64,000 bases of DNA from Gemmata palustris. GTDB lineage: Bacteria; Planctomycetota; Planctomycetia; Gemmatales; Gemmataceae. The notes beneath the pieces were generated by a model. That model was not told the origin of the DNA. It saw nothing but the letters and a program-made list of their open reading frames with translations, and made no database searches. The stretch is taken from assembly GCF_017939745.1 (NCBI RefSeq), contig NZ_JAGKQQ010000001.1, positions 6,215,299 through 6,279,298 of the forward strand. Direction: 5' to 3'. The translations under genes and the position numbers were made by a program. Positions 1-64,000 of the stretch are shown one piece after another. Position 1 is the stretch's first letter. The number at the start of each line of letters is the position of its first letter.

Positions 1-29
1 GCCGCTCGTGTTCGTTTCGGGTCGGCGCG

Positions 30-833
30 TTACCGCGACTTTTTTGGTTTGTTGGGCTCGGACTTGTCTTTGTCGGCCTTCTTCGACAGGTTCTCGATCC
101 CGGTGGGGCAGTCAGTCTTGAGCGGGCACGAGGCGCAGAGCGGGTTCTTCTCGACGCAGATTTCCTTCGCGTGAACGCTCATTAGCTCGGTGAATTCCGG
201 GCCGCGGGCCTTCGGGATCACGTGCTCGATGCCGCCGCGGAGCGACTCCATATCGTCGGTCTCGGCCTCTTCGACCACGCCGAGGCGCCGAAGCACCCGG
301 AACGTCGGGCCGTCGAGCGGGATCGCGTGGCCGCCGAGTGACCGTTGCACCACCCAGGCCACCGCGAAGTCGTTCACCTGCTTGAACCGGCCGATCTGTT
401 TGGCCGCTTGCTTCAGGTTGAGCTTCTTCAACTCGCTGTCGTTGAAGTACCGCGACACCTGCTTGGCGGCCTGCTTCAGCCCCTTCTTCTCCATGTCGCC
501 GAGGTCGTAGGAATAGTTCAACTCGAAGACCGCGTGCAGGACGCCGATGATCCACCCGGCGCGCGGGCCGGAGTTCGGGAGCGGCCGGAGCGCGTCCGCG
601 ACCTCTTGCACCGTGCTGACGCGGACCTCGTTCCAGTCCACGAATACTTTCCGCAGGCGCGCGTACCCGGCTTCCGCGTCCTCGGTGGTGCTGCCCTCGC
701 GGCAGATCGCGAAGAGCAGTTCTTCCAGGAGCGGGCGCGGGACTTCTGGCTCCAGGGCGGGGAGCGGGAACCTCTTCTTGAGGGCCGCTTGCGCCTGGGT
801 CAGGAGCTGTTGTTTGTTGGTGATGGCCGGCAT
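30..833 (-). CDS. Endonuclease III-like HhH-GPD DNA repair protein (divergent)
   Basis: A 267-residue protein of the endonuclease III superfamily, which removes damaged bases from DNA. The C-terminus has a C-x6-C-x2-C-x5-C cluster (CVEKNPLCASCPLKTDC), the 4Fe-4S loop of Nth/MutY enzymes. The glycosylase aspartate is seen in PLDGPTFRVLRRLG, aligned with AVDTHIFRV of Nth. The usual LPGVGRKTA hairpin with the catalytic lysine is replaced by a segment around FKQVNDFAVAW with no lysine at the matching place, so bifunctional lyase activity is doubtful. A basic tail follows the cluster. It is the last gene of the nusA-infB-DUF503-rbfA run on this strand. The superfamily is secure; substrate and activity are not. 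Confidence 0.8.
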   Translation of the reverse strand: MPAITNKQQLLTQAQAALKKRFPLPALEPEVPRPLLEELLFAICREGSTTEDAEAGYARLRKVFVDWNEVRVSTVQEVADALRPLPNSGPRAGWIIGVLHAVFELNYSYDLGDMEKKGLKQAAKQVSRYFNDSELKKLNLKQAAKQIGRFKQVNDFAVAWVVQRSLGGHAIPLDGPTFRVLRRLGVVEEAETDDMESLRGGIEHVIPKARGPEFTELMSVHAKEICVEKNPLCASCPLKTDCPTGIENLSKKADKDKSEPNKPKKSR

Positions 834-873
834 TCAGTGGGACTCCGGTTCCGTAGGCGTTCGCCCGCTGGCG

Positions 874-1386
874 CTAGTTCGGGCGGTCCGTCGGTCCTTC
901 GGCGGCTTCGGCTCGCGGTCCGTGGTCGGGTGCGCTCTCGTTCGGTGCGGCGCTCGGGGCCTCGGGTTCGTCGGCCCCGGTGTCCGGTTCGTCCGCGCCG
1001 TCGGGTTCGGCTCCGGCTTCGGGCGCCGGCGCGCCCCCGGTGAGCCGGTCGTTTTCTTCGCGAATCAGGCGGGCGATTTCGATGCTCTTCTTCACGCCCT
1101 CGTCGATCACGAACGTGACGTGCGGGACGTACCGCGACGTGAGCCGGTCCGCGAGCTTCGTCTGTACGAACCCGGCCGCGCTCTTCAGCCCGTGCATGGT
1201 GAGCTGCTGTTCCTTCACGGTCCCCATGACCGAGACGAACACCTTCGCGTGCTGGAGGTCGCCCGACACCTCGGCGCGCGTGACCGTAACGTTCTTAACG
1301 CGCGGGTCTTTCAGCTCGAACAAAATGGCGTTGGCCGCGGTTTCGCGGATCACTTCCGACACGCGCGCTATCCGGTGAGATTTCAT
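874..1386 (-). CDS. rbfA: Ribosome-binding factor A
   Basis: RbfA is a small KH-fold factor that binds the 30S subunit and helps mature the 5' end of 16S rRNA. The first 110 residues show the family pattern: an N-terminal RIARVSEVIRE helix, ELKDPRVKNVTVTRAEVS, the strand DLQHAKVFVSVMG and a final VTFVIDEGVKKSIEIARLI stretch. A 50-residue acidic, Pro/Ala-rich tail makes it longer (170 residues) than the usual 120-130. It lies downstream of infB and DUF503, the classical neighbourhood, and is probably co-transcribed with them. The ATG at 1386 starts directly at the conserved region. Confidence 0.93.
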   Translation of the reverse strand: MKSHRIARVSEVIRETAANAILFELKDPRVKNVTVTRAEVSGDLQHAKVFVSVMGTVKEQQLTMHGLKSAAGFVQTKLADRLTSRYVPHVTFVIDEGVKKSIEIARLIREENDRLTGGAPAPEAGAEPDGADEPDTGADEPEAPSAAPNESAPDHGPRAEAAEGPTDRPN

Positions 1387-1499
1387 CAGGTTCCAGAGTA
1401 CAGAGGACCGGGGAAAGAACCGAAGACCGTCGAGTGTTTTGATCTCTGGCTTCTGACCCCTGCCCTTTGGATTGGAGCTCGCGCCCCAGTTAAAATCCG

Positions 1500-1793
1500 C
1501 TAAACGACCTCGCGGCCGACCGTCACTTCACCCCCCAGGTACTCCGCGACCGGGTGCCCGCGGAGCGCTTCGGTGATCTTCTGCAACACGCCCTGAACAG
1601 CGGCGGTCTCGAAACCGACCGCCGCGAAGCCGAGCGTCACCAATTTTACGTCGTCGTGGGTGTCCACTTCCGTCGCGGACACGTTGAACCCGTTGCGAAT
1701 GCGGTCGAGAATGCTCCGCACGACCTGCCGCTTGTCTTTCAACGTGCGGCTCTCGCGCACCAACAACCGAACCGCCAGGGAGCCGATGACCAT
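1500..1793 (-). CDS. DUF503 family protein (YlxP-like)
   Basis: A 97-residue protein starting MVIGSLAVRLLVRESRTLKDKR, the signature of DUF503, a small ferredoxin-like fold often encoded between infB and rbfA, as here. B. subtilis YlxP belongs to this family and is linked to ribosome assembly; the biochemical role is not settled. The ATG at 1793 was chosen because the conserved N-terminal strand begins there; the longer open frame upstream is an out-of-frame shadow of infB. Confidence 0.85.
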   Translation of the reverse strand: MVIGSLAVRLLVRESRTLKDKRQVVRSILDRIRNGFNVSATEVDTHDDVKLVTLGFAAVGFETAAVQGVLQKITEALRGHPVAEYLGGEVTVGREVV

Positions 1794-1802
1794 AGTCGTT
1801 TT

Positions 1803-1830
1803 GGCGAACGGCCGGTGTGAACCGGCCGGT
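1803..1830 (+). repeat. REP-like palindrome with GTGA loop (single copy)
   Basis: The stretch ggccggt-gtga-accggcc (1810-1827) is a perfect 7-bp stem with a GTGA tetraloop, preceded by ggcgaac. The same unit, allowing a few substitutions, recurs at 7374-7447 and 18147-18235, each time between genes. It sits between infB and the DUF503 gene. Confidence 0.7.
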
Positions 1831-1850
1831 AAGAACTCACGTGTTGTAAA

Positions 1851-1874
1851 CGCGGCCGGGTGCCCCCGGCCGCG
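1851..1874 (-). terminator. Intercistronic hairpin just after infB
   Basis: cgcggccggg (1851-1860) pairs perfectly with cccggccgcg (1865-1874) across a 4-base loop, immediately downstream of the infB stop at 1883-1885. No U-run follows, so it may tune transcript levels or stability between infB and the downstream genes rather than end transcription fully. Confidence 0.45.
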
Positions 1875-1882
1875 CGCACCCG

Positions 1883-5393
<3,511 letters not shown>

Positions 5394-5394
<1 letters not shown>

Positions 5395-5405
5395 GCGGAA
5401 CTCCT
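5394..5405 (-). promoter_or_regulatory. Ribosome binding site deciding the infB TTG start
   Basis: On the minus strand AGGAG (5405-5401) is followed by six bases (ttccgc) and TTG (5394-5392), directly before the SNTTSKDTKD N-terminus of IF-2. The open frame runs further upstream, but without another well-placed Shine-Dalgarno motif. Confidence 0.65.
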
Positions 5406-5635
5406 CTGGGGGTGCTCCGAACAACCCCCGAACCGGCCCGCACGCAGCGGGCATGCCGGATCGACCGATCGCGCCCCGAACGAGTTATATTCTAATCAAG
5501 CCGCCCCCGCTGAAAAGGGGACTCTGGGCAGGAGCGCGGAATACGGCAGAAAGAGCGCGAATTCGGAAAGCCCGGCCCCGGGCCGTTGGGCGTTCCGAAT
5601 TCTGCGATCCGCGTACCAAATCCCGCGTTTTTGAC

Positions 5636-7126
5636 TCATTCGGCCGGCTTGTCCGCGTCGGAAGGCGCGGGCGCCGGTGTACCGGTCTCCTCACTGGAAT
5701 TAGAGACGATCGTAGGCTCTTCGGGTTCGGAGAGTTCGGAAGTTTCCCCAATCTCAGAACCCGCGGCACCCTCACCGACTTCGGAAACCCCGGAAACTTC
5801 CCCGGCTTCCAGAGCCGCGACACCCTCTGCGCCCTCGGCGGTTTCGGCCGACTGTGCTTCCGCATCGGCCCGGGCCTGTTCCGCGTCCGCCCGCGCTTGC
5901 TCCGCGGCAGCTTGCTCGGCCTGGCGCCGTTCTTCCTCGACGCTCTGCTCCATCACGTCCGCGTACTCTTCCGCGTACATGACGACCTCGTCGGCCTGGT
6001 CCTCGGGGAGCCCCGAGAACTCGGCGAGCCCGGCCGCGTCGATCATGGTGATGTCATTATAAGAGAGGAACCCTTCCTCAATGAGAACGTTCGTGAGTTC
6101 GAGCGACGCATTCGGGAGCTGCCCGAACCAGCGCTCGGCACGCTCCAGCGATTCCGCCAGCTCGTCGTGCGTCATGATCTCGATGTCCCAGCCCACGAGC
6201 TTGGACGCGAGCCGCACGTTCTGCCCGCGGCGCCCGATGGCCAGCGACAACTGGTCGTCGGTGACGAGCACGATGGCCCGGCCGAGGCGCGGGTAGGTGA
6301 ACACGTCCGAGATCTGCGCCGGCTGTAGCGCGTTGGGGATGAGTACCTGGAGCGCGTCGTTCCAGCGCACGATGTCGATGCGCTCGCCGTTCAGTTCCTC
6401 GATCACGTTCTTGATGCGGCTCCCGCGAACGCCGACGCACGCGCCGACCGCGTCCACCTTCATGTCGATCGAGGTCACCGCCACTTTGGACCGGTACCCG
6501 GCTTCGCGGGCGACCGCGCGGATGTCGATGATGCGCTCGTCGATCTCGGGGATCTCTTCCTCGAACAGCGCCTTCACGAACTCCGGGTGCGCGCGGGACA
6601 GCACGATCTTCACGCGGTTGCCCTGCTTGCGGACCTCCATGATGATCGCTTTGACGCGCTCACCGACGTGGTGCGTTTCGCCGGGGATCTGCTCGCTCCG
6701 CGGCAGCAGGGCCTCGCTCTTTCCGAGAGAGACAATGGCGGTGCCGGCGTCCACGCGGGTCACGGTGCCGACCAGCAGTTCGTACTTCTTACCGGTGAAC
6801 TCGTTGAACACCGTGTCCGATTCGGCCTCGCGGATCTTCTGAATAATCATCTGCTTGGCCGACTGCGCCGCGATGCGCCCGAGCGTGATCGGGTCGAGTT
6901 CCTGGTCGCCGTACTTGGCGACGATGTGGCCGGTCGCCTCGTCGATGCTGACGAACACGCCCTCTTCCACCTGGAAGTGCCGTTCGGCGGCCACCTGGAT
7001 CGCGGACGCAATGCCCTTGAAGATCACGTCCTTGGCGATTTTCCGCTCTTCGTGGAGCTTGTCCACGAGTTCGAGGATCTTGGCACCCGTGTCCTCGACC
7101 TTTTCTTTTTCTTTCTTGATCGCCAT
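5636..7126 (-). CDS. nusA: Transcription termination/antitermination factor NusA
   Basis: NusA binds RNA polymerase and modulates pausing, termination and antitermination. The 496-residue protein has the N-terminal domain (ILELVDKLHEERKIAKDVIF), an S1 domain around VGTVTRVDAGTAIVSLGKSEALLP, the KH region with GACVGVRGSRIKNVIEEL and AIGRRGQNVRLASKLVGW, then a helical repeat-like region (EEGFLSYNDITMIDAAGLAE). The tail is Ala/Glu-rich with a repeated EQARADA unit. The ATG at 7126 fits the family start; the open frame extends upstream without similarity. It is the first gene of the nusA-infB-DUF503-rbfA run. rimP, often the upstream partner, is not beside it. Confidence 0.95.
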   Translation of the reverse strand: MAIKKEKEKVEDTGAKILELVDKLHEERKIAKDVIFKGIASAIQVAAERHFQVEEGVFVSIDEATGHIVAKYGDQELDPITLGRIAAQSAKQMIIQKIREAESDTVFNEFTGKKYELLVGTVTRVDAGTAIVSLGKSEALLPRSEQIPGETHHVGERVKAIIMEVRKQGNRVKIVLSRAHPEFVKALFEEEIPEIDERIIDIRAVAREAGYRSKVAVTSIDMKVDAVGACVGVRGSRIKNVIEELNGERIDIVRWNDALQVLIPNALQPAQISDVFTYPRLGRAIVLVTDDQLSLAIGRRGQNVRLASKLVGWDIEIMTHDELAESLERAERWFGQLPNASLELTNVLIEEGFLSYNDITMIDAAGLAEFSGLPEDQADEVVMYAEEYADVMEQSVEEERRQAEQAAAEQARADAEQARADAEAQSAETAEGAEGVAALEAGEVSGVSEVGEGAAGSEIGETSELSEPEEPTIVSNSSEETGTPAPAPSDADKPAE

Positions 7127-7587
7127 GCTCTTGGCCCTCGGCGGGGTGCCGGCGAAAAAACGCCGAAACCGGCTGGGATTACGCTCCACGCCGCGGTTGC
7201 CGGGTGCGGTCCGGCGGCCGAGAGCCACGGGGACCGACGCCCGACACCCCGACGCGGGCGGCCCGAAGCCGGTGCATCGTTGGTGTGGTTGTCACCCGTA
7301 TTGTTGCGCCCGTACAGCGCGGAAGCAAGAGGGGCAGTTGAGAAAAAATGGTGGAAGAACTGCAATACGTTGTGGCAAACGGCCGGTGAGAGCGAGCAAA
7401 CGCCAGAACCAACATCTGTGATCGACCGGACGCACCGGCCGTTCGCCCTTCGGATCGAACCGCTGCCCACAACTCGCCCGAACCCCATTGAGACCTACGT
7501 TCGAGGGAAGAACGGCGCGAGCGTGTTCTCGGCTCGTTGTTTGCAAGCACCGGTGACGAAACCGGAATTCTCGGGACGGGGCCAGTT
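7127..7587. other. Divergent intergenic region between nusA and gluconokinase
   Basis: About 460 bases that must hold the promoters of the minus-strand translation operon and of the plus-strand gluconokinase gene. No convincing gene was found. The only structure seen is the inverted REP-like pair at 7374-7447. Confidence 0.5.
7374..7447. repeat. Inverted pair of REP-like units
   Basis: ggcaaacggccggtg (7374-7388) and the reverse complement of 7433-7447 (ggcgaacggccggtg) match at 14 of 15 positions, separated by 44 bases. The same core occurs at 1803-1830 and 18147-18235. Confidence 0.6.
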
Positions 7588-8076
7588 ATGATCGTTGTCC
7601 TCATGGGCGTGTCGGGCTCGGGTAAATCGACCGTCGGCAAGATCCTGGCCGAGCAACTCGGGTGGACTTTCGTTGAGGCCGACGACCACCACCCGGCGGC
7701 GAACGTCGAAAAGATGCGCCGGGGAGAGCCGCTAACGGATGAGGATCGGCGCCCGTGGCTCAACGTGCTCAGGAACCGGATCGATGAGGCGTGCGCGCGG
7801 GGCGAAAATGTCGTGCTGGCCTGTTCCGCGTTGAAGCACGCCTACCAGGACTATCTGGAACGCAACGAACCGGAGTGCGTACAGTACGTGTACCTCCACG
7901 GTTCGGAAGAAGTCATCCGCCAGCGCCTCGCGGCCCGCACGGGGCACTTCATGAACCCGAACTTGCTCCACAGTCAGTTCGAGACACTGGAGCCGCCCGC
8001 CGATGCGATCCGCGTCGATATCACCCCCGCGCCCGAAGTGATCGCGGCCGAAGTCAAAAAGAAACTCGGTTTGTGA
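7588..8076 (+). CDS. gntK: Gluconokinase
   Basis: A 162-residue P-loop kinase that phosphorylates gluconate to 6-phosphogluconate, feeding the pentose phosphate or Entner-Doudoroff route. It has the Walker A motif GVSGSGKS at residues 8-15, the family signature FVEADDHHPAANVEKMRRGEP, LACSALKHAYQDYL and RTGHFMNPNLLHSQFETLE. The length matches the short GntK family. The ATG at 7588 places the P-loop close to the N-terminus as usual. No gluconate transporter or dehydrogenase lies nearby. Confidence 0.9.
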   Translation: MIVVLMGVSGSGKSTVGKILAEQLGWTFVEADDHHPAANVEKMRRGEPLTDEDRRPWLNVLRNRIDEACARGENVVLACSALKHAYQDYLERNEPECVQYVYLHGSEEVIRQRLAARTGHFMNPNLLHSQFETLEPPADAIRVDITPAPEVIAAEVKKKLGL

Positions 8077-8267
8077 CCCCAACGGAATCGAACCCCGCGA
8101 GTACCGAGTTTGCGCGAGCGCGCTCCCGGACGGTGCGCGGCGAACTGCGTAAGATGCCGCGAGACTCGAGTTTGGTCGTATTCCGTTTACTCAATTGAGG
8201 TTTTGCCTCGTCGCCCGGTCCACCGCACACGCTCGGCCGCGCGAACCCGGTGAGGCACGAGGGCAGT

Positions 8268-11200
8268 ATGGCCAAGGAACTCGACCGCGGCGTGCTCACC
8301 GGTATCTGGCTCCTCGCCGCCCTCGTCGTCGTCAACGCCGGCGTCTCGTACTGGAACACGCGCAAGGTCCGCAACGACGCGCGATGGGTCGCGCACACCC
8401 AGGAAGCGCTGGCCGCGCTCGGCACCGTTCGGGCCAGCGCGCGCGACCTCGAAGCGACCCAGCGAACGTTCATCCTCACCGGCGCGGACCGGGACCGCAC
8501 ATCATTTCGGAGCGCGGAGGCCCAAACGCGCGCGAAGCTCACCCGACTGGCCGAACTCACCACCGACAACCCCGAACAGCAGTCCCGAATCGCGGCCCTC
8601 GGTGCCCGCGTGGACCGGGTAATCGAACACCTGAACGCGACGGTCGCCGTGCGCGAATCGAGCGGGCTCGAAGCGGCCCGCAAGCTCGTCGCGGGGGACA
8701 CGGGCCGGCAATTGCTGGACGATGTGGACCGCGCCGTCGACGAGATCGAGGCCACGGAGCGGGCGCTCCTCCACACGCGCGGGATCGATACCGAGCGGGC
8801 GTACTTCAGCGCCCGGCTCTTCGGCGCCGCGTCCGCCGGGTTCGGGCTGACCGCGGTCGGGATGTTCGTCTGGCTGCTCCGGCGCAGTAACCGGGCGCGG
8901 GCCGCCGCGACCACCCGCGTGTGGGAGCAGCGCGAGTGGCTGCGGACCACGCTCGCGAGCATCGGGGACGCGGTCATCGCGACCGATCTCGCGGGGAACG
9001 TCACGCTTCTCAACTCGGTCGCCGAGGCACTCACCGGGTGGCAGAACGACGACGCGGTCGGGCGCCCGCTCACCGAAGTGTTCCGAATCGTCAACGAATC
9101 GACGCGCGAGCCGGTCGATAACCCGGCCCTTCGGGCGCTCAAGTTCGGTGCGATCGTCGGGCTGGCGAACCACACGATCCTGATCGCCAAAGACGGAACC
9201 GAGTACCCGATCGACGATTCCGCGGCCCCGATCCGCGACCCCGACGGGCGCGTGGGCGGGGCCGTCCTCGTGTTCCGCGACATCACCGAACGGAAGCACG
9301 AAGAGCACGAGCGCGAGCGCCTGGCCGAGACCCTTCGGCTCGCCGTCGGCGCCGCGGATTTCGGAACGTGGGAGTGGAACCCCAAAACGGATCGGATCTC
9401 CCTCTCGGACCGCGCCGTCGCGATCTACGGCACGGACCCGGGACCGACTCACACCCGGGAGTGGATGCGCCGGGTCATTCACCCGGACCACCGGGACCGG
9501 GCGCGCGACGAGGCCGCGCGGGCCGTCGCTGCGCGGGCCGATTACGACATCGAGTACCCGCTCGACCGCCCGGAGCCGGTTTGGGTCTCGGCCCGGGGGC
9601 GCGGCGTGTACGACGAGGCCGGGGAACTGGTTCGGATGCTCGGGGTGGTGCAGGACGTGACCGCGCGAAAGGCGGCCGAGTCCGCGCTGCGTGAGAGTGA
9701 AAATCGGCAGCGGTTTTTGGCGGAGTTGGCCGTCACCACCCAATCGATGTCCGGGGCCGCTGAAGTAATGGCGGCCACCGCCCGGCTGCTGGCCGAGTAC
9801 CTGGACGCGGACCGCTGTGCTTACGCAGAAATCGAAAACGAGTCGGTGTTCGTCATCACGGGCGACCACCCGCGCGGCGTTCCGAGCATCGTCGGGCGCT
9901 GGCCGGTTGCGGCCTTCGGCCCCGAGTGCGAGCGCCTGATGCGCGCGAACGAACCCTACATCGTTAACGACGCGCGCACCGATCCGCGGATCGGGTTCAA
10001 CGACCGGCCCACGTATGAGGCCACCGCGATTCGGGCCGTGATCTGCGTCCCGCTTCACAAGGGCGGGCGGTTCACGGCAGCGATGGCCGTACACACACAG
10101 ACCCCCCGGCACTGGGCGCCCGAGGAAATTCAGCTCGTTACGACCGTGGTCGACCGGTGCTGGGAGGCCCTGGAACGCGCGCGGGCGGCGGAGGCCGAAC
10201 GGCGGCTCTACGCGGAGGTCGCTGCGGAACGGGTGCAGTTGGAAGAAGTCTTTCAGCACGCGCTCTCGTTCGTGGCCGTTCTGCGCGGGCCGGCCCTCGT
10301 GTTCGAGCGCGCCAACGACCGCTGCGCCGAACTGCTCGGCGGGCGCGAACTTATCGGCCGGCCGGTGCGCGAGGCCGTTCCCGAGGTGGACGGGCAGGGG
10401 TTCTTCGAGATCCTCGACCGGGTCTACCGGACCGGCGAGGCGTATGTCGGGAAGGACGCGCGGGTGATGCTCCGAACCGGAAACGGGGAGCTGGAAGAGC
10501 GGGTTCTGGAGTTCGTCTTCCAGGCGATGCGCGACGCGACCGGGGCCGTGTCCGGCGTTCTCGTTCAGGGCATCGACCTGACCGACCACAAGCGCGCCGA
10601 GGCCGAGCTCGCCCGCGTCACGGCCGCGTCCGAACGGCGCCGGCGCCTGTACGAAACGGTCCTGTCGAACACGCCCGACTTCGTGTACGTGTTCAGCCTC
10701 GACCACCGGGTGCTGTACGCCAACGACGCACTGATCGAGATGTGGGGGCGCGGCCGGGACGGGGCGCTCGGCAAGACGTTCCTGGAGATCGGCTACGAAC
10801 CGTGGCACGCGGAGATGCACGACCGCGAGATCGACCAGGTGCGAGCGACCAAGAAACCGATCCGCGGCGAGGTGCCGTTCAACGGCACCAACGGGCGCCG
10901 GATCTACGACTACATTTTCGTCCCCGTCATCGGCGCGCAGGGCGAGGTCGAAGCGGTCGCCGGGACCACCCGCGACGTGACCGAGCGGCAAGCGATGGAG
11001 CAAGAACTGCGGGACGCGGACCAGCGCAAGGACGAGTTCATCGCGCTCCTCGCCCACGAACTGCGCAACCCACTAGCCCCGATCCGCAACGGGCTCCAAG
11101 TGCTGCACCTCGCGGGGACCGACACCAGCGCCCTCGCCCGCACCCGCGTCATGATGGACCGGCAGCTCTCGCACATGGTGCGCCTGGTCGACGATCTGCT

Positions 11201-12131
11201 CGATGCGTCCCGGATCAGCCGCAACAAGATGGAACTGCGCCGGACGCGCGTCTCGCTGTCCGAAGTAATGGCGAGCGCGGTCGAGACGGCGCGCCCGCTC
11301 CTCGACGACGCGGGGCACGAGCTGCGTGTCGCGCTCCCCGCCGAACCAATTTCTCTCGACGCGGACCTGACGCGCCTCGCGCAAGTCTTCAGCAACCTGC
11401 TGACCAACAGTGCCAAATACACCCCGCGGGGTGGGCAGATTCACGTTTCGGCCGAGCGAAATAGCGCGGAGGCGGTGGTCTCGGTCCGGGACACGGGAAT
11501 CGGCATCCCGGCCGACGCGCTGTCGGCCGTATTCGACATGTTCTCGCAGGTGGACCGCTCGACCGAGCGCAGCCGGGGCGGGCTCGGGATCGGTCTGGCG
11601 CTGGTTAAGGGGCTGGTCGAGATGCACGGCGGCACGGTGACGGCCGAGAGCGCGGGACCGAATAAAGGGAGCACGTTCACCGTTCGATTACCGATCCCGG
11701 TCGACCAAACGGAACTGCCCCACGAAACCCACGAGACCGGCACTGCACCGACGAAGCGCACGCGGCGCGTGCTCGTCGTGGACGACAACCACGACGGCGC
11801 GGAATCGATGGCCGAAATGCTCGGCTTGTTGGGAGGAGAAGTCCGAACCGCGCACGACGGCTTGGAAGCAGTAACAGCGGCCGAGGAGTTCCGGCCCGAG
11901 ATCATTTTAATGGACGTCGGGATGCCCAAACTCAACGGGCTGGACGCCACTAGGCGCATTCGCTCGCACCCGTGGGGGCGGGAGATGGCCATCGTCGCGC
12001 TAACTGGTTGGGGGCAAGAAAGCGACCGGGAACGGTCTCGCGATGCGGGGTGCGACGGACACTTGGTCAAGCCCGTGAACTTGTCCGACCTCGAAAAGCT
12101 GCTCGGTACATTGCGCAACGAGCACAAGTGA
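8268..12131 (+). CDS. Hybrid sensor histidine kinase/response regulator (CHASE3-PAS-GAF-PAS-HK-REC)
   Basis: A 1287-residue membrane sensor. An N-terminal transmembrane helix (residues 8-30), a CHASE3-like periplasmic helical domain (DLEATQRTFILTG) and a second membrane helix near 185-205 are followed by PAS domains (SIGDAVIATDLAGNVTLLNS and a second PAS/PAC), a GAF domain (LLAEYLDADRCAYAEIE), two further PAS domains, the kinase core with the phospho-accepting His in ALLAHELRNPLAP (near residue 927), N and G boxes (NLLTNSAKYTPRGG, DTGIGIP), and a C-terminal receiver with VLVVDDNHDG and ILMDVGMPK (Asp near 1214). The ATG at 8268 follows GAGGGC; a GTG 18 bases upstream is possible. No output regulator is adjacent, so the target is unknown. 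Confidence 0.92.
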   Translation: MAKELDRGVLTGIWLLAALVVVNAGVSYWNTRKVRNDARWVAHTQEALAALGTVRASARDLEATQRTFILTGADRDRTSFRSAEAQTRAKLTRLAELTTDNPEQQSRIAALGARVDRVIEHLNATVAVRESSGLEAARKLVAGDTGRQLLDDVDRAVDEIEATERALLHTRGIDTERAYFSARLFGAASAGFGLTAVGMFVWLLRRSNRARAAATTRVWEQREWLRTTLASIGDAVIATDLAGNVTLLNSVAEALTGWQNDDAVGRPLTEVFRIVNESTREPVDNPALRALKFGAIVGLANHTILIAKDGTEYPIDDSAAPIRDPDGRVGGAVLVFRDITERKHEEHERERLAETLRLAVGAADFGTWEWNPKTDRISLSDRAVAIYGTDPGPTHTREWMRRVIHPDHRDRARDEAARAVAARADYDIEYPLDRPEPVWVSARGRGVYDEAGELVRMLGVVQDVTARKAAESALRESENRQRFLAELAVTTQSMSGAAEVMAATARLLAEYLDADRCAYAEIENESVFVITGDHPRGVPSIVGRWPVAAFGPECERLMRANEPYIVNDARTDPRIGFNDRPTYEATAIRAVICVPLHKGGRFTAAMAVHTQTPRHWAPEEIQLVTTVVDRCWEALERARAAEAERRLYAEVAAERVQLEEVFQHALSFVAVLRGPALVFERANDRCAELLGGRELIGRPVREAVPEVDGQGFFEILDRVYRTGEAYVGKDARVMLRTGNGELEERVLEFVFQAMRDATGAVSGVLVQGIDLTDHKRAEAELARVTAASERRRRLYETVLSNTPDFVYVFSLDHRVLYANDALIEMWGRGRDGALGKTFLEIGYEPWHAEMHDREIDQVRATKKPIRGEVPFNGTNGRRIYDYIFVPVIGAQGEVEAVAGTTRDVTERQAMEQELRDADQRKDEFIALLAHELRNPLAPIRNGLQVLHLAGTDTSALARTRVMMDRQLSHMVRLVDDLLDASRISRNKMELRRTRVSLSEVMASAVETARPLLDDAGHELRVALPAEPISLDADLTRLAQVFSNLLTNSAKYTPRGGQIHVSAERNSAEAVVSVRDTGIGIPADALSAVFDMFSQVDRSTERSRGGLGIGLALVKGLVEMHGGTVTAESAGPNKGSTFTVRLPIPVDQTELPHETHETGTAPTKRTRRVLVVDDNHDGAESMAEMLGLLGGEVRTAHDGLEAVTAAEEFRPEIILMDVGMPKLNGLDATRRIRSHPWGREMAIVALTGWGQESDRERSRDAGCDGHLVKPVNLSDLEKLLGTLRNEHK

Positions 12132-12198
12132 ACGTCGCCCGCGCAGTGAACGCGAGCGGCGGCACAACACTTCAGGCCCGTTTCGGCATCCCTGTAAC

Positions 12199-12252
12199 GA
12201 GCCGCGACCGCAAGGGAGCGGGAGGCCCCCAGCTCCCTTGCGGTCGCGGCTC
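12199..12252. terminator. Perfect 21-bp inverted repeat between convergent genes
   Basis: gagccgcgaccgcaagggag plus c (12199-12219) is the exact reverse complement of 12232-12252, with a 12-base loop. It lies between the kinase stop (12131) and the stop of the minus-strand DksA-like gene (12284), so it can end transcription from both sides. No clear T-run is present; it may equally be a dispersed repeat of the genome. Confidence 0.6.
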
Positions 12253-12283
12253 ATTCGATCCCCTACACCGATCCTGAAACGAG

Positions 12284-13048
12284 TTAGGCCCGTTTCGGGC
12301 GCCGGGCACTGGGCTTGGGCGAGTTCTGCTTGCTCGTCTTGGCGGCCGCTCGCTTGTTAGCCGGTGTTCCGCCGACCGCTCCGCCACTGGGACCAGCTTC
12401 TGCCGGGAACTCGTCCTCGTCGGAAGTGTCGTCCTCATCGAGGGGACCACTTCCCATCGCCGCCTGCAAGTTCGCGCCGCTCAAAGCGCCGCTGCCGACG
12501 GTCGTTCCAGCCAGTCCACCGATCGCCGATCCACCGCCCGGCGTGCCGGCCGCGTGGGTGTCGCTGGGATCGGCACCCAAATCGCGCCCGACGACGCGCT
12601 GAAGGGCTTCGGCGGAAGACTCGTGCCCCGGTTCGCCGAGCCACGTGGCGGGGCGCCCGTCGTTAACGTTCACCGCGCGCCCGGACTGGAGCGCGGACGC
12701 ACACGCGACACAGTGCCGCACATAGGGCAGAGCGCCGAGTCGCGCGGCTCCGATGTCGCGCTTGCATTGCTCGCACCGCCCGTAGGTGCCACGCTCGATG
12801 CGTTCCAGAGCGGCAACGGCCTCGTCGCGGATGTACGTTTCGTTCTCCAGGAGCGTGGCATCGAGTTCCTGGGAAAACGTCCCCGTGCCCAGATCGGCCA
12901 GGTGCATTGGGGCGTTCGACACGCCGCCCCCGGATTCACCGCCCAGGGGCACGCGGACCTCGGCTTCCAGCGAAGCCGCCGTTTTCCCGACGCGATCCAC
13001 CAACTCTCCCAAGACCTTCCGATATCGATCAAGTTGTTGTTGATTCAT
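12284..13048 (-). CDS. DksA/TraR-type zinc finger protein
   Basis: A 254-residue protein with an N-terminal coiled-coil segment (RYRKVLGELVDRVGKTAASLEAEV), ENETYIRDEAVAALERIERGTYG, and a four-cysteine zinc finger C-x2-C-x17-C-x2-C (CEQCKRDIGAARLGALPYVR onward), which is the DksA/TraR C4 finger. The family acts on RNA polymerase through the secondary channel in some members. The last 120 residues are low complexity (Gly/Ser/Ala, an acidic DEDDTSDEDE run, a basic tail) and are unlike E. coli DksA. The ATG at 13048 follows GGAGAAAG. Family placement is good; a DksA-like function is only inferred. Confidence 0.8.
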   Translation of the reverse strand: MNQQQLDRYRKVLGELVDRVGKTAASLEAEVRVPLGGESGGGVSNAPMHLADLGTGTFSQELDATLLENETYIRDEAVAALERIERGTYGRCEQCKRDIGAARLGALPYVRHCVACASALQSGRAVNVNDGRPATWLGEPGHESSAEALQRVVGRDLGADPSDTHAAGTPGGGSAIGGLAGTTVGSGALSGANLQAAMGSGPLDEDDTSDEDEFPAEAGPSGGAVGGTPANKRAAAKTSKQNSPKPSARRPKRA

Positions 13049-13275
13049 GACTTTCTCCACCGGGTGTCCATCAGAGCGCCTTTGATGAAGCAGGAATCGT
13101 GCCTCGTTTCGAGAATAATGGGCCGCACCGGGTACGAACCGCTGCTTATGAATCCCGACGCCGGTGCAGAAATGCTTGTAGCCCGGCGGAACGACACGCG
13201 CTCCACCGGGCCACAGATTGAGAAAGGCGCTTTTAAGAATTCACGCCCGATACACGATCTAGCACTTGTGCGATT

Positions 13276-14046
13276 TTACTTTTTGGTGATTTCCTTGACG
13301 CGGATGTTGCGGTAGCGAACGAACTGCTTGGTGTAGTCGCCGCCGCCGTGAACCTGGAGCGCGATGCCGCCCTTGTCCGCGAGCCGCTTCTCGGTGTCCT
13401 GGAACTCCATGAACTTCACCCCCTTGATCCAGGTCGTGATCTTCGGCGGGTTCCCCTCGACCCGGGCGCGCACCTCGTTCCACTCGCCGTGCTTCCAAAA
13501 CTTCGCCCAGTCTTCGGCACCCACCGGGCTCGGAAACGGCTTGTACTCCTTCACCTCGATGTCGGTCACTTCCTTTTTGAAGCTGAAGTTCTGCACGTGC
13601 GGCTTCCCACCAATGCCCTCGCCGTAAACCCCCATCAGGTTACCGCCGGAGTGGTAGTCGATCATCGCCTGATAGCACTTACCCGTATCCGTGCTGCGGA
13701 GGAAGAGGCCGCTATCCGGCCCGAAATCGTTGTTCATCTCCAGCGCCACCTCGAAGTCTCCGTACTCCTTCTCGGTGATGACGATACCGCCGTTACCGGG
13801 CACGTCCTGGCTGCCGACGATGGCGCCCTTCTCGATCACCCATTTACCGCCGCTCTTGTTCTTGGTCGTGCCGCTGTGACCGGTCTTCGCGGACACCTTC
13901 CACCCATCAAGCGACTTGCCGTCGAAGATGGAAACGAAGCCGGTTTCGTCGAATTTTTCCGGTTTCGGCGGTTCGGCGCGGGCCGGTATCAGGGCGACGA
14001 GCGGAACGAGTAACAGGGACGTGAGCGCGAGCGCAGCGGATCGCAT
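13276..14046 (-). CDS. Secreted DUF1080 (3-keto-disaccharide hydrolase-like) protein
   Basis: A 256-residue exported protein. The N-terminal 24 residues form a signal peptide (RSAALALTSLLLVPLVALIPARA). The DUF1080 concanavalin-like lectin/glucanase fold is seen in FVSIFDGKSLDGWKV, FEVALEMNNDFGPDSGLFLR, NEVRARVEGNPPKITTWIKG and GGIALQVHGG. Members of this family are abundant in planctomycetes; some cleave 3-keto-disaccharides. No sugar-processing neighbours are present, so the substrate is unknown. Confidence 0.85.
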   Translation of the reverse strand: MRSAALALTSLLLVPLVALIPARAEPPKPEKFDETGFVSIFDGKSLDGWKVSAKTGHSGTTKNKSGGKWVIEKGAIVGSQDVPGNGGIVITEKEYGDFEVALEMNNDFGPDSGLFLRSTDTGKCYQAMIDYHSGGNLMGVYGEGIGGKPHVQNFSFKKEVTDIEVKEYKPFPSPVGAEDWAKFWKHGEWNEVRARVEGNPPKITTWIKGVKFMEFQDTEKRLADKGGIALQVHGGGDYTKQFVRYRNIRVKEITKK

Positions 14047-14209
14047 CGGAGGGCCTCGGGGGAGGGGTGGAGGGCGACCGGGTCAGTATCCGCGCGGGGA
14101 GTAGCGCTGTCCAGAAGCGAACAGCAAGACGAGATTTCTTCGCGCGCTGATGCTCCCGGTTCATCAGACACTTGTGAGAAACGGGAGTTTCAGCGCGCGG
14201 TTAGAACAA

Positions 14210-15223
14210 TTACACCGTCCGGCCGAACGCGGGCGCGAGTGCCTTGAGGCGTGTGAGCAGCGCGTCGAGGGCGGCGAAGTCGAGCGACTGGGCGCCGTCG
14301 GACATCGCGCGGTCCGGTTCGGGGTGGACCTCGATCAGCAGGCCGTCAGCGCCTGCGGCCAGTGACGCGAGTGACATCGCCGGTACATAGGCGCGCTTGC
14401 CGGTCCCGTGGCTCGGGTCCACGAAGATCGGCAAATGGCACAGAGCCTTCGCGGGCGGGATCACCGAGAGGTCGAGCGTGTTGCGGCTGTGATCGGAGAA
14501 CGTCCGAACGCCGCGCTCGCACAGAATAACTTGGTAGTTCCCGCCGGCCATGATGTACTCGGCCGCCATCAGCCACTCTTCGAGGGTCGCGCTCATCCCG
14601 CGCTTCAGCAACACCGGCTTGCGGCACTTGCCCACGCGCTTGAGCAGCGAGAAGTTCTGCATGTTCCGCGTGCCGATCTGAATGATGTCGGCGGACTCCT
14701 CGACGGCGCTCGCGTTCTCCGTGTCCATCAGTTCGGTGACGATGCCGATCCCGGTCTCAGTACGAGCCTTTTCGAGAATGCGCAGCCCCTCGATTCCCAA
14801 CCCTTGGAAGCTGTACGGGCTGCTCCGCGGCTTGAACGCGCCGGCCCGCAGGAACTTGACCCCGCGCGAAACGAGGTATTCGGCGGTCTTAATCATCATC
14901 GCTTCGGACTCGACCGAACACGGCCCGGCGATGATCGTGAAGTTCTTGGGGCCGATCGTGTCTTGCGCGAGCGGAATCGTGGTGTCGTCGCGCTTCATCT
15001 CGCGGCTGGCGAGTTTGTACGGCTTGGTAACGCGAATCGCCTCCTCGACCCCGGGCAGCACTTCAAAGAGCGACTTATCGACCGCCCCGGTGTTCCCGGT
15101 GATCCCGATCGCGGTCCGGGTGGCGCCGGGCATCACGTGCGGGGTCAGCCCCTGGCCCTCGATCACCTGCACCACTTTGTCGACCTGCGACTGAGCGGCG
15201 TGAGACTGCATGACAACGAGCAT
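14210..15223 (-). CDS. aroF: 3-deoxy-7-phosphoheptulonate synthase (DAHP synthase, type I-beta)
   Basis: This enzyme condenses phosphoenolpyruvate and erythrose 4-phosphate, the first step of aromatic amino acid synthesis. The 337-residue protein has the N-terminal ferredoxin-like regulatory domain of the I-beta class (starting MLVVMQSHA) and a TIM barrel with IIAGPCSVES, RAGAFKPRSSPYSFQGLG, IQIGTRNMQNF, PVLLKRGMSAT and FVDPSHGTGKR. Metal and substrate residues are intact. The ATG at 15223 begins the regulatory domain. No other aro gene adjoins it. Confidence 0.93.
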   Translation of the reverse strand: MLVVMQSHAAQSQVDKVVQVIEGQGLTPHVMPGATRTAIGITGNTGAVDKSLFEVLPGVEEAIRVTKPYKLASREMKRDDTTIPLAQDTIGPKNFTIIAGPCSVESEAMMIKTAEYLVSRGVKFLRAGAFKPRSSPYSFQGLGIEGLRILEKARTETGIGIVTELMDTENASAVEESADIIQIGTRNMQNFSLLKRVGKCRKPVLLKRGMSATLEEWLMAAEYIMAGGNYQVILCERGVRTFSDHSRNTLDLSVIPPAKALCHLPIFVDPSHGTGKRAYVPAMSLASLAAGADGLLIEVHPEPDRAMSDGAQSLDFAALDALLTRLKALAPAFGRTV

Positions 15224-15285
15224 AGAAACGTACCGAAAGTAAGTGGAAGCGATGCAACCCACCAATTCACGGGCCGCAAGACACT

Positions 15286-16143
15286 CTATGGAGCCAATTC
15301 CATTGCTTGGCAGACGCCCAAGGAAGTTCCATCATACCCCCCCACAGCAACGAGTTTCATACCAGGCTGAAAGCTCTTGTTCCTTGCCTTTTCACTACCT
15401 AGCGAACCTGAAAAAAAGCACTTCACAACGCCACCGCCACTCGGCGATTTCAATGTTACATAAGCGTGACCGTACTCACTCACTTCTGCCTTCTCGATGA
15501 TCCCGCTTACGATGATGTACTTATCTTTGTACTTGCTCTCCATCCCTTTCTTGTCTGCGGCCACTTCGCGGGCTAGCTGCTCAGCAGTGAATTTGTCGGG
15601 CATTGCCCCTTTCACATCAATGATTTCCCAATGCACGAGTTCATTGATCCGCGCACGGAGTCGAACGGTCTGTCCGGGAAACACCTTTTTCCACGGTTCT
15701 TTTTCTGTTGTCGGAACAATGAGCGGCAGGCGATCGGGAGTCGTTTCCAAAGCGAGATAGACACCAACGTTTTTGACGACTCCCGTTAGATCGACGATTT
15801 TGCCCACGTTCTTATCGAATGGCGCGCTAGGTTTACCCGCATCCTCGGACTGCTTGGCCCATTCTTCGGCCGTGATGACAACGTCCGGTTTCACTTTCGC
15901 GAGTGACTCGGGTGCATTCGTCGGCTCTGGCTTCTTGGTGTCCAGATCGCCGCCCGCGGCTTTCGCGGCGCGACGCAAGTCATCCGTTGTGATATCCCCG
16001 TTCTTTTTCTCCACTTTGGGCGGATCGGCTAACTTTGGATTGTCTTCTATCTTCGGCACTTCGTCCTTCTTGCCGCAGCCCGCAAGTACAACCGTGAACA
16101 AAATCAGAATGGCGATCCGTTGCCAGTGGTTTACGGCGAACAT
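15286..16143 (-). CDS. Lipoprotein with OB-fold-like repeats, function unknown
   Basis: A 285-residue predicted lipoprotein. The signal peptide ends in the lipobox LAGC (ILFTVVLAGCGKKDE). After a charged linker come two similar beta-rich segments (GKIVDLTGVVKNVGVYLAL...FPGQTVRLRARI and YKDKYIIVSGIIEKAEVSEY...FQPGMKLVAVGGY), which resemble the tRNA_anti-like OB fold seen in many planctomycete lipoproteins. The ATG at 16143 follows GGAGAAG and gives a proper signal peptide; longer starts do not. Confidence 0.75.
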   Translation of the reverse strand: MFAVNHWQRIAILILFTVVLAGCGKKDEVPKIEDNPKLADPPKVEKKNGDITTDDLRRAAKAAGGDLDTKKPEPTNAPESLAKVKPDVVITAEEWAKQSEDAGKPSAPFDKNVGKIVDLTGVVKNVGVYLALETTPDRLPLIVPTTEKEPWKKVFPGQTVRLRARINELVHWEIIDVKGAMPDKFTAEQLAREVAADKKGMESKYKDKYIIVSGIIEKAEVSEYGHAYVTLKSPSGGGVVKCFFSGSLGSEKARNKSFQPGMKLVAVGGYDGTSLGVCQAMELAP

Positions 16144-16239
16144 GGGCAACTTCTCCAGTTGATGCGGGCATTCCCGATCCCAACCGCGAATGGGGAACCG
16201 TATTATAGTGAATGACGGCATTCCCATTCCGAGGGCCGC

Positions 16240-17112
16240 ATGGACTTGCCGGACGATGAGCACCTCCAGTGGGCACACACCGAGCTCGGTGAGCCGGATG
16301 CGTTCTTCCGCATCAGCCGGGCGCGGTTCCTGACCAAACTCTTGTTCGGCGTCCTCCTGCTCCTGTACGGGCTCGTGGCCAACTATTTGTGGTGGGTTCA
16401 CGGCCCTGCCACGTTCGGGCACTTCGAGCTACTGCTACTGGTCTTTTTGCCGCTCTCGGGGGCAACGCTGCTGTTGCACATGTACCGCAACCGCGGGCTG
16501 TACGTCCTCATTTACCCCACGGGCCTGTTGCGTTTACGGCGCGGCGAGGTGGACTCGTTTCCGTGGGCCGAGATCGCCCACATTCAACTGAAGGTGCAGC
16601 GCGCGACCGGGGCGGAAATCACCCACGGCACCGACGGCACCCCGACCGCGTGCTGGATTCCGGTCGATGTGCCCACGTTCAAGTTGTGGGACGCCGGGCT
16701 AACAGTGCTGCGCGAGGACGGCGTGGAAGCGCACTTCGGCTCGGCCCTGACGGACTACGACCAGCTCGCGGAGCAGGTCCAAACGCGCACGTTCACCGCG
16801 CTCTGGCCCCGGGTCCGCGAGCAGTTCTTCGCCGGCGAGCGCCTGGCGTTCGGCGAACTCGAAGTCGGCTTCGCGGGGCTGCGGCACAACGGCAAACTGC
16901 TCCCGTGGCGCGAGCTGAAGGAACTCGTCATCGCGCAGGGCAAGCTCTCCATCAAGCAGACCGGCAAGTGGCTCCCGTGGGTGCTCATCGACATGGCCAG
17001 CGTGCCGAACCCGCACGTGCTGTTCGCGCTCGTCGGGGAGGTCCAGCACACGTTCTCCCCGCCACGAAGAGAACCGAAACCGGACCGCGCGGGGCAACAG
17101 GACAAAGAGTGA
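16240..17112 (+). CDS. Membrane protein with PH-like domain (DUF6585-like)
   Basis: A 290-residue protein. Two hydrophobic helices (FLTKLLFGVLLLLYGLVANY and FELLLLVFLPLSGATLLLHM) sit near residues 30-80. The rest is soluble and beta-rich, with two repeats of a similar kind (GLYVLIYPTGLLRLRRGEVD...PWAEI and FGELEVGFAGLRHNGKLLPW RELKEL), suggestive of PH-like domains as in the DUF6585 family. Charged tail. The function is unknown; the family name is from memory of its pattern. Confidence 0.65.
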   Translation: MDLPDDEHLQWAHTELGEPDAFFRISRARFLTKLLFGVLLLLYGLVANYLWWVHGPATFGHFELLLLVFLPLSGATLLLHMYRNRGLYVLIYPTGLLRLRRGEVDSFPWAEIAHIQLKVQRATGAEITHGTDGTPTACWIPVDVPTFKLWDAGLTVLREDGVEAHFGSALTDYDQLAEQVQTRTFTALWPRVREQFFAGERLAFGELEVGFAGLRHNGKLLPWRELKELVIAQGKLSIKQTGKWLPWVLIDMASVPNPHVLFALVGEVQHTFSPPRREPKPDRAGQQDKE

Positions 17113-17135
17113 ACCCCTCCTCACCGGAGTCAATC

Positions 17136-18128
17136 ATGTCGCGCCTTGTCCTCGCACTCGCATTCGCGCTTGCACCCACGCTGCTCCGTGCGGCCGATGA
17201 GCCGGATCGTGCGGCCCTGCGCAAGAAAATGGAACGCGCAATGGGGCCGCTCCCCGACGCGGATCGCAAGGTTCCGCTCGACCCGAAAGTTGTCAGCGAA
17301 GAAAAGCTCGACGGCTACGTGCGGCTGAAGATCACGTTCGCGGTGGAGAAGGGCGATCGCGTCCCCGCGTGGTTACTGGTCCCGAACACGGCCACACGCG
17401 ACAAAAAAGCCCCCGCGATGCTCTGCTTGCACCAGACGATCTCGATCGGGAAGGACGAACCCATTGGGTTGGGCAAACAGGACAGCAAGGCTCAGGCACT
17501 GCACCTCGTGAAGCGCGGGTTCGTATGTCTTGCCCCCGATTACCCGAGCTTCGGCGACTACAAGTACGACTTCCAGGAGGCGTTCAAGCGCGGCGACTAC
17601 CAGTCGGGCACGATGAAGGCCGTCTGGAACAACATGCGCGCGGTGGACTACCTACAATCGTTACCGGAAGTGGACGGCGAGCGCATCGGGGTGATCGGGC
17701 ACTCGCTCGGCGGGCACAACTCCATGTTCACCGCCGCGTTCGACGAGCGGCTGAAGGTGATCGTTTCGAGTTGCGGATTTTGCAGCTTCGCGAAGTATTA
17801 CAAAGGCAACCTGAAGGGCTGGACGAGCGAGCGGTACATGCCGCTCATCGCGCGGGAGTTCGGTAACGATCCGAAGAAAATGCCGTTCGACTTCTCGGAC
17901 GTGGTGACCAGCTTCGCGCCGCGTGCGTTCCTCGCGGTCGCGCCAGAAAAGGACGATAACTTTGAAGTGAGTGGCGTGCGAGACGTGATTGCCGCCGCGG
18001 AGCCCGCGTACAAGGCGCTCAAAGCAGCGAACAAGTTAAAAGCGCTCTACCCGGACGCGGGACACGACTTCCCCGCTGACGCGCGCAAGACCGCGTATGA
18101 GTTCATTGAGGCGGAGTTGAAGAAGTGA
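17136..18128 (+). CDS. Exported alpha/beta hydrolase (dienelactone hydrolase/acetyl esterase type)
   Basis: A 330-residue protein with a signal peptide (RLVLALAFALAPTLLRAADE) and an alpha/beta hydrolase fold. The nucleophile elbow is GVIGHSLGGHN, with Ser in G-H-S-L-G; the acid and histidine are probably in the APEKDDNFE and DAGHDFPAD segments. PAWLLVPNTATRDKKAPAML is typical of the dienelactone hydrolase/acetyl-xylan-esterase-like group common in planctomycetes. It follows the DUF6585-like gene by 23 bases and may be co-transcribed. GGAG precedes the ATG. Confidence 0.85.
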   Translation: MSRLVLALAFALAPTLLRAADEPDRAALRKKMERAMGPLPDADRKVPLDPKVVSEEKLDGYVRLKITFAVEKGDRVPAWLLVPNTATRDKKAPAMLCLHQTISIGKDEPIGLGKQDSKAQALHLVKRGFVCLAPDYPSFGDYKYDFQEAFKRGDYQSGTMKAVWNNMRAVDYLQSLPEVDGERIGVIGHSLGGHNSMFTAAFDERLKVIVSSCGFCSFAKYYKGNLKGWTSERYMPLIAREFGNDPKKMPFDFSDVVTSFAPRAFLAVAPEKDDNFEVSGVRDVIAAAEPAYKALKAANKLKALYPDAGHDFPADARKTAYEFIEAELKK

Positions 18129-18146
18129 TTACGATCGAGCTATTAC

Positions 18147-18235
18147 GGCGAACGGCCGGCGTGAGCCGGCCGGTGAAGCATCCTGTTTGGTAGCGCTATC
18201 CAGATTCACCAGCCGGCTCACGCCGGCCGTTCGCC
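18147..18235. repeat. Inverted pair of REP-like units (BIME-like)
   Basis: 18147-18177 and the reverse complement of 18205-18235 match at 30 of 31 positions. Each arm also folds on itself as ggccggc-gtga-gccggcc, a 7-bp stem with a GTGA (GNRA-type) loop. The pair fills the gap between two convergent genes and probably acts as a two-way terminator. It is related to 1803-1830 and 7374-7447. Confidence 0.75.
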
Positions 18236-18243
18236 CAGTCGGT

Positions 18244-19305
18244 TTACGGCAGCGGAACGGTCTTCAGGTCGTGCAGCGTCCCGTTCTTGACGAGCAGCAG
18301 CGCGTGGCCGTCGTCGAGCTTGTCGAGCTGCATCACGTCCGTGAGTTCCTTGATGCTCTCGTACTTGAGGCCGGCCGTGTCGCCCGCCGGGCGCGCGGTG
18401 ATCGCTTCGGCCTTGTCCACGCCCTCCGTCGGAACCTTCATCACCCCGCGGGCGGAGTTTGCCATCAGGATGTAGTCCTTGCCACCCTTCGTGTAAACGA
18501 TCATGTCGAGCGGGCGGTTGCGGTTCCCGAGCTCCGCGATCGTGGTGCCGTTCACCTTCGCGCCGGCCTTCAGATCGGAAACGGGGATCTTGACGAGCGG
18601 GGTGCAGGTGTACGCGGCCAGGATGTTGTCGTCCTGCCCGATCTTGTACGCGACGAACGTGCGGATCGGGGCGTTCGTTTCCAACTTGCCGTGCGCCCCG
18701 TGGAAGATCTTGATCCCGGCGCCCTTGTCGGCGTCCTTGAACGGGAACGGGATCACGCGGAGCGTGCTGGCGAATTCCTCGTTCGACAGCCCGGCCACGA
18801 TCACCTTGCCGTCCACGAATCCCAACTGAGTGATAACGAGCGGGGCGTCCTTGGCAGCGGTCGCCGGGTTGGGGAGCGTTACCTTAGAGAAAGCCAGATC
18901 CTTGAGAGCAACGGCACTCACGGTACCATCACGGGCGATCTTAAGGAGCGCGGGCTCACCGGCCCCGGTTCCACGGGTCGCGCTGATGTACACGTTGCCC
19001 GACGCCGGGTTCACCTTCAGGTCCGTGATCTTCACGTCCTTCTCGGTCACGCCCAGCGCGGACGCGATTTTCGCGTCGATCTTCTCGACGTTCAGCGGCT
19101 TATCGCCGGCTGGCTTGGTGTCTCCGGTGTCAAACGCGAAGACCGCGGCGCCGGCGGAATCGCCAACGAACAGCAGCCCCTTCGGGCCGAACGCCAGAGC
19201 GGTGACCGACTTCACGTCCGGGGTGCCCTTGGTCAGGCCGTCGTCGGCCCGCCCCACGGCGGCCGACGCCAAAACCAGCGCGGTCACGAGCAGCTTGGTG
19301 CGCAT
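18244..19305 (-). CDS. Secreted protein with beta-propeller-like features, function unknown
   Basis: A 353-residue protein beginning with a signal peptide (TKLLVTALVLASAAVGRADD). The body repeats short strand-like segments (GLLFVGDSAGAAVFAFDTGD, NVYISATRGTGAGEPALLKI, DDNILAAYTCTPLVKI, GKDYILMANSARGVMKV), consistent with a beta-propeller, but I see no catalytic or metal motif. The start at 19305 was chosen for the signal peptide; the frame continues upstream without it. Confidence 0.65.
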   Translation of the reverse strand: MRTKLLVTALVLASAAVGRADDGLTKGTPDVKSVTALAFGPKGLLFVGDSAGAAVFAFDTGDTKPAGDKPLNVEKIDAKIASALGVTEKDVKITDLKVNPASGNVYISATRGTGAGEPALLKIARDGTVSAVALKDLAFSKVTLPNPATAAKDAPLVITQLGFVDGKVIVAGLSNEEFASTLRVIPFPFKDADKGAGIKIFHGAHGKLETNAPIRTFVAYKIGQDDNILAAYTCTPLVKIPVSDLKAGAKVNGTTIAELGNRNRPLDMIVYTKGGKDYILMANSARGVMKVPTEGVDKAEAITARPAGDTAGLKYESIKELTDVMQLDKLDDGHALLLVKNGTLHDLKTVPLP

Positions 19306-19794
19306 GACAGTCCTCGATTGGAGTGCCCCGCCGAGTTGCATTCAGCGGAGCCAAAATTGGGGAGGCGAACCGGGGCTAATCGTCGGCCCCGTGAGAGTGT
19401 ATCATCCGGCGCGGTGATGAAGATGCAAGGAGAAAGGTGGGGGGCGTTTCGCGTTTTGGCCTACTCCATCAAATGCCTTCTCATCGTTCGTTCACAATCG
19501 CGACCACGATACAATATGGAACCCGACTGACTGAACGCGCTTTGGAGAGTGCCGCTCCGAGGGTGACAATGGAGGCGAGAGCAGCGGGGATGTTGGCGAA
19601 TGTTAGTCGCCCGTGCTGGTTCTCCGAACGTGCTTGGATGCAAATTGTCTTGAAAACAAGCTTTATAGTGCGATTTCCGTTCGGCGCACACTCCTAAAGG
19701 CCCAAATTGTTAGCAGATGTTAGTGTCGCGCGATGTCCTAATGGATGGCAATTCGATCGTGATGTCTATTCACAAGGCACAAAGATAAACACGA
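19306..19794. other. Intergenic region, no gene seen
   Basis: About 490 bases between divergent genes. Short open frames occur but show no family pattern and no well-placed ribosome binding site. Promoters for both neighbours should be here; none could be assigned. Confidence 0.4.
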
Positions 19795-21042
19795 ATGTCG
19801 AGCACGCTTGACGCACTGTATGCGGCCATCGTCGACAACCCATCCGACCGCACCGTGCGGCTGGTGTTCGCGGACGCGCTCGACGAGAGCGGTGAGCCGG
19901 GTGACGCAACTCGGGCGGAATTCATCCGCGCGCAGGTCACCCTCGAAGGAACGCCTGACGACGATCCCCGCCGCCCCGCGCTGGTGGCCCAGTGCCAGGG
20001 TTTGTTCGCGGCGCACTGGATCGAGTGGTGGCGCCCGGTGTGTGTGGCACTCGGGTTACCGGAACCGTATGTGCCCAGCCCGAAGCTCCGCGCGCGGCTC
20101 AAGCGCTTCGTTGGCAGCGACAAGCGTGTGACGGGTGAACCGTACATCGCGAACCCCGAAGCGTACTCGATTCGCTCCGACGAACACGAGTTCACCGCGC
20201 AGTTTTACGCCGGCTTCCCGGAGATGCTCGCGATCCACAGGTTCACCATCGACACGCTCACCGGACAGTTCGGCCTGTGGTTCGACCAGGCCCCGTTCTG
20301 CCGGTTGCGCGTCACAAACGAACTGAGCGAGTTCGAGTGGAACAGTTTGGACGGCCCGCACCTCGCGAAGGTCACCGAACTGGTGCTTGATCGACTCACC
20401 GCGGACATCGCGGACCTTTTGTTTCGCGCGCCCCTGAACGGATTGACTTCACTCAAGGTGATGCCGCTCGGGTCACCGAGCATCGTTCGCGGACTGGTCC
20501 ACAAGCCAGTATGGGCCGGGCTGCGATCCCTGACGCTGAGCGGAATCAGCACGCCCGATTCGTTGTGCGAGGTGGCGGAATCCTGCACCCTGGAGCATCT
20601 CGAAGAGCTGGTGTTCGGGGTCCACGAGGTCGAGGAGTCACAACCGCTCGGCGGCCTCTGGAGCGTTCTCGGTAACGCCATCGCGGGGATTCTCGCGCAG
20701 ATGGCTCACATGTACCCGCGCCCGACCGGACCGATCCGCGGACCGGACTACTGGCCCGCGTTCGTGGCTCTTTCGCGCTCGCCGGTGCTCCCGCGATTGC
20801 GCCGGCTGCGGGTACTCGACGCGGACCCGAACTGGGTCGCGCGCGTGGCCGAAATGCTCGTGAACGCGGGCCAGCAAGCACCTGGTGCCGAGCCGTTCCT
20901 GTCCGACGAGTGCGTACACGCGGTAGCCGACGCCCTCGACCCGGATAAGCTGGAAAGGCTGGAACTGCCGGCAACGCGGATCAGCACCGCGTGCCGCGAC
21001 GAGCTGACCCGTCGGTTCGGCCCGCGCGTGGTTCTGGCGTGA
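19795..21042 (+). CDS. TIGR02996 domain (repeat-companion) protein
   Basis: A 415-residue protein whose first 50 residues match TIGR02996 (LDALYAAIVDNPSDRTVRLVFADALDESG, then ATRAEFIRAQVTLE), a short domain almost confined to Gemmata-like planctomycetes. It usually precedes leucine-rich-like repeats; here the rest holds LRR-like pieces (LAKVTELVLDRLTADIADLLF, NGLTSLKVMPLGSPSI, GLRSLTLSGISTPD, HLEELVFGVHEVEE). No catalytic domain is seen. The function is unknown. Confidence 0.82.
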   Translation: MSSTLDALYAAIVDNPSDRTVRLVFADALDESGEPGDATRAEFIRAQVTLEGTPDDDPRRPALVAQCQGLFAAHWIEWWRPVCVALGLPEPYVPSPKLRARLKRFVGSDKRVTGEPYIANPEAYSIRSDEHEFTAQFYAGFPEMLAIHRFTIDTLTGQFGLWFDQAPFCRLRVTNELSEFEWNSLDGPHLAKVTELVLDRLTADIADLLFRAPLNGLTSLKVMPLGSPSIVRGLVHKPVWAGLRSLTLSGISTPDSLCEVAESCTLEHLEELVFGVHEVEESQPLGGLWSVLGNAIAGILAQMAHMYPRPTGPIRGPDYWPAFVALSRSPVLPRLRRLRVLDADPNWVARVAEMLVNAGQQAPGAEPFLSDECVHAVADALDPDKLERLELPATRISTACRDELTRRFGPRVVLA

Positions 21043-21066
21043 CACTCACTTCAGGAGACCCGTCAA

Positions 21067-21507
21067 ATGCGTCTGATGACCATCTGCGCCCTGGCCGCCG
21101 CGTTCACGATCGCCCCGTTCGCCACGGGCGAGGACAAGAAGCTCGAGCGCCCGAAGCTCGACGCCAAGGAATGGAAGAAGACGAAGTCCGGCCTGGAAAT
21201 CTGGGACGTGAAGGAAGGCAAAGGCGATGCGGTGAAGGAGGGCGCCACGGTCGTCATCCATTACACCGGCTGGCTCACCGACGACGACGCGACGAAGTTC
21301 GACAGCAGCGTGGACCGCGGCGAGAAGGCCGAGTTCCCGCTGGACAACCTCATCAAGGGCTGGCAGGAAGGCATCCCGGGCATGAAGCCGGGCGGCGTGC
21401 GCCGGCTCAAGATCCCCGCGGACCTGGCTTACGGCCCGAAGGGGCGCGGGAAGATCCCCGGCGGCGCGACGCTGGTGTTCGAGATCGAGCTGTTCGAGTC
21501 GAAGTAA
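21067..21507 (+). CDS. FKBP-type peptidyl-prolyl isomerase, exported (copy 1)
   Basis: A 146-residue protein with a signal peptide (LMTICALAAAFTIAPFATGE) and one FKBP domain: VVIHYTGWLTDD, KFDSSVDRGEKAEFPLDNLI, GWQEGIPGMKPGGVRRLKIP, YGPKGRGKIPGGATLVFEIE. The aromatic pocket residues (Tyr, Phe, Asp, Trp) are present. It probably assists folding of exported proteins. It starts 24 bases after the TIGR02996 gene with AGGAG ahead of the ATG and is followed by a close copy. Confidence 0.93.
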   Translation: MRLMTICALAAAFTIAPFATGEDKKLERPKLDAKEWKKTKSGLEIWDVKEGKGDAVKEGATVVIHYTGWLTDDDATKFDSSVDRGEKAEFPLDNLIKGWQEGIPGMKPGGVRRLKIPADLAYGPKGRGKIPGGATLVFEIELFESK

Positions 21508-21621
21508 CGAGAACTGCTTGCGGATCGAAGGCCGAGCGTATTGAGTCTTCGATCCGCTGCTGAGATACTGGATCGATCCGAAGTCACATGGGTTTCGCGT
21601 TACCACTTCGAGGGACCACCA

Positions 21622-22065
21622 ATGCGTCCGGTGACGATCTGCACACTGGCTGCCGCGCTTGTACTTGCGCCGTTCGTCACAGCGGCGCCGGTGCCGAAAC
21701 ACCTGATGCCGAAGCTCGACGCGAAGGAGTGGAAGAAGACGAAATCCGGCCTGGAAATCTGGGACGTGAAAGAGGGTAAGGGCGAGGAAGTGAAACCCGG
21801 TGCGACCGTGGTGGTTCACTACACTGGTTGGCTTACTGACGAGAAGAACACGAAATTCGATAGTAGCCTGGACCGCGGCGAGAAAGCCGAGTTCCCGCTG
21901 GGCAGCCTTGTCAAGGGTTGGCAGGAGGGCGTTCCGGGTATGAAACCGGGCGGTGTTCGCCGGCTCAAGGTTCCGGCCGAACTCGGATACGGTGCCCGTG
22001 GCACTGGACCGATTCCGCCGAACGCGACACTGGTGTTCGAGATCGAATTGTTCGAGTCAAAGTAG
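21622..22065 (+). CDS. FKBP-type peptidyl-prolyl isomerase, exported (copy 2)
   Basis: A 147-residue paralogue of the preceding gene, with a signal peptide (VTICTLAAALVLAPFVTAAP) and an FKBP domain differing at scattered positions (VVVHYTGWLTDEKNTKFDSS, LGYGARGTGPIPPNATLVFE). The identical stretches DAKEWKKTKSGLEIWDVKEG and ATLVFEIELFESK show a recent tandem duplication. The ATG at 21622 yields the signal peptide; the open frame extends upstream without one. It is the last chromosomal gene before the integrated element. Confidence 0.92.
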   Translation: MRPVTICTLAAALVLAPFVTAAPVPKHLMPKLDAKEWKKTKSGLEIWDVKEGKGEEVKPGATVVVHYTGWLTDEKNTKFDSSLDRGEKAEFPLGSLVKGWQEGVPGMKPGGVRRLKVPAELGYGARGTGPIPPNATLVFEIELFESK

Positions 22066-22100
22066 CGGTGGTTTGCGCAATCTTTGCGGCCGAGTGCCCA

Positions 22101-22166
22101 TGAACCTTCTTGGCCCGCCGACCGGTCTGATGTAAAAAGATGAAAGGCGTTGAGACACCACTTCCC
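22101..22166 (-). pseudogene. Remnant of an integrase N-terminus
   Basis: On the minus strand this stretch encodes PFIFLHQTGRRAKKVHG, close to the N-terminus of the island integrase (PLFLHQTGQWAKKVRG, start 37666). The match ends at about 22101. The sequence between it and the tRNA half at 22257 also resembles the corresponding stretch 37667-37758 (for example ccctcggttttggtg). It is therefore the 5' end of an older, related integrase gene whose body has been lost. Confidence 0.75.
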
Positions 22167-22256
22167 TTACTGGCCCTCGGTTTTGGTGTCGGCGTGGACT
22201 TGTGAGGTGAGGTTTGGGGTGGCGCCCCGCGACCGATTTCCAGAACCACTCAGAAT

Positions 22257-22315
22257 GGCTCGAAAATGAGCGCTCTGCGCCCGTAGCTCAACTGGATAGA
22301 GCATCCGCCTTCTAA
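22257..22315 (+). repeat. Left direct repeat with tRNA-Arg 5' half (attachment site)
   Basis: These 59 bases are identical to 37759-37817. They comprise 20 bases of leader (ggctcgaaaatgagcgctct) and the first 39 bases of tRNA-Arg(TCT), ending at the anticodon loop (cttctaa). The match stops exactly there: the left copy goes on into AT-rich sequence, the right copy into the rest of the tRNA. This defines the ends of the inserted element and places the crossover in or before the anticodon loop. Confidence 0.9.
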
Positions 22316-22856
22316 ATGATATTTGACATTTCTTTACATTCCCATCAAATCGCAGAATATGCTTCATTTTCCAGCGTTTGAGACGCCTTCTTGCTGACCT
22401 GTGATAACCTCGAATAACCCCAAATTGTAGATCCCACCGGGTGTAGTACACCTGCTCCAAAAATTCTTGAGGCACGCGCCAAATTCGGTGCCCTAAAACG
22501 CTGTTCGACCGCGAACCGGTCCCAACTCGTTTGGAGCGGCGTCCGGCCCGCCGTTGCACGCTAATGCGATCTGGTGGGGTTCGTGGTAAGACGGCTCCGA
22601 AGGGAAAGAAAAGGCAGCAAAGGCACCCCTAAAACCAAGAGCGGACTGACATTGCCTATCGATTGCGATCGTAACCATCGGCAATGGCTATTGATCGGCC
22701 GGGGAGCATTTTATTCAACTTGAACAAATTCGGGTCTGTTCTGGGAGCGGTCTTCTCGTCTTCTTCCTCTCGGGGCCGTCTTCGGAAGCGACTCGGTGCG
22801 GACTTGGCACCGGGACCACGATCGGTCACGCCGGGAGTGGTTCCAGGGGGCGACCA
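22316..22856. other. AT-rich left end of the element, no intact gene
   Basis: Directly after the tRNA half the sequence is AT-rich. At 22428-22441 a segment (atcccaccgggtgt) recalls the tRNA 3' end (tcccaccgggcgt) and may be a decayed leftover of an older tRNA copy. A pyrimidine-rich repeat unit lies at 22732-22795. No open frame here shows family similarity. Confidence 0.45.
22732..22795 (+). repeat. Pyrimidine-rich island repeat, copy A
   Basis: Begins gggtctgttctgggagcgg and continues through a C/T-rich stretch. It aligns with 33387-33444 (plus) and with the reverse complement of 32571-32628. All three copies seen in the window lie inside the element, between genes. Confidence 0.5.
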
Positions 22857-23352
22857 GTGACCGAAGCGGAATTCGGGGGCGTGTGCCGACCCGATGGCAC
22901 TCCTTCGATACTTAGGTGCCGACCGAATGGACCGAAAATATCACCTCTATCTCGTCGCCGGGTGCCGGAAAATCAGCCATCTGTTCTACGATCTTCGTAG
23001 CCTCGAAGCTGTCGAGATCACTGAGCGTTACGCCGATAGTCAGGCGGGTAGCGAGGACTTAGAGCGGGCTATGTGGATCGCCGAGTCGCCAACGTTCGGC
23101 GTGGGAGCGCGAGCCGAATCGGTCCTCACTGGTGGAGCGCCTGTAGCTAACGGAGTTACCGCTGCCCGACTATTGACGGCTACCGAGTTAGCTTACCTCA
23201 CGACTCTGCTTGCGGAACTCAACTGCAGGCAATTTGAACGGGTGGAGCGTCAGGTCAGAGATATAGACATCGAGTGGCCGGACCGGCGGTTGGGCGCGCT
23301 CGTCGGATCGACCGGGAAAACGGACTCGTTCATCGAAACGCCCTCGGGTTGA
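22857..23352 (+). pseudogene. Small planctomycete family protein, frameshifted near the N-terminus
   Basis: From 22894 the frame reads MALLRYLGADRMDRKYHLYL, GCRKISHLFYDLRSLEAVEI and TERYADSQAGSEDLERAMW. This follows a family pattern familiar from Gemmata, typically starting MTEAEW..C.DP..ML.FLRG. The expected start is present in another frame: GTG at 22857 gives TEAEFG, and the two parts join (TEAEFGACADPMALL) if one G is removed from the GGGGG run at 22875-22879. Either the gene is broken, the base is an error, or translation starts at the ATG 22894. The function of the family is unknown to me. Confidence 0.55.
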
Positions 23353-23567
23353 GAAAACCAACCCCGAAGGTAACTCACTCGTCAATGACGTGATGCGCCG
23401 GGCGCGTACCAAGGGGTTTCGATAAACTTTGAGAAGTGGCGATCGTGAAGCCGTCGCCGTTAGAGGGGCGCGAACTGTCGGCCTCTGAAACTCACACGAG
23501 GTCCTGTTCGCGTGGGTAACGTTGGATAGCAGTTGCCGATCCATTAGAATTAGTACAGGCAGGTTAG

Positions 23568-26500
23568 CTACAGATCAACGCGGTATGCCATACGGCACAG
23601 GGATAAGATAGTAGCTTCAACGAGGACGAAGTGCAGTCGCGAGTAATACGGCGCAGTCGTAAATGTGTTGCTGATCCGCCTTGGGTCCATTGCTTCGAAC
23701 AATTCCGTGATCTGCGCTTGCGCCACCTCCAGTGGGGCCTGAGCCAGCGCGCCCACATACATTGTGGCTAAATTTGTGTAATCAAGCGACTGCAAATCGG
23801 AACCATTTTGGTTGAGCAGATTGTTCCGCGCCTCGTTCAGGATTGGCAAGGCTTGGTCCTTCATACCAAACCTCATCCAGCCTGCGGCGAGGCTCAGTAA
23901 TGTCTGCAACACTCGATTCCACGATCGAGGCTCATGTGCGTACTTCTTCCGGAGTTTCTCCAGCTTTGCTCCCTCCAATACCTTGACCTGCAACTGCGTC
24001 AGGAACTGCTTAGCCTCGTCCATTAGGCCGAGTCTTTGAAGACTTCGAAATAGTTGGCCCGCACCTTCGCAAATCAACTTGAAACGCGACTCCGCCTTGC
24101 TGCTGTGGACGAGGTCGGCAAAATGCGTAACCAGTTTCTTAGCGATCTTGTCATAGCCGAAGTGAGCTGCCACAAAAAGAGACCGGGTCAGCAGTTGGCC
24201 TTCAGCCCTCCAAGGTGATACTTTCCATTCTCTGTATTCTGCTGACCAATCAAAAGGCCTGCCTTCGACAACGTATTCGAGCATTTCGGCGGCGAAATCA
24301 GCGCTCACTCGTAGAGTTAGCGGGATTGTGTGGCGCAATATCCAGGACTGCTCATCCTTAGTTGACTTCTCGCCACTCGCACCCTCTCGGTACAAACGAC
24401 GGATTCGATCGGCCAGCGTCTGCGCATCGTGCATAGCGGATAGCTCGCGGAATACCTCTCTTAGCTTAATTGCGCGATTGTAATATTCTTGACTTGAGTC
24501 GATTCTTTCATGTGGTTCCAAGACCATCGACACTTCAAACATCCGGTCGATGGCGTACACAATAGTCTTATACGGATTGTTGATCCCCTCATTTCTGCTT
24601 TTGACAGCGATTATCTCCCTTGCCTTCGTCACCTCCGGTGACATCGGCCCAGCATGTGTCCCCCCAATGATCGCCTGCTCGATTCGGTACTTGAATGCCA
24701 TGAATAAAATTTTTCGCACCTCCGTCTTTATAATCGCTGATTCATTGATCATCGAGACCGGGGTATCTAGCGACATCCAAACATCTTCGAGTAATTTTTT
24801 CGCCTGTGTCGATTCGCCGAGTTTCCCCAGCGCGAACGAGAACAACAGATCGACATAAGCGAGGTTCTGCTTTATGTGCTCATGCTCCTGCACTTTGGCC
24901 GACTTCTCGACCCACTCGCGAACTGTTTGATGCAAGTCGAGTATCCCCGTTACAACCTTCGGCAAGGCACGAGGATCAAGAGGACCGGATTCCATGCCGA
25001 GTAACATCTGCTCTTCAAAATGAGACTCCTCTCCCGCAGTGAGCGAGTCACACCGCGAAGATGGCTCTCTCAATGAATCACCGGCTTCGAACGGCAGTTG
25101 TCGTGCCCATTCCTCACAGAGTTCGCGGAGGATATCTCCGGATAGTTGAGTGAGTGATTCACTCCAGCGTCCAACTGAGTCGTTTCCTCTCACTACCCCG
25201 CTCAACCTCGAGTGACGGTGGAGGTTCGCTTTAATCGTGTCTGCGGTGCGCTTGACGAGTTCACGCCCTTCGGTTGACGAGAGTTCGTTCCCTAGACCGT
25301 CTCGAACGCCAGCGCGGAAAGTGTAAACATCGGGCGAAAGTGGGGTCAACAAATTACCCAACCATACTTCGGCGACATGTTCCATGCTGAGTCGGTTCCC
25401 AGCTTCATCGCCGACAGCAGCGAGTAATCGGAGGACCTGCAGATTGACTCGGTTCGTGGATGTGAGTAACGCCGCAAGACGGCGGGCTTGTGGAGAGGCC
25501 GCCCGCCGGAAGTGACTAAGAACGTCTCGATCCGCAATGCCGGAGTTAAGTTGCCCCCTACCAGACGTGCTGTTCACGAACACCCGTCCCGCGACACTAA
25601 CCTTTCTGCGCCCAACAATCAGGAGCGACAGGTTCCGCAACCCTTCCTGACTGAGCGGGACAACTGGGATCAGAGGCTCGTCTCGCCGGTTTTGTTCACC
25701 CTGACAGTGAATGTCCCGCATCAACTCGTGGATGTCACCTAGCGACCGCAGGACGACCTCGGGGAGGGGCCCTAGGGCAGTACGTGACCACAACCGGGGC
25801 GGCAGCACCTGGACGATCGCGACTCTCCCGCGCCGCGACCACTCGGCCAACATCTTTCCAATTCCCGCGCTGTGCCATGCTGCCGACACGGCATCGGTGA
25901 CGACTAGCACCACGTTCCGATACGAAGATCTGATCAACCCCAAACCTTCGTTGGAACCAGGGTTCCCTTTCTGAGAATTCGACACGGAAGAGGTGAACCG
26001 GACAACTGGAGCAGCCCCTCCACTTTCTAACGTCCCGACCCGCACCTGCCGGAATCCTCGCAGGCGCTCGAGCTCTTGCAGAAGCTCAGCTTGCGTGTGT
26101 GCCCAGACAGCCATCGAAGGTCCGATATCGAGAACGACCGAAAGATCTACACCACGTACTGAGTCTGGCGTGTAGACGGGATCGAGGAACTGTTCCTCTG
26201 AGAACCTCCGCGCCGTCGCGTCGATGTTGAGAATATTCCGGGCGCGTGACGGTTGGCGAGCCATCAACGCGCGAAGCGCGTGAGCCAACTTTGGTATGTC
26301 TGGCGCCGGTGTTGGGAGCGGGATTCGCAGAGATGTGCCACCGATCTTTGACTCGCTTCGTGGCAGGTAGACGGGGGCGCGTTCCTCCATCGGGACTGCA
26401 CTCTCGCCGACCGACGTTCGGACAGGCGCGACGGAATCGTCCGGTCTTGGCGGCGAATCTGCTTGCTCGGCAGCTGAGGGGGCACGAATTTCCTGCTCTT

Positions 26501-26645
26501 CCGGAACACGCACCTCACACATCCGTGCGGCGAGCCACACCGCGTCGGCCACGTCTTCAGCGGTGTATTCGACATTCATTCCGTCAAGCAGTTTGCATTG
26601 CTCAACGACGCCGTTCAGCGTGTTACTGGTGGCCGGCTTACTCAC
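23568..26645 (-). CDS. SAV_2336-type vWA protein with alpha-helical C-terminal half
   Basis: A 1025-residue protein, probably the scaffold or regulator of the conflict module. The N-terminus (VEYTAEDVADAVWLAARM, residues 26-42) and the segment 118-345 match the SAV_2336 N-terminal type known from Streptomyces: IPKLAHALRALM, then a vWA-like core with a MIDAS-like DIGPS (D173, S177), VVLVVTDAVSAAW and VAIVQVLPPRLWSRTALGPL. From about 480 to the end it is helical and TPR-like (LLFSFALGKLGESTQAKKLL, RTLFVAAHF-type helices), with no nuclease or protease motif. The start is GTG at 26645, eight bases inside the MoxR gene and preceded by AAAGGA; an ATG at 26696 is possible but lacks a site. Richer in A/T than its surroundings. 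Confidence 0.8.
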   Translation of the reverse strand: MSKPATSNTLNGVVEQCKLLDGMNVEYTAEDVADAVWLAARMCEVRVPEEQEIRAPSAAEQADSPPRPDDSVAPVRTSVGESAVPMEERAPVYLPRSESKIGGTSLRIPLPTPAPDIPKLAHALRALMARQPSRARNILNIDATARRFSEEQFLDPVYTPDSVRGVDLSVVLDIGPSMAVWAHTQAELLQELERLRGFRQVRVGTLESGGAAPVVRFTSSVSNSQKGNPGSNEGLGLIRSSYRNVVLVVTDAVSAAWHSAGIGKMLAEWSRRGRVAIVQVLPPRLWSRTALGPLPEVVLRSLGDIHELMRDIHCQGEQNRRDEPLIPVVPLSQEGLRNLSLLIVGRRKVSVAGRVFVNSTSGRGQLNSGIADRDVLSHFRRAASPQARRLAALLTSTNRVNLQVLRLLAAVGDEAGNRLSMEHVAEVWLGNLLTPLSPDVYTFRAGVRDGLGNELSSTEGRELVKRTADTIKANLHRHSRLSGVVRGNDSVGRWSESLTQLSGDILRELCEEWARQLPFEAGDSLREPSSRCDSLTAGEESHFEEQMLLGMESGPLDPRALPKVVTGILDLHQTVREWVEKSAKVQEHEHIKQNLAYVDLLFSFALGKLGESTQAKKLLEDVWMSLDTPVSMINESAIIKTEVRKILFMAFKYRIEQAIIGGTHAGPMSPEVTKAREIIAVKSRNEGINNPYKTIVYAIDRMFEVSMVLEPHERIDSSQEYYNRAIKLREVFRELSAMHDAQTLADRIRRLYREGASGEKSTKDEQSWILRHTIPLTLRVSADFAAEMLEYVVEGRPFDWSAEYREWKVSPWRAEGQLLTRSLFVAAHFGYDKIAKKLVTHFADLVHSSKAESRFKLICEGAGQLFRSLQRLGLMDEAKQFLTQLQVKVLEGAKLEKLRKKYAHEPRSWNRVLQTLLSLAAGWMRFGMKDQALPILNEARNNLLNQNGSDLQSLDYTNLATMYVGALAQAPLEVAQAQITELFEAMDPRRISNTFTTAPYYSRLHFVLVEATILSLCRMAYRVDL

Positions 26646-27648
26646 TGGTGAGTCCTTTGAAGAGCAATTCGCGCAAACTGACTCGTTGCTCGGCATCGGG
26701 TATTCGCGCCACGGTCAACAGATGCACGGCGTTCATCAGTTGGTCGTTTGCCAATTCTCGGTTCTGACTCAGCGATTTCAGGAATTCATTGATCAATTCC
26801 TTGGCCTCTGAGTTGCACTGCCTGAAGTGGGCGTGGATAATTGCCGTCAAGTGCTCCAGCGTTGGATCAGGGAGTTTGACGCGAAGGCAGCGCCGGAAGA
26901 ATGCGGGAGGGAAATCCCGTTCGCCGTTACTTGTCATGATCACGATCGGGAAGCTCGTACACCTCACCACCCCGCCCTCAATTGGAACGCGACTCCGGGA
27001 TGAACCACGTGGAGGCGGATCTGCGGTTTCCACTACCTCACTTGCCAGCCGATCGGCGAGGCGCACGAGTTCTGGGATCTCGAATTCGCCCCGCTCAAAG
27101 ACGTGGAGCAGGTCATTCGGCAGGTCGATGTCGCTCTTGTCGATCTCGTCGATCAGCAACACCCGCGGGTTCCCCGCCGCCTTTTTGGGGTGGCCATAGA
27201 GAGCTGTTCCGAGTGCATTGAGTCGGATATATTCACCGATTGGTTTGTGAGCCTCCCCTTTCTTCAGCGGGAGTTGTGCATCCCGCAACCGGGCGATCGC
27301 GTCGTAGGTGTAAAGTCCTTCGGTCAGGGTCGAGCGGGAGTTGATCGGCCAAGTGAGTACCTCTCCGAGTCGTAGGTCATCCGCAATCGCTCGAGCCAGA
27401 GACGATTTGCCCGATCCTGGTCGCCCTGTGACCAACAGCGGTCGTCGAAGCAGGATGGCAGCATTCACGACTTCGGCGACTTTATCGTCGCAATGGTATT
27501 GCGAATCGAAAGCTGGCAGAGATTCCGAGAAGTCCCGCCAGGGTGGCACGGAAGAACTCAGCCGTTTCAGCCGTTCTCTGTGGTCTCCCGAACCACGGAA
27601 GACGTACCACGGCGGGGGTGCGGTGGGCTGGTCAGTCGGCGTCGTCAT
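26638..27648 (-). CDS. MoxR-type AAA+ ATPase
   Basis: A 336-residue AAA+ ATPase of the MoxR class, which usually remodels partners together with vWA-domain proteins. Walker A is GRPGSGKS (75-82), Walker B VLLIDEID (163-170), followed by the sensor strand IVIMTSNGERDFPPAFFRR with the arginine finger pair and a helical lid. It overlaps both neighbours: its ATG shares ATGA with the stop of the EAD1-vMAP-C gene, and its last codons overlap the GTG of the vWA gene. The three are therefore translationally coupled, and the vWA protein is the obvious partner. Confidence 0.92.
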   Translation of the reverse strand: MTTPTDQPTAPPPWYVFRGSGDHRERLKRLSSSVPPWRDFSESLPAFDSQYHCDDKVAEVVNAAILLRRPLLVTGRPGSGKSSLARAIADDLRLGEVLTWPINSRSTLTEGLYTYDAIARLRDAQLPLKKGEAHKPIGEYIRLNALGTALYGHPKKAAGNPRVLLIDEIDKSDIDLPNDLLHVFERGEFEIPELVRLADRLASEVVETADPPPRGSSRSRVPIEGGVVRCTSFPIVIMTSNGERDFPPAFFRRCLRVKLPDPTLEHLTAIIHAHFRQCNSEAKELINEFLKSLSQNRELANDQLMNAVHLLTVARIPDAEQRVSLRELLFKGLTSE

Positions 27649-28814
27649 TTGGGGCTACCTGTCGGAGACTGGAAACGGAAGAGCGGGTTCCTGTCGACGG
27701 GGATCCGGTTTGGGTTATCGAACAACATCACCAATTCACGCCAGATTATAGAGTCAGTAGAGTGTCGTCGTGCCCAAAGTGCCGAGGGCAACTCGACCCA
27801 AGGAGTTGTGCTGAAGATCGAGGTGAGTTCAGCGCGAATGACTCGCAGATCACCCCGTCGTGGCCACACGAGCAGTGGCACACCGGCAGCGATCACTTCC
27901 TCAATTCGTCGAGGCGTCGCTTCACTGGCGGTAGGAAAAATTACCCCAGCGATGTCAATCGCTGCGTTCACCACCTTCAGGGCTGCTTCCCATCGGCTTC
28001 GCTCGGGCAGCCAGATAATCGTCTCGCCGGCTCTCTCGGACGGTTCGGCGACATGGTGTATTGTGCCGTTTTTTGTGGCATGCTTCCAGCGCTCTTCGAG
28101 TCGATTTCGGAGGTCATATCTCGCGATGCGATGGACGCAACGGACAGTGATTGGATGCTCGTCGACGAGCGCCGAATTGAAGTCGATATCACGGAGCTCG
28201 CGAGGAACGACAAGTTCAATGTTAAACTGAGTGTGACCAAGTAACCTCGTGGTAGCTTCTCGAAAGGTCGGAAGACAATCGGCGATCTGTCCCTTCAGGA
28301 GGTATTCAGGTACCGTATAGGGAAGTGGCGCCCCGAGGTTGTCGCCGGCATGAAAGGCCCATGCCCTCATGAGGTACGCCACCGCAGCGGGGTCGGGTCG
28401 GCTAATCGAAACAGTTAGCCAAGCATCGAACTTTGGCAGTTTGTCGACATTCTTTGTTGGCCTCGTCAACTTGGTTGCTATTTCAGACGTTTCCCCTCTT
28501 ACCTGTTGCCCGCCCGATGCACTCTTTTTCCCTCCCGGCGAGAGAAGGAGGTCGTCGCAAAACTCAACGACATCAGATACTCCCGCGCGATCCTGACGGA
28601 TCGCGCGGAGAAGGTCTGGTATCCGCTCCCGTGCCTCAAGCCACTCGATCATGTCGAACGCAACGGATTTCAAATTGCGACCTTCAAGGGCCACCATCCC
28701 GCGCAGCTGCTCATTCAGTTCGACGCGCACGAGCTCAATAACGTCTTCCAGTGTGAAGTGTTTAGCAATGCAATCACGCAGCAAGCCAATCTGACGTCCA
28801 GTCAGAATACCCAT
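27645..28814 (-). CDS. EAD1-vMAP-C protein (vWA-MoxR associated protein)
   Basis: A 389-residue protein. Residues 1-75 (LTGRQIGLLRDCIAKHFTLE, VALEGRNLKSVAFDMIEWLE) match effector-associated domain 1, a helical adaptor that pairs with the same domain in effectors. After a linker, residues 155-385 match the vMAP-C domain: FNIELVVPRELRDIDFNSAL, RWEAALKVVNA, EEVIAAGVPLLVWPRR, and the end LVMLFDNPNRIPVDRNP. In known systems this type sits with MoxR and vWA genes. It is the first gene of the overlapping trio, 68 bases after the subtilase. The ATG at 28814 begins the EAD; the ribosome binding site is weak. Confidence 0.82.
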   Translation of the reverse strand: MGILTGRQIGLLRDCIAKHFTLEDVIELVRVELNEQLRGMVALEGRNLKSVAFDMIEWLEARERIPDLLRAIRQDRAGVSDVVEFCDDLLLSPGGKKSASGGQQVRGETSEIATKLTRPTKNVDKLPKFDAWLTVSISRPDPAAVAYLMRAWAFHAGDNLGAPLPYTVPEYLLKGQIADCLPTFREATTRLLGHTQFNIELVVPRELRDIDFNSALVDEHPITVRCVHRIARYDLRNRLEERWKHATKNGTIHHVAEPSERAGETIIWLPERSRWEAALKVVNAAIDIAGVIFPTASEATPRRIEEVIAAGVPLLVWPRRGDLRVIRAELTSIFSTTPWVELPSALWARRHSTDSIIWRELVMLFDNPNRIPVDRNPLFRFQSPTGSPK

Positions 28815-28882
28815 AGCAGGAATTCCGATGAGTGAGTCTGGGGACGCTCTCGGCTGTTCGAGTTCCCCCAGCGGCCTGAGAA

Positions 28883-30463
28883 TCACATTAGTTTGAAAAG
28901 GCCCGACAGGTGCGTGCGGAGTGCCTGTGAGACCGCCGGGGACTGCCACATAGCATCTAACACGGCCTTGATCTCGGCCCGCGACGGGTTATCGGAGATC
29001 GGGTCCGCGCCGCCAGCCAGTTCCTGTAACCGTTGCGACTGGAGGAATAGTTGCAGCGCCTCCACCTCGAACATCAACTCCCGGCCGCGTGGCATCGATT
29101 CGAGGACGTTAAGGAGCCTCAGCCACGGAAACGAGACCGAATCCGGCGCGGTCTTCGGGAGGTCGGTGCGGAACGGCTGGTCGAGCGCCGCCGTCGCTTT
29201 CAGTACCCCTCGGCCGTAGAACTTATCGACTTCGCCAAACGAGCGGTCAGCGGACGAGAACAATGCGTGCCGGACGGCCTCGACCCGCTGCCATGTGGCT
29301 ACTCCAGGAGGAGCCGGGTTAGCCTGGATCCACAGGGCCGCGGCGGCCGCGGCCTGCGGGGTCGCAGACGACGTGCCGCCCCCGAACCCAATCGCCCCCT
29401 GGCACCCCATGATCGCCCACGGTGTGTTCGGGGTGTACGCCGCTATCGCCGTGTTCATTTTCGCCGGCGGGCCAAAGCACCCCTGCATGTTGCTATGCAA
29501 ACCCGATTTGTGGTACGGTGTCCCGTCGGCCGTCACCCCACACACCGCAACCACTCGGCCGAACCGGGCTGGCCAAATGATCGACGCGGGGGGCGACAGA
29601 CCGAAACGGTTCCCGGCCGCCGCGAAGATCGCAACCCCCGCCTCATACGCCTCGTTCACCGCCGTCGCCCATGCCCGGGCCGGCACCCCACCCATGCTGA
29701 TCGACACCACCTGGCACTTCAACTGCGTAGCGTACCGGATCCCGGCAGCCATCGCGTTCGACGATATATGGATCACCGAGTTGGCGATGCGGACGGGCAC
29801 GACTTCGGCGAACGGCGCGCCACCGACGAAATCGTCGAACCCGGCGTCCGGGATTTGGACCCGCCCGCCGGCGAGGAGGGCGAGGGTCGCGGTCCCGTGT
29901 CCGGGCTGGTTGCCGGGAAAGTGTCGGCCGGGGTCGGTCGCGTCCCCTTCGTCCCCGTCGGCGAAGTTCCGCTGCAGTTCGGTTAGCAGGTTTATCGGGC
30001 GGGTAATGTGGTGCGGGTCGTACCCAGTGTCCAGAATGCCGACCCGCACCCGCCGCCCGTCGCCGGGGTCCCCGACCCGGTCGCGGGCGGCCTTCAACAG
30101 GGAGTGTTCTTTGTCCAGGTGCCACCCATGAGCGGGCACGCCGACCGGCCAGAAAAAGTTAGGGCTTCGGTCCTCACACGGGGATGAGCGGAGCGACTCT
30201 AACCCGCCGCCCTCTGGCCGCGGGAACGGGAACGCCTGGACGAAGTCCGGCTCCGCGTACATCGCTCCCAGGGATTCCAGCCCGAGGGCCGACGGGGCTA
30301 GGACCGCATGGTGCGCCTGGTCCCACGGGTGGATGGACCCGCCCGACAAGGGGGCGACCGCAGACCATGCCGTCGGTATCGACGAGGTGAGGGATTCAAG
30401 ATCGGGAGATGCGGACGGTGACGGACGCTCGATCAGCAGCCAGCGCGAGGCAACGAAGGACAT
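28883..30463 (-). CDS. Subtilisin-like (S8) serine protease without signal peptide
   Basis: A 526-residue subtilase. The catalytic triad is complete: D145 in GILDTGYD, H189 in GHGTATLALLAGG and S365 in GGGTSSATPQ, with the oxyanion Asn in AAAGNRFG (285). There is no signal peptide; the 140-residue N-terminal region is not a typical secreted prodomain, and about 100 helical residues follow the protease domain. This suggests a cytoplasmic enzyme acting as effector or processing factor of the module. The ATG at 30463 follows AGGGG. It heads the minus-strand run toward the vMAP-C, MoxR and vWA genes. Confidence 0.9.
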   Translation of the reverse strand: MSFVASRWLLIERPSPSASPDLESLTSSIPTAWSAVAPLSGGSIHPWDQAHHAVLAPSALGLESLGAMYAEPDFVQAFPFPRPEGGGLESLRSSPCEDRSPNFFWPVGVPAHGWHLDKEHSLLKAARDRVGDPGDGRRVRVGILDTGYDPHHITRPINLLTELQRNFADGDEGDATDPGRHFPGNQPGHGTATLALLAGGRVQIPDAGFDDFVGGAPFAEVVPVRIANSVIHISSNAMAAGIRYATQLKCQVVSISMGGVPARAWATAVNEAYEAGVAIFAAAGNRFGLSPPASIIWPARFGRVVAVCGVTADGTPYHKSGLHSNMQGCFGPPAKMNTAIAAYTPNTPWAIMGCQGAIGFGGGTSSATPQAAAAAALWIQANPAPPGVATWQRVEAVRHALFSSADRSFGEVDKFYGRGVLKATAALDQPFRTDLPKTAPDSVSFPWLRLLNVLESMPRGRELMFEVEALQLFLQSQRLQELAGGADPISDNPSRAEIKAVLDAMWQSPAVSQALRTHLSGLFKLM

Positions 30464-31064
30464 GATTACCCCTAGACGGGAAAGGAGATCTCGGTCGGAG
30501 TTGTTTGAAGTCGGCTCACCGTATTCCGCGTCGTGCAGTGACTGAGGTTGCTTAACGAAATTGAGAGACCGAAGCGAGCACTGATCCAGACCGGAAATCT
30601 CCCCGACTTTTCGGCGGACCACTACTGGATTAACGGCCCCGCGCCTGTAAACGGGCACTAATTAGGTCGGACAAGTTTTCACAGGAATCCGCAAAGCGAC
30701 GCGGTTTTGCTGCGCTTCGTTGGTGCGGTGTGCATCATTCCCGTGAAGACTTGTCCCGCCGACTCGGGCCGCTCGATTAATGCACACTCGTCGGGATCGC
30801 GATTCGGAACGCCCTCGAAACACTGCATAAGACGGACTGTTGTTACCGTGGGGTGAGTCAGAGCGTATGACACGTTTGGGGGAGTTGCCACGACAATCCG
30901 TCTGTTTTTCATCATCGGGTGAGAAGGATCGGCAAAAGCGCTCTCCAACTAGGCGGACCCACGGTTTCGCACCGAGGGGCTTGATTCAGTCGCCGGTGTG
31001 TGGACAATCCACACCTCAGTTACCCCGACAACGGACAGTGCAGAATCGTCTTTGGAGCATCTTC
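30464..31064. other. Divergent intergenic region between the two protease genes
   Basis: About 600 bases with no convincing gene; it should hold the promoters for both arms of the module. An imperfect 18-bp inverted repeat (30671-30688 with 30737-30754; 16 of 18 positions pair, starting acaagttttcac) encloses 48 bases and could form an RNA structure or an operator region. Confidence 0.45.
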
Positions 31065-32078
31065 ATGCCCCGGCGCGGACTGACCGGCAAACAGTTTGGT
31101 GAACTCCTAAGCGCACTTCAGAGTGCGTTCCCGAACACAGATGATCTGCGAACGCCCCTGATGGTGAACCTCGAGGTGAACCTGAACGACATCGTCACAA
31201 CCATGCCGCGGACACAACAACTGCGGCAGGTAGTAGAGTGGGCAGAGTCCCGGAGTCAGGTGAAGGAATTGATCACCGCTCTCCGCGATCCGAACTTCGG
31301 GAACGACACCAACCTCGCCCTGAAAGCCTTCGCCATGTCTATCGGGGCTGACTCCGGTATCGAGAAGTTGCTTGAGAAATTAATCTCCCGAAATCAGTTC
31401 CCGTTCAAGGACCCGGCGGAGTGGCGGGCTGCAATGGTGCGGGCCGAGTCGGTCATTTGCAGGATCGAGAACCCAGAGAGCGAACCAATCGGCACGGGGT
31501 TCCTGCTGGGGCCCGACTTGGTGCTGACGAACAAACACGTCATGCTCGAAGCACTCGACGCCGGCCCGGCGCAGGGCATCCGCTGTAGGTTCGGGTACCA
31601 TATTTGCGAAAACAACACTACGGACGACGGGACATCGCACGCCCTCGCTAACCCGTGGGAAGTCGCGTCAAGCGAGGTCGCGAACCTCGACTACTCGCTC
31701 GTTCGCCTCGCGATTAGAACCGGTGACGAACCGATTGGTAGTTTCAAGGATGCACCGATCCGCCGGTGGCTGTCGACCGACGCGAACCGGCCCGTCGATA
31801 ATCAGGCGCTGTTCATCCTCCAGCATCCAAAGGGAGGCACACTGAAAGTGGCCGGAGGGACGCTGAAGTCGAGCGAGAAGACGGGGTGGCTGAATTATGA
31901 GGTCGATACCGAGAAAGGGTCGTCCGGGTCGCCGGTTCTCGATAGTGGCTGGCAACTCATTGCATTGCATTCGAGGGCAGGGCACGAGGCGGTCAACCGC
32001 GGTGTCTCGATTCGAGCGATCCGCGATGACCTCAAGCCCGAGGTTCTGGCACTCCTCAATCCTCGGCCAGGTCAGTGA
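31065..32078 (+). CDS. EAD1-trypsin-like serine protease
   Basis: A 337-residue protein. Residues 5-90 match effector-associated domain 1 (LTGKQFGELLSALQSAFPNT, LRQVVEWAESRSQVKELITA). Residues 125-330 form a chymotrypsin-fold protease with GTGFLLGPDLVLTNKHVM (H158), LDYSLVRL (D209) and GSSGSPVLDSGWQLIALHS (S287), all three catalytic residues present. No signal peptide, so it should act in the cytoplasm. It is transcribed away from the rest of the module. By family knowledge, EAD effectors are recruited by a partner with the same EAD, here the vMAP-C protein. The ATG at 31065 follows GGAG. Confidence 0.9.
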   Translation: MPRRGLTGKQFGELLSALQSAFPNTDDLRTPLMVNLEVNLNDIVTTMPRTQQLRQVVEWAESRSQVKELITALRDPNFGNDTNLALKAFAMSIGADSGIEKLLEKLISRNQFPFKDPAEWRAAMVRAESVICRIENPESEPIGTGFLLGPDLVLTNKHVMLEALDAGPAQGIRCRFGYHICENNTTDDGTSHALANPWEVASSEVANLDYSLVRLAIRTGDEPIGSFKDAPIRRWLSTDANRPVDNQALFILQHPKGGTLKVAGGTLKSSEKTGWLNYEVDTEKGSSGSPVLDSGWQLIALHSRAGHEAVNRGVSIRAIRDDLKPEVLALLNPRPGQ

Positions 32079-32159
32079 GCGCGCGTCCCCATACACGGCA
32101 AGTGCCACGGTCACTTTGTTACTTTTCTCCAGAACGCTCTTTTTATTCTGCGTCGTCGT

Positions 32160-32459
32160 TCAACTTCGGCAGCGTGGTCCCGTTGCTGGAACCAGGCCCG
32201 TTTGCACACCGTTTCCGCCAACCCGGAGGCTACGGAGAGAACGTCCTCTCGGTGCGCGAGTCGCGGGCGCGTTCGGCCAAGTGCCGGCGCTCTTACTGTT
32301 TCGTGTTCGCGCGTCCGACATGATCAGCATCGCCTCGATCTGAACGTCCGTGAGAGGGCGAGTGCCCCCAAACGCGGCTAGGGATTTCTCGACATCGGCC
32401 CGCTCACCCCGAATGGCTTTGAGGTTGGCGGCCACTTTGTTACAGATGGCCAGTGCTTC
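32160..32459 (-). pseudogene. Possible gene remnant
   Basis: On the minus strand a readable stretch (DPGYKEALAICNKVAANLKA, then IRGERADVEKSLAAFGGTRP, LTDVQIEAMLIM) looks like real helical protein for about 60 residues. It then runs into Arg-rich, low-quality sequence, and the upstream end is closed by a stop. No family recognised. It is probably the decayed end of a gene in the 609-base gap after the trypsin-like gene. Confidence 0.35.
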
Positions 32460-32570
32460 CTTGTACCCTGGGTCGTCCGTTAGTTACGGTAGCGCGACAG
32501 AGGCAGGAACCGACCGGGTGCCGTTATTATTTTCCAGACCACGCATGCGAAACTCCGAACAGGGGAGGGG

Positions 32571-32628
32571 CAAAATTAAGATTGCCTCGAAGGAAAGAAG
32601 AGAGAAAATCGCCCCCCAGAAAAGACCA
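32571..32628 (-). repeat. Pyrimidine-rich island repeat, copy C
   Basis: Read on the minus strand it begins tggtcttttctggg, identical to the first 14 bases of the copy at 33387, followed by a C/T-rich stretch and tcgaggc. Confidence 0.5.
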
Positions 32629-32637
32629 GGTGAGAGC

Positions 32638-32685
32638 GTACAACTTGTACGGGCCAGCCTCAGAACGGCCGTACAACTTGTACGG
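32638..32685. promoter_or_regulatory. Two identical palindromes, operator-like
   Basis: gtacaacttgtacgg occurs at 32638-32652 and again at 32671-32685, 33 bases apart, about three helical turns. Each has the dyad GTACAA-C-TTGTAC; the second extends to a 17-base palindrome. They lie just past the stop of the terminase-like gene, which is unusual for an operator. Confidence 0.5.
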
Positions 32686-32687
32686 AT

Positions 32688-33212
32688 TCAGCGGAGCAAG
32701 CGAACGTCCGCGATCCGATCGAGATCGCTCACTGGCTTCTTGTTGGTCACGTCCTCGGTCTGCCCCTCGATCTTCGCCTTTGTGACGCGGTGCCGATCGA
32801 CGGGCGTCAGGCCGAGCATTGCCGCAAGGCTTTTCACCTGCGCCAGTGAATCTCGCATGAGGCGGTACCACTTCGAGTGCTGCACACCCTCCGCGCTCTC
32901 GCCCCGTTTGGGCTTCTTGAAACACCCCTCATCCCTGACGTGTTCGGCCGCCTCGGTATAGAAGGCCTCGAACTGACAGTAAGCCGCGAAGATGTAGCGA
33001 TCCAATTCGGTCACGATGCCCTGCGAGGTCACGAGCGGGTAGAGCCGGTCCCAGACCACGCGGCCCCGATCAGTTAGTGCCGTGGGCGGGTCGGGGGCGA
33101 GGGGCGGGGGCGTAATGGGGTCGGTCGGCAGTTCACTGTGCCGGTCCTTGCGGTACGTCCCGCGCGCGAGGTGCTGTGAGGGCGGGATTCTGTTGTTGCC
33201 GCCGCGTGGCAT
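32688..33212 (-). CDS. Phage terminase small subunit, P27 family-like
   Basis: A 174-residue protein with the P27-type layout: a proline-rich N-terminus (PPPLAPDPPTALTDRGRVVW), then VWDRLYPLVTSQGIVTELDR, YIFAAYCQFEAFYTEAAEHV, and a C-terminal AQVKSLAAMLGLTPVDRHRV. The small subunit recognises phage DNA for packaging. No large terminase or structural gene is present, so it is a leftover or serves a satellite element. Confidence 0.75.
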   Translation of the reverse strand: MPRGGNNRIPPSQHLARGTYRKDRHSELPTDPITPPPLAPDPPTALTDRGRVVWDRLYPLVTSQGIVTELDRYIFAAYCQFEAFYTEAAEHVRDEGCFKKPKRGESAEGVQHSKWYRLMRDSLAQVKSLAAMLGLTPVDRHRVTKAKIEGQTEDVTNKKPVSDLDRIADVRLLR

Positions 33213-33386
33213 GACTGATCCTCCTGTAAAAGTGAAAATCAGGTCTGTTGAAACAAAAACCGTCTGTCCGGTGGCAAAAAATTCACGAAGGACGCTCGGT
33301 AGGTCTCCAGCCGCGCGGCCCTATCAAAATAACCCCCCTGCCCGGTGTCCTGCCCCGGGTGCGGTGACGGCGGGCCGCCGTTGCTT

Positions 33387-33444
33387 TGGTCTTTTCTGGG
33401 AGCAGTTTTTCTTCTCTTCCTCCTCGAGGCTGTCTTCTCTTTGG
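33387..33444 (+). repeat. Pyrimidine-rich island repeat, copy B
   Basis: tggtcttttctgggagcag followed by a C/T-rich run and ctcgaggc. It ends four bases before the stop of the AAA ATPase gene. See copies A (22732) and C (32571). Confidence 0.5.
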
Positions 33445-33447
33445 GCC

Positions 33448-34809
33448 TCAGTCCGGAAGTAGCGGCATTGGTGGGTTGTCGAAGAGCCTCCCTCCACCCT
33501 CCACTCTCTCCCCAGTCTCCCTTCTCTCCCCAGACTCCCCACTCTGGATTCCCCTTGTTTTTCCAGTGTGGGGAGAGGGGGGAGAGAAGGGAGACTGGGG
33601 GGTAAAGGGAGTAAAGGGAGCCGAAGACGATTCGGGCTGAGAGTTCCACTCATCCGGGTCTCCGAACCCCGACCACCATACACCGCGAAAACAGCTTCGG
33701 TTAGAACTTACCAATCCTTGATCCTTCAGCTTCACCTTTGCCTCCTTTAAATTGTCAAATGTGAAGCCTGCTTTCTTTGCAGCGGCCTCAATCTCTTTGG
33801 AAGGGCGCGCGCGTGCCCTTAGCAACCCGCACAGCCATTCGGCGCACTTCTCGACCCTGCTCTTGTCGTTCCGCTTCCCAACGGCCCCCGTCACTTCGTT
33901 CGGGTCGTTCGTTACCCCGTCCTCCCAGCGCTGCCGAAACATCTGTTTGGCGAGTTCGGTCGTCTCGTTGGGGTCCAGGTCCGGCCATACGGCCGTAAGC
34001 ATCTCGCGGGCCTCGTCCGGCTCGATCGCTTCCATTCGGAAAGCAAGCCCATGCGTCCCGGCCGGGAGCACGTTCGCCTTGATCGGCATCATTAGTTTTC
34101 GGTCCGGGTCTTCTGGATCGGGCGCGATTAGGTACGCGAACCGGACCGCGTTTACATACCCCACCGACCCGCCCACGCGCTGAACGGCCGAGACGCTCGC
34201 CGACTTGTTCAGATGCTTGACCAGGAGGACTGTAGCGCCGGTATCGTTCGCGGTCCCGTTCAGCGGGTCCAGGATGGTGCGGAGTTCGGCGTCCTTATGC
34301 TCATTAATCCCGCTCCGGCCGATGTACGCGCCGGCCGGGTCGATCGAGACCAATTTGATTTCGGGGTCCGACTTCAAGAGTCGTTCCAGTTCCCGGTAAT
34401 GTCCCAAGTGAAAATCGAGTGTTTGTCCGTCACTCTTCAGTTTCACCCCCTTGACCCGCAGGACGCGAGTCAGGTCTGCACCGAGCGCGGCGAGTCGCGG
34501 GATTATGGTCCGCTCCCAATCGTCCTCGCAACTCACGAGCAGGGCCTTCCCCTTTACCGGGTCAGGGTATTTCAAACCGAACGCGCACCGCCCGGTCGTG
34601 ACCGCCGCGGCGAGTTCGAGTGTGGTCATCGACTTTCCGTGCCCCCCGTCGCCCGCGAGCAACCCTACCAACCCGGCGGGTATGCGCCCGGGAACGAGCC
34701 ACCTCAGCGGTTTGGGGCGCAACCCTTCGAGGGACTCGACAATGAGCTTCGGCTCGTCCCTCGTGGACCCGATCGCGTGCCCGTTCGTGCTTGGGTTAGG
34801 CCCGACCAT
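33448..34809 (-). CDS. RepA/DnaB-like AAA ATPase (AAA_25 type)
   Basis: A 453-residue ATPase of the RecA-like class that serves replication of phages and plasmids. Walker A is GDGGHGKSMT, Walker B is KLVSIDPAGAY, and VLLVKHLNKSA is the third motif; FLKYPDPVKGKALLVSCEDD-type context and a C-terminal winged-helix-like region (RPSKEIEAAAKKAGFTFDNL) fit the AAA_25 family of planctomycete elements. The last 70 residues are low complexity (Ser/Pro then Gly/Glu/Arg), encoded by a large palindrome at 33510-33600. It probably supports replication of the excised element. Confidence 0.78.
   Translation of the reverse strand: MVGPNPSTNGHAIGSTRDEPKLIVESLEGLRPKPLRWLVPGRIPAGLVGLLAGDGGHGKSMTTLELAAAVTTGRCAFGLKYPDPVKGKALLVSCEDDWERTIIPRLAALGADLTRVLRVKGVKLKSDGQTLDFHLGHYRELERLLKSDPEIKLVSIDPAGAYIGRSGINEHKDAELRTILDPLNGTANDTGATVLLVKHLNKSASVSAVQRVGGSVGYVNAVRFAYLIAPDPEDPDRKLMMPIKANVLPAGTHGLAFRMEAIEPDEAREMLTAVWPDLDPNETTELAKQMFRQRWEDGVTNDPNEVTGAVGKRNDKSRVEKCAEWLCGLLRARARPSKEIEAAAKKAGFTFDNLKEAKVKLKDQGLVSSNRSCFRGVWWSGFGDPDEWNSQPESSSAPFTPFTPQSPFSPPSPHTGKTRGIQSGESGERRETGERVEGGGRLFDNPPMPLLPD
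33510..33600. repeat. 38-bp inverted repeat inside the AAA gene tail
   Basis: 33510-33547 and 33563-33600 are inverted copies, matching except for a few bases in the middle and one near the loop, with a 15-base loop. The arms are C/T- and G/A-rich. The palindrome lies in the reading frame and encodes the low-complexity tail, as if an extragenic palindrome had entered the 3' end of the gene. Confidence 0.65.
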
Positions 34810-34894
34810 GTTCCTTGCCGTTACCCGATCGCGACCGGGCCTTTCATTCGCAGGAATCGCTCGATTTTGTTCAACGTGAATAAAATCGGGTCGG

Positions 34895-35146
34895 TTAGAA
34901 GAACTCGATCGTTCGCCCCAGTGCCTTCCGACGGCGCTTCACTGCGACTCGTTTCGGGCTCGTCGCATGTGCGGCGAGGAACGTTTCGAGCGCATCACGG
35001 GTGACGCGCCAGCGCGGACGCCGGGAACCGAGTCCGACGTTGCTCGCGGTGAGGCGGCCCGCGTGAATGAGGGCGAGAAGGGCCGCTACCGATATGCCGA
35101 GCCACTCGGCCGCTTGGCTTACGGTAAGTGGTGCGGGATCATGCAC
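34895..35146 (-). CDS. Excisionase-like helix-turn-helix protein
   Basis: An 83-residue DNA-binding protein: LTVSQAAEWLGISVAALLAL, IHAGRLTASNVGLGSRRPRW and RVTRDALETFLAAH follow the MerR-like winged-helix pattern of excisionases. A basic tail follows. It probably controls excision or transcription in the element. Its ATG overlaps the end of the upstream small gene by eight bases. Confidence 0.78.
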   Translation of the reverse strand: MHDPAPLTVSQAAEWLGISVAALLALIHAGRLTASNVGLGSRRPRWRVTRDALETFLAAHATSPKRVAVKRRRKALGRTIEFF

Positions 35147-35357
35147 TGTGCCGCACCTTCCTATCCGCGGCGCGCCTCAGCGGAACCGTGGTCAGGTCGG
35201 AGCCGAATTGGACAACCACACCCATCACACTAAGGCGACGGATCATTAGTCGTTCGAGCACGCTGTCGCCACTACGCCGCGCGGCAAAGAGCGTGGCGAG
35301 CAGCACAGTCGGGCTGTCGTGAAGCGGTGGGGTCGGTGACACGGTAAAGGCCCGCAC
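35139..35357 (-). CDS. Small hypothetical protein upstream of the HTH gene
   Basis: A 72-residue frame (SPTVLLATLFAARRSGDSVL, ERLMIRRLSVMGVVVQFGSD). Its stop overlaps the start of the HTH gene, the usual sign of coupled genes. Short proteins of this general shape precede excisionase-like genes in related elements, as far as I recall. No domain recognised. Confidence 0.5.
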   Translation of the reverse strand: MRAFTVSPTPPLHDSPTVLLATLFAARRSGDSVLERLMIRRLSVMGVVVQFGSDLTTVPLRRAADRKVRHSA

Positions 35358-35448
35358 GGATCGGGCGTCACAGTTGCGCCCTTACCCATGTCGCCCGTTC
35401 ACAAAAAAAAGTGATGGAATGCTAGAATTACTAGGGAAAAATCGTGGT

Positions 35449-36378
35449 TTAGCGTTCATGAACGGCTGTCATCGTTCGTGAACTACGTCCCTTGTTGCCG
35501 CGTCTCTCATCTCTCTGATCCTGTGCCTGCTCTTGCTCCAGTTTCTTCAGCTCGTTTTGCGCGGCGATCTCGGCGGGGTCCGCAGCGGCTCGGTTTGGAA
35601 CAGTAGCAGTCACCTTATCCGGTAACTGCCGTGGCTCGCGGCGTGTGTCGCGGAGCGAGTTACGCTTCTTATTAAATACTTTCCATGCCGCGGTGTTGAA
35701 AACACCTCCTTGCGACACACCGGTTGCCTTCGACACTTCCCTGATCGCTACTTCGTCGGGGCGGCCTTTGGCGTGCTGCTTGAGATAGTCGCTTACAAGT
35801 TCTTCTGCCTCATCCTTTGGTATTCTCCGCTTCTTCGCTTTGGGAACGCCTGGGGTCGAGACGGGTGCAAGATCCGCGCTCTTTACATTTGTTCTCGTTT
35901 CAGGTGATGCGGCGCCCGAGCTATTCGCCTCGTTATTTGCCTCTTGGTGAGGCTCACTTGCGGCCCCTACCTCTCCGATGGCTCGCATAGGCGGGGCGAA
36001 GAATTTCTGAACCCGAATCAACGTACCAATGATCGTGGGCAAACACGTTAGGCTACGGCAAGCTATTTTGGAGTTATGGCTTCTGATATGTTCCAGAACT
36101 TCAAACAGTGGCTCACCAAAACGGTGGGGATCGGCGCAACCAGAGTCGCGTGCCAGCCGAAGCAAGCGCCCGCCCGCCAGCAACGTTTCTAAACTGCAAA
36201 CTCGATTCTTCGACGCCGCGATATCGCGCAGTTTTTGCGTGTGGCGAACTTCTTGGTCAGCTTCGTTTAGTGGGAGCGATTCGAGCCGTTCTTGAAAGCG
36301 AATGTCACGGTCGGTAGCGATATTGTACAAATCAGTAAGTTGAGAACATGCTGATGTGATGTATTCGTAGTCGGACAT
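35449..36378 (-). CDS. Hypothetical protein of the integrative element
   Basis: A 309-residue protein. The N-terminal half is helical (YITSACSQLTDLYNIATDRD, QKLRDIAASKNRVCSLETLL). After a Ser/Ala-rich linker, the C-terminal half has KDEAEELVSDYLKQHAKGRP followed by a winged-helix-like VAIREVSKATGVSQGGVFNT, suggesting DNA binding, and a charged Gln/Arg tail. No family recognised. It follows the integrase on the same strand. Confidence 0.6.
   Translation of the reverse strand: MSDYEYITSACSQLTDLYNIATDRDIRFQERLESLPLNEADQEVRHTQKLRDIAASKNRVCSLETLLAGGRLLRLARDSGCADPHRFGEPLFEVLEHIRSHNSKIACRSLTCLPTIIGTLIRVQKFFAPPMRAIGEVGAASEPHQEANNEANSSGAASPETRTNVKSADLAPVSTPGVPKAKKRRIPKDEAEELVSDYLKQHAKGRPDEVAIREVSKATGVSQGGVFNTAAWKVFNKKRNSLRDTRREPRQLPDKVTATVPNRAAADPAEIAAQNELKKLEQEQAQDQRDERRGNKGRSSRTMTAVHER
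35454..35483. promoter_or_regulatory. Pair of 10-bp near-identical palindromes
   Basis: gttcatgaac (35454-35463) and gttcgtgaac (35474-35483) are 20 bases apart, two helical turns. They lie about 100 bases upstream of the small gene/HTH pair on the minus strand and could be the binding site of the HTH protein. They fall inside the 3' end of the gene 35449-36378. Confidence 0.45.
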
Positions 36379-36404
36379 GTGATGTGCCTCTTGTTGAATC
36401 GGTT

Positions 36405-36454
36405 GGCCGGGCGGATGCGCGATCACAAGAGGAGAACCGCACACCCGCCCGGCC
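36405..36454 (-). terminator. Hairpin after the integrase gene
   Basis: ggccgggcgg (36405-36414) pairs perfectly with ccgcccggcc (36445-36454), 10 bases after the integrase stop at 36464. The loop is 30 bases long, so it is a weak terminator candidate. Confidence 0.35.
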
Positions 36455-36463
36455 CGCGGATAG

Positions 36464-37666
36464 CTACTCCCGCGGCCGATCGAATGAATTATTGCTTGTC
36501 TGTCCGTCGTGAGCAATCTCAGACGGAGGCCAGAGCCACGCGCGAACGTGATCGGTGATGGCTCTCAACCGATCGTCCCCGATGCGCTCGCGGTACAAAC
36601 TGGCCATGTCGTCACGCGCGTGGCCCATGATGTGGTCGATCGCGGGCTGATCCTTCGCGCCGTCGGCCACGGTGCGGAACGTATGCCGCAGGGCGTAGAA
36701 GCCGACGCCGGGACGTTTCAGTTCTGACGCCACGAGTAACTTCCCGAACTCCAGTTGCACCGCGTCAACGGTCGTCGCCGGTTTGTCCCCGCGGTCCCGT
36801 GTTCTCACCCAGCGAGCCCCGTACTTGGTGACGAACATCAATCCCGCATCGGCCGCGCTCTTGGCTTTGGGGCGCTCGGGGATGACCTCGCGGAGCGCCG
36901 CAATCGTTTCGGGCCAGAGTGGGCACCGGCGCATGACCTCGGTTTTCGGACGCGGGTAATCGATCCACCCGCCCTTAAAGTCAATGGCTTTGAGCGGTAG
37001 GTTCGCAACGTCGGTCTGCCCGTACCCGCAGTTGATCGCGAGAAGGATCATGGCCCTCATCGGTTGTGCTGCCGCGCCGAGTAACGTCCTCAGTTCGTCG
37101 GCTTCGATCATTTTGGGACCGGCCTCGTGGCGCGCCTTCCGCATGGCCTTCTTCGACGGCTTCTTGAACAGTGTTCCGAACCGAACCGGCTTTTCGATGA
37201 GCCCCTCGTCCCATGCGTACTTGAAAAGCGTCCGCACGCGCTGGACCTCACCCGACAGGGCATGCGCCCCGCGCGTCTTCGACAGGGTCGCGCGGAGCTT
37301 CTCGAAATCCTCGCTGGTGAGGTCGAGTACGAGTCGGGTCTTTCCGAACGCGCCGACGAGGTTTTCGCAAGTGAGGAAGTAGTGCGCCCAAGTGCGCGGC
37401 GACAGTTCACCCGAATCGAGAAGGGTCTTCTTGGACGTGAGGAAGCGGTTCGCGAGGTCGCGGACCGTGAGACCGTCGTTGGACGCGCGAGGGGTGCGCC
37501 CGGCTTGCAGGTCGTCGCGCTGGTCGAGGTACTTGGACAGAGCCGCATCGGGATCGGTGCCGAAGTAGTGCAGCTTGCCGCGAACCTTCTTGGCCCACTG
37601 ACCGGTCTGGTGTAAGAAGAGGGGGAAGTCGGGGTAGGGCTTCTTCGGTTTGGGCTTCTTCTTCAC
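36464..37666 (-). CDS. Tyrosine recombinase/integrase, catalytic Arg I replaced
   Basis: A 400-residue integrase that inserts the element at tRNA-Arg. An N-terminal AP2-like segment (FLHQTGQWAKKVRGKLHYFG), a SAM-like core-binding domain (about 65-155) and a catalytic domain are present. Box II is ALRHTFRTVADGA (H328, R331), then IMGHA (H349) and the nucleophile Tyr in SLYRERI (Y358); Lys is in RPKTEV (K241). The first catalytic arginine, normally in TG-L-R, is replaced by Gly in INCGYGQTD (G216). This variant is, to my memory, common in planctomycete integrases. Its 5' end adjoins the tRNA, and a degraded homologue lies at the left end. Confidence 0.9.
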   Translation of the reverse strand: MKKKPKPKKPYPDFPLFLHQTGQWAKKVRGKLHYFGTDPDAALSKYLDQRDDLQAGRTPRASNDGLTVRDLANRFLTSKKTLLDSGELSPRTWAHYFLTCENLVGAFGKTRLVLDLTSEDFEKLRATLSKTRGAHALSGEVQRVRTLFKYAWDEGLIEKPVRFGTLFKKPSKKAMRKARHEAGPKMIEADELRTLLGAAAQPMRAMILLAINCGYGQTDVANLPLKAIDFKGGWIDYPRPKTEVMRRCPLWPETIAALREVIPERPKAKSAADAGLMFVTKYGARWVRTRDRGDKPATTVDAVQLEFGKLLVASELKRPGVGFYALRHTFRTVADGAKDQPAIDHIMGHARDDMASLYRERIGDDRLRAITDHVRAWLWPPSEIAHDGQTSNNSFDRPRE

Positions 37667-37758
37667 GGCGGCCCTCGGTTTTGGTGACGGTTCGGGCTTG
37701 TCGGGTGTAGCTTCGGGTGTAGTGTCATGATAACGGTTTCGGGAGATCGGTTAAAAAA

Positions 37759-37817
37759 GGCTCGAAAATGAGCGCTCTGCGCCCGTAGCTCAACTGGATA
37801 GAGCATCCGCCTTCTAA
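37759..37817 (+). repeat. Right direct repeat (attachment site)
   Basis: Identical over 59 bases to 22257-22315. Here the repeat is joined to the remaining 35 bases of the tRNA, so the inserted element supplied a new 5' half and leader and restored a complete tRNA gene. Confidence 0.9.
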
Positions 37818-37852
37818 GCGGAAGCGTGTGGGTTCGATTCCCACCGGGCGTA
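37779..37852 (+). tRNA. tRNA-Arg (anticodon TCT)
   Basis: A complete 74-base tRNA without encoded CCA. Acceptor stem gcgcccg pairs with cgggcgt (one G-U at the tip); D arm around gctcaactggatagagc; anticodon stem tccgc/gcgga with loop cttctaa; T arm gtgggttcgattcccac. The discriminator is A. It reads arginine AGA codons and is the integration target of the element to its left. Confidence 0.95.
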
Positions 37853-37948
37853 CTTTTCTGTAGCACCTCCGGTCAGTGCTGCCTGTCGTGCCGTAAGCCC
37901 TCTCGGACTCAAATTTCGGGTAGGTGCCGTCGATGAGATGAAGGCGCT

Positions 37949-39463
37949 CTACTTCCCGATGCAAAAGCGCGAAAAGATGCGATCGAGCAAATCGTTGGTA
38001 TATACCGCACCCGTCATCTCACCGAGCGGTTCGATTGCGCCACGCAGCGCGAGTGCGAGTAGTTCCGGTGCGTTGTTGCTTGCAGCCAGCGCGCGGGCTT
38101 CGCGCAGGTGCTCGAGGCACGCGAGGACGTGGTGCCGGCACCGACTTTGGCTCGGCGCCAGGGCCGGGCGCGTGAGTGACGTAACTGTGTCACTCAGTGC
38201 CGTGCGGAGGTCGTCGAGGCCATTGGGAGCGAGCGCGGATGCACTGATGTGACTTCCTTTCGCGGGTTGCTCAGTTCGCAAGTCGCTTTTCGTTCGCACC
38301 TTCAGGACGGTGGCGCCGACCGCGAGCAATCGCGATTCGTCCGCGGTGCTGAAAGTGCCGTGTTCGTCGCACCAAACGATGACGTCCGCGCGCGTCGTTT
38401 GCTCGCTCCCGAGTCGCTGTGCCTGTTCTTCGATCGTGTCGGATGAGCCTTGCCAGCCCGCGGTGTCGATCAACTCGATTGTTATGCCCGTAAGGGTGAC
38501 TGACTTCGTGAGGTAGTCGCGTGTGGTTCCTGGAGTCGGGCTGACGAGGGCGGCCCCGCCCGCAAGTGCGTTGAATAGGCTGCTCTTTCCCGCGTTCGGT
38601 AGCCCCACGAGCGCCACGCGAACCGGGCGCCCGGATACGGTTCGGTCGTCGAGTTGCTTCCGCACCATTTCGAGCTGGTCGATCGCACTTTGAACGCGGG
38701 TGAGTATTTCCGCTCTTCCAACGAATTCAATGTCTTCGTCCGCGAAGTCGAGTGCAGCTTCGATGTCAGCAAGCAGGTTCAGCAGGTCGTCGCGGAGCAT
38801 GTTGAGGGGTTGCGACACGCCCCCGGCGAGCTGCGCGAGGGCCGCGGTCAGGTCCGCGTCGGTACCGGCCTCGATTACGGCTTGCACCGCTTCCGCTTGT
38901 GGCAGATCCTTCTTGCCCGCGAGGAACGCTCGCATTGTGAACTCGCCCGGGCGCGCCGGCCGCGCGCCGGCTGCCAGTAGGTCCGCAACGAGGCGCTCGA
39001 CGAGGGGCAGGGAGCCAATCGTGTGCAGTTCCGCGAGGTCTTGCCCGGTGTACGACTTGGGGCCGGCAAAGAAGTACAGTGACGCGGGAAGCGGTGAATG
39101 CACGCCGCTGAGCCGAAGGGAGCCGGAAATGATGCGGCGGAGAGAGGAGCCTGCCCTCCTTCCTAAAGGAGTGAGGTGGCTGGCCGAACCTACCCCCCCC
39201 GCCCCCCTCCCTGAAGGGAAGGGGGAGAAAGAATTGTCGGCAAACGTTGTCTCAAGCACTGCGGGCTCGCGCGCCAGCTCCCCCTTCCCTTCAGGGAGGG
39301 GGGACGGGGGGGTAGGTTCCCCCGCCGCGAACACCGCCTCAATTACCGTGCGCGTATTCGGCCCGCTGACGCGAACGATCGCGCGTGCAGCGAACCCGTT
39401 CGCCGACGATACGGCTACGATGGTGTCTTCTGGGTGAGGCGCAGTAGTCGCAGTAAGGCTCAT
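37949..39463 (-). CDS. mnmE: tRNA modification GTPase MnmE with in-frame palindromic insert
   Basis: MnmE with MnmG makes the 5-carboxymethylaminomethyl group on wobble uridine. The 504-residue protein has the N-terminal formyl-THF-binding domain (DTIVAVSSANGFAARAIVRV, AGPKSYTGQDLAELHTIGS), the G domain with GLPNAGKSS, DTAGW and TKSD, and the C-terminal FCIGK with its reactive Cys. Residues 49-92 are extra (PTPPSPLPEGKGE ... PFPSGRGAGGVG), encoded by a 132-bp palindromic element; without them the length is about 460, the family norm. The ATG at 39463 shares one base with the stop of the DUF2007 gene, so the two are coupled. Confidence 0.95.
   Translation of the reverse strand: MSLTATTAPHPEDTIVAVSSANGFAARAIVRVSGPNTRTVIEAVFAAGEPTPPSPLPEGKGELAREPAVLETTFADNSFSPFPSGRGAGGVGSASHLTPLGRRAGSSLRRIISGSLRLSGVHSPLPASLYFFAGPKSYTGQDLAELHTIGSLPLVERLVADLLAAGARPARPGEFTMRAFLAGKKDLPQAEAVQAVIEAGTDADLTAALAQLAGGVSQPLNMLRDDLLNLLADIEAALDFADEDIEFVGRAEILTRVQSAIDQLEMVRKQLDDRTVSGRPVRVALVGLPNAGKSSLFNALAGGAALVSPTPGTTRDYLTKSVTLTGITIELIDTAGWQGSSDTIEEQAQRLGSEQTTRADVIVWCDEHGTFSTADESRLLAVGATVLKVRTKSDLRTEQPAKGSHISASALAPNGLDDLRTALSDTVTSLTRPALAPSQSRCRHHVLACLEHLREARALAASNNAPELLALALRGAIEPLGEMTGAVYTNDLLDRIFSRFCIGK
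39187..39318. repeat. 132-bp palindromic element inside mnmE
   Basis: 39187-39227 and 39278-39318 are inverted copies of 41 bases differing at two positions, with a 50-base spacer. Each arm contains ccttcccttcaggg, which is palindromic in itself. The element is 44 codons long exactly, has no stop in the mnmE frame and lies in a surface region of the N-terminal domain. Confidence 0.85.
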
Positions 39464-40047
39464 TAGCCCAACAACGGAGAGAGAAGCATGAAAATTGCCA
39501 CAACCAACACAGAGAGGCCGCCAATACCCACCAAGAAGAGCGGCCAGATCGAAAGCAAGATCGCGGCGCGAAGATTCCACCTTCCGCGCGGACTCAGTTC
39601 GCCGGGTCCAGTAGACGCTCGCCGGATCATCCGAAGAGCGAATAGCGCAACGAGCGGCATGAGATTCCCGATCACGGCCGCTTGAAACGCCAACCGCGCA
39701 TCCTTTTCGCGGGCAACAGAGTCCGCAGTTGGATTGGCAGCAGATGCTGGCTCGGCCGCATCAGCGGCGTCTTCCGCAAGTGTCGCTTCGGCTTGCACCG
39801 CCAAGTCCGCTTCGTCAACGGGTTCGTGGGTTCCGAACGTTTCGTCCAACACCTTTACGGCCTGCGGCTCATCTTCTTCGCGCACGACCAACCGGATACC
39901 GATCGGCAGCATTACCTGCCCAAATAGTGACGAGGCTTGTTCATTGTCGAGGTGCATTTGAATGCCGGCCGCTTCCAGAGCACCTTTCGCGGTGTGGGCA
40001 TCTATCAACTCATCGAACGTCGCGATCGTGACGAGGCGTCCCGCCAT
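39463..40047 (-). CDS. DUF2007-type protein with C-terminal membrane helices
   Basis: A 194-residue protein. Residues 1-75 (VTIATFDELIDAHTAKGALE, AAGIQMHLDNEQ, PIGIRLVVREEDEPQAVKVL) match DUF2007, called putative signal transducing protein. An acidic Ala-rich linker and two hydrophobic helices (FQAAVIGNLMPLVALFALRM; ILLSIWPLFLVGIGGLSVLV) follow. It is coupled to mnmE. The function is unknown. Confidence 0.78.
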   Translation of the reverse strand: MAGRLVTIATFDELIDAHTAKGALEAAGIQMHLDNEQASSLFGQVMLPIGIRLVVREEDEPQAVKVLDETFGTHEPVDEADLAVQAEATLAEDAADAAEPASAANPTADSVAREKDARLAFQAAVIGNLMPLVALFALRMIRRASTGPGELSPRGRWNLRAAILLSIWPLFLVGIGGLSVLVVAIFMLLSPLLG

Positions 40048-40126
40048 TGTGTGTCCCCTGTTCTTCTCGTTTCGCTTCGTACACCGACAATAGCCGAACG
40101 ATCGAGGTTCGTACAGGAGCCGATAA

Positions 40127-41644
40127 ATGACCGCCTCTGAAGCCTATGCCGAATTGGTCCGCCGGTCCAAAGAACTCGGCGTGCTCAATTCGTGTGCCGC
40201 CGTGCTGAACTGGGACCACCAGACGTACATGCCGCGCAACGGCGGCGCGCTGCGCGGCGAACAGATGGCGTTTCTCGCCAGTCTCTCGCACCAGAAGTTT
40301 ACGGACCCCAAGGTCGGCGACCTTCTCGGTGCGGTCGAAGCGTCAGACCTCGTGCGCGATCCCGAATCCGATGCCGGCGCGAACGTGCGCGAGTTGCGGC
40401 GCGGGTACGATCGCGCGACCAAGATCCCGCAAGCCCTCGTCGAAGAACTCGCGCGCGTCACCACGCAGGCGCAACAGGTTTGGGAACAGGCCAGGAAGAA
40501 AAACGATTACGCGAGCTTCCGCCCGCTGTTGGAGCAGGTCGTCAAACTCAAGCGCGAAGAGGCGAACGCGGTCGGCTTCAAGGAGCACCCGTACAACGCG
40601 CTCATCGAAGAATACGAACCGGGAACAACGGTTGCGGAACTGAAAACACTGTTCGCGGGGTTAACGGCCGAACTCGCGCCGCTAGTACGGAAGATCGTCG
40701 CATCTCCGAAGCAGCCCGATAAGAGCGTGCTGGAGCGCGAGTTCCCCATCGATCGGCAGAAGGTGTTCGCAGAGGCCGCCGCGGTCGCCATCGGGTTCGA
40801 CTTCCATTCCGGGCGCCTCGACACCACCGCGCACCCCTTTTGCTCCGGCTTCGGTCCCGGAGATTGCCGCATCACGACGCGATACAATCCGCGGTTCTTC
40901 AACGAAGCCTTCTTCGGCGTGCTCCACGAAACCGGGCACGCCATGTATGAACAGAACCTCCCGGCCGAACATTTCGGCACGCCACTCGGCGTCGCGTGTT
41001 CGTTCGGTATCCACGAATCACAGTCGCGCTTGTGGGAGAACCAGGTCGGCCGCGGGCGCCCATTCTGGGAGCATTTTTACCCGCGACTTCAACAGACGTT
41101 CCCCGCGGCTCTCACGGACGTGTCGAAAGATGCGTTCTACTTCGCAATCAACGACGTTCGGCCGTCACTTATTCGCGTTGAGGCGGACGAGGCGACTTAC
41201 AACTTGCACATTGCGCTCCGGTTCGAGTTGGAGCTCGCGCTCCTGTCCGGCGATCTGACAACTGGCGACCTTCCGGGCGCGTGGGCCGAGCGGGTTGAAG
41301 CGCTGTTGGGATTAAAAATTCCTGATGACGCCCGCGGATGCCTCCAGGACATCCACTGGAGTTTTGGTGGCATCGGATATTTCCCCACGTACACGCTCGG
41401 CAACCTGTACGCGGCTCAACTGATGGATGCGGTTCGGCGCGAATTTGGAGCCGGGATCGAAGACGATTTCCGTCACGGTGACTTCACGCGACTCAAAGGC
41501 TGGCTGAACCAGCACATTCACCGCCACGGACAGCGCTACCGGGCCGGGGAATTGTGTCAGCGCGCGACCGGTGCGCCGCTTTCGCCCAAACCATTCCTGT
41601 CGTACCTGAGCGAAAAGTTCGGGGCGTTCTATGGGGTGTGCTAG
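40127..41644 (+). CDS. Carboxypeptidase Taq (M32 metallopeptidase)
   Basis: A 505-residue zinc carboxypeptidase. The zinc motif HETGH is in GVLHETGHAMYEQNLP (near residue 267), with the downstream glutamate in GIHESQSRLWENQVGRG; DVRPSLIRVEADEATYNLHI and the C-terminal IHWSFGGIGYFPTYTLGNLY complete the M32 pattern. The N-terminal helical part has the family WDHQTYMP signature. It is cytoplasmic and trims C-terminal residues from peptides. The kinase gene follows directly. Confidence 0.95.
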   Translation: MTASEAYAELVRRSKELGVLNSCAAVLNWDHQTYMPRNGGALRGEQMAFLASLSHQKFTDPKVGDLLGAVEASDLVRDPESDAGANVRELRRGYDRATKIPQALVEELARVTTQAQQVWEQARKKNDYASFRPLLEQVVKLKREEANAVGFKEHPYNALIEEYEPGTTVAELKTLFAGLTAELAPLVRKIVASPKQPDKSVLEREFPIDRQKVFAEAAAVAIGFDFHSGRLDTTAHPFCSGFGPGDCRITTRYNPRFFNEAFFGVLHETGHAMYEQNLPAEHFGTPLGVACSFGIHESQSRLWENQVGRGRPFWEHFYPRLQQTFPAALTDVSKDAFYFAINDVRPSLIRVEADEATYNLHIALRFELELALLSGDLTTGDLPGAWAERVEALLGLKIPDDARGCLQDIHWSFGGIGYFPTYTLGNLYAAQLMDAVRREFGAGIEDDFRHGDFTRLKGWLNQHIHRHGQRYRAGELCQRATGAPLSPKPFLSYLSEKFGAFYGVC

Positions 41645-41831
41645 AGTTCTCTACCTCACAGCGCCGGCACACTCAGCCCCTTTCGGTACATTCGTTCCAC
41701 CCTCGCGCGAAGCTTCGGCTCGCGCCTCAATGTCGGGCTGTGCCGGCGGCACGAAATGTGCCAATGTGAACGAGGTACGGATTCGCCGCCCCTCGTTCGC
41801 CCCAAACTCGAACGCCGAAACGCCTGCGAAA

Positions 41832-42806
41832 ATGCCTCCCTCGAACAGCGCTGAACCGATTTCTCCCGCATCCGTGACCGAAACAGCGGCCACGAACGCT
41901 GGGGACACGCACGCGCACCCGTACCCGCGCCGGGAGGCACCCGCGGACACGTTCTCGCAGTCCACTCCACCTCCCGACGTGGGCACCATCGTCGGGCCGT
42001 TCGAGCTGAAAGAAAAGCTCGGCGAAGGGGTGTCGTGTCACGTGTTCCGGGGGTGGGACCAAACCCGCTCGGCGCCGGTTGCACTGAAGATCCTCAACTG
42101 GGCCAACGTGTACGACCGCGCCGCTGCCATGAAGCAGCTTCGGATGGAAGCGGCGACGCTGGCCCGCGTCAAGCACCCGAAGGTCGTCCGGTTCATCGAT
42201 TTCGGCTTCGATCCGCGCTGGCCGTACCTGGTTACCGAGTTCTTCGAGGGCCGGCCGCTCGGCGAATTGCTCCGCGCCGGCGGATCACTTCCGCCGGAGT
42301 GGTGCTTGTTCCTCATCTCGCAAATGGCCGACGCGCTGGGCGCGGTCTGGCAGGCCGGGGTGGTTCACCGCGACATCAAGCCGGACAACATTCTGGTGGG
42401 TCCGAACGGCAACGCGAAGTTAATCGACTTCGGGTTGGCGAAAGCCGATGTGCTGGCCGCGCGCGCACGCACCGGCCCGGAACTGGCCGGCACCGCGGCG
42501 TACCTCGCCCCGGAGCAAGCGAAGGACGCGAGCACGGTGGACCACCGGGCCGACATCTATTCTCTCGGTGTAACGCTTTACGAAGCTCTCGTCGGGCGGC
42601 TCCCGTTCGAGGGACGGAACCGCGTACAGGTGATTTTCCAACACCTCAATGCGACCCCCGTGCCGCCATCGGAGCGCGTCGACGGGTTACCGCCGCTCGT
42701 GTCCGATTTGTGCCTGTGGATGCTCTCGAAGAACCCCGACGACCGGCCGCAGAATTACCAGGAACTGCGCCAGGCACTCGACACCGTGATCGGCGTCGCA
42801 CGCTGA
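41832..42806 (+). CDS. Serine/threonine protein kinase
   Basis: A soluble Hanks-type kinase. The domain begins FELKEKLGEGVSCHVFRGWD, with the Lys in VALKILNW, catalytic VVHRDIKPDNILV, metal-binding LIDFGLAKAD and the APE-like segment AAYLAPEQAKD. No membrane helix or sensor domain follows, and the N-terminal 60 residues are Pro/Thr/Ala-rich. The start is uncertain: the frame is open back to 41631, and none of the candidate starts (ATG 41631, GTG 41766, ATG 41832) has a good binding site. Confidence 0.88.
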   Translation: MPPSNSAEPISPASVTETAATNAGDTHAHPYPRREAPADTFSQSTPPPDVGTIVGPFELKEKLGEGVSCHVFRGWDQTRSAPVALKILNWANVYDRAAAMKQLRMEAATLARVKHPKVVRFIDFGFDPRWPYLVTEFFEGRPLGELLRAGGSLPPEWCLFLISQMADALGAVWQAGVVHRDIKPDNILVGPNGNAKLIDFGLAKADVLAARARTGPELAGTAAYLAPEQAKDASTVDHRADIYSLGVTLYEALVGRLPFEGRNRVQVIFQHLNATPVPPSERVDGLPPLVSDLCLWMLSKNPDDRPQNYQELRQALDTVIGVAR

Positions 42807-42822
42807 GCGAAGAATCGAACGC

Positions 42823-42862
42823 GCGAACCGGCCGGGAGTAAGTTCCCGGCCGGTTCGCTTTT
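42823..42862 (+). terminator. Rho-independent terminator after the kinase gene
   Basis: gcgaaccggccggga (42823-42837) pairs perfectly with 42844-42858 across a 6-base loop and is followed by a short T-run (tttt). Confidence 0.8.
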
Positions 42863-42929
42863 GCTGTTCGCACCAGCAGCGAGTGTGTACCTTGTCGGGT
42901 ACCACTTCCCCACACAGGAGCGAACACGG

Positions 42930-43772
42930 ATGCCCTTTCATTTCACCCGTTCGGCGCCGGCCCTCGCGCTCGCGCTGTCGGTCGGTCTCGTCGGCCTGCC
43001 CGCGTGTAAGAAGAGCAAGCCCACCGTACCCGATTCGTCCACGCCAACTCCGCCCCCCGGCCCCGGCATCCCCTCACCCGGCCCGAGCGCCGGTGGAGGC
43101 GACCCGGCAGCACCGAAGGGGCCGATCTTCCGCACGCAAAGCCCGCTGACCGCCGCGGCGCGCCTCGCGGCCGAGCGGAACATGAAGCAGATCGTCCTGG
43201 GGGTACACAATTTTGAGAGCGCCCACGGGGCGCTCCCCGCCGGGTACGCGGACAAGACCGGTAAGCCGGGACTGAGCTGGCGCGTCGCGATCTTGCCGTT
43301 CATCGAGCAAGACGGCTTGTTCAGGCAGTTCAAACTCGACGAGCCCTGGGACAGCGATCACAACAAGAAGCTCATCGACAAGATGCCGACGATGTTCGCT
43401 CCGCCGAACACGAGCACGAACGGGTACACATTCGCGCGCGGGTTCACCGGGATGAACACATGGCTCCCGCCACAGCAGGGTACGGGAGCGCCGGGTCAAC
43501 TGCTGTACGGAACCAAACTCTCGCAATTCTCAGACGGTACCTCGAACACGTTCCTGGTAGCCGACGCGGGCAACGCGGTGATCTGGACCAAGCCGGACGA
43601 GATGTTGTTTGCGCCGAACAACGTGCCGAAACTCGGTGGTGTGTTCGAGAGCGGAATTGTGGTGGGTTTGGCCGACGCTTCGGTGAAATTTGTTCGTAGT
43701 GGCATGAGCCCGCAGAAGCTCGCACTGGCGATTCAGATCAACGACGGTCAAATCCTCGATCTCGACAACTGA
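42930..43772 (+). CDS. DUF1559 domain lipoprotein
   Basis: A 280-residue predicted lipoprotein: the signal peptide ends VGLVGLPAC with the lipobox Cys, then a Pro/Gly-rich linker. The DUF1559 body is seen in AERNMKQIVLGVHNFESAHG, LPAGYADKTGKPGLSWRVAI, LPFIEQDGLFRQF, SDGTSNTFLVADAGNA and GLADASVKFV. Unlike most DUF1559 proteins it lacks the prepilin-type helix and is lipid-anchored instead. AGGAG precedes the ATG. The role of the family is unknown. Confidence 0.85.
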   Translation: MPFHFTRSAPALALALSVGLVGLPACKKSKPTVPDSSTPTPPPGPGIPSPGPSAGGGDPAAPKGPIFRTQSPLTAAARLAAERNMKQIVLGVHNFESAHGALPAGYADKTGKPGLSWRVAILPFIEQDGLFRQFKLDEPWDSDHNKKLIDKMPTMFAPPNTSTNGYTFARGFTGMNTWLPPQQGTGAPGQLLYGTKLSQFSDGTSNTFLVADAGNAVIWTKPDEMLFAPNNVPKLGGVFESGIVVGLADASVKFVRSGMSPQKLALAIQINDGQILDLDN

Positions 43773-43815
43773 AACACTCAGGGGCGAGTGCATCGTGATG
43801 CGCTCGCCCGCGCGC

Positions 43816-45489
43816 TCACCTCGTCTTGGTTTCTTCCCAAAGGCGGTCGGCATCGAGTCGGGCGGCTTGCCAGGCGTCCCACGCGGCGCGCGGCGGCGGG
43901 GTCGCGGAATCGAGCAGTGCGAGCAATAACTCGAGCGACTTCGCACGGGCGAGCGCGAATTGGTGAACGCGGCCCCGGTGCTGGTCGAGCGGGAGTACAC
44001 CGGTCGAGGTGCCCGCGGTTAGCTCCGCCACCTCCTCGGCCGTCTTCTTGAGTTCCTCAACCTTCTCCCTTGTTCGCGCGAGCTTTTCCGGCACCCGTTT
44101 GGTGTCTTTCAGAATCAACAGTGCGTTCAATTCGCCCGGCGTCACGTTGATGCGAGCCTCTCTCTTCGGTCCGCCCTCACCGGTGAGGCGGACGAGTCGA
44201 GGGGCGACCTCGTCGTCGAATTGTTGCACCAGCGCGCGCACCCGGTTCTGTTGCTCGATCGCGGCGAGGCGCTGGTGGATTTGCTGCCACTTGGGTGTCC
44301 CCCGCGCGCCCATCGCGCTCGCGAGTCCGGCCAAACAGAACAGGGGCAACAGTACCAGGAGCACCCGTGCCGCCAAGCGCCGTTGGCGGTCACCGAAGCG
44401 CACCGCGTTCAGGAGACCTGCCGCAGCGAACCCGACCACGCCGCCCCCGAGGTGCCCTTCCCAACTCACGTTCGGTAGGAAGCTCCCGCCCGCGTTCAAC
44501 AGGAACACGATGGTGAGGCGCCGGAGCCAGTCGGCCGCGACGTGCGGGGGCAGTTGTCGGCGGAACGTGAACAGCCACGCGAACAGGGACATCTGGATGC
44601 CCCAGATGGCTCCCGACGCTCCGGCGAGGAGCACATCGGGGCGCAAGGCCATCGCCAGCGCGCTCCCTCCGAGGCCGGAAACGAGATAGATAATTAGTAG
44701 CCGCCGGCGCCCCCAGAGCAGCTCCGCCAGTGGTCCCATCATGGCCAGCGCGAACATATTCAGAATCAGGTGAACCGCACCGATGTGGACGAAGCAGCAC
44801 GTAATCAGGCGCCACCACTCTCCGTGAATCAGATCGAGGCCGGTCACCGCGCCGAAGCGGTGCAGGATTTCCGAGTGCCCGGCCCAGAGGCTCCGTGAGA
44901 GGGGCAGCCCCCAGCGGATGCCCCAAACGACACAGATGAAGAACCAGAGCGCGTTCGCCATCAAAAGGATGGGCACGACCAGGGGCGGGCGGAGCGAACG
45001 CGCCACGTCGCGGTCGGCATCACTTTCGTCTTCGGTTTCGCTCGCTCGCGATCCCGCGGGGGGGGCGTCCTGTTCCGGGGGTGCGATGAGCGCGGCGATG
45101 TGGGCCGCGGGGCGGCCTTGTTTTAGCAATTCGAGCACGGCGGGCGTTGTGGTTGCGCTCGTGCCCGCGGGCGTTAGGGTGTAGCCCTGTCCCTCCCCCC
45201 GGAGCCAGTCCGTGGCCGCTATTAGGCCCGCGAGACGCAGTTCGGCCAGTGGGTCGTCTAAACTATCCCGAGAGGTTCCACTCTCGGTCGCGAAGCGCGA
45301 CGGGAACCAGGCACCTTCCGAAGCGGCGATCCAGAGCAGCACCGACGCGGCCGTCGGCGCGCTCGGGACCGGAGCGGGAGGCGCTGCGGGGGCGGATGAG
45401 AGCTCCAAACCATTGACCTGAATGGGTAGGGGTGTTTCGTCCGCGCACGCGGGTGATTCAGTTTCGTGTCCCGGTTCCATAACTGGCAT
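43816..45489 (-). CDS. Rhomboid family intramembrane serine protease
   Basis: A 557-residue membrane protein. The rhomboid core has HGEWWRLITCCFVHIGAVHL, ILNMFALAMMGPLAELLWGR, the catalytic Ser in LAGASGAIWG and the catalytic His in WEGHLGGGVVGF, so it should be active. The N-terminal 170 residues are soluble with a helix-turn-helix-like portion (DDPLAELRLAGLIAATDWLR), and a long coiled-coil-like cytoplasmic tail (EKLARTREKVEELKKTAEEV) follows. Substrates unknown. The start is 45489 or the ATG at 45480. Confidence 0.88.
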   Translation of the reverse strand: MPVMEPGHETESPACADETPLPIQVNGLELSSAPAAPPAPVPSAPTAASVLLWIAASEGAWFPSRFATESGTSRDSLDDPLAELRLAGLIAATDWLRGEGQGYTLTPAGTSATTTPAVLELLKQGRPAAHIAALIAPPEQDAPPAGSRASETEDESDADRDVARSLRPPLVVPILLMANALWFFICVVWGIRWGLPLSRSLWAGHSEILHRFGAVTGLDLIHGEWWRLITCCFVHIGAVHLILNMFALAMMGPLAELLWGRRRLLIIYLVSGLGGSALAMALRPDVLLAGASGAIWGIQMSLFAWLFTFRRQLPPHVAADWLRRLTIVFLLNAGGSFLPNVSWEGHLGGGVVGFAAAGLLNAVRFGDRQRRLAARVLLVLLPLFCLAGLASAMGARGTPKWQQIHQRLAAIEQQNRVRALVQQFDDEVAPRLVRLTGEGGPKREARINVTPGELNALLILKDTKRVPEKLARTREKVEELKKTAEEVAELTAGTSTGVLPLDQHRGRVHQFALARAKSLELLLALLDSATPPPRAAWDAWQAARLDADRLWEETKTR

Positions 45490-45551
45490 TATGGATGTCT
45501 GCGTGCGACCTGTCGATGCGGACGTTTTGTTTTCGTTCAGGTGGACAAAAG

Positions 45552-46505
45552 TTGAACACGACACAAGAGAAGCCTGAATGGTTAGTGATCTCCGAGGAAG
45601 TGCGAACCGCGCTGGCCGCGGGGCGCCCGGTCGTTGCACTGGAATCGACGCTCATCGCACACGGCTTGCCGTGGCCGGTGAACGTGGAGACCGCGCGCGA
45701 ATCGGAAACCGCGGTGCGTTCTGCCGGTGCGGTCCCGGCAACAATCGCGGTCCTGAACGGTGTGCCGCTCGTGGGTCTTTCGGACGCGCAGCTCGAAGAC
45801 CTCGCGCGGCTGCCGAACGTGCGGAAGGCGAGTCGGCGCGATCTCGGTGCGGTGGTCGCGCTGAAGCAACACGCGGCAACGACGGTTTCGGCAACGATGA
45901 CCCTCGCGCACGCGGCCGGCATCCGCGTGTTCGCGACGGGAGGACTCGGTGGCGCGCACCGCGAAGGGGAACCGTTCGACATTTCTGCTGATCTCGCCGA
46001 ACTCGCTCGCACGCCGGTGTTGGTGGTGTGTGCGGGCGCGAAGAGCATCTTGCACCTTCCGCGAACGCTGGAAATCCTTGAAACGTTCGGTGTGCCGGTC
46101 GTGGGGTACCGCACGGATGCGTTCTCGACCTTCTACGTGCGAGATCACGTTCCGCCGCTCCCCGTCTCCGTGCGAGTCGAATCCCCACACGAAACCGCAG
46201 CACTGTTTGCTGCACACGTGCGAATGGGCGGGGCCGGTGCGGTGCTCGCGCAACCGTGCCCGGTTGATGTCGCGGTACCGGCCGCGGAGTTCGATGCGTG
46301 GCGGAGCGAAGCGGAGAAGGCCGCAATTGCCGCGAACGTCACCGGCGCGAAGGTGACGCCGTTCTTGCTCGCGCGAATCGCGGAGTTGAGCGCTGGCCGC
46401 ACGCTCGCAGCGAATCGCGCGCTCATCGTGGCGAATGCGCGACTCGCGGCGGAAGTCGCCGGGGCTCTCGCGGGCTTTAGAGCCGACCCTACAACGACGT
46501 CATGA
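45552..46505 (+). CDS. psuG: Pseudouridine-5'-phosphate glycosidase
   Basis: PsuG splits pseudouridine 5'-phosphate into uracil and ribose 5-phosphate in nucleoside salvage. The 317-residue protein shows ALESTLIAHGLPWPVNVETA, VPATIAVLNGVPLVGLS, KASRRDLGAVVALKQHAATT, VFATGGLGGAHR, VVCAGAKSILHLPRTLEILE, VPVVGYRTDAFSTFY and the C-terminal LARIAELSAGRTLAANRALI. The TTG at 45552 is chosen because AGGTGG stands seven bases ahead and gives the family length; an ATG at 45495 has no site. The kinase partner psuK is not adjacent. Confidence 0.92.
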   Translation: MNTTQEKPEWLVISEEVRTALAAGRPVVALESTLIAHGLPWPVNVETARESETAVRSAGAVPATIAVLNGVPLVGLSDAQLEDLARLPNVRKASRRDLGAVVALKQHAATTVSATMTLAHAAGIRVFATGGLGGAHREGEPFDISADLAELARTPVLVVCAGAKSILHLPRTLEILETFGVPVVGYRTDAFSTFYVRDHVPPLPVSVRVESPHETAALFAAHVRMGGAGAVLAQPCPVDVAVPAAEFDAWRSEAEKAAIAANVTGAKVTPFLLARIAELSAGRTLAANRALIVANARLAAEVAGALAGFRADPTTTS

Positions 46506-46858
46506 TTCAATTTCGGTGCTGGTTCTGCAACCGCGGCTATTGGAAACCAAACGAGCAGGCGGGCGAGCGCTTCGAGTGCGGGTGCGGTCGGCGGGCGCGG
46601 GTACCGTACCGCTCGGGCGGATCGAGCAAAAGTCGTTCGCTGACGGACTGGCTGCTCGAAACGCTCATTTACGGCGGAGCGTGCGCGGTGTTCGCGTTCG
46701 GCTTGTCGTTCGTCATCGTCACGCGATTGCCGTTCTTCGCACGCGATTTCACGCCGGTCATCTTCGCGACACTGGCCGGGCTGGTCGCGGGGGCGGTCTT
46801 CGGCGAGCGGGCGCTCAACTGGGTCGGCCAGAAGCTCCGCGACCGCGAGAACGAGTGA
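46502..46858 (+). CDS. Small membrane protein with N-terminal zinc-ribbon-like segment
   Basis: A 118-residue protein. The N-terminus has a cysteine pattern (FRCWFCNRGYWKPNEQAGER then FECGCGRRARVP) like a small zinc ribbon, followed by two hydrophobic helices (LIYGGACAVFAFGLSFVIV; VIFATLAGLVAGAVFG). Its ATG overlaps the psuG stop (ATGA), so the two are coupled, but no link in function is evident. Confidence 0.65.
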   Translation: MIQFRCWFCNRGYWKPNEQAGERFECGCGRRARVPYRSGGSSKSRSLTDWLLETLIYGGACAVFAFGLSFVIVTRLPFFARDFTPVIFATLAGLVAGAVFGERALNWVGQKLRDRENE

Positions 46859-47032
46859 ACTGTGTCGCTCGTGAATGAAGCGCGGTCCTCGTTTTCGCCG
46901 CCCGGTCAGCCGTGAACCCACGAGTGCGGTCTGTTCTCCTATTCGTAGCACCCCCGTAGAATTGCTATTCTTCTCGCATATGCTTCGCGCTCAACTGCGA
47001 GTCACCGCGAACCGAGACCGTTGGAGCAGTTC

Positions 47033-48535
47033 ATGGCCGAGCCGTACAAGATCGTCATCGGGCTGGAAGTTCACGTCCAGCTCCTCACCAAAACCAAGCT
47101 GTTCTGCGGGTGCCTCAACAAGTTCGGGCAGGCGCCGAACACCGCGACGTGCCCCGTGTGTCTCGGGCTGCCGGGGTCGCTGCCCGTCATGAACGAACGC
47201 GCGTTCAAGCTCGCGATGCGTGCGGCGCTGGCGCTCAATTGCCAGATCGCCGGGTTCACCAAGTGGGACCGCAAGAACTACTACTACCCCGACCTGCCGA
47301 AGAACTACCAGATCTCGCAGTACGACCTGCCGTTCAGCCACGACGGATGGCTCGAAATTAACATCGCGAAGGACACCAAGAAGGAGTTCGTCGCGAAGAA
47401 GATCGGCATCATCCGGGCGCACCTCGAAGAGGACGCGGGGAAGAACCTGCACGACGAAAGCGGCAAGGGCGCGGACACGCTCGTGGACCTCAACCGCACC
47501 GGTACGCCGCTGCTCGAAATCGTGTCGCACCCCGACATGACTTCGGCCCAGGAAGCGATCGCGTTCCTCGAAGAAATCCGGCTCATGCTCCGCGAGATCG
47601 GCGCTTCCGATTGCGAGATGCAAGAGGGCTCGCTGCGGTGCGACGCGAACGTGAACATCCACGTTCCCGTGATCGGTAAGGAGCACGCCGAGACCGGCCA
47701 GGACTACCACGCGACCCAGCTCGTCGAGATCAAGAACCTGAACAGCTTCCGCGCTGTGGGTAAGGCCATCGATTACGAAGCGAAGCGGCACTACGAGGAG
47801 TACCAGAAGGACACGCAGGGAAGGTTCCGCTTCGGCCGGATGCTGAAGACGACCGCGGGCTGGGACGACGCGAAGGGCGTCACCGTCGTCCAGCGCCACA
47901 AGGAAGAAGCCGCGGACTACCGGTACTTCCCGGAACCGGACCTCGTTCCCGTCGTGGTGAACGAAGCTCAAATCGCCGAAGCGCGGGCCGCGATGGGGGA
48001 GCTCCCGCAAGCCCAGCGCAAGCGCCTCGCCGATCAGTACGGGCTGCCCGCCTACGACGCCCAGGTGCTCACCGCGAAGGGGCGGCCGACGGTCGCGTAC
48101 TTCGAGGCGGTCGCAAAGGCACTCAACGACGGTAAGGCCGCCGTGAACCGCATGAGCGACTTGGTCTACCCAGCACTCACCGAGCGCAAGGAAGAGATCA
48201 CCGCGTTCCCGTTCGACGCGGCCAAGTTCGCGGACTTCGTTCGCACCGGCCCGACCAACTCGCAGGACCGCCGCGACGTGTTCAAAATCATGCTCGATAA
48301 GGGCGTGACGTTGGAACAGGCGAAGTCGGAAGCCGGGATCAAGGACGTGGACGAAACGTCGCTGCGGGCGGCGGTGGTTACAGCGGTCGCGGCCAACCCG
48401 AAGGCCGTCGCGGACTTCAAGAGCGGCAAGGACGCGGCCAAAATGAAGATCGTGGGCGAAGTGATGAAAGCGAACAAGGGCGTGTCGAACGAACTGGTTC
48501 GGCGCCTCGTGGACGAGGAACTGGCACGGGCGTAA
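47033..48535 (+). CDS. gatB: Aspartyl/glutamyl-tRNA amidotransferase subunit B
   Basis: GatB activates the misacylated Glu-tRNA(Gln) or Asp-tRNA(Asn) for amidation by GatA. The 500-residue protein shows IGLEVHVQLLTKTKLFCGC, TATCPVCLGLPGSLPVMN, KNYYYPDLPKNYQISQYD, QEGSLRCDANVNIHVPV, LVEIKNLNSFRAVGKAIDYE, YRYFPEPDL, and the C-terminal YqeY-like tail. The ATG at 47033 follows TTGGAG. gatA and gatC are not in the window. Confidence 0.96.
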   Translation: MAEPYKIVIGLEVHVQLLTKTKLFCGCLNKFGQAPNTATCPVCLGLPGSLPVMNERAFKLAMRAALALNCQIAGFTKWDRKNYYYPDLPKNYQISQYDLPFSHDGWLEINIAKDTKKEFVAKKIGIIRAHLEEDAGKNLHDESGKGADTLVDLNRTGTPLLEIVSHPDMTSAQEAIAFLEEIRLMLREIGASDCEMQEGSLRCDANVNIHVPVIGKEHAETGQDYHATQLVEIKNLNSFRAVGKAIDYEAKRHYEEYQKDTQGRFRFGRMLKTTAGWDDAKGVTVVQRHKEEAADYRYFPEPDLVPVVVNEAQIAEARAAMGELPQAQRKRLADQYGLPAYDAQVLTAKGRPTVAYFEAVAKALNDGKAAVNRMSDLVYPALTERKEEITAFPFDAAKFADFVRTGPTNSQDRRDVFKIMLDKGVTLEQAKSEAGIKDVDETSLRAAVVTAVAANPKAVADFKSGKDAAKMKIVGEVMKANKGVSNELVRRLVDEELARA

Positions 48536-48575
48536 CGCCCGCGTCACGCTCGCGTCACGAACCGGAGGGCAACCA

Positions 48576-49065
48576 ATGGCGGAACGGACACTGGTGCAGC
48601 GCGTTGCCGCACTGGAGCAGGACGTCGCAGCGCTGAAGTTCCGCAGGGAAGCCTCAAGCGATAAGAAGAATTGGTTGCCAACCGTTCTTGGGCGATTCAA
48701 AGGTGATGCCGAAGGCGGCGCGACGAGCTCGACCGCTTCGTCCAGTTCCTCGCGGGTGAGTCGGGCCAGCGATTCAACGGTCGAGGAAGGAACCGAAGGG
48801 CACGCGGCCGGGCTTCACCGTGTTGAGGAACCCGCGAGGGCGTGACCGTCTGGGTTCTTCCGGTGGGCACCTTTGAAAGCCGAGACGCTGTTGTCGCGGA
48901 GCTTGATTGATTCGTCGGGGGTGACGCTGTTCCGCTGTCACCACGAGCCCGTCGCCTCGACCTGGCGGCGGATGCTATCCCCCGCAGCTTGCTGTGGCGA
49001 TGAGGATCGGAGATAAGAGTACACGACCACCTTCATGGTTCCCCATTCTGCTGCAGGGCAGGCTC
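48576..49065 (+). pseudogene. Decayed small gene (coiled-coil N-terminus) and degraded tail
   Basis: From 48576 the frame reads ERTLVQRVAALEQDVAALKF and NWLPTVLGRFKGDAEGG, the N-terminus of a short planctomycete family that I recall as antitoxin-like. After that the frame is Ser-rich nonsense until a stop at 48845. Another frame carries DELDRFVQFLAGESGQRFN, suggesting a frameshift, and the region up to 49065 has further broken fragments. Confidence 0.4.
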
Positions 49066-50145
49066 ATGTCCAACGGCACGCATTTTGTTCAGTATTTCAA
49101 CATCGAGAAGATGGGGCGCTTCCCCAACGGGGCCGATGCCTTATCGACCACGCGCATGGGCGTGTACTCCAAGCTCGCGGCCGTGCAGCAGGCCAAGGGC
49201 GGCACGGTGTACGTTATCAGTGGGTTCGGCAAACCCAAGACATACGTGTTGTGGGAAGCGTTTACCATTGAAGATATCGTCAAGCAGGACGATCAGTTCG
49301 TCGTTTCCGGGCCGGGCCGCGTTCTGCTCCCGCCGGCCGTACTGTCGGGCGCGGACTTCGAGAAGTTCAAATCCGCGTGTGCCAACTTCATTGGGTTTCG
49401 CAAGATCGACGATCAGAAGTACACCGACACACTCAAGCACCTCGCTGATGCCAACACGAAGGCCCAACTCGCGCCCGCCTGCGAACAGTTCTGCGACGAG
49501 TTGGTAAAAGCGTTCCCCAAGATGGGCGATGCGTACTATTACCGCGCGCACACGCGCCAGCACCTCGGCAACTCGGCCGGTGCGAAGACCGACTACGAAC
49601 AAGCAATCAAGCTCGGCACCAACTTCCCCGATGAAGCCCGGGCGGGCGCTGCCGGACCGCCCCCGGAAACTCAGGGAGGCAACAAGAAACAGGAACCGGA
49701 GAAGTCAGCCGGTGGTATCGCGGCGCAGGTGGTCGCGAAGGGCGTGTTCGCGGGGAAGCCGCCGACCGGTGTGTCCGAAGTCGCGTGGCGCGGCGTACTT
49801 CAACGGCGCGGTGCCGAGGACTTTCGCCAAAAGGTGTTGAGCGCATACGGCAGCAAGTGCGCCGTCACCAGTGCGGACGCCGAGGCCGTCATCGAAGTCG
49901 CCCTCATCGACCCCGAGGGGCCGAACGAACTCAAGAACGCGATCCCGCTCCGCGCCGACCTCCGTACCCTGTTCGATCTGAACCTGCTCCGCGTTCACCC
50001 AAAAACGCGAAAAGTATTCCTCGCGGATTCGGTGCAAAACGGAAGTTACGCCCGTTTGTGGGCGCGCACACTTCGTGCGCCCACGAGCAAAGACGCGGCT
50101 CCCGACTTCGCAGCACTTCAAAAGCGGTGGAACAGCGCGAAGTAA
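49066..50145 (+). CDS. TPR and HNH_2-like domain protein, HNH histidines lost
   Basis: A 359-residue protein in three parts. Residues 1-110 (THFVQYFNIEKMGRFPNGAD, GGTVYVISGFGKPKTYVLWE) are of unknown, possibly nucleic-acid-sensing type. A short TPR-like stretch (FPKMGDAYYYRAHTRQHLGN) follows. The C-terminus (FRQKVLSAYGSKCAVTSADA, EAVIEVALIDPEGPNELKNA, IPLRADLRTLFDLNLLRVHP) is clearly HNH_2-related. However, the conserved His positions (AAHI and ADIH in active members) read VALI and ADLR, so nuclease activity is unlikely. The ATG at 49066 has an AGGG site; the frame is open to 48994. Confidence 0.72.
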   Translation: MSNGTHFVQYFNIEKMGRFPNGADALSTTRMGVYSKLAAVQQAKGGTVYVISGFGKPKTYVLWEAFTIEDIVKQDDQFVVSGPGRVLLPPAVLSGADFEKFKSACANFIGFRKIDDQKYTDTLKHLADANTKAQLAPACEQFCDELVKAFPKMGDAYYYRAHTRQHLGNSAGAKTDYEQAIKLGTNFPDEARAGAAGPPPETQGGNKKQEPEKSAGGIAAQVVAKGVFAGKPPTGVSEVAWRGVLQRRGAEDFRQKVLSAYGSKCAVTSADAEAVIEVALIDPEGPNELKNAIPLRADLRTLFDLNLLRVHPKTRKVFLADSVQNGSYARLWARTLRAPTSKDAAPDFAALQKRWNSAK

Positions 50146-50207
50146 CCGCCGAACACGAGTCGGGCGCCCGGTGCTCGTTCCTTCCTTGCTTCAAATGAAT
50201 ATCCGCC

Positions 50208-50249
50208 GCGCCCCAATCACTTTCCCCTCTTGGGAAGAGATTGGGGCGC
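50208..50249 (+). terminator. Hairpin after the HNH-like gene
   Basis: gcgccccaatc (50208-50218) pairs perfectly with 50239-50249; the 20-base loop can form a further small stem (ttccc/gggaa). It is 63 bases past the stop; no T-run. Confidence 0.55.
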
Positions 50250-50294
50250 TAGTTCGTCACGGCTATACTGTCCCGCACCTCGTCGGAGACACTC

Positions 50295-53200
50295 ATGTAC
50301 CGCTTTGTCCCTGTCGTGTTCCTCCTTGCACTGACCGCTGCATCGGCGGCCGCGCAACCGCCCACGCACCAAGTGAAGCTGAACGGCCATACGTTCACGC
50401 TGCCAGAGGGCTTCACCATCGAACTCGCGGCCGGTGCGGACCTGGCGCCGCGGCCCATCGTCACAGCGCTCGACGAAAAGGGGTGCCTCTACGTGTGCGA
50501 TTCGAGCGGCTCGAACGATAAAGTCGCGGAGCAGCTCAAGAACAAGCCGCACCGCATCCTGCGCCTCGAATCCACAAAGAACAACGGCACGTTCGACAAG
50601 CAGACCGTGTTCGTGAAGAACGTGATGTTCCCCGAAGGCGCGATGTGGTTGAACGGCTCGCTCTATGTCGCGGCCCCGCCTCACATCTTGAAGTTCACCG
50701 ACACCAACGACGACGGCGTCGCGGACAAGGAAGAGATCTGGTTTGATGGGAAGACGCTCACCGGCTGCGCGAACGACTTGCACGGCCCGTACCGCGGACC
50801 GGACGGTTACATCTACTGGTGCAAAGGCGCGTTCGCGAACCAGGAACACACCGTCAACGGCAAGAAATTCTCCACGCGCGCCGCCCACGTCTTTCGCGCG
50901 ACACCGGACGGCAAGAACATCGAACCGGTCATGACTGGCGGCATGGACAACCCGGTCGATGTCGTGTTCACACCGGGCGGCGACGTGATTTTCACTACCA
51001 CGTTCTTCCAGCACCCCGGCGGGGGCAAGCGCGACGGCCTCGTCCACGCGATCTACGGCGGCGTGTACGGCAAAGATCACGACGTGGTGTACGCCCACCT
51101 GTGGACGAGCCCGCAACTGATGCCGGTCCTCACGCACATGGGACCGGCCGCCCCGTGCGGGCTTCATCGCTATGAGAGCGATCAGTTCGGGAAGGACTAC
51201 GCGAACAACATTTTCTGCTGTCAGTTCAACTTGCGTAAAGTGAGTCGGCACGTCCTCGTTCCAAAGGGCTCGACCTACGAAACGCAGGACTCGAACTTCG
51301 TGGTATCCGACAACATCGACTTCCATCCCACGGACGTGATCGAGGACGCGGACGGCTCGCTGCTCGTCGTGGACACCGGCGGTTGGTACAAGCTCTGCTG
51401 CCCCACCTCGCAACTCGTAAAGCCGGACGTGACGGGCGCGATCTACCGCGTGAAGAAGAAGGGCGCGCACGCGGTGGAAGACCCGCGCGGGCGCGCGATC
51501 GACTTGGCGAAGGCCGATACCGAAACTCTGGAGAGGCTGTTCCGCGACCCGCGCCCCGCGGTGCGCCAGCGCGTTACCGATTTCCTCGTAACGCGACCGG
51601 ACAAACCGAACGACATATCCAATTCGAGTAAGGCCATTTTCATCCGCGCGGGCACTCACAACAACCCGGAAGAAACGCGCCTGAACGCGCTGTGGGCGGT
51701 GTCGCGGCTCCGGGAGCCGGACTTCCTGTTCCTCGCGCGCATGATGAGCAAAGACGGCCCGGTTTCGAGCGCGGCCGCACACGTCCTCGGCCTGCACCGG
51801 CACAAGCCCGCGGTGAGCGTACTGCAGCGGTACTTGTTGGAGGGTTCGCTGCCCGTCCGCCGGGCGTGTGCTACGGCCCTCGGCCGCATCGGAGACGCGA
51901 CCGCGATCCCGACCATTCTCACCGCGCTGACGGAATCGACGAACGACCGCGCGCTCGACCACGCGCTCACTTACGCGCTCATCGAGATCGGCGACGCGAG
52001 TGCCACTGCGAGGTTGCTGACCGAACCGAGTCCCGCCGTCCGGCGCGCCGCGCTCGCGGCTCTCGAGCACATCCCCAACAGCGACCTCAGCGCGCCAACC
52101 GTTCTCGCCGAACTCGATTCGCGGGGCACGGACCTGCGTGAAACCGCGTGGTGGATCGCGGGGCGTCACCCGCAATGGGGCGATCAGCTCGCCGACTACT
52201 TCAAGGCGAAGTTGAAAGGCGCCGACAAACTCTCCCCGGCCGAACGCGACGAACTCGCGGCGCGGCTCGTCAAGTTCACATCGAATGCTTCGATTCAGAA
52301 GGTACTGGGTGAATCGCTCGCCGGTGCGAAACCCGAGTCGGCCCGGATCGCACTCGGTGTGATGGCACGTTCGGGGCTGAAAGCGCTGCCGGTTGTGTGG
52401 CGCGACGCGCTGCTCGCCGAATCACAAAGCCTCGAAGACCGCACCGTTCTTCGCGACGCACTCACCGTCTTTCGGATCTTACCGGCGACGGCGAAGGACT
52501 ACGACACGTTCGTCGCAAACGTGCCGCGCGCGAAGCTCTGGCCGGGCGGGGTCGTCCCGGCGGAGTTCCGGCTCGCGCTCCTCGCCGCCCGCCCCGCCGG
52601 GCAGGAACTCGACGCGGCGGCCACGAGCTCCTTGCTCCACCAAATCGGCCGCGACGAACCGGCCGCCGATCGCGCCGCGGCCGCCGACGTGCTCCTGCGC
52701 GCGAAACTGACCGCGGAACAGTTCAGCGCGATCGCCGACGTGCTCAATACGACGTCGCCGCTCGACCTCGCGAAACTGCTCAACGTCTTTGCCAAATCGA
52801 CGGACGAGAACGTCGGTCTGGCTCTGGTAAAGTCCCTGCGCGACAAAGCCGTGCGCCCCACGCTCCGCGCCGAGCTCGTGAAACCGATTCTGGACAAGTA
52901 CCCGAAGGCAGTGAAAGACGAAGCCGAAAAACTCTACGCGGAACTGGCGGAATCACACAAGGACGAAACCGCACGTCTGGAGAAATTGCTCGCGGGCTTG
53001 AAGCCGGGCGACGTGCGCCGCGGGCAACTGGTGTTCAACAGCGCGAAGACGAACTGTGTCGCGTGCCACAAGGTCGGGTACGTGGGCGGCACGGTCGGGC
53101 CGGACCTCACCAAGATCGGGAGCATCCGCACCGAGCGCGACCTGCTCGAATCCGTTATCTTCCCCAGCGCAAGTTTCGTCCGCAGCTACGAACCGGTCCG

Positions 53201-53423
53201 CGTCGTCACGACCGATGATCGCACGCTCAACGGTGTGTTGAAAAAAGACGCCCCGGATGAAATCGTCATCGTGGTCGCGGCGGACAAAGAGGAGCGCGTC
53301 GCCCGAGCCGGTATCGGAAGCATCGCGCCGAGCACCGTTTCACTTATGCCCGCCGGAATGGAGCAACTCCTTACTCCGCAGGAACTAGCGGACCTGATCG
53401 CGTTTCTCAAGGCATGTAAGTGA
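50295..53423 (+). CDS. PVC-type membrane dehydrogenase/CxxCH heme-binding protein
   Basis: A 1042-residue exported protein. A signal peptide (VPVVFLLALTAASAAAQP) is followed by a glucose-dehydrogenase-like propeller (residues 40-385: ALDEKGCLYVCDSSG, MFPEGAMWLNGSLYVAAPPH, GGMDNPVDVVFTPGGDVIFT, DFHPTDVIEDADGSLLVVDT), then HEAT-like repeats (residues 410-850), and a C-terminal cytochrome c domain with the heme site CVACH in FNSAKTNCVACHKVGYVGGT, plus LTPQELADLIAFLKACK at the end. This composite is characteristic of planctomycetes and relatives. It probably oxidises a sugar-like substrate in the periplasm; the substrate is not known. Confidence 0.92.
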   Translation: MYRFVPVVFLLALTAASAAAQPPTHQVKLNGHTFTLPEGFTIELAAGADLAPRPIVTALDEKGCLYVCDSSGSNDKVAEQLKNKPHRILRLESTKNNGTFDKQTVFVKNVMFPEGAMWLNGSLYVAAPPHILKFTDTNDDGVADKEEIWFDGKTLTGCANDLHGPYRGPDGYIYWCKGAFANQEHTVNGKKFSTRAAHVFRATPDGKNIEPVMTGGMDNPVDVVFTPGGDVIFTTTFFQHPGGGKRDGLVHAIYGGVYGKDHDVVYAHLWTSPQLMPVLTHMGPAAPCGLHRYESDQFGKDYANNIFCCQFNLRKVSRHVLVPKGSTYETQDSNFVVSDNIDFHPTDVIEDADGSLLVVDTGGWYKLCCPTSQLVKPDVTGAIYRVKKKGAHAVEDPRGRAIDLAKADTETLERLFRDPRPAVRQRVTDFLVTRPDKPNDISNSSKAIFIRAGTHNNPEETRLNALWAVSRLREPDFLFLARMMSKDGPVSSAAAHVLGLHRHKPAVSVLQRYLLEGSLPVRRACATALGRIGDATAIPTILTALTESTNDRALDHALTYALIEIGDASATARLLTEPSPAVRRAALAALEHIPNSDLSAPTVLAELDSRGTDLRETAWWIAGRHPQWGDQLADYFKAKLKGADKLSPAERDELAARLVKFTSNASIQKVLGESLAGAKPESARIALGVMARSGLKALPVVWRDALLAESQSLEDRTVLRDALTVFRILPATAKDYDTFVANVPRAKLWPGGVVPAEFRLALLAARPAGQELDAAATSSLLHQIGRDEPAADRAAAADVLLRAKLTAEQFSAIADVLNTTSPLDLAKLLNVFAKSTDENVGLALVKSLRDKAVRPTLRAELVKPILDKYPKAVKDEAEKLYAELAESHKDETARLEKLLAGLKPGDVRRGQLVFNSAKTNCVACHKVGYVGGTVGPDLTKIGSIRTERDLLESVIFPSASFVRSYEPVRVVTTDDRTLNGVLKKDAPDEIVIVVAADKEERVARAGIGSIAPSTVSLMPAGMEQLLTPQELADLIAFLKACK

Positions 53424-53533
53424 CCGATTTTAAGACGGTACGTGTAAGTACGATAAATTTTTTCGGTAGTACCTATTGGCGTGGGACACCTGGTGTACCG
53501 ATAATACGGAAAACTTTCGCCCAAGTGCGCCCG

Positions 53534-53576
53534 CGCCCGAAGCACCAATCATTTGGTCTCGGGCGTGTTCTGTTTT
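53534..53576 (+). terminator. Terminator after the CxxCH gene
   Basis: cgcccga (53534-53540) pairs with tcgggcg (53559-53565) and the inner accaa with ttggt, followed by tgttctgtttt. It lies just before the ribosome binding site of the next gene, so it separates the two transcripts. Confidence 0.65.
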
Positions 53577-53592
53577 CATCTCCGGAGCGCTT

Positions 53593-54576
53593 ATGATCTC
53601 TCCTGTCTCCTCCTTCGGTTACGCGCCGTCATTGAAACGACGAATCGCCTTTACACTCATCGAGTTGCTCGTCGTGATCGCGATTATTGCGATCCTGATT
53701 GGCCTGCTACTGCCGGCCGTTCAAAAGGTGCGGAGCGCAGCGGCTCGACTCCAGAGCCAGAACAACGTCAAGCAGATCATGCTGGCGAATCACAGCTTCC
53801 ACGACGCGAACGGGATCGTTCCGCCGCTGTCGGCCGTCGCCGTCCCCGGTAGCGGCCAGCCGGTGTCGGGGTACTTCTGGATCCTCCCGTACATCGAGCA
53901 GGACAACGTGTACAAACTCGGCATCGCCAACGGTGGGGCTTGGCCGGGGCCGCCGCCCAACACCGAGGCCGATCGTCGGGCCGGGCTCTCGGCGAGCGCG
54001 AAAAAGATCAAGACCTACCTGTCGCCGCGCGACCCGTCCAACCCGTCGGACACTTGGACCGAGGGCAACGGTGGGACTTGGGCACACTGCAGCTACGGCA
54101 TGAATCACGCAGTGTACGGCACGCCCGTCGATCCCGTCGCCGATGTTAATAACATCAACCTCGTGACGAAGGGGAACGGGCGACTCACCCTGACTTCCAT
54201 TACGGACGGCACGTCGAACACGGTTGGGATCGCAGAGCAGTACGCGGTCTGTGGGCCGAGCAGCAACTCGACCGACAACCTGAACCATAAGCTGTGGGCT
54301 TACAACATCCAGTGGTATTACACTCAGGGGCCGTACTTCGACACACGGCTGATGACCAGCACGGGCACCACCATCACCGCCACCTCGACATCGGCCCCGC
54401 CCCAATCGCAGCCGACGGTCGCCGCGTGTGACCCGTACCGGGTGCAAGCGGCCGACGGCGTGTGCGTCGTCGGCATGATGGACGGTAGCGTCCGCGGCGT
54501 GACCCCGGGCGTCGATCAGACGGCCTGGTGCCGCGCCCTCTGGCCGATGGACGGCCTCGTCCTCGGCGATTTCTAA
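53593..54576 (+). CDS. DUF1559 protein with prepilin-type N-terminus
   Basis: A 327-residue pseudopilin-like protein. The N-terminal methylation/cleavage motif and hydrophobic helix ([20 protein letters not shown]) are typical, followed by [20 protein letters not shown] and a DUF1559 body ([35 protein letters not shown]) ending with [12 protein letters not shown]. Such proteins occur in large numbers in planctomycetes; their role is unknown. GGAG precedes the ATG at 53593. A small lipoprotein gene follows, a common pairing. Confidence 0.92.
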
Positions 54577-54597
54577 TCCGCGCCATTGACACATTGC

Positions 54598-54630
54598 GCC
54601 GGTCGAGTTCGCTCGGCCGGCGTTTCTCTT
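54598..54630 (+). terminator. Terminator between the DUF1559 and lipoprotein genes
   Basis: gccggtcgag (54598-54607) pairs with ctcggccggc (54612-54621), one G-U, followed by gtttctcttt. It could act as partial terminator ahead of the lipoprotein gene. Confidence 0.65.
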
Positions 54631-54651
54631 TCTCCCACCGAGCAACGTGAC

Positions 54652-55056
54652 ATGACACTCAGGACCGCGACCCTTTTGGTCGCAATGCTGATGCTTTCCG
54701 CCGGTTGCGGCGGCAAGCCGGCCAAACAGATGATAACCGTGACCGGCACTGTGAACTACCAGGGGCACCAGTTGAACGCCGGCATCATCAAGTTCCTCGC
54801 TCCCAACGGCGACTTCGCTACGGCCGCGATCCGGCCCGATGGTACGTTCCTCATGACCGATGTGGTGCCGGGCGAACAGAAGGTCGCCTATGTGAGCGGG
54901 CCGGTGAGCGTCGGCAGTTCGGACAAAGCTCCCAGCGGGAACGCGCCGAAAGCGAAGGCGGCCACAGTTCCGGCGAAGTTCAGCGACCCCCAAACTTCGG
55001 GGGTGACCGTATCCGTGCCCGAATCCGGCGGGGCGGTCACCGTCGAACTCAAGTGA
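54652..55056 (+). CDS. Small lipoprotein, carboxypeptidase-regulatory/transthyretin-like
   Basis: A 134-residue predicted lipoprotein with lipobox SAGC (LLVAMLMLSAGCGGKP). The body is a beta-sandwich-like fold (VTGTVNYQGHQLNAGIIKFL, AAIRPDGTFLMTDVVPGEQK) as in planctomycete lipoproteins that accompany DUF1559 genes. Its last eight bases overlap the convergent MFS gene. Confidence 0.78.
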   Translation: MTLRTATLLVAMLMLSAGCGGKPAKQMITVTGTVNYQGHQLNAGIIKFLAPNGDFATAAIRPDGTFLMTDVVPGEQKVAYVSGPVSVGSSDKAPSGNAPKAKAATVPAKFSDPQTSGVTVSVPESGGAVTVELK

Positions 55057-56392
55057 CCTCGTCGCGCTGCTCGTGCTGTGGTGCTGATTTCCACAACACG
55101 AGCAGCGCGATGAGCCCCGCCATCGGTGTCAGTCCCGCGATGTAGAAGCCGATGCTGTAGTTCCCCGTTTCTTTGATGCGGACGCCCATCACTTCTTGCA
55201 ACTTCCCGACCGCGAACCAGCCGGCCGCTGCGAGAATTCCCGAGAGCAGGGCCATGTGCTTCGCGGGTAGTTCTTGCGCGAGCGCGTAGTAGTACGGATG
55301 CAGTCCCAGAATCCCGGCACCGGCCAGAACAATCAGCCCCACACCGAACCATCCGCCCACGAGCGGCGCGAGGGCCGCAGACGCCGTGACGAGCGCGAAC
55401 ACCGCGTAGCCCGTGACGCGCGCGGAATGGACCTCGTGCCCGCGTGCCACTAACCACCGCACGAACAACCCGGCCGCGAAGCACCCGAGTTCGGCCGCAA
55501 TGTAGTAAACCGGTACGATCACGTCGGCCGCGTCCGCGGAGAATCCTTGCGATTCCTTCAGGAACTTCGGGAGCCACTCGCGAATGAACTGCCAACTCGC
55601 GCTGATACCCAGGATGACTGCGAACAACGTGAAGTAGATGCGAACGAACTGTCTCCATTGAAACGGCGGTTCTGGGATGGGGACAGGGGCGGTGGGAAGG
55701 TCTTCGTTTTCGTTCGTTTCAACCGGAGGGGCTTGATCGAGTGATCCGCGGCGCACGAGCGCAAGCCAAACCGGAACCCACAGTAAACCGGCCGCGCCGA
55801 TCGTCCAGAACGCGACTTCCCACCCGCCGCCGAGTTTCCGCACCGCCATCACGTACAGCGGAACCAGAATCGCACCGAGTGATGCTCCGCTCTGTAGTAA
55901 GCCGTTACCGAGCGGTCGGTCCCGTGCCGTGAGGATCTGGCGCGCGGTCAGCAGCGCGCAGGGCCAGTGCCCGGCCTCGAAGAACCCGAGGAGCGTGCGA
56001 CAATACAACAGCCAGTAGTACGGTCCGCTTCCCGGTTCACCCGGTTGCTCGAACTGAGCGGTCAGGGCTTCGTCGCGCATCATCGGGGTCGCGAGTCCCG
56101 CGAGTGACCACCCGATGAGAACGATCGGGTACAACAGACGCGGGCCGATCCGGTCGGCGACGAAGCCGAAGAAAATGGACCCGAGCGCAAAGGCGTAGGC
56201 GAAGTTCCTGGCAATCTGACCGTATCGAGCGTCGTCGAGACCGTAGGCAGCCTTCAATTCCGTCGCAATTTGAGGAAGAACCTGCCGGTCCATGTAGTTC
56301 AAGAGCGTGGCGAACATCATCGCCCCGCACACCCACCACCGCCAAGGGGTCGAAGAGTGCGGAGAGAGGAGTGCGGAGTCGGGGGTGCTCAT
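55049..56392 (-). CDS. MFS transporter (ACS/hexuronate type)
   Basis: A 447-residue transporter with about 12 membrane helices. The early motif NYMDRQVLPQIATELKAAYG, the loop FGFVADRIGPRLLYPIVLIG and CRTLLGFFEAGHWPCALLTA are typical of the anion:cation symporter branch that moves hexuronates and similar acids. The substrate is a guess. The ATG at 56392 starts the frame. Confidence 0.88.
   Translation of the reverse strand: MSTPDSALLSPHSSTPWRWWVCGAMMFATLLNYMDRQVLPQIATELKAAYGLDDARYGQIARNFAYAFALGSIFFGFVADRIGPRLLYPIVLIGWSLAGLATPMMRDEALTAQFEQPGEPGSGPYYWLLYCRTLLGFFEAGHWPCALLTARQILTARDRPLGNGLLQSGASLGAILVPLYVMAVRKLGGGWEVAFWTIGAAGLLWVPVWLALVRRGSLDQAPPVETNENEDLPTAPVPIPEPPFQWRQFVRIYFTLFAVILGISASWQFIREWLPKFLKESQGFSADAADVIVPVYYIAAELGCFAAGLFVRWLVARGHEVHSARVTGYAVFALVTASAALAPLVGGWFGVGLIVLAGAGILGLHPYYYALAQELPAKHMALLSGILAAAGWFAVGKLQEVMGVRIKETGNYSIGFYIAGLTPMAGLIALLVLWKSAPQHEQRDEVT
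55063..55109. terminator. Two-way hairpin inside the 3' end of the MFS gene
   Basis: 55063-55081 (cgcgctgctcgtgctgtgg) pairs with 55091-55109 over 19 positions with one mismatch. It begins six bases after the lipoprotein stop and lies within the last codons of the convergent transporter gene, so it can terminate the plus-strand transcript while being part of a coding region. Confidence 0.65.
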
Positions 56393-56443
56393 GAGTCGTT
56401 TCCGTGCTGCGAAGTCTCGCGGTCGCGTTTGAAGACGGGTTCC

Positions 56444-57202
56444 TTACCGGTCCCAACTCCCGTCCCATTCCACGACGCGCTCCAAATACGCTGCCACCCC
56501 TGATGCGAAGTGCGCAAACAGCGCTTCACCCTTTTCAGCAGTCGCAGCGGCCGGCGAACCGATGTGCCCGGGTTCGCTGCGATCGGGCATGACCCACGCG
56601 CGGTAGCCGGGGGCGAACTCGCGCCCGAACGGGACTTCGGACACCTGCGTCACGTCGCCGACGAGCTTCGGGTTGAGCCGCAGCACCATCGACGTTTCCC
56701 ATTCACAGGCGTGCCCCATCCGCGCCTGCACCAGTCCCGGGATCTTCTCCGCGGGGCTGCCGGCCGAGTCCCAGTACGTGAGCGAGAGAAGGAGCAGGTC
56801 GCGGTCGTCGCGGTGGTCTTGCTTCAACTCGAAGAGCGCTTGCTGGCTCGGGGTGATATTCCCGCCGTGACCGTTCACGAAAACGATTCGCGTGAACCCG
56901 TGAGCCATGAAGCACGTGGCGAGGTCTTTGAGGGTATCGAGGTACGCACGCGGTGAACTGGAGAGCGTGCCCGGAAAGTCGAGGTGGTGGTGCGAGTTGC
57001 CGAGCCACTGGAGCGGGCTGAACAGACACTTCTCGGCTACAGGGCCGAGTTTTACCCGGCGAATCACCTCGCCCAGAAGGAGCGAATCGGTGAACACCGG
57101 CATGTGCTTCCCGTGCTGTTCAAGGGCCGCAATGGGGAAGATAATGGGGGTGGTCTTCGGCAGCGCGGCAACAGCGGGCCACGCGAGATCGGTGAGTTCC
57201 AT
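56444..57202 (-). CDS. Creatininase family amidohydrolase
   Basis: A 252-residue protein of the creatininase/MftE-like family. The metal-binding pattern is seen in PIAALEQHGKHMPVFTDSLL, WLGNSHHHLDFPGTLS, VFVNGHGGN and HACEWETSMVLRLNPKLV. Family members hydrolyse creatinine or related amides, or process peptides; the substrate cannot be told. The ATG at 57202 starts the conserved strand. It is 51 bases upstream of the MFS gene on the same strand and may be co-transcribed. Confidence 0.88.
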   Translation of the reverse strand: MELTDLAWPAVAALPKTTPIIFPIAALEQHGKHMPVFTDSLLLGEVIRRVKLGPVAEKCLFSPLQWLGNSHHHLDFPGTLSSSPRAYLDTLKDLATCFMAHGFTRIVFVNGHGGNITPSQQALFELKQDHRDDRDLLLLSLTYWDSAGSPAEKIPGLVQARMGHACEWETSMVLRLNPKLVGDVTQVSEVPFGREFAPGYRAWVMPDRSEPGHIGSPAAATAEKGEALFAHFASGVAAYLERVVEWDGSWDR

Positions 57203-57309
57203 GAATTGGTTCCGGCGAGCAGCGAAGGCGGGGTGCGAGCTAGTGTACCGGAAAAGGAAGGGTTGCGACTCCGATAAAGACCGGTTATCACTGAACACGG
57301 AGGAACGAC

Positions 57310-57642
57310 ATGGCAAAGACGAAACGATACACGATCAGTGACGGAAAACTTGTACTCACTCTCAAGGTCGCGGACGAAGGCGGGTACATTGTAACGTCAC
57401 CACTCTACCCCGATGTGCTGACGCAAGCAGAAACAATTGAAGAGGCATTTGAAAATGCTCGCGATGTGATTGCGCTATTCAAAGCCGATCGCGCGAACAC
57501 CAAAAAGACGCGCACCTCGCCCGTCTCCAAAGCACGCGACCACGCTTTACCGCTCAAAGGGGCCAAACCCCGCGCAAAACTGGCAGCACTAAAGCCGGTT
57601 CAAAAGAAGCGCCCGGTCACACAGCAAGTAAGTCCCGTGTGA
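57310..57642 (+). CDS. hicB: HicB-like antitoxin
   Basis: A 110-residue protein whose first 60 residues have the HicB pattern (KLVLTLKVADEGGYIVTSPL, YPDVLTQAETIEEAFENARD). The C-terminus is basic and low complexity instead of a clear DNA-binding fold. It precedes the HicA-like toxin gene, the reverse of the more frequent hicA-hicB order. Confidence 0.75.
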   Translation: MAKTKRYTISDGKLVLTLKVADEGGYIVTSPLYPDVLTQAETIEEAFENARDVIALFKADRANTKKTRTSPVSKARDHALPLKGAKPRAKLAALKPVQKKRPVTQQVSPV

Positions 57643-57676
57643 CTCACCCGGGTTTTTGTTTCGCGCGAGGGCCAAT

Positions 57677-57871
57677 GTGAACCGGACCGATTTCGAGAAG
57701 CACCTCCGCGCCAACGGGTGCAGCCTGCATCGCCACGGTGCAAAACACGACATGTGGGTCAATTCCGCTAATGGCAACAAGGCCGCAGTGCCCCGGCACA
57801 AGACCATCAAGAAGCCGCTCGTTCGCGGAGTGTGCGCGAAGCTCGGTATCCCAACGCCGCCAGGAATTTAA
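57677..57871 (+). CDS. hicA: HicA-like mRNA interferase toxin
   Basis: A 64-residue double-stranded-RNA-binding-fold toxin: FEKHLRANGCSLHRHGAKHD, then KAAVPRHKTIKKPLVRGVCA and KLGIP. The His in HGAKHD matches the catalytic histidine of HicA. The GTG start at 57677 follows GAGGG and fits the family length; an ATG is lacking at the right place. With the preceding gene it forms a toxin-antitoxin pair. Confidence 0.82.
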   Translation: MNRTDFEKHLRANGCSLHRHGAKHDMWVNSANGNKAAVPRHKTIKKPLVRGVCAKLGIPTPPGI

Positions 57872-57896
57872 CTGCTTCACCGATATGGTTCGGGTA

Positions 57897-58355
57897 TCAA
57901 CCCGGCAGCGCCCGCGCGACGGCGGCACGCTGAGCGAACGACTTCAGGTACTCGACCTGCTCACGGGTGATTGCGTCAACGGGAACGGTCAGCACGGAGC
58001 CGTCGAGGTGAAGTACGGTCCACGTTTCGTCGGCTCGAAACACCTGGAAGATGCCAGCGAGTGCCAGTTTTCGCCGCGCGCCGCGGGTGACGACTTCGCA
58101 GTGCGTTTCGTCTACCGACACTTCGACCAACAACCCGCCGCGCACGACCAAATCGAACACGAACGAGACCAGTCCGCGGTACACCAGCGGTGGGATCAGC
58201 AGCAAGAAGAGGAACCGGGGGGACGCACTCGTTGCGAGAAACGCCGCCCCGACCATGAAGCCGAGCGACGCGGCGATGGCCGGCAGCCACGGCATGAGTT
58301 CGACCGCGAGCCGCTGCCGGCGTGACAACGTGAATTGGAGGCGAAACGGTACCAC
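57897..58355 (-). CDS. Membrane protein, YcxB-like, function unknown
   Basis: A 152-residue protein with two hydrophobic helices (LMPWLPAIAASLGFMVGAAF; FLFLLLIPPLVYRGLVSF) and a beta-rich C-terminal half (LLVEVSVDETHCEVVTRGAR, TWTVLHLDGSVLTVPVDAIT), like the YcxB C-terminal domain found in small membrane proteins. No catalytic motif. Confidence 0.62.
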   Translation of the reverse strand: MVPFRLQFTLSRRQRLAVELMPWLPAIAASLGFMVGAAFLATSASPRFLFLLLIPPLVYRGLVSFVFDLVVRGGLLVEVSVDETHCEVVTRGARRKLALAGIFQVFRADETWTVLHLDGSVLTVPVDAITREQVEYLKSFAQRAAVARALPG

Positions 58356-58405
58356 GCGAGTGCCCCGCGACGCGCGCTCCGACGTGCGTCGCGGCTACGC
58401 GGTCG

Positions 58406-60355
58406 TTACGCGCTCGGCTCTTCGAGGTAAGTATACCCCTCCAGCCCGTTCTCGTAGAAGCGCAAGAAGTGGCGCGCTTCGGCCGCAGTAATGCGCGAGT
58501 GCTTCACCGCCTTCTCCACGTCCTTGCGCATCCGGTCGGTCAGCTTCTCCGCGCTGTACTGCACGTAGTTCAGCACCTCGGTCACGGTGTCGCCCTTCAC
58601 CACCGAGTCGATGCTCGCCGTGCCGTCGTCCTCCATTGACACGTGAACCGCGTTCGTGTCGCCGAGCAGGTTGTGGAGGTCGCCCAAAATCTCCTGGTAC
58701 GCGCCGAGAAGGAACGCGCCCAAGTAGTACGGCTCGTTCGGGCTGTGTGCGTGCAGCTCGAGCGTGTTGCGCACGTCGCGCAAATCGATGAACTGATCGA
58801 TCTTGCCGTCACTGTCGCACGTGATGTCGCCCAGCACCCCGCGGCGCGTCGGCGCTTCCGTTAACCGGTGGATCGGCATCAGCGGGAAGAGCTGCTTGAT
58901 CGCCCACGAGTCGGGCATACTCTGAAACACCGAGAAGTTGCAGAAATAGGTGTCCGAGAGCATGTTGTCCAAACCGTTCAGTTCCTCCGGCACGTAGTCG
59001 AGGTCGCGCACGATCCGCTGGAGCTTGCGCCCGAACGCCCAGAACAAGCGCTCGGCGAGCGCGCGCAGCTCGATTGTGAGGTGCCCCAAGTTGAACAGCG
59101 AGAGCGTCTTCTCCATCTGGTCCACGGCGTCGTGGTAGAACTCCAGGAAGTTCTTCTTGTTCAGCTCGCGGAAGTTGGAGTACAGGTCGCGAATCGGTTC
59201 GGGGGCGTCGTCCGGCAGCACGTCCGGCGCGGTGCATTTGTCGAAGTCGGACGTTCCGAGCACGTCGAACACGAGCACCGAGTGGTAGGCCACCACCGCC
59301 CGGCCGCTCTCGGAAATGATCGCGGGGTGCGGCACCCCGGCCTCGTCACACACCGACTTGATCCGGTACACCACGTCGTTGGCGTACTCTTGCAGCGTGT
59401 AGTTCGTGCTGCTCTCGAACGCGGTCTGCGAGCCGTCGTAGTCGATGCCCAACCCGCCGCCCACGTCGATGTACTTCAGCCCGGCCCCCAGGCGGTACAG
59501 TTCGACGTACACGCGGGCCGCTTCGGAGAGCGCGTCCTTCACCTTGCGGATGTCCGACACCTGCGACCCCATGTGGAAGTGGGTCATCTGCAGGCAGTCG
59601 CCCAGGTCCTTCGACTTCAGGTACTCGTAGGCCTCGAGCACTTCCGTGAGCGTCAAGCCGAACTTCGAGCGGTACCCGGCGCTCCCGCGCCACCGGCCCG
59701 ACCCCCGCGACGCGAGCTTCACGCGCACGCCGATCGGCTGCCGGACGCCCAGTTCTTCCATGTACTTGACGAGCAACTCGAGTTCCGTGAACTTCTCGAC
59801 CACCGGGATGATGTTCTTCCCGATCTTGCGCGACATCACCACCATCTTGATGAACTCGTCGTCCTTGAACCCGTTACAGATGATGGGCGTGTCCACGCCG
59901 TTGGTGAGCGCGAGGACCGCGAGCAGTTCGGGCTTGCTGCCGGCCTCCAGGCCGAAGTTGTGGCCCTTACCGAACTTCAGCACCTCCTCGACGACGTGCC
60001 GCTGCTGGTTCACCTTGATCGGGTACACGCAGTGGTAATCGCCCGTGTACCCGTACTCGGTGCGGGACTTCTCGAACGCCCCGGCGATCTCGCCGATGCG
60101 GTGCTGGAGAATGTCCGTGAAGCGGAGCAGGAGGGGCGGCTGGATGCCGCGGGTGCGGATCTGATCGACGAGGTCTTTGAGGTCGATGCTGCGTTCGGCG
60201 TTCTTGTCCGGGTGAACGGTGACGTGCCCGTGCTTGTTGATGCCGAAATACCCCTTGCCCCAGTTCTTGACCCCGTAGGTCTCGAAAGCGTCGTGGAGCT
60301 TCCAGGCGGGGTTGATGTCGGACGTGTCGGGGCCGCGGCGGTCGAGTTTGGCCAT
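58406..60355 (-). CDS. speA: Biosynthetic arginine decarboxylase
   Basis: A 649-residue PLP enzyme that turns arginine into agmatine for polyamine synthesis. It has the PLP lysine in YHCVYPIKVNQQ, FGLEAGSKPELLAVLAL, HFHMGSQVSDIRKVK, YIDVGGGLGIDYDGS, HPAIISESGRAVVAYHSVLV and the C-terminal EVLNYVQYSAEKL. The ATG at 60355 starts near FETYGVKNWGKGYFGIN, the family N-terminus; the frame upstream shows no similarity. No speB was found nearby. Confidence 0.95.
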   Translation of the reverse strand: MAKLDRRGPDTSDINPAWKLHDAFETYGVKNWGKGYFGINKHGHVTVHPDKNAERSIDLKDLVDQIRTRGIQPPLLLRFTDILQHRIGEIAGAFEKSRTEYGYTGDYHCVYPIKVNQQRHVVEEVLKFGKGHNFGLEAGSKPELLAVLALTNGVDTPIICNGFKDDEFIKMVVMSRKIGKNIIPVVEKFTELELLVKYMEELGVRQPIGVRVKLASRGSGRWRGSAGYRSKFGLTLTEVLEAYEYLKSKDLGDCLQMTHFHMGSQVSDIRKVKDALSEAARVYVELYRLGAGLKYIDVGGGLGIDYDGSQTAFESSTNYTLQEYANDVVYRIKSVCDEAGVPHPAIISESGRAVVAYHSVLVFDVLGTSDFDKCTAPDVLPDDAPEPIRDLYSNFRELNKKNFLEFYHDAVDQMEKTLSLFNLGHLTIELRALAERLFWAFGRKLQRIVRDLDYVPEELNGLDNMLSDTYFCNFSVFQSMPDSWAIKQLFPLMPIHRLTEAPTRRGVLGDITCDSDGKIDQFIDLRDVRNTLELHAHSPNEPYYLGAFLLGAYQEILGDLHNLLGDTNAVHVSMEDDGTASIDSVVKGDTVTEVLNYVQYSAEKLTDRMRKDVEKAVKHSRITAAEARHFLRFYENGLEGYTYLEEPSA

Positions 60356-60506
60356 CAAAGTTTGCCTTTCCCGCGTCGGCGGGAAGCGAGGGGAAACAAG
60401 GGCGCTGGCGGAGCGCGATTGTTCCATCTTACGTCGCGCGCGACCCGGTGCAACGCCGATCAAAAGATTGGATCGCGGCGGCGCCGGGGAGCGCATCAAC
60501 GGGCAC

Positions 60507-60947
60507 TCAATCGACGTTGAACGAGAACTGATTGGGGTCGCCCTTCTTCACCGTCACCTTCGTGAACGGCTGCTGCGGGTTGCCGTACTTCGGGTTGAGT
60601 TTGGCCGGCCCGGACGATCCTTCGGTGAGCGAGAAGCCCGTCTTGTTCTCTTTTGCTGGCAGGCGCCAGTCGATCGTCACGCCGTACTCGCCCTCCGGTG
60701 CCCCGTCGCCCTCGGTGTAAGTGGTCAGTGCAAAGGTGCCGTCGTCCTTCACTTTCGCGAACGGTTTCCCGCCGACCCGCTTCTCGAAGGTGGGGTCCAC
60801 GGGGTGAAAAACGACCAGTGCACCGACGGGTGGCGTGGTCTTGTTGAACGTCACTTTCCCACCGGACGGGAGGGCGTCCGGCTTCCCCGTACCCCCACAC
60901 CCAGCGAGTGCAAAGAGACACATCCCGGCACAGAAAAGACGAGTCAT
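60507..60947 (-). CDS. Small lipoprotein, carboxypeptidase-regulatory-like
   Basis: A 146-residue lipoprotein with lipobox LAGC (AGMCLFALAGCGGTGKPD). The beta-rich body (GGKVTFNKTTPPVGALVVFH, VKDDGTFALTTYTEGDGAPE, GEYGVTIDWR) is like that of 54652-55056, and again it accompanies a DUF1559 gene. Confidence 0.78.
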   Translation of the reverse strand: MTRLFCAGMCLFALAGCGGTGKPDALPSGGKVTFNKTTPPVGALVVFHPVDPTFEKRVGGKPFAKVKDDGTFALTTYTEGDGAPEGEYGVTIDWRLPAKENKTGFSLTEGSSGPAKLNPKYGNPQQPFTKVTVKKGDPNQFSFNVD

Positions 60948-60987
60948 GATGATTGTTGAATTTGATGTGTTGAGTGCGGAAGTACCA

Positions 60988-61061
60988 CCGCGCCGGTCCT
61001 GAAGGGACCGGCGCGGAACGCGCTCGTTTTCGGTGAAGCGCGAGCGAGGCGCTCGCGCTTC
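60988..61061 (-). terminator. Two strong hairpins between the DUF1559 and lipoprotein genes
   Basis: 60988-60999 pairs perfectly with 61005-61016 (12 bp, loop 5), and 61035-61046 pairs perfectly with 61050-61061 (12 bp, loop 3). The second is 20 bases past the stop of the DUF1559 gene. No T-run follows; they may end the transcript or reduce read-through into the lipoprotein gene. Confidence 0.6.
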
Positions 61062-61081
61062 CGGGAACCCCCATGCCGGTA

Positions 61082-62134
61082 TCAGTCGGTGCCGGGGCTG
61101 ACTTCGGCCGTGGTCATCCCGCCCCCCTGCGCGGTGATGAGGGCCGCGTAGGTCTGCGGGTTGATCGAGTCGCGGATGTACCGCACGCTGCCGTCGGCGA
61201 ACACGTGGTTCGCGCCGCCGGTGTGGAACGCATACGTTTCGTTATCGTTGTGGCAGTTGATGACGCAGTTGCCGGGGCTGGAGGTGTTCGTCTTTGATAC
61301 GGCCCCGTCCAGACCGTAGTCGTTCTCGTGGTGCCCCCACCCGCCGTCGTTGAGCGTCTTCGAGGAATTGAGCGTGCCGCCGACGAAGAACTGCGGGCGC
61401 CCCGCGCTCTCGCACAGCAGGATCGTGTTGCTCGTGCCGTCGGTGACCGCGACGATCGTGAACGGTTCCATAGCGGGGTAGGAGATGAGCGGCAGACCGG
61501 CCCCGCGCAGTTGCGGCCGCATCGCGCTGAACAACTGCGTCTGTGACGTACCCGTGGGGTACCCGAAGAACGTGATCGAATCGGGATTGATCGAGCTGTT
61601 GGTCGCGTAGTCGGTGACCGCGAGGTTCTGGTACGGGAACGTGGCGACGAACTTGTAGGTGCCGCTCACCGTGCGCGTGTTCCCGCCCGGGGCCGACGGG
61701 CAGAGGAACGTCTTGATCTGGTTCCGCAGCGCGCCCATGTTGTCCGGCGTGCCCGGTACGATTGTGGGGCTGGAGAACCACGGGTAGTTCATGTTGTAAA
61801 GCTGGCTCACGTTTCCCTGTTCGATGTACGGCAGGAAGTTCGCCGCCCACGAGTGAACGATGCCGGGGTACGGGTACCCCGCGTTCCCCGGGCTGCCGGG
61901 CGCGGCACCCAGTTCCACGATCAGACTCGGCGGAAGTTTTCCGTAGCTGCTCTCGTAGTTCATCGCGGCCAAGCCGAGCTGCTTCATGTTGTTCGAGCAG
62001 CTCATACGGGCGGCGGCTTCGCGCACCTTCTGGACCGCGGGCAAGAGCAGCCCAATGAGAATCGCGATGATCGCAATTACCACCAGCAATTCGATTAGGG
62101 TAAATGCCGAACGACCCGGACGCGGGTAGGGCAT
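61082..62134 (-). CDS. DUF1559 protein with prepilin-type N-terminus
   Basis: A 350-residue protein with the prepilin-type helix [20 protein letters not shown], then [64 protein letters not shown] and the C-terminal [15 protein letters not shown], the full DUF1559 signature. It lies upstream of a small lipoprotein gene on the same strand. Confidence 0.93.
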
Positions 62135-62299
62135 GGACGGACTCCTGGCGCGGGACGGAACGAAATATGACGTATGGCGTGGCTATGGAACGTAATTAAT
62201 ACCGCTCATCGAAGTTGAAATGGGTGCGAACACCGTGAAATCGGTGTGAAGGTGATCGCGTTTCTGAGCAGCGCAGAAGTGAAAACTGACCCGCCCCGT

Positions 62300-64000
62300 C
62301 TACTCGCCGAACTCGCGGAAAATGCGGTCGAACTGCGGGGCAATTCGCAGAAACACGTCGAGAAGACTGGGATCAAAGTGGCCGGGCGAACCCTCGGTCA
62401 TCGTCAGCACGGTCGTGTGGTGCGACAGCCCCGGCTTGTACACGCGCCGGCTCCGTAGAGCGTCGTACACGTCCGCGATCGCAATGAGCCGCGCGACGAG
62501 CGGGATGCTCTCGCCCACGAGTCGGTCCGGGTAGCCGGTGCCGTCCCAGCGCTCGTGGTGCCCGCGGGCGATGTCGATGGCGACGTGCATGAACGCGGTC
62601 GCGAACGAGTGCTGGCGCGCCACCTCACGGAGCGTGTCCGCGCCGATGGTGGTGTGGGCCTGCATCAGGGTCCGCTCGCCCGGGTCGAGGGGACCCGGCT
62701 TGTTCAGGATGTGGTCCGGCAGCGCGGCCTTACCGATGTCGTGAAGCGGCGCGGCGTCTTCCAGCATGCGAATGAAGTTCGCGTCCACGGTGCTCGCATA
62801 CGCGGGCACGGTCGCCACGGCCTCCGCGAGCACGCGACTGTAGCGCTGCAGCCGGAGCAGGTGCTTACCCGTTTCCGTGGACCGGTGCTCGATCAACTTC
62901 GCGAGCGCCAGCACCAGCCCGTTGCGGGCGCGGATCAGCTCGCCGTCGCGGGCCTCGACCACCTGTTCCAGTTCCGCGTTCACCGTGAGCAGTTCGCGGT
63001 TCAGCACGTCGGAGCGGTCCTGGGCTTCCTTCAACCGCAGCGCGGATTTCACGCGGGCGCGGAGTTGAACGACGCTGAACGGCTTGGTGAGGAAGTCGTC
63101 GGCCCCCGCGAGCATGATCCGGGACAGTTCGTCCCCGCTCGCGGCGCCGGAAAACATGACGATTTTGAGGTTGCGCGTGGGCGGGCGCTGGCGCAAGCGC
63201 CGGAGCACCTCTTCCCCACTAAAGCCCGGCAGGTCCACGTCGAGCAGCACGAGATCGTAAGCGGTCGCGGACGCCAGCGCGACGGCGTCCGGCCCGTTGC
63301 CCACTTCGTCGCACACCAGCCCATCGGCCCCGAGTGCGACGCGGCACAGCCGGCGAATGTCTTGCTGGTCGTCCACGATGAGGACGCGCCCGGGCGCGGT
63401 GTGCGTGGTCGGCGGGCCACTATCTATTGAACGGGCCGGGCGCACGGGGGCGCAGGGAGCACCGCCCGGACCCGGCAGCGCGACCGCCGCGTTCGGGAGA
63501 AATGGGAGCAAGGCCCGCATCGCGGCCTCGGCCGTTGGGTACCGCTGCCCCACTTCCGCGACCATCATCCGACTGAGTACCGCGTCCAAGCCGGCGGGGA
63601 TCTCCGGGCGCAGCCCGCGGGCCGACGGCGGCGGGCCGAACGTGGCCATCACGTCGGCAAACGGGGCCTGCCCGGTGAGTGCGTAGAACAAAGTGCATCC
63701 GAGGCCGAACACGTCCGCGCGTGCGTCCACCAGGTGCGCGTTGCGCGTCTGCTCCGGCGCCATGTAACCCACGGTGCCGAGCTGGGCGCCGGTGCGCGTA
63801 ATGCGCTCCTCGCCCGGGAGCCGGGCCAGTCCGAAATCGAGCAGCTTCGCCTGCCCGTCCCCGGTCACCAGTACGTTACTCGGTTTGATGTCGCGGTGAA
63901 CAAGCCCGAGGCGGTGCGCTTCGATGAGCGCGTCCGCGATCTGGTGCGCGATCTGGCAGGCCAGCCCAATGGGAAGCGGCGCAGCGCCCGCGGCCCGCTC
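62300..64000 (-). CDS. Ser/Thr kinase-receiver-HD-GYP fusion protein (5' end outside the window)
   Basis: The C-terminal 566 residues of a larger protein; the frame is open to the window edge. It contains the kinase C-lobe (LVHRDIKPSN, LLDFGLARLPG, YMAPEQTRNAHLVDARADVF), a receiver domain (VLIVDDQQDI, LVLLDVDLPGFSGEE, FLTKPFSVVQL), a coiled-coil linker and an HD-GYP domain (PLHDIGKAALPDHIL, GHHERWDGTGYPDRL). HD-GYP domains usually break down cyclic di-GMP, so the protein may couple kinase signalling with that messenger. Key motifs of all three parts are intact. This domain order is unusual. Confidence 0.9.
   Translation of the reverse strand, partial: ERAAGAAPLPIGLACQIAHQIADALIEAHRLGLVHRDIKPSNVLVTGDGQAKLLDFGLARLPGEERITRTGAQLGTVGYMAPEQTRNAHLVDARADVFGLGCTLFYALTGQAPFADVMATFGPPPSARGLRPEIPAGLDAVLSRMMVAEVGQRYPTAEAAMRALLPFLPNAAVALPGPGGAPCAPVRPARSIDSGPPTTHTAPGRVLIVDDQQDIRRLCRVALGADGLVCDEVGNGPDAVALASATAYDLVLLDVDLPGFSGEEVLRRLRQRPPTRNLKIVMFSGAASGDELSRIMLAGADDFLTKPFSVVQLRARVKSALRLKEAQDRSDVLNRELLTVNAELEQVVEARDGELIRARNGLVLALAKLIEHRSTETGKHLLRLQRYSRVLAEAVATVPAYASTVDANFIRMLEDAAPLHDIGKAALPDHILNKPGPLDPGERTLMQAHTTIGADTLREVARQHSFATAFMHVAIDIARGHHERWDGTGYPDRLVGESIPLVARLIAIADVYDALRSRRVYKPGLSHHTTVLTMTEGSPGHFDPSLLDVFLRIAPQFDRIFREFGE

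Follow-up and report, generated by a model that had tools for sequence, protein, structure and literature searches.

An in-frame palindrome in mnmE of Gemmata palustris as a probable copy of a dispersed mobile element

Rickettsia palindromic elements (RPEs) are palindromes of 105-146 bp that lie in frame in conserved Rickettsia genes, and an active guanylate kinase is among the described hosts (PMC2229807, PMC10969869). Housekeeping genes of Rickettsia, of Wolbachia, and of a single archaeon are cited as carrying coding palindromes (PMC2996958); the same source treats such palindromes in Wolbachia and Methanocaldococcus jannaschii along with PARCELs. A 2024 review treats protein evolution by such inserts in other prokaryotes as merely conceivable (PMC10969869).

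Short hairpin repeats of the REP type can also lie within genes. Di Nocera 2013 reported intragenic dimers of GTAG/CGTC REPs in many phyla, including Planctomycetes, with the largest number of intragenic GTAG units in Opitutus terrae, a member of the PVC superphylum (PMC3733652). According to the same paper, two REP families permit a dinucleotide between GTAG and the stem-loop, and beside some RAYT genes other inverted repeats take the place of the REPs. The word "Gemmata" is absent from its text. Searches of the literature on palindromes, repeats, and RAYTs of Gemmata and Planctomycetes, and on coding palindromes, returned no description among the matches listed, as judged from titles and the starts of abstracts and with most subscription journals outside the scope.

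We analyzed a 64,000-nt stretch of the Gemmata palustris genome (contig NZ_JAGKQQ010000001.1, positions 6,215,299 to 6,279,298; hereafter the window). An initial annotation had proposed that its mnmE gene carries a near-perfect palindrome in frame, adding 44 codons and recalling RPEs.

The mnmE palindrome

The host gene lies in a minus-strand ORF (37949-39580) that would encode 543 aa from a GTG or 504 aa from the ATG at 39463, the start that agrees with relatives. Pfam matches to MnmE_helical, TrmE_N, and MMR_HSR1 identify the product as MnmE, a tRNA-modification protein, and the TrmE_N match is split into two stretches. The proposed in-frame palindrome was confirmed. An inverted-repeat search delimits 134 bp with 42-nt arms that are 95% complementary (two mismatches), separated by 50 nt, and the ORF is open throughout (Table 1). 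The figure of 44 added codons holds approximately for the palindrome itself. Relative to G043, which belongs to the same genus and is the nearest relative sampled, the net insert is about 52 codons by manual count, since the neighboring segment (residues ~94-108) is also extra.

Table 1. Coordinates of the palindrome, its parts, and its host gene in the window
Feature	Coordinates	Strand	Remarks
mnmE, host gene	37949..39463	-	504 aa; Pfam and relatives
Coding palindrome, whole element	39186..39319	.	minus-strand reading corresponds to mnmE residues E49 to about S93
First arm, mnmE sense	39278..39319	-	reads EPTPPSPLPEGKGE
23-bp hairpin unit in first arm	39280..39302	-	CCCCCTCCCTGAAGGGAAGGGGG, exact
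Inter-arm loop, 50 nt	39228..39277	-	varies from copy to copy
Second arm, mnmE sense	39186..39227	-	reads SPFPSGRGAGGVGS
Second-arm hairpin unit, inverted	39203..39225	+	exact
Extra segment beside the palindrome, ~residues 94-108	39140..39184	-	missing in the nearest relative sampled (G043)

Folded as host-strand RNA, the palindrome reaches -105.6 kcal/mol (z -10.64); 200 shuffled sequences average -61.35 +/- 4.16, and none equals it. It also has terminal inverted repeats, a feature of MITEs. The arm pairing, the fold z-score, and the copies of its unit across the genome led us to reject a chance palindrome or an assembly oddity. At gathering score, Rfam identified one tRNA in the window and nothing else. 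The extra segment beside the palindrome was rejected as a further dispersed repeat on its genome match counts, which are at near-control level: a 20-mer from it has one exact match and one match with three mismatches, and the reversed control has 1.

In an AlphaFold model of MnmE (27 sequences), pLDDT falls below 50 in two stretches, residues 54-97 and 104-106, which lie between the strands at 45-47 and 109-116. Overall, 384 of the 504 residues have pLDDT of at least 70 (mean 79.6; pTM 0.57). Given the low values across residues 54-97, the model leads us to expect that the insert forms a disordered, floppy loop of the N-terminal domain.

Inverted repeats of the window were listed with arms of at least 20 nt and spacing of at most 200 nt. 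Among the ten matches listed, three have arms of at least 30 nt at 90% or more, and the mnmE palindrome is the longest of these. Near-perfect palindromes outside scored coding frames occur at 18147-18235 (31-nt arms, 97%) and at 12196-12255 (30-nt arms, 90%, no spacer). One frame of the latter reads SRDRKGAG, a peptide also noticed by eye near L045, and the peptide RSLAVAAR is seen near L045 and L008. A different, imperfect palindrome (50-nt arms with 82% complementarity) occupies 33499-33611 in a 453-aa ORF (33448-34809, minus strand), in frame and close to the C-terminus. Just downstream of mnmE, a phage-type integrase gene (PF00589) adjoins a tRNA-Arg(tct) gene (37779-37853); the pair, at 36464-37853, is possibly the end of an integrated element.

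Copies in the genome and among relatives

The G. palustris genome (9.23 Mb, 3 contigs) contains 116 match pieces to the element, a count that includes both strands of the palindrome. The 23-bp unit has 101 genome matches at three or fewer mismatches, versus 0 for the reversed control. Clustering used 100 of these 101 units and yielded 63 clusters, comprising plus-minus pairs, for the most part spaced by 75-83 nt, as well as single units and triples. With one more from an exact-arm pattern scan, 64 clusters were examined. That scan, which was blind to genes, found 16 pairs, 13 in genes by scripted or hand assignment and 3 not, with loops of 50, 53, or 56 nt in all 16. Further copies, coding or not, which the initial annotation had left as a matter to check, are present inside and outside genes according to the unit search and a codon-usage test. 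Phage and plasmid records searched for the element gave no match.

The codon-usage score was trained on the window plus fetched loci, and the ORF was required to be open through the hairpins. By this test, 34 of the 64 clusters lie in frame inside longer ORFs that score as coding on both sides. Four more (mnmE itself, L138, and L140, L145, and L153) were assigned to genes by hand. Six of the 34 (L109, L110, L115, L135, L144, and L150) depend on one 3-mismatch unit alone and may be unrelated to the family. Pfam families were found for 31 of the 33 in-frame host ORFs submitted, L132 lying in the same gene as L131. The hosts include penicillin amidase, PNKP ligase, aldehyde dehydrogenase, DegT and class-V aminotransferases, RecO, RsmB, a KdtA-type transferase, GT87, AMP-binding enzymes, sulfatase/BNR, FabA-type domains, RNase H, and UPF0261. 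Two separate full elements lie in frame in the gene for the PNKP-type repair ligase (L131/L132; G000:C1:5515284 and 5516238). By eye, the hosts at L143, L161, L120, L158, and L164 also hold other in-frame repeat-like peptides, e.g., NPLTPFPKKEGG...SPSPLRGGVGEGL; several coding repeat families thus seemingly accumulate at the same loops.

A fixed rule applied to all 64 clusters (both units with at most 5 mismatches, spacing 66-96) identifies 34 full elements and excludes L120. Twenty-three are in genes (19 scripted, 4 by hand) and 11 are outside. The spacing is 2 mod 3 in 22/23 in-gene versus 6/11 outside-gene full elements (Fisher p 0.008), and the outside-gene copies that break this pattern are at 0 mod 3 (four) or 1 mod 3 (one). 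L157, the sole in-gene exception, has a spacing of 75 (0 mod 3), yet its host ORF is open. One host codon phase is common to all 23 in-gene full elements. This single phase is partly built into the element, because 16 of the 23 have no other open sense frame. The opposite-strand mirror frame is open in 20 of the 23, and orientation relative to the host gene is 15 to 8 in a hand-picked set of copies. In two relatives, the arms are read partly in another frame while the host ORF continues (L225 in Gemmata sp. IIL30, L232 in G043).

We compared the loops of in-gene copies by codon position. Difference rates at positions 1/2/3 are 0.389/0.383/0.387 for spacing 77 (9 copies), 0.628/0.681/0.635 for spacing 80 (6 copies), and 0.405/0.445/0.407 for spacing 83 (7 copies). 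With no codon-position bias in the three groups, these loops give no sign of amino-acid constraint: the open frame is preserved rather than the peptide.

The two arms of a copy resemble each other more than they resemble arms elsewhere. In the 23-nt core, the mean difference between arms is 1.88 within a copy and 2.62 from one copy to another (permutation p 1e-4 over 34 copies). The effect is present both in genes (1.83 vs 2.38, p 0.018) and outside them (2.00 vs 2.76, p 3.5e-4), and unusual changes are common to both arms in L153 and L168. Hairpin-templated repair, or copying through the hairpin, may keep the arms alike; RNA-structure selection, subfamily descent, or separate insertions could equally be the source.

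For the comparison of MnmE, 60 other family genomes were sampled and the 29 best loci fetched; three lacked a readable ORF and were dropped. The palindromic insert is present in none of the 26 readable Gemmataceae relatives, which speaks against the old, conserved segment that the initial annotation had named as the contrary case. The same loop varies in length across the family and carries another palindromic insert in L055 (G039) and a single hairpin in L059 (G049). At 21 other host sites compared by eye with G043, a related piece was seen at three (L160, L163, and L166), a doubtful one at two (L134 and L165), and none at 16; several G043 orthologues have different low-complexity stretches there. 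The related pieces imply that some insertions may be old.

Element DNA matches at least 10/61 family genomes, own included (E <= 0.001; in many of the genomes, part of the first-look candidates were scored). A looser exact-arm pattern found pairs in three of the nine other matching genomes (four in G043, one in G038, two in G026). Of these seven pairs, L232 and L227 score as in frame within genes on either side of the element; the remaining five do not. In a planctomycete sample, at least 5/293 other genomes match, with short matches only (two candidates scored per genome). An exact-arm scan of named genomes returned six stretches, all labelled as planctomycete (four Gemmata, one Fimbriiglobus, one Singulisphaera); by eye, the element is inside an ORF in L220, L221, and L225. 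One site in penicillin acylase is filled both in G. palustris (L128) and in a MAG labelled Singulisphaera sp. GP187 (L220). The host flanks of these two are 78% identical and the arms match at 38/42 and 37/42. Their loops are hardly alignable, and that of L220 is shorter by three, a multiple of three.

Origin of the insert and alternative explanations

We consider it likely, with a probability of roughly 0.85, that what sits in mnmE is a copy, tolerated in frame, of a mobile and dispersed palindromic element found in Gemmata-like planctomycetes. Carrying this reading are the repetition, the in-frame position in ORFs of known families, the absence from mnmE of relatives, the frame-keeping spacing, the unbiased loops, and the likeness of arms. 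The element has two inverted hairpin units, each of ~42 bp, that enclose a loop usually 47-56 nt long, and it would spread through the genome by inserting both in genes and between them. A copy within a gene may survive when its landing phase is its open phase and the site is a tolerant surface loop. As mirror images, the arms usually leave the matching frame open on each strand, with the result that EPTPPSPLPEGKGE...SPFPSGRGxGGVG is read in either orientation. In mnmE, translation of the copy would give the N-terminal domain a disordered loop, and the presence of the copy is probably nearly neutral.

Explanations that start from the protein or its mRNA have considerably lower probability. It is improbable that the added peptide was selected for doing something, for example because it serves as a disordered Pro/Gly linker. 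Among in-gene copies of the G. palustris genome, the peptide encoded by the arms hardly varies, as selection would have it; however, the arms are largely constant as DNA in copies outside genes too, the loop difference rates are nearly equal at the three codon positions in all spacing groups, and L225 and L232 use other frames. The very stable RNA hairpin might instead be skipped or excised at the RNA level, by RNase III cleavage or bypassing, so that MnmE is made without the insert. This is very improbable, since a removed segment would need neither the open host frame found through all 23 in-gene full elements nor the frame-compatible spacing of 22 of them. It is scarcely credible that the segment has long belonged to MnmE itself and is conserved for its role in the protein. 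The variable loop length of the family and a short GAACC...CCCC stretch at the site in G043, which resembles the start of an arm, could be read in favor of this; set against them are the absence of the insert from all 26 readable relatives, related DNA in many unrelated genes, and loops that diverge between copies with no codon-position bias.

We think it somewhat unlikely, and more plausible than any protein- or RNA-level account, that this is a REP/BIME-type element whose movement depends on RAYT-type transposases and whose main role is in RNA or chromosome structure, the in-gene copies being accidental. Each arm is itself a short hairpin, the whole is an inverted dimer, and loose single units and groups occur, as for REPs (PMC3733652); intragenic REP dimers are known from, e.g., Opitutus terrae (PMC3733652). 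Y1 transposase genes are present in 10/10 family genomes with an element match (own included) versus 37/51 without, a weak association for which genome size is a confounder. Against this reading, GTAG is ~10 nt from the 23-bp hairpin core and not at the stem-loop end, and its polarity is presumably also reversed relative to the REP layout. No hairpin unit, with up to 5 substitutions allowed, occurs in the 3.2-3.3 kb inspected around each of the three Y1_Tnp genes of the G. palustris genome. Moreover, 23 of the 34 full elements are in genes, whereas REPs are described as mostly intergenic (PMC3733652). Three REP features that we tested, a terminal GTAG, a transposase gene flanked by the repeat, and a mainly extragenic location, were therefore not found. 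Counting against our preferred reading as well, a search for a parent transposon, which covered Y1 transposases, found none, and visual inspection of the sites in diverged relatives showed no target-site duplication.

Comparison with described elements

The initial annotation's likening of the palindrome to RPEs holds for anatomy and behavior; drawn by description only, it means that the element works like an RPE and not that it is one. RPEs are described as palindromes of ~100-150 bp with a long stem-loop, as is the 134-bp mnmE element, and as having many dispersed copies inside and outside genes, as the Gemmata element does. In-frame insertion in unrelated conserved genes is likewise common to both (34/64 clusters), with arms partly in other frames in L225 and L232. 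The differences are a planctomycete host with a 9.2-Mb genome, and a build of two inverted hairpin units accompanied by single units and groups. In addition, the two arms of a Gemmata copy stay more alike than arms of different copies; those of RPEs are described as losing their repeat identity over time (PMC6649704).

The coding palindromes of Wolbachia and M. jannaschii and the PARCELs share the addition of codons in frame by palindromic DNA, and an open frame on the opposite strand is a feature predicted for them (PMC2996958). They belong to other lineages, and PARCELs are tandem repeats tied to membrane proteins; this comparison, too, is by description (PMC2996958). In Nematomorpha mitochondria, inverted repeats are likewise retained in coding sequence, and template switching has been proposed for the likeness of their arms (PMC6649704). 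Those palindromes are mitochondrial and mismatch-free and, in the part of that source available to us, are not described as a dispersed insert (PMC6649704).

Dozens of in-frame clusters, lying in genes of known families, make the question of protein evolution by such inserts testable, since the copies can be aligned with one another, checked against relatives, and deleted singly. For annotation, disordered Pro/Gly-rich loops in Gemmata proteins should be viewed with caution, as they may be mobile DNA. We tentatively suggest, at slightly less than even odds, an independent planctomycete invention of the Rickettsia strategy: a self-mirroring selfish element, usually with the same open frame on both strands, whose arms are kept alike in each copy while the loop drifts in all but frame. 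Together with other palindrome families, it would repeatedly hit the same tolerant loops (that of mnmE in three genera), steadily supplying disordered segments to core enzymes.

REP dimers resemble the Gemmata family in being short hairpins arranged as inverted dimers, some within ORFs (PMC3733652). They differ in that the Gemmata GTAG is not hairpin-terminal, most full elements are in genes, and no transposase gene was found beside a unit. Even without the three tested REP features, the Gemmata family is built like a REP dimer and works like RPEs.
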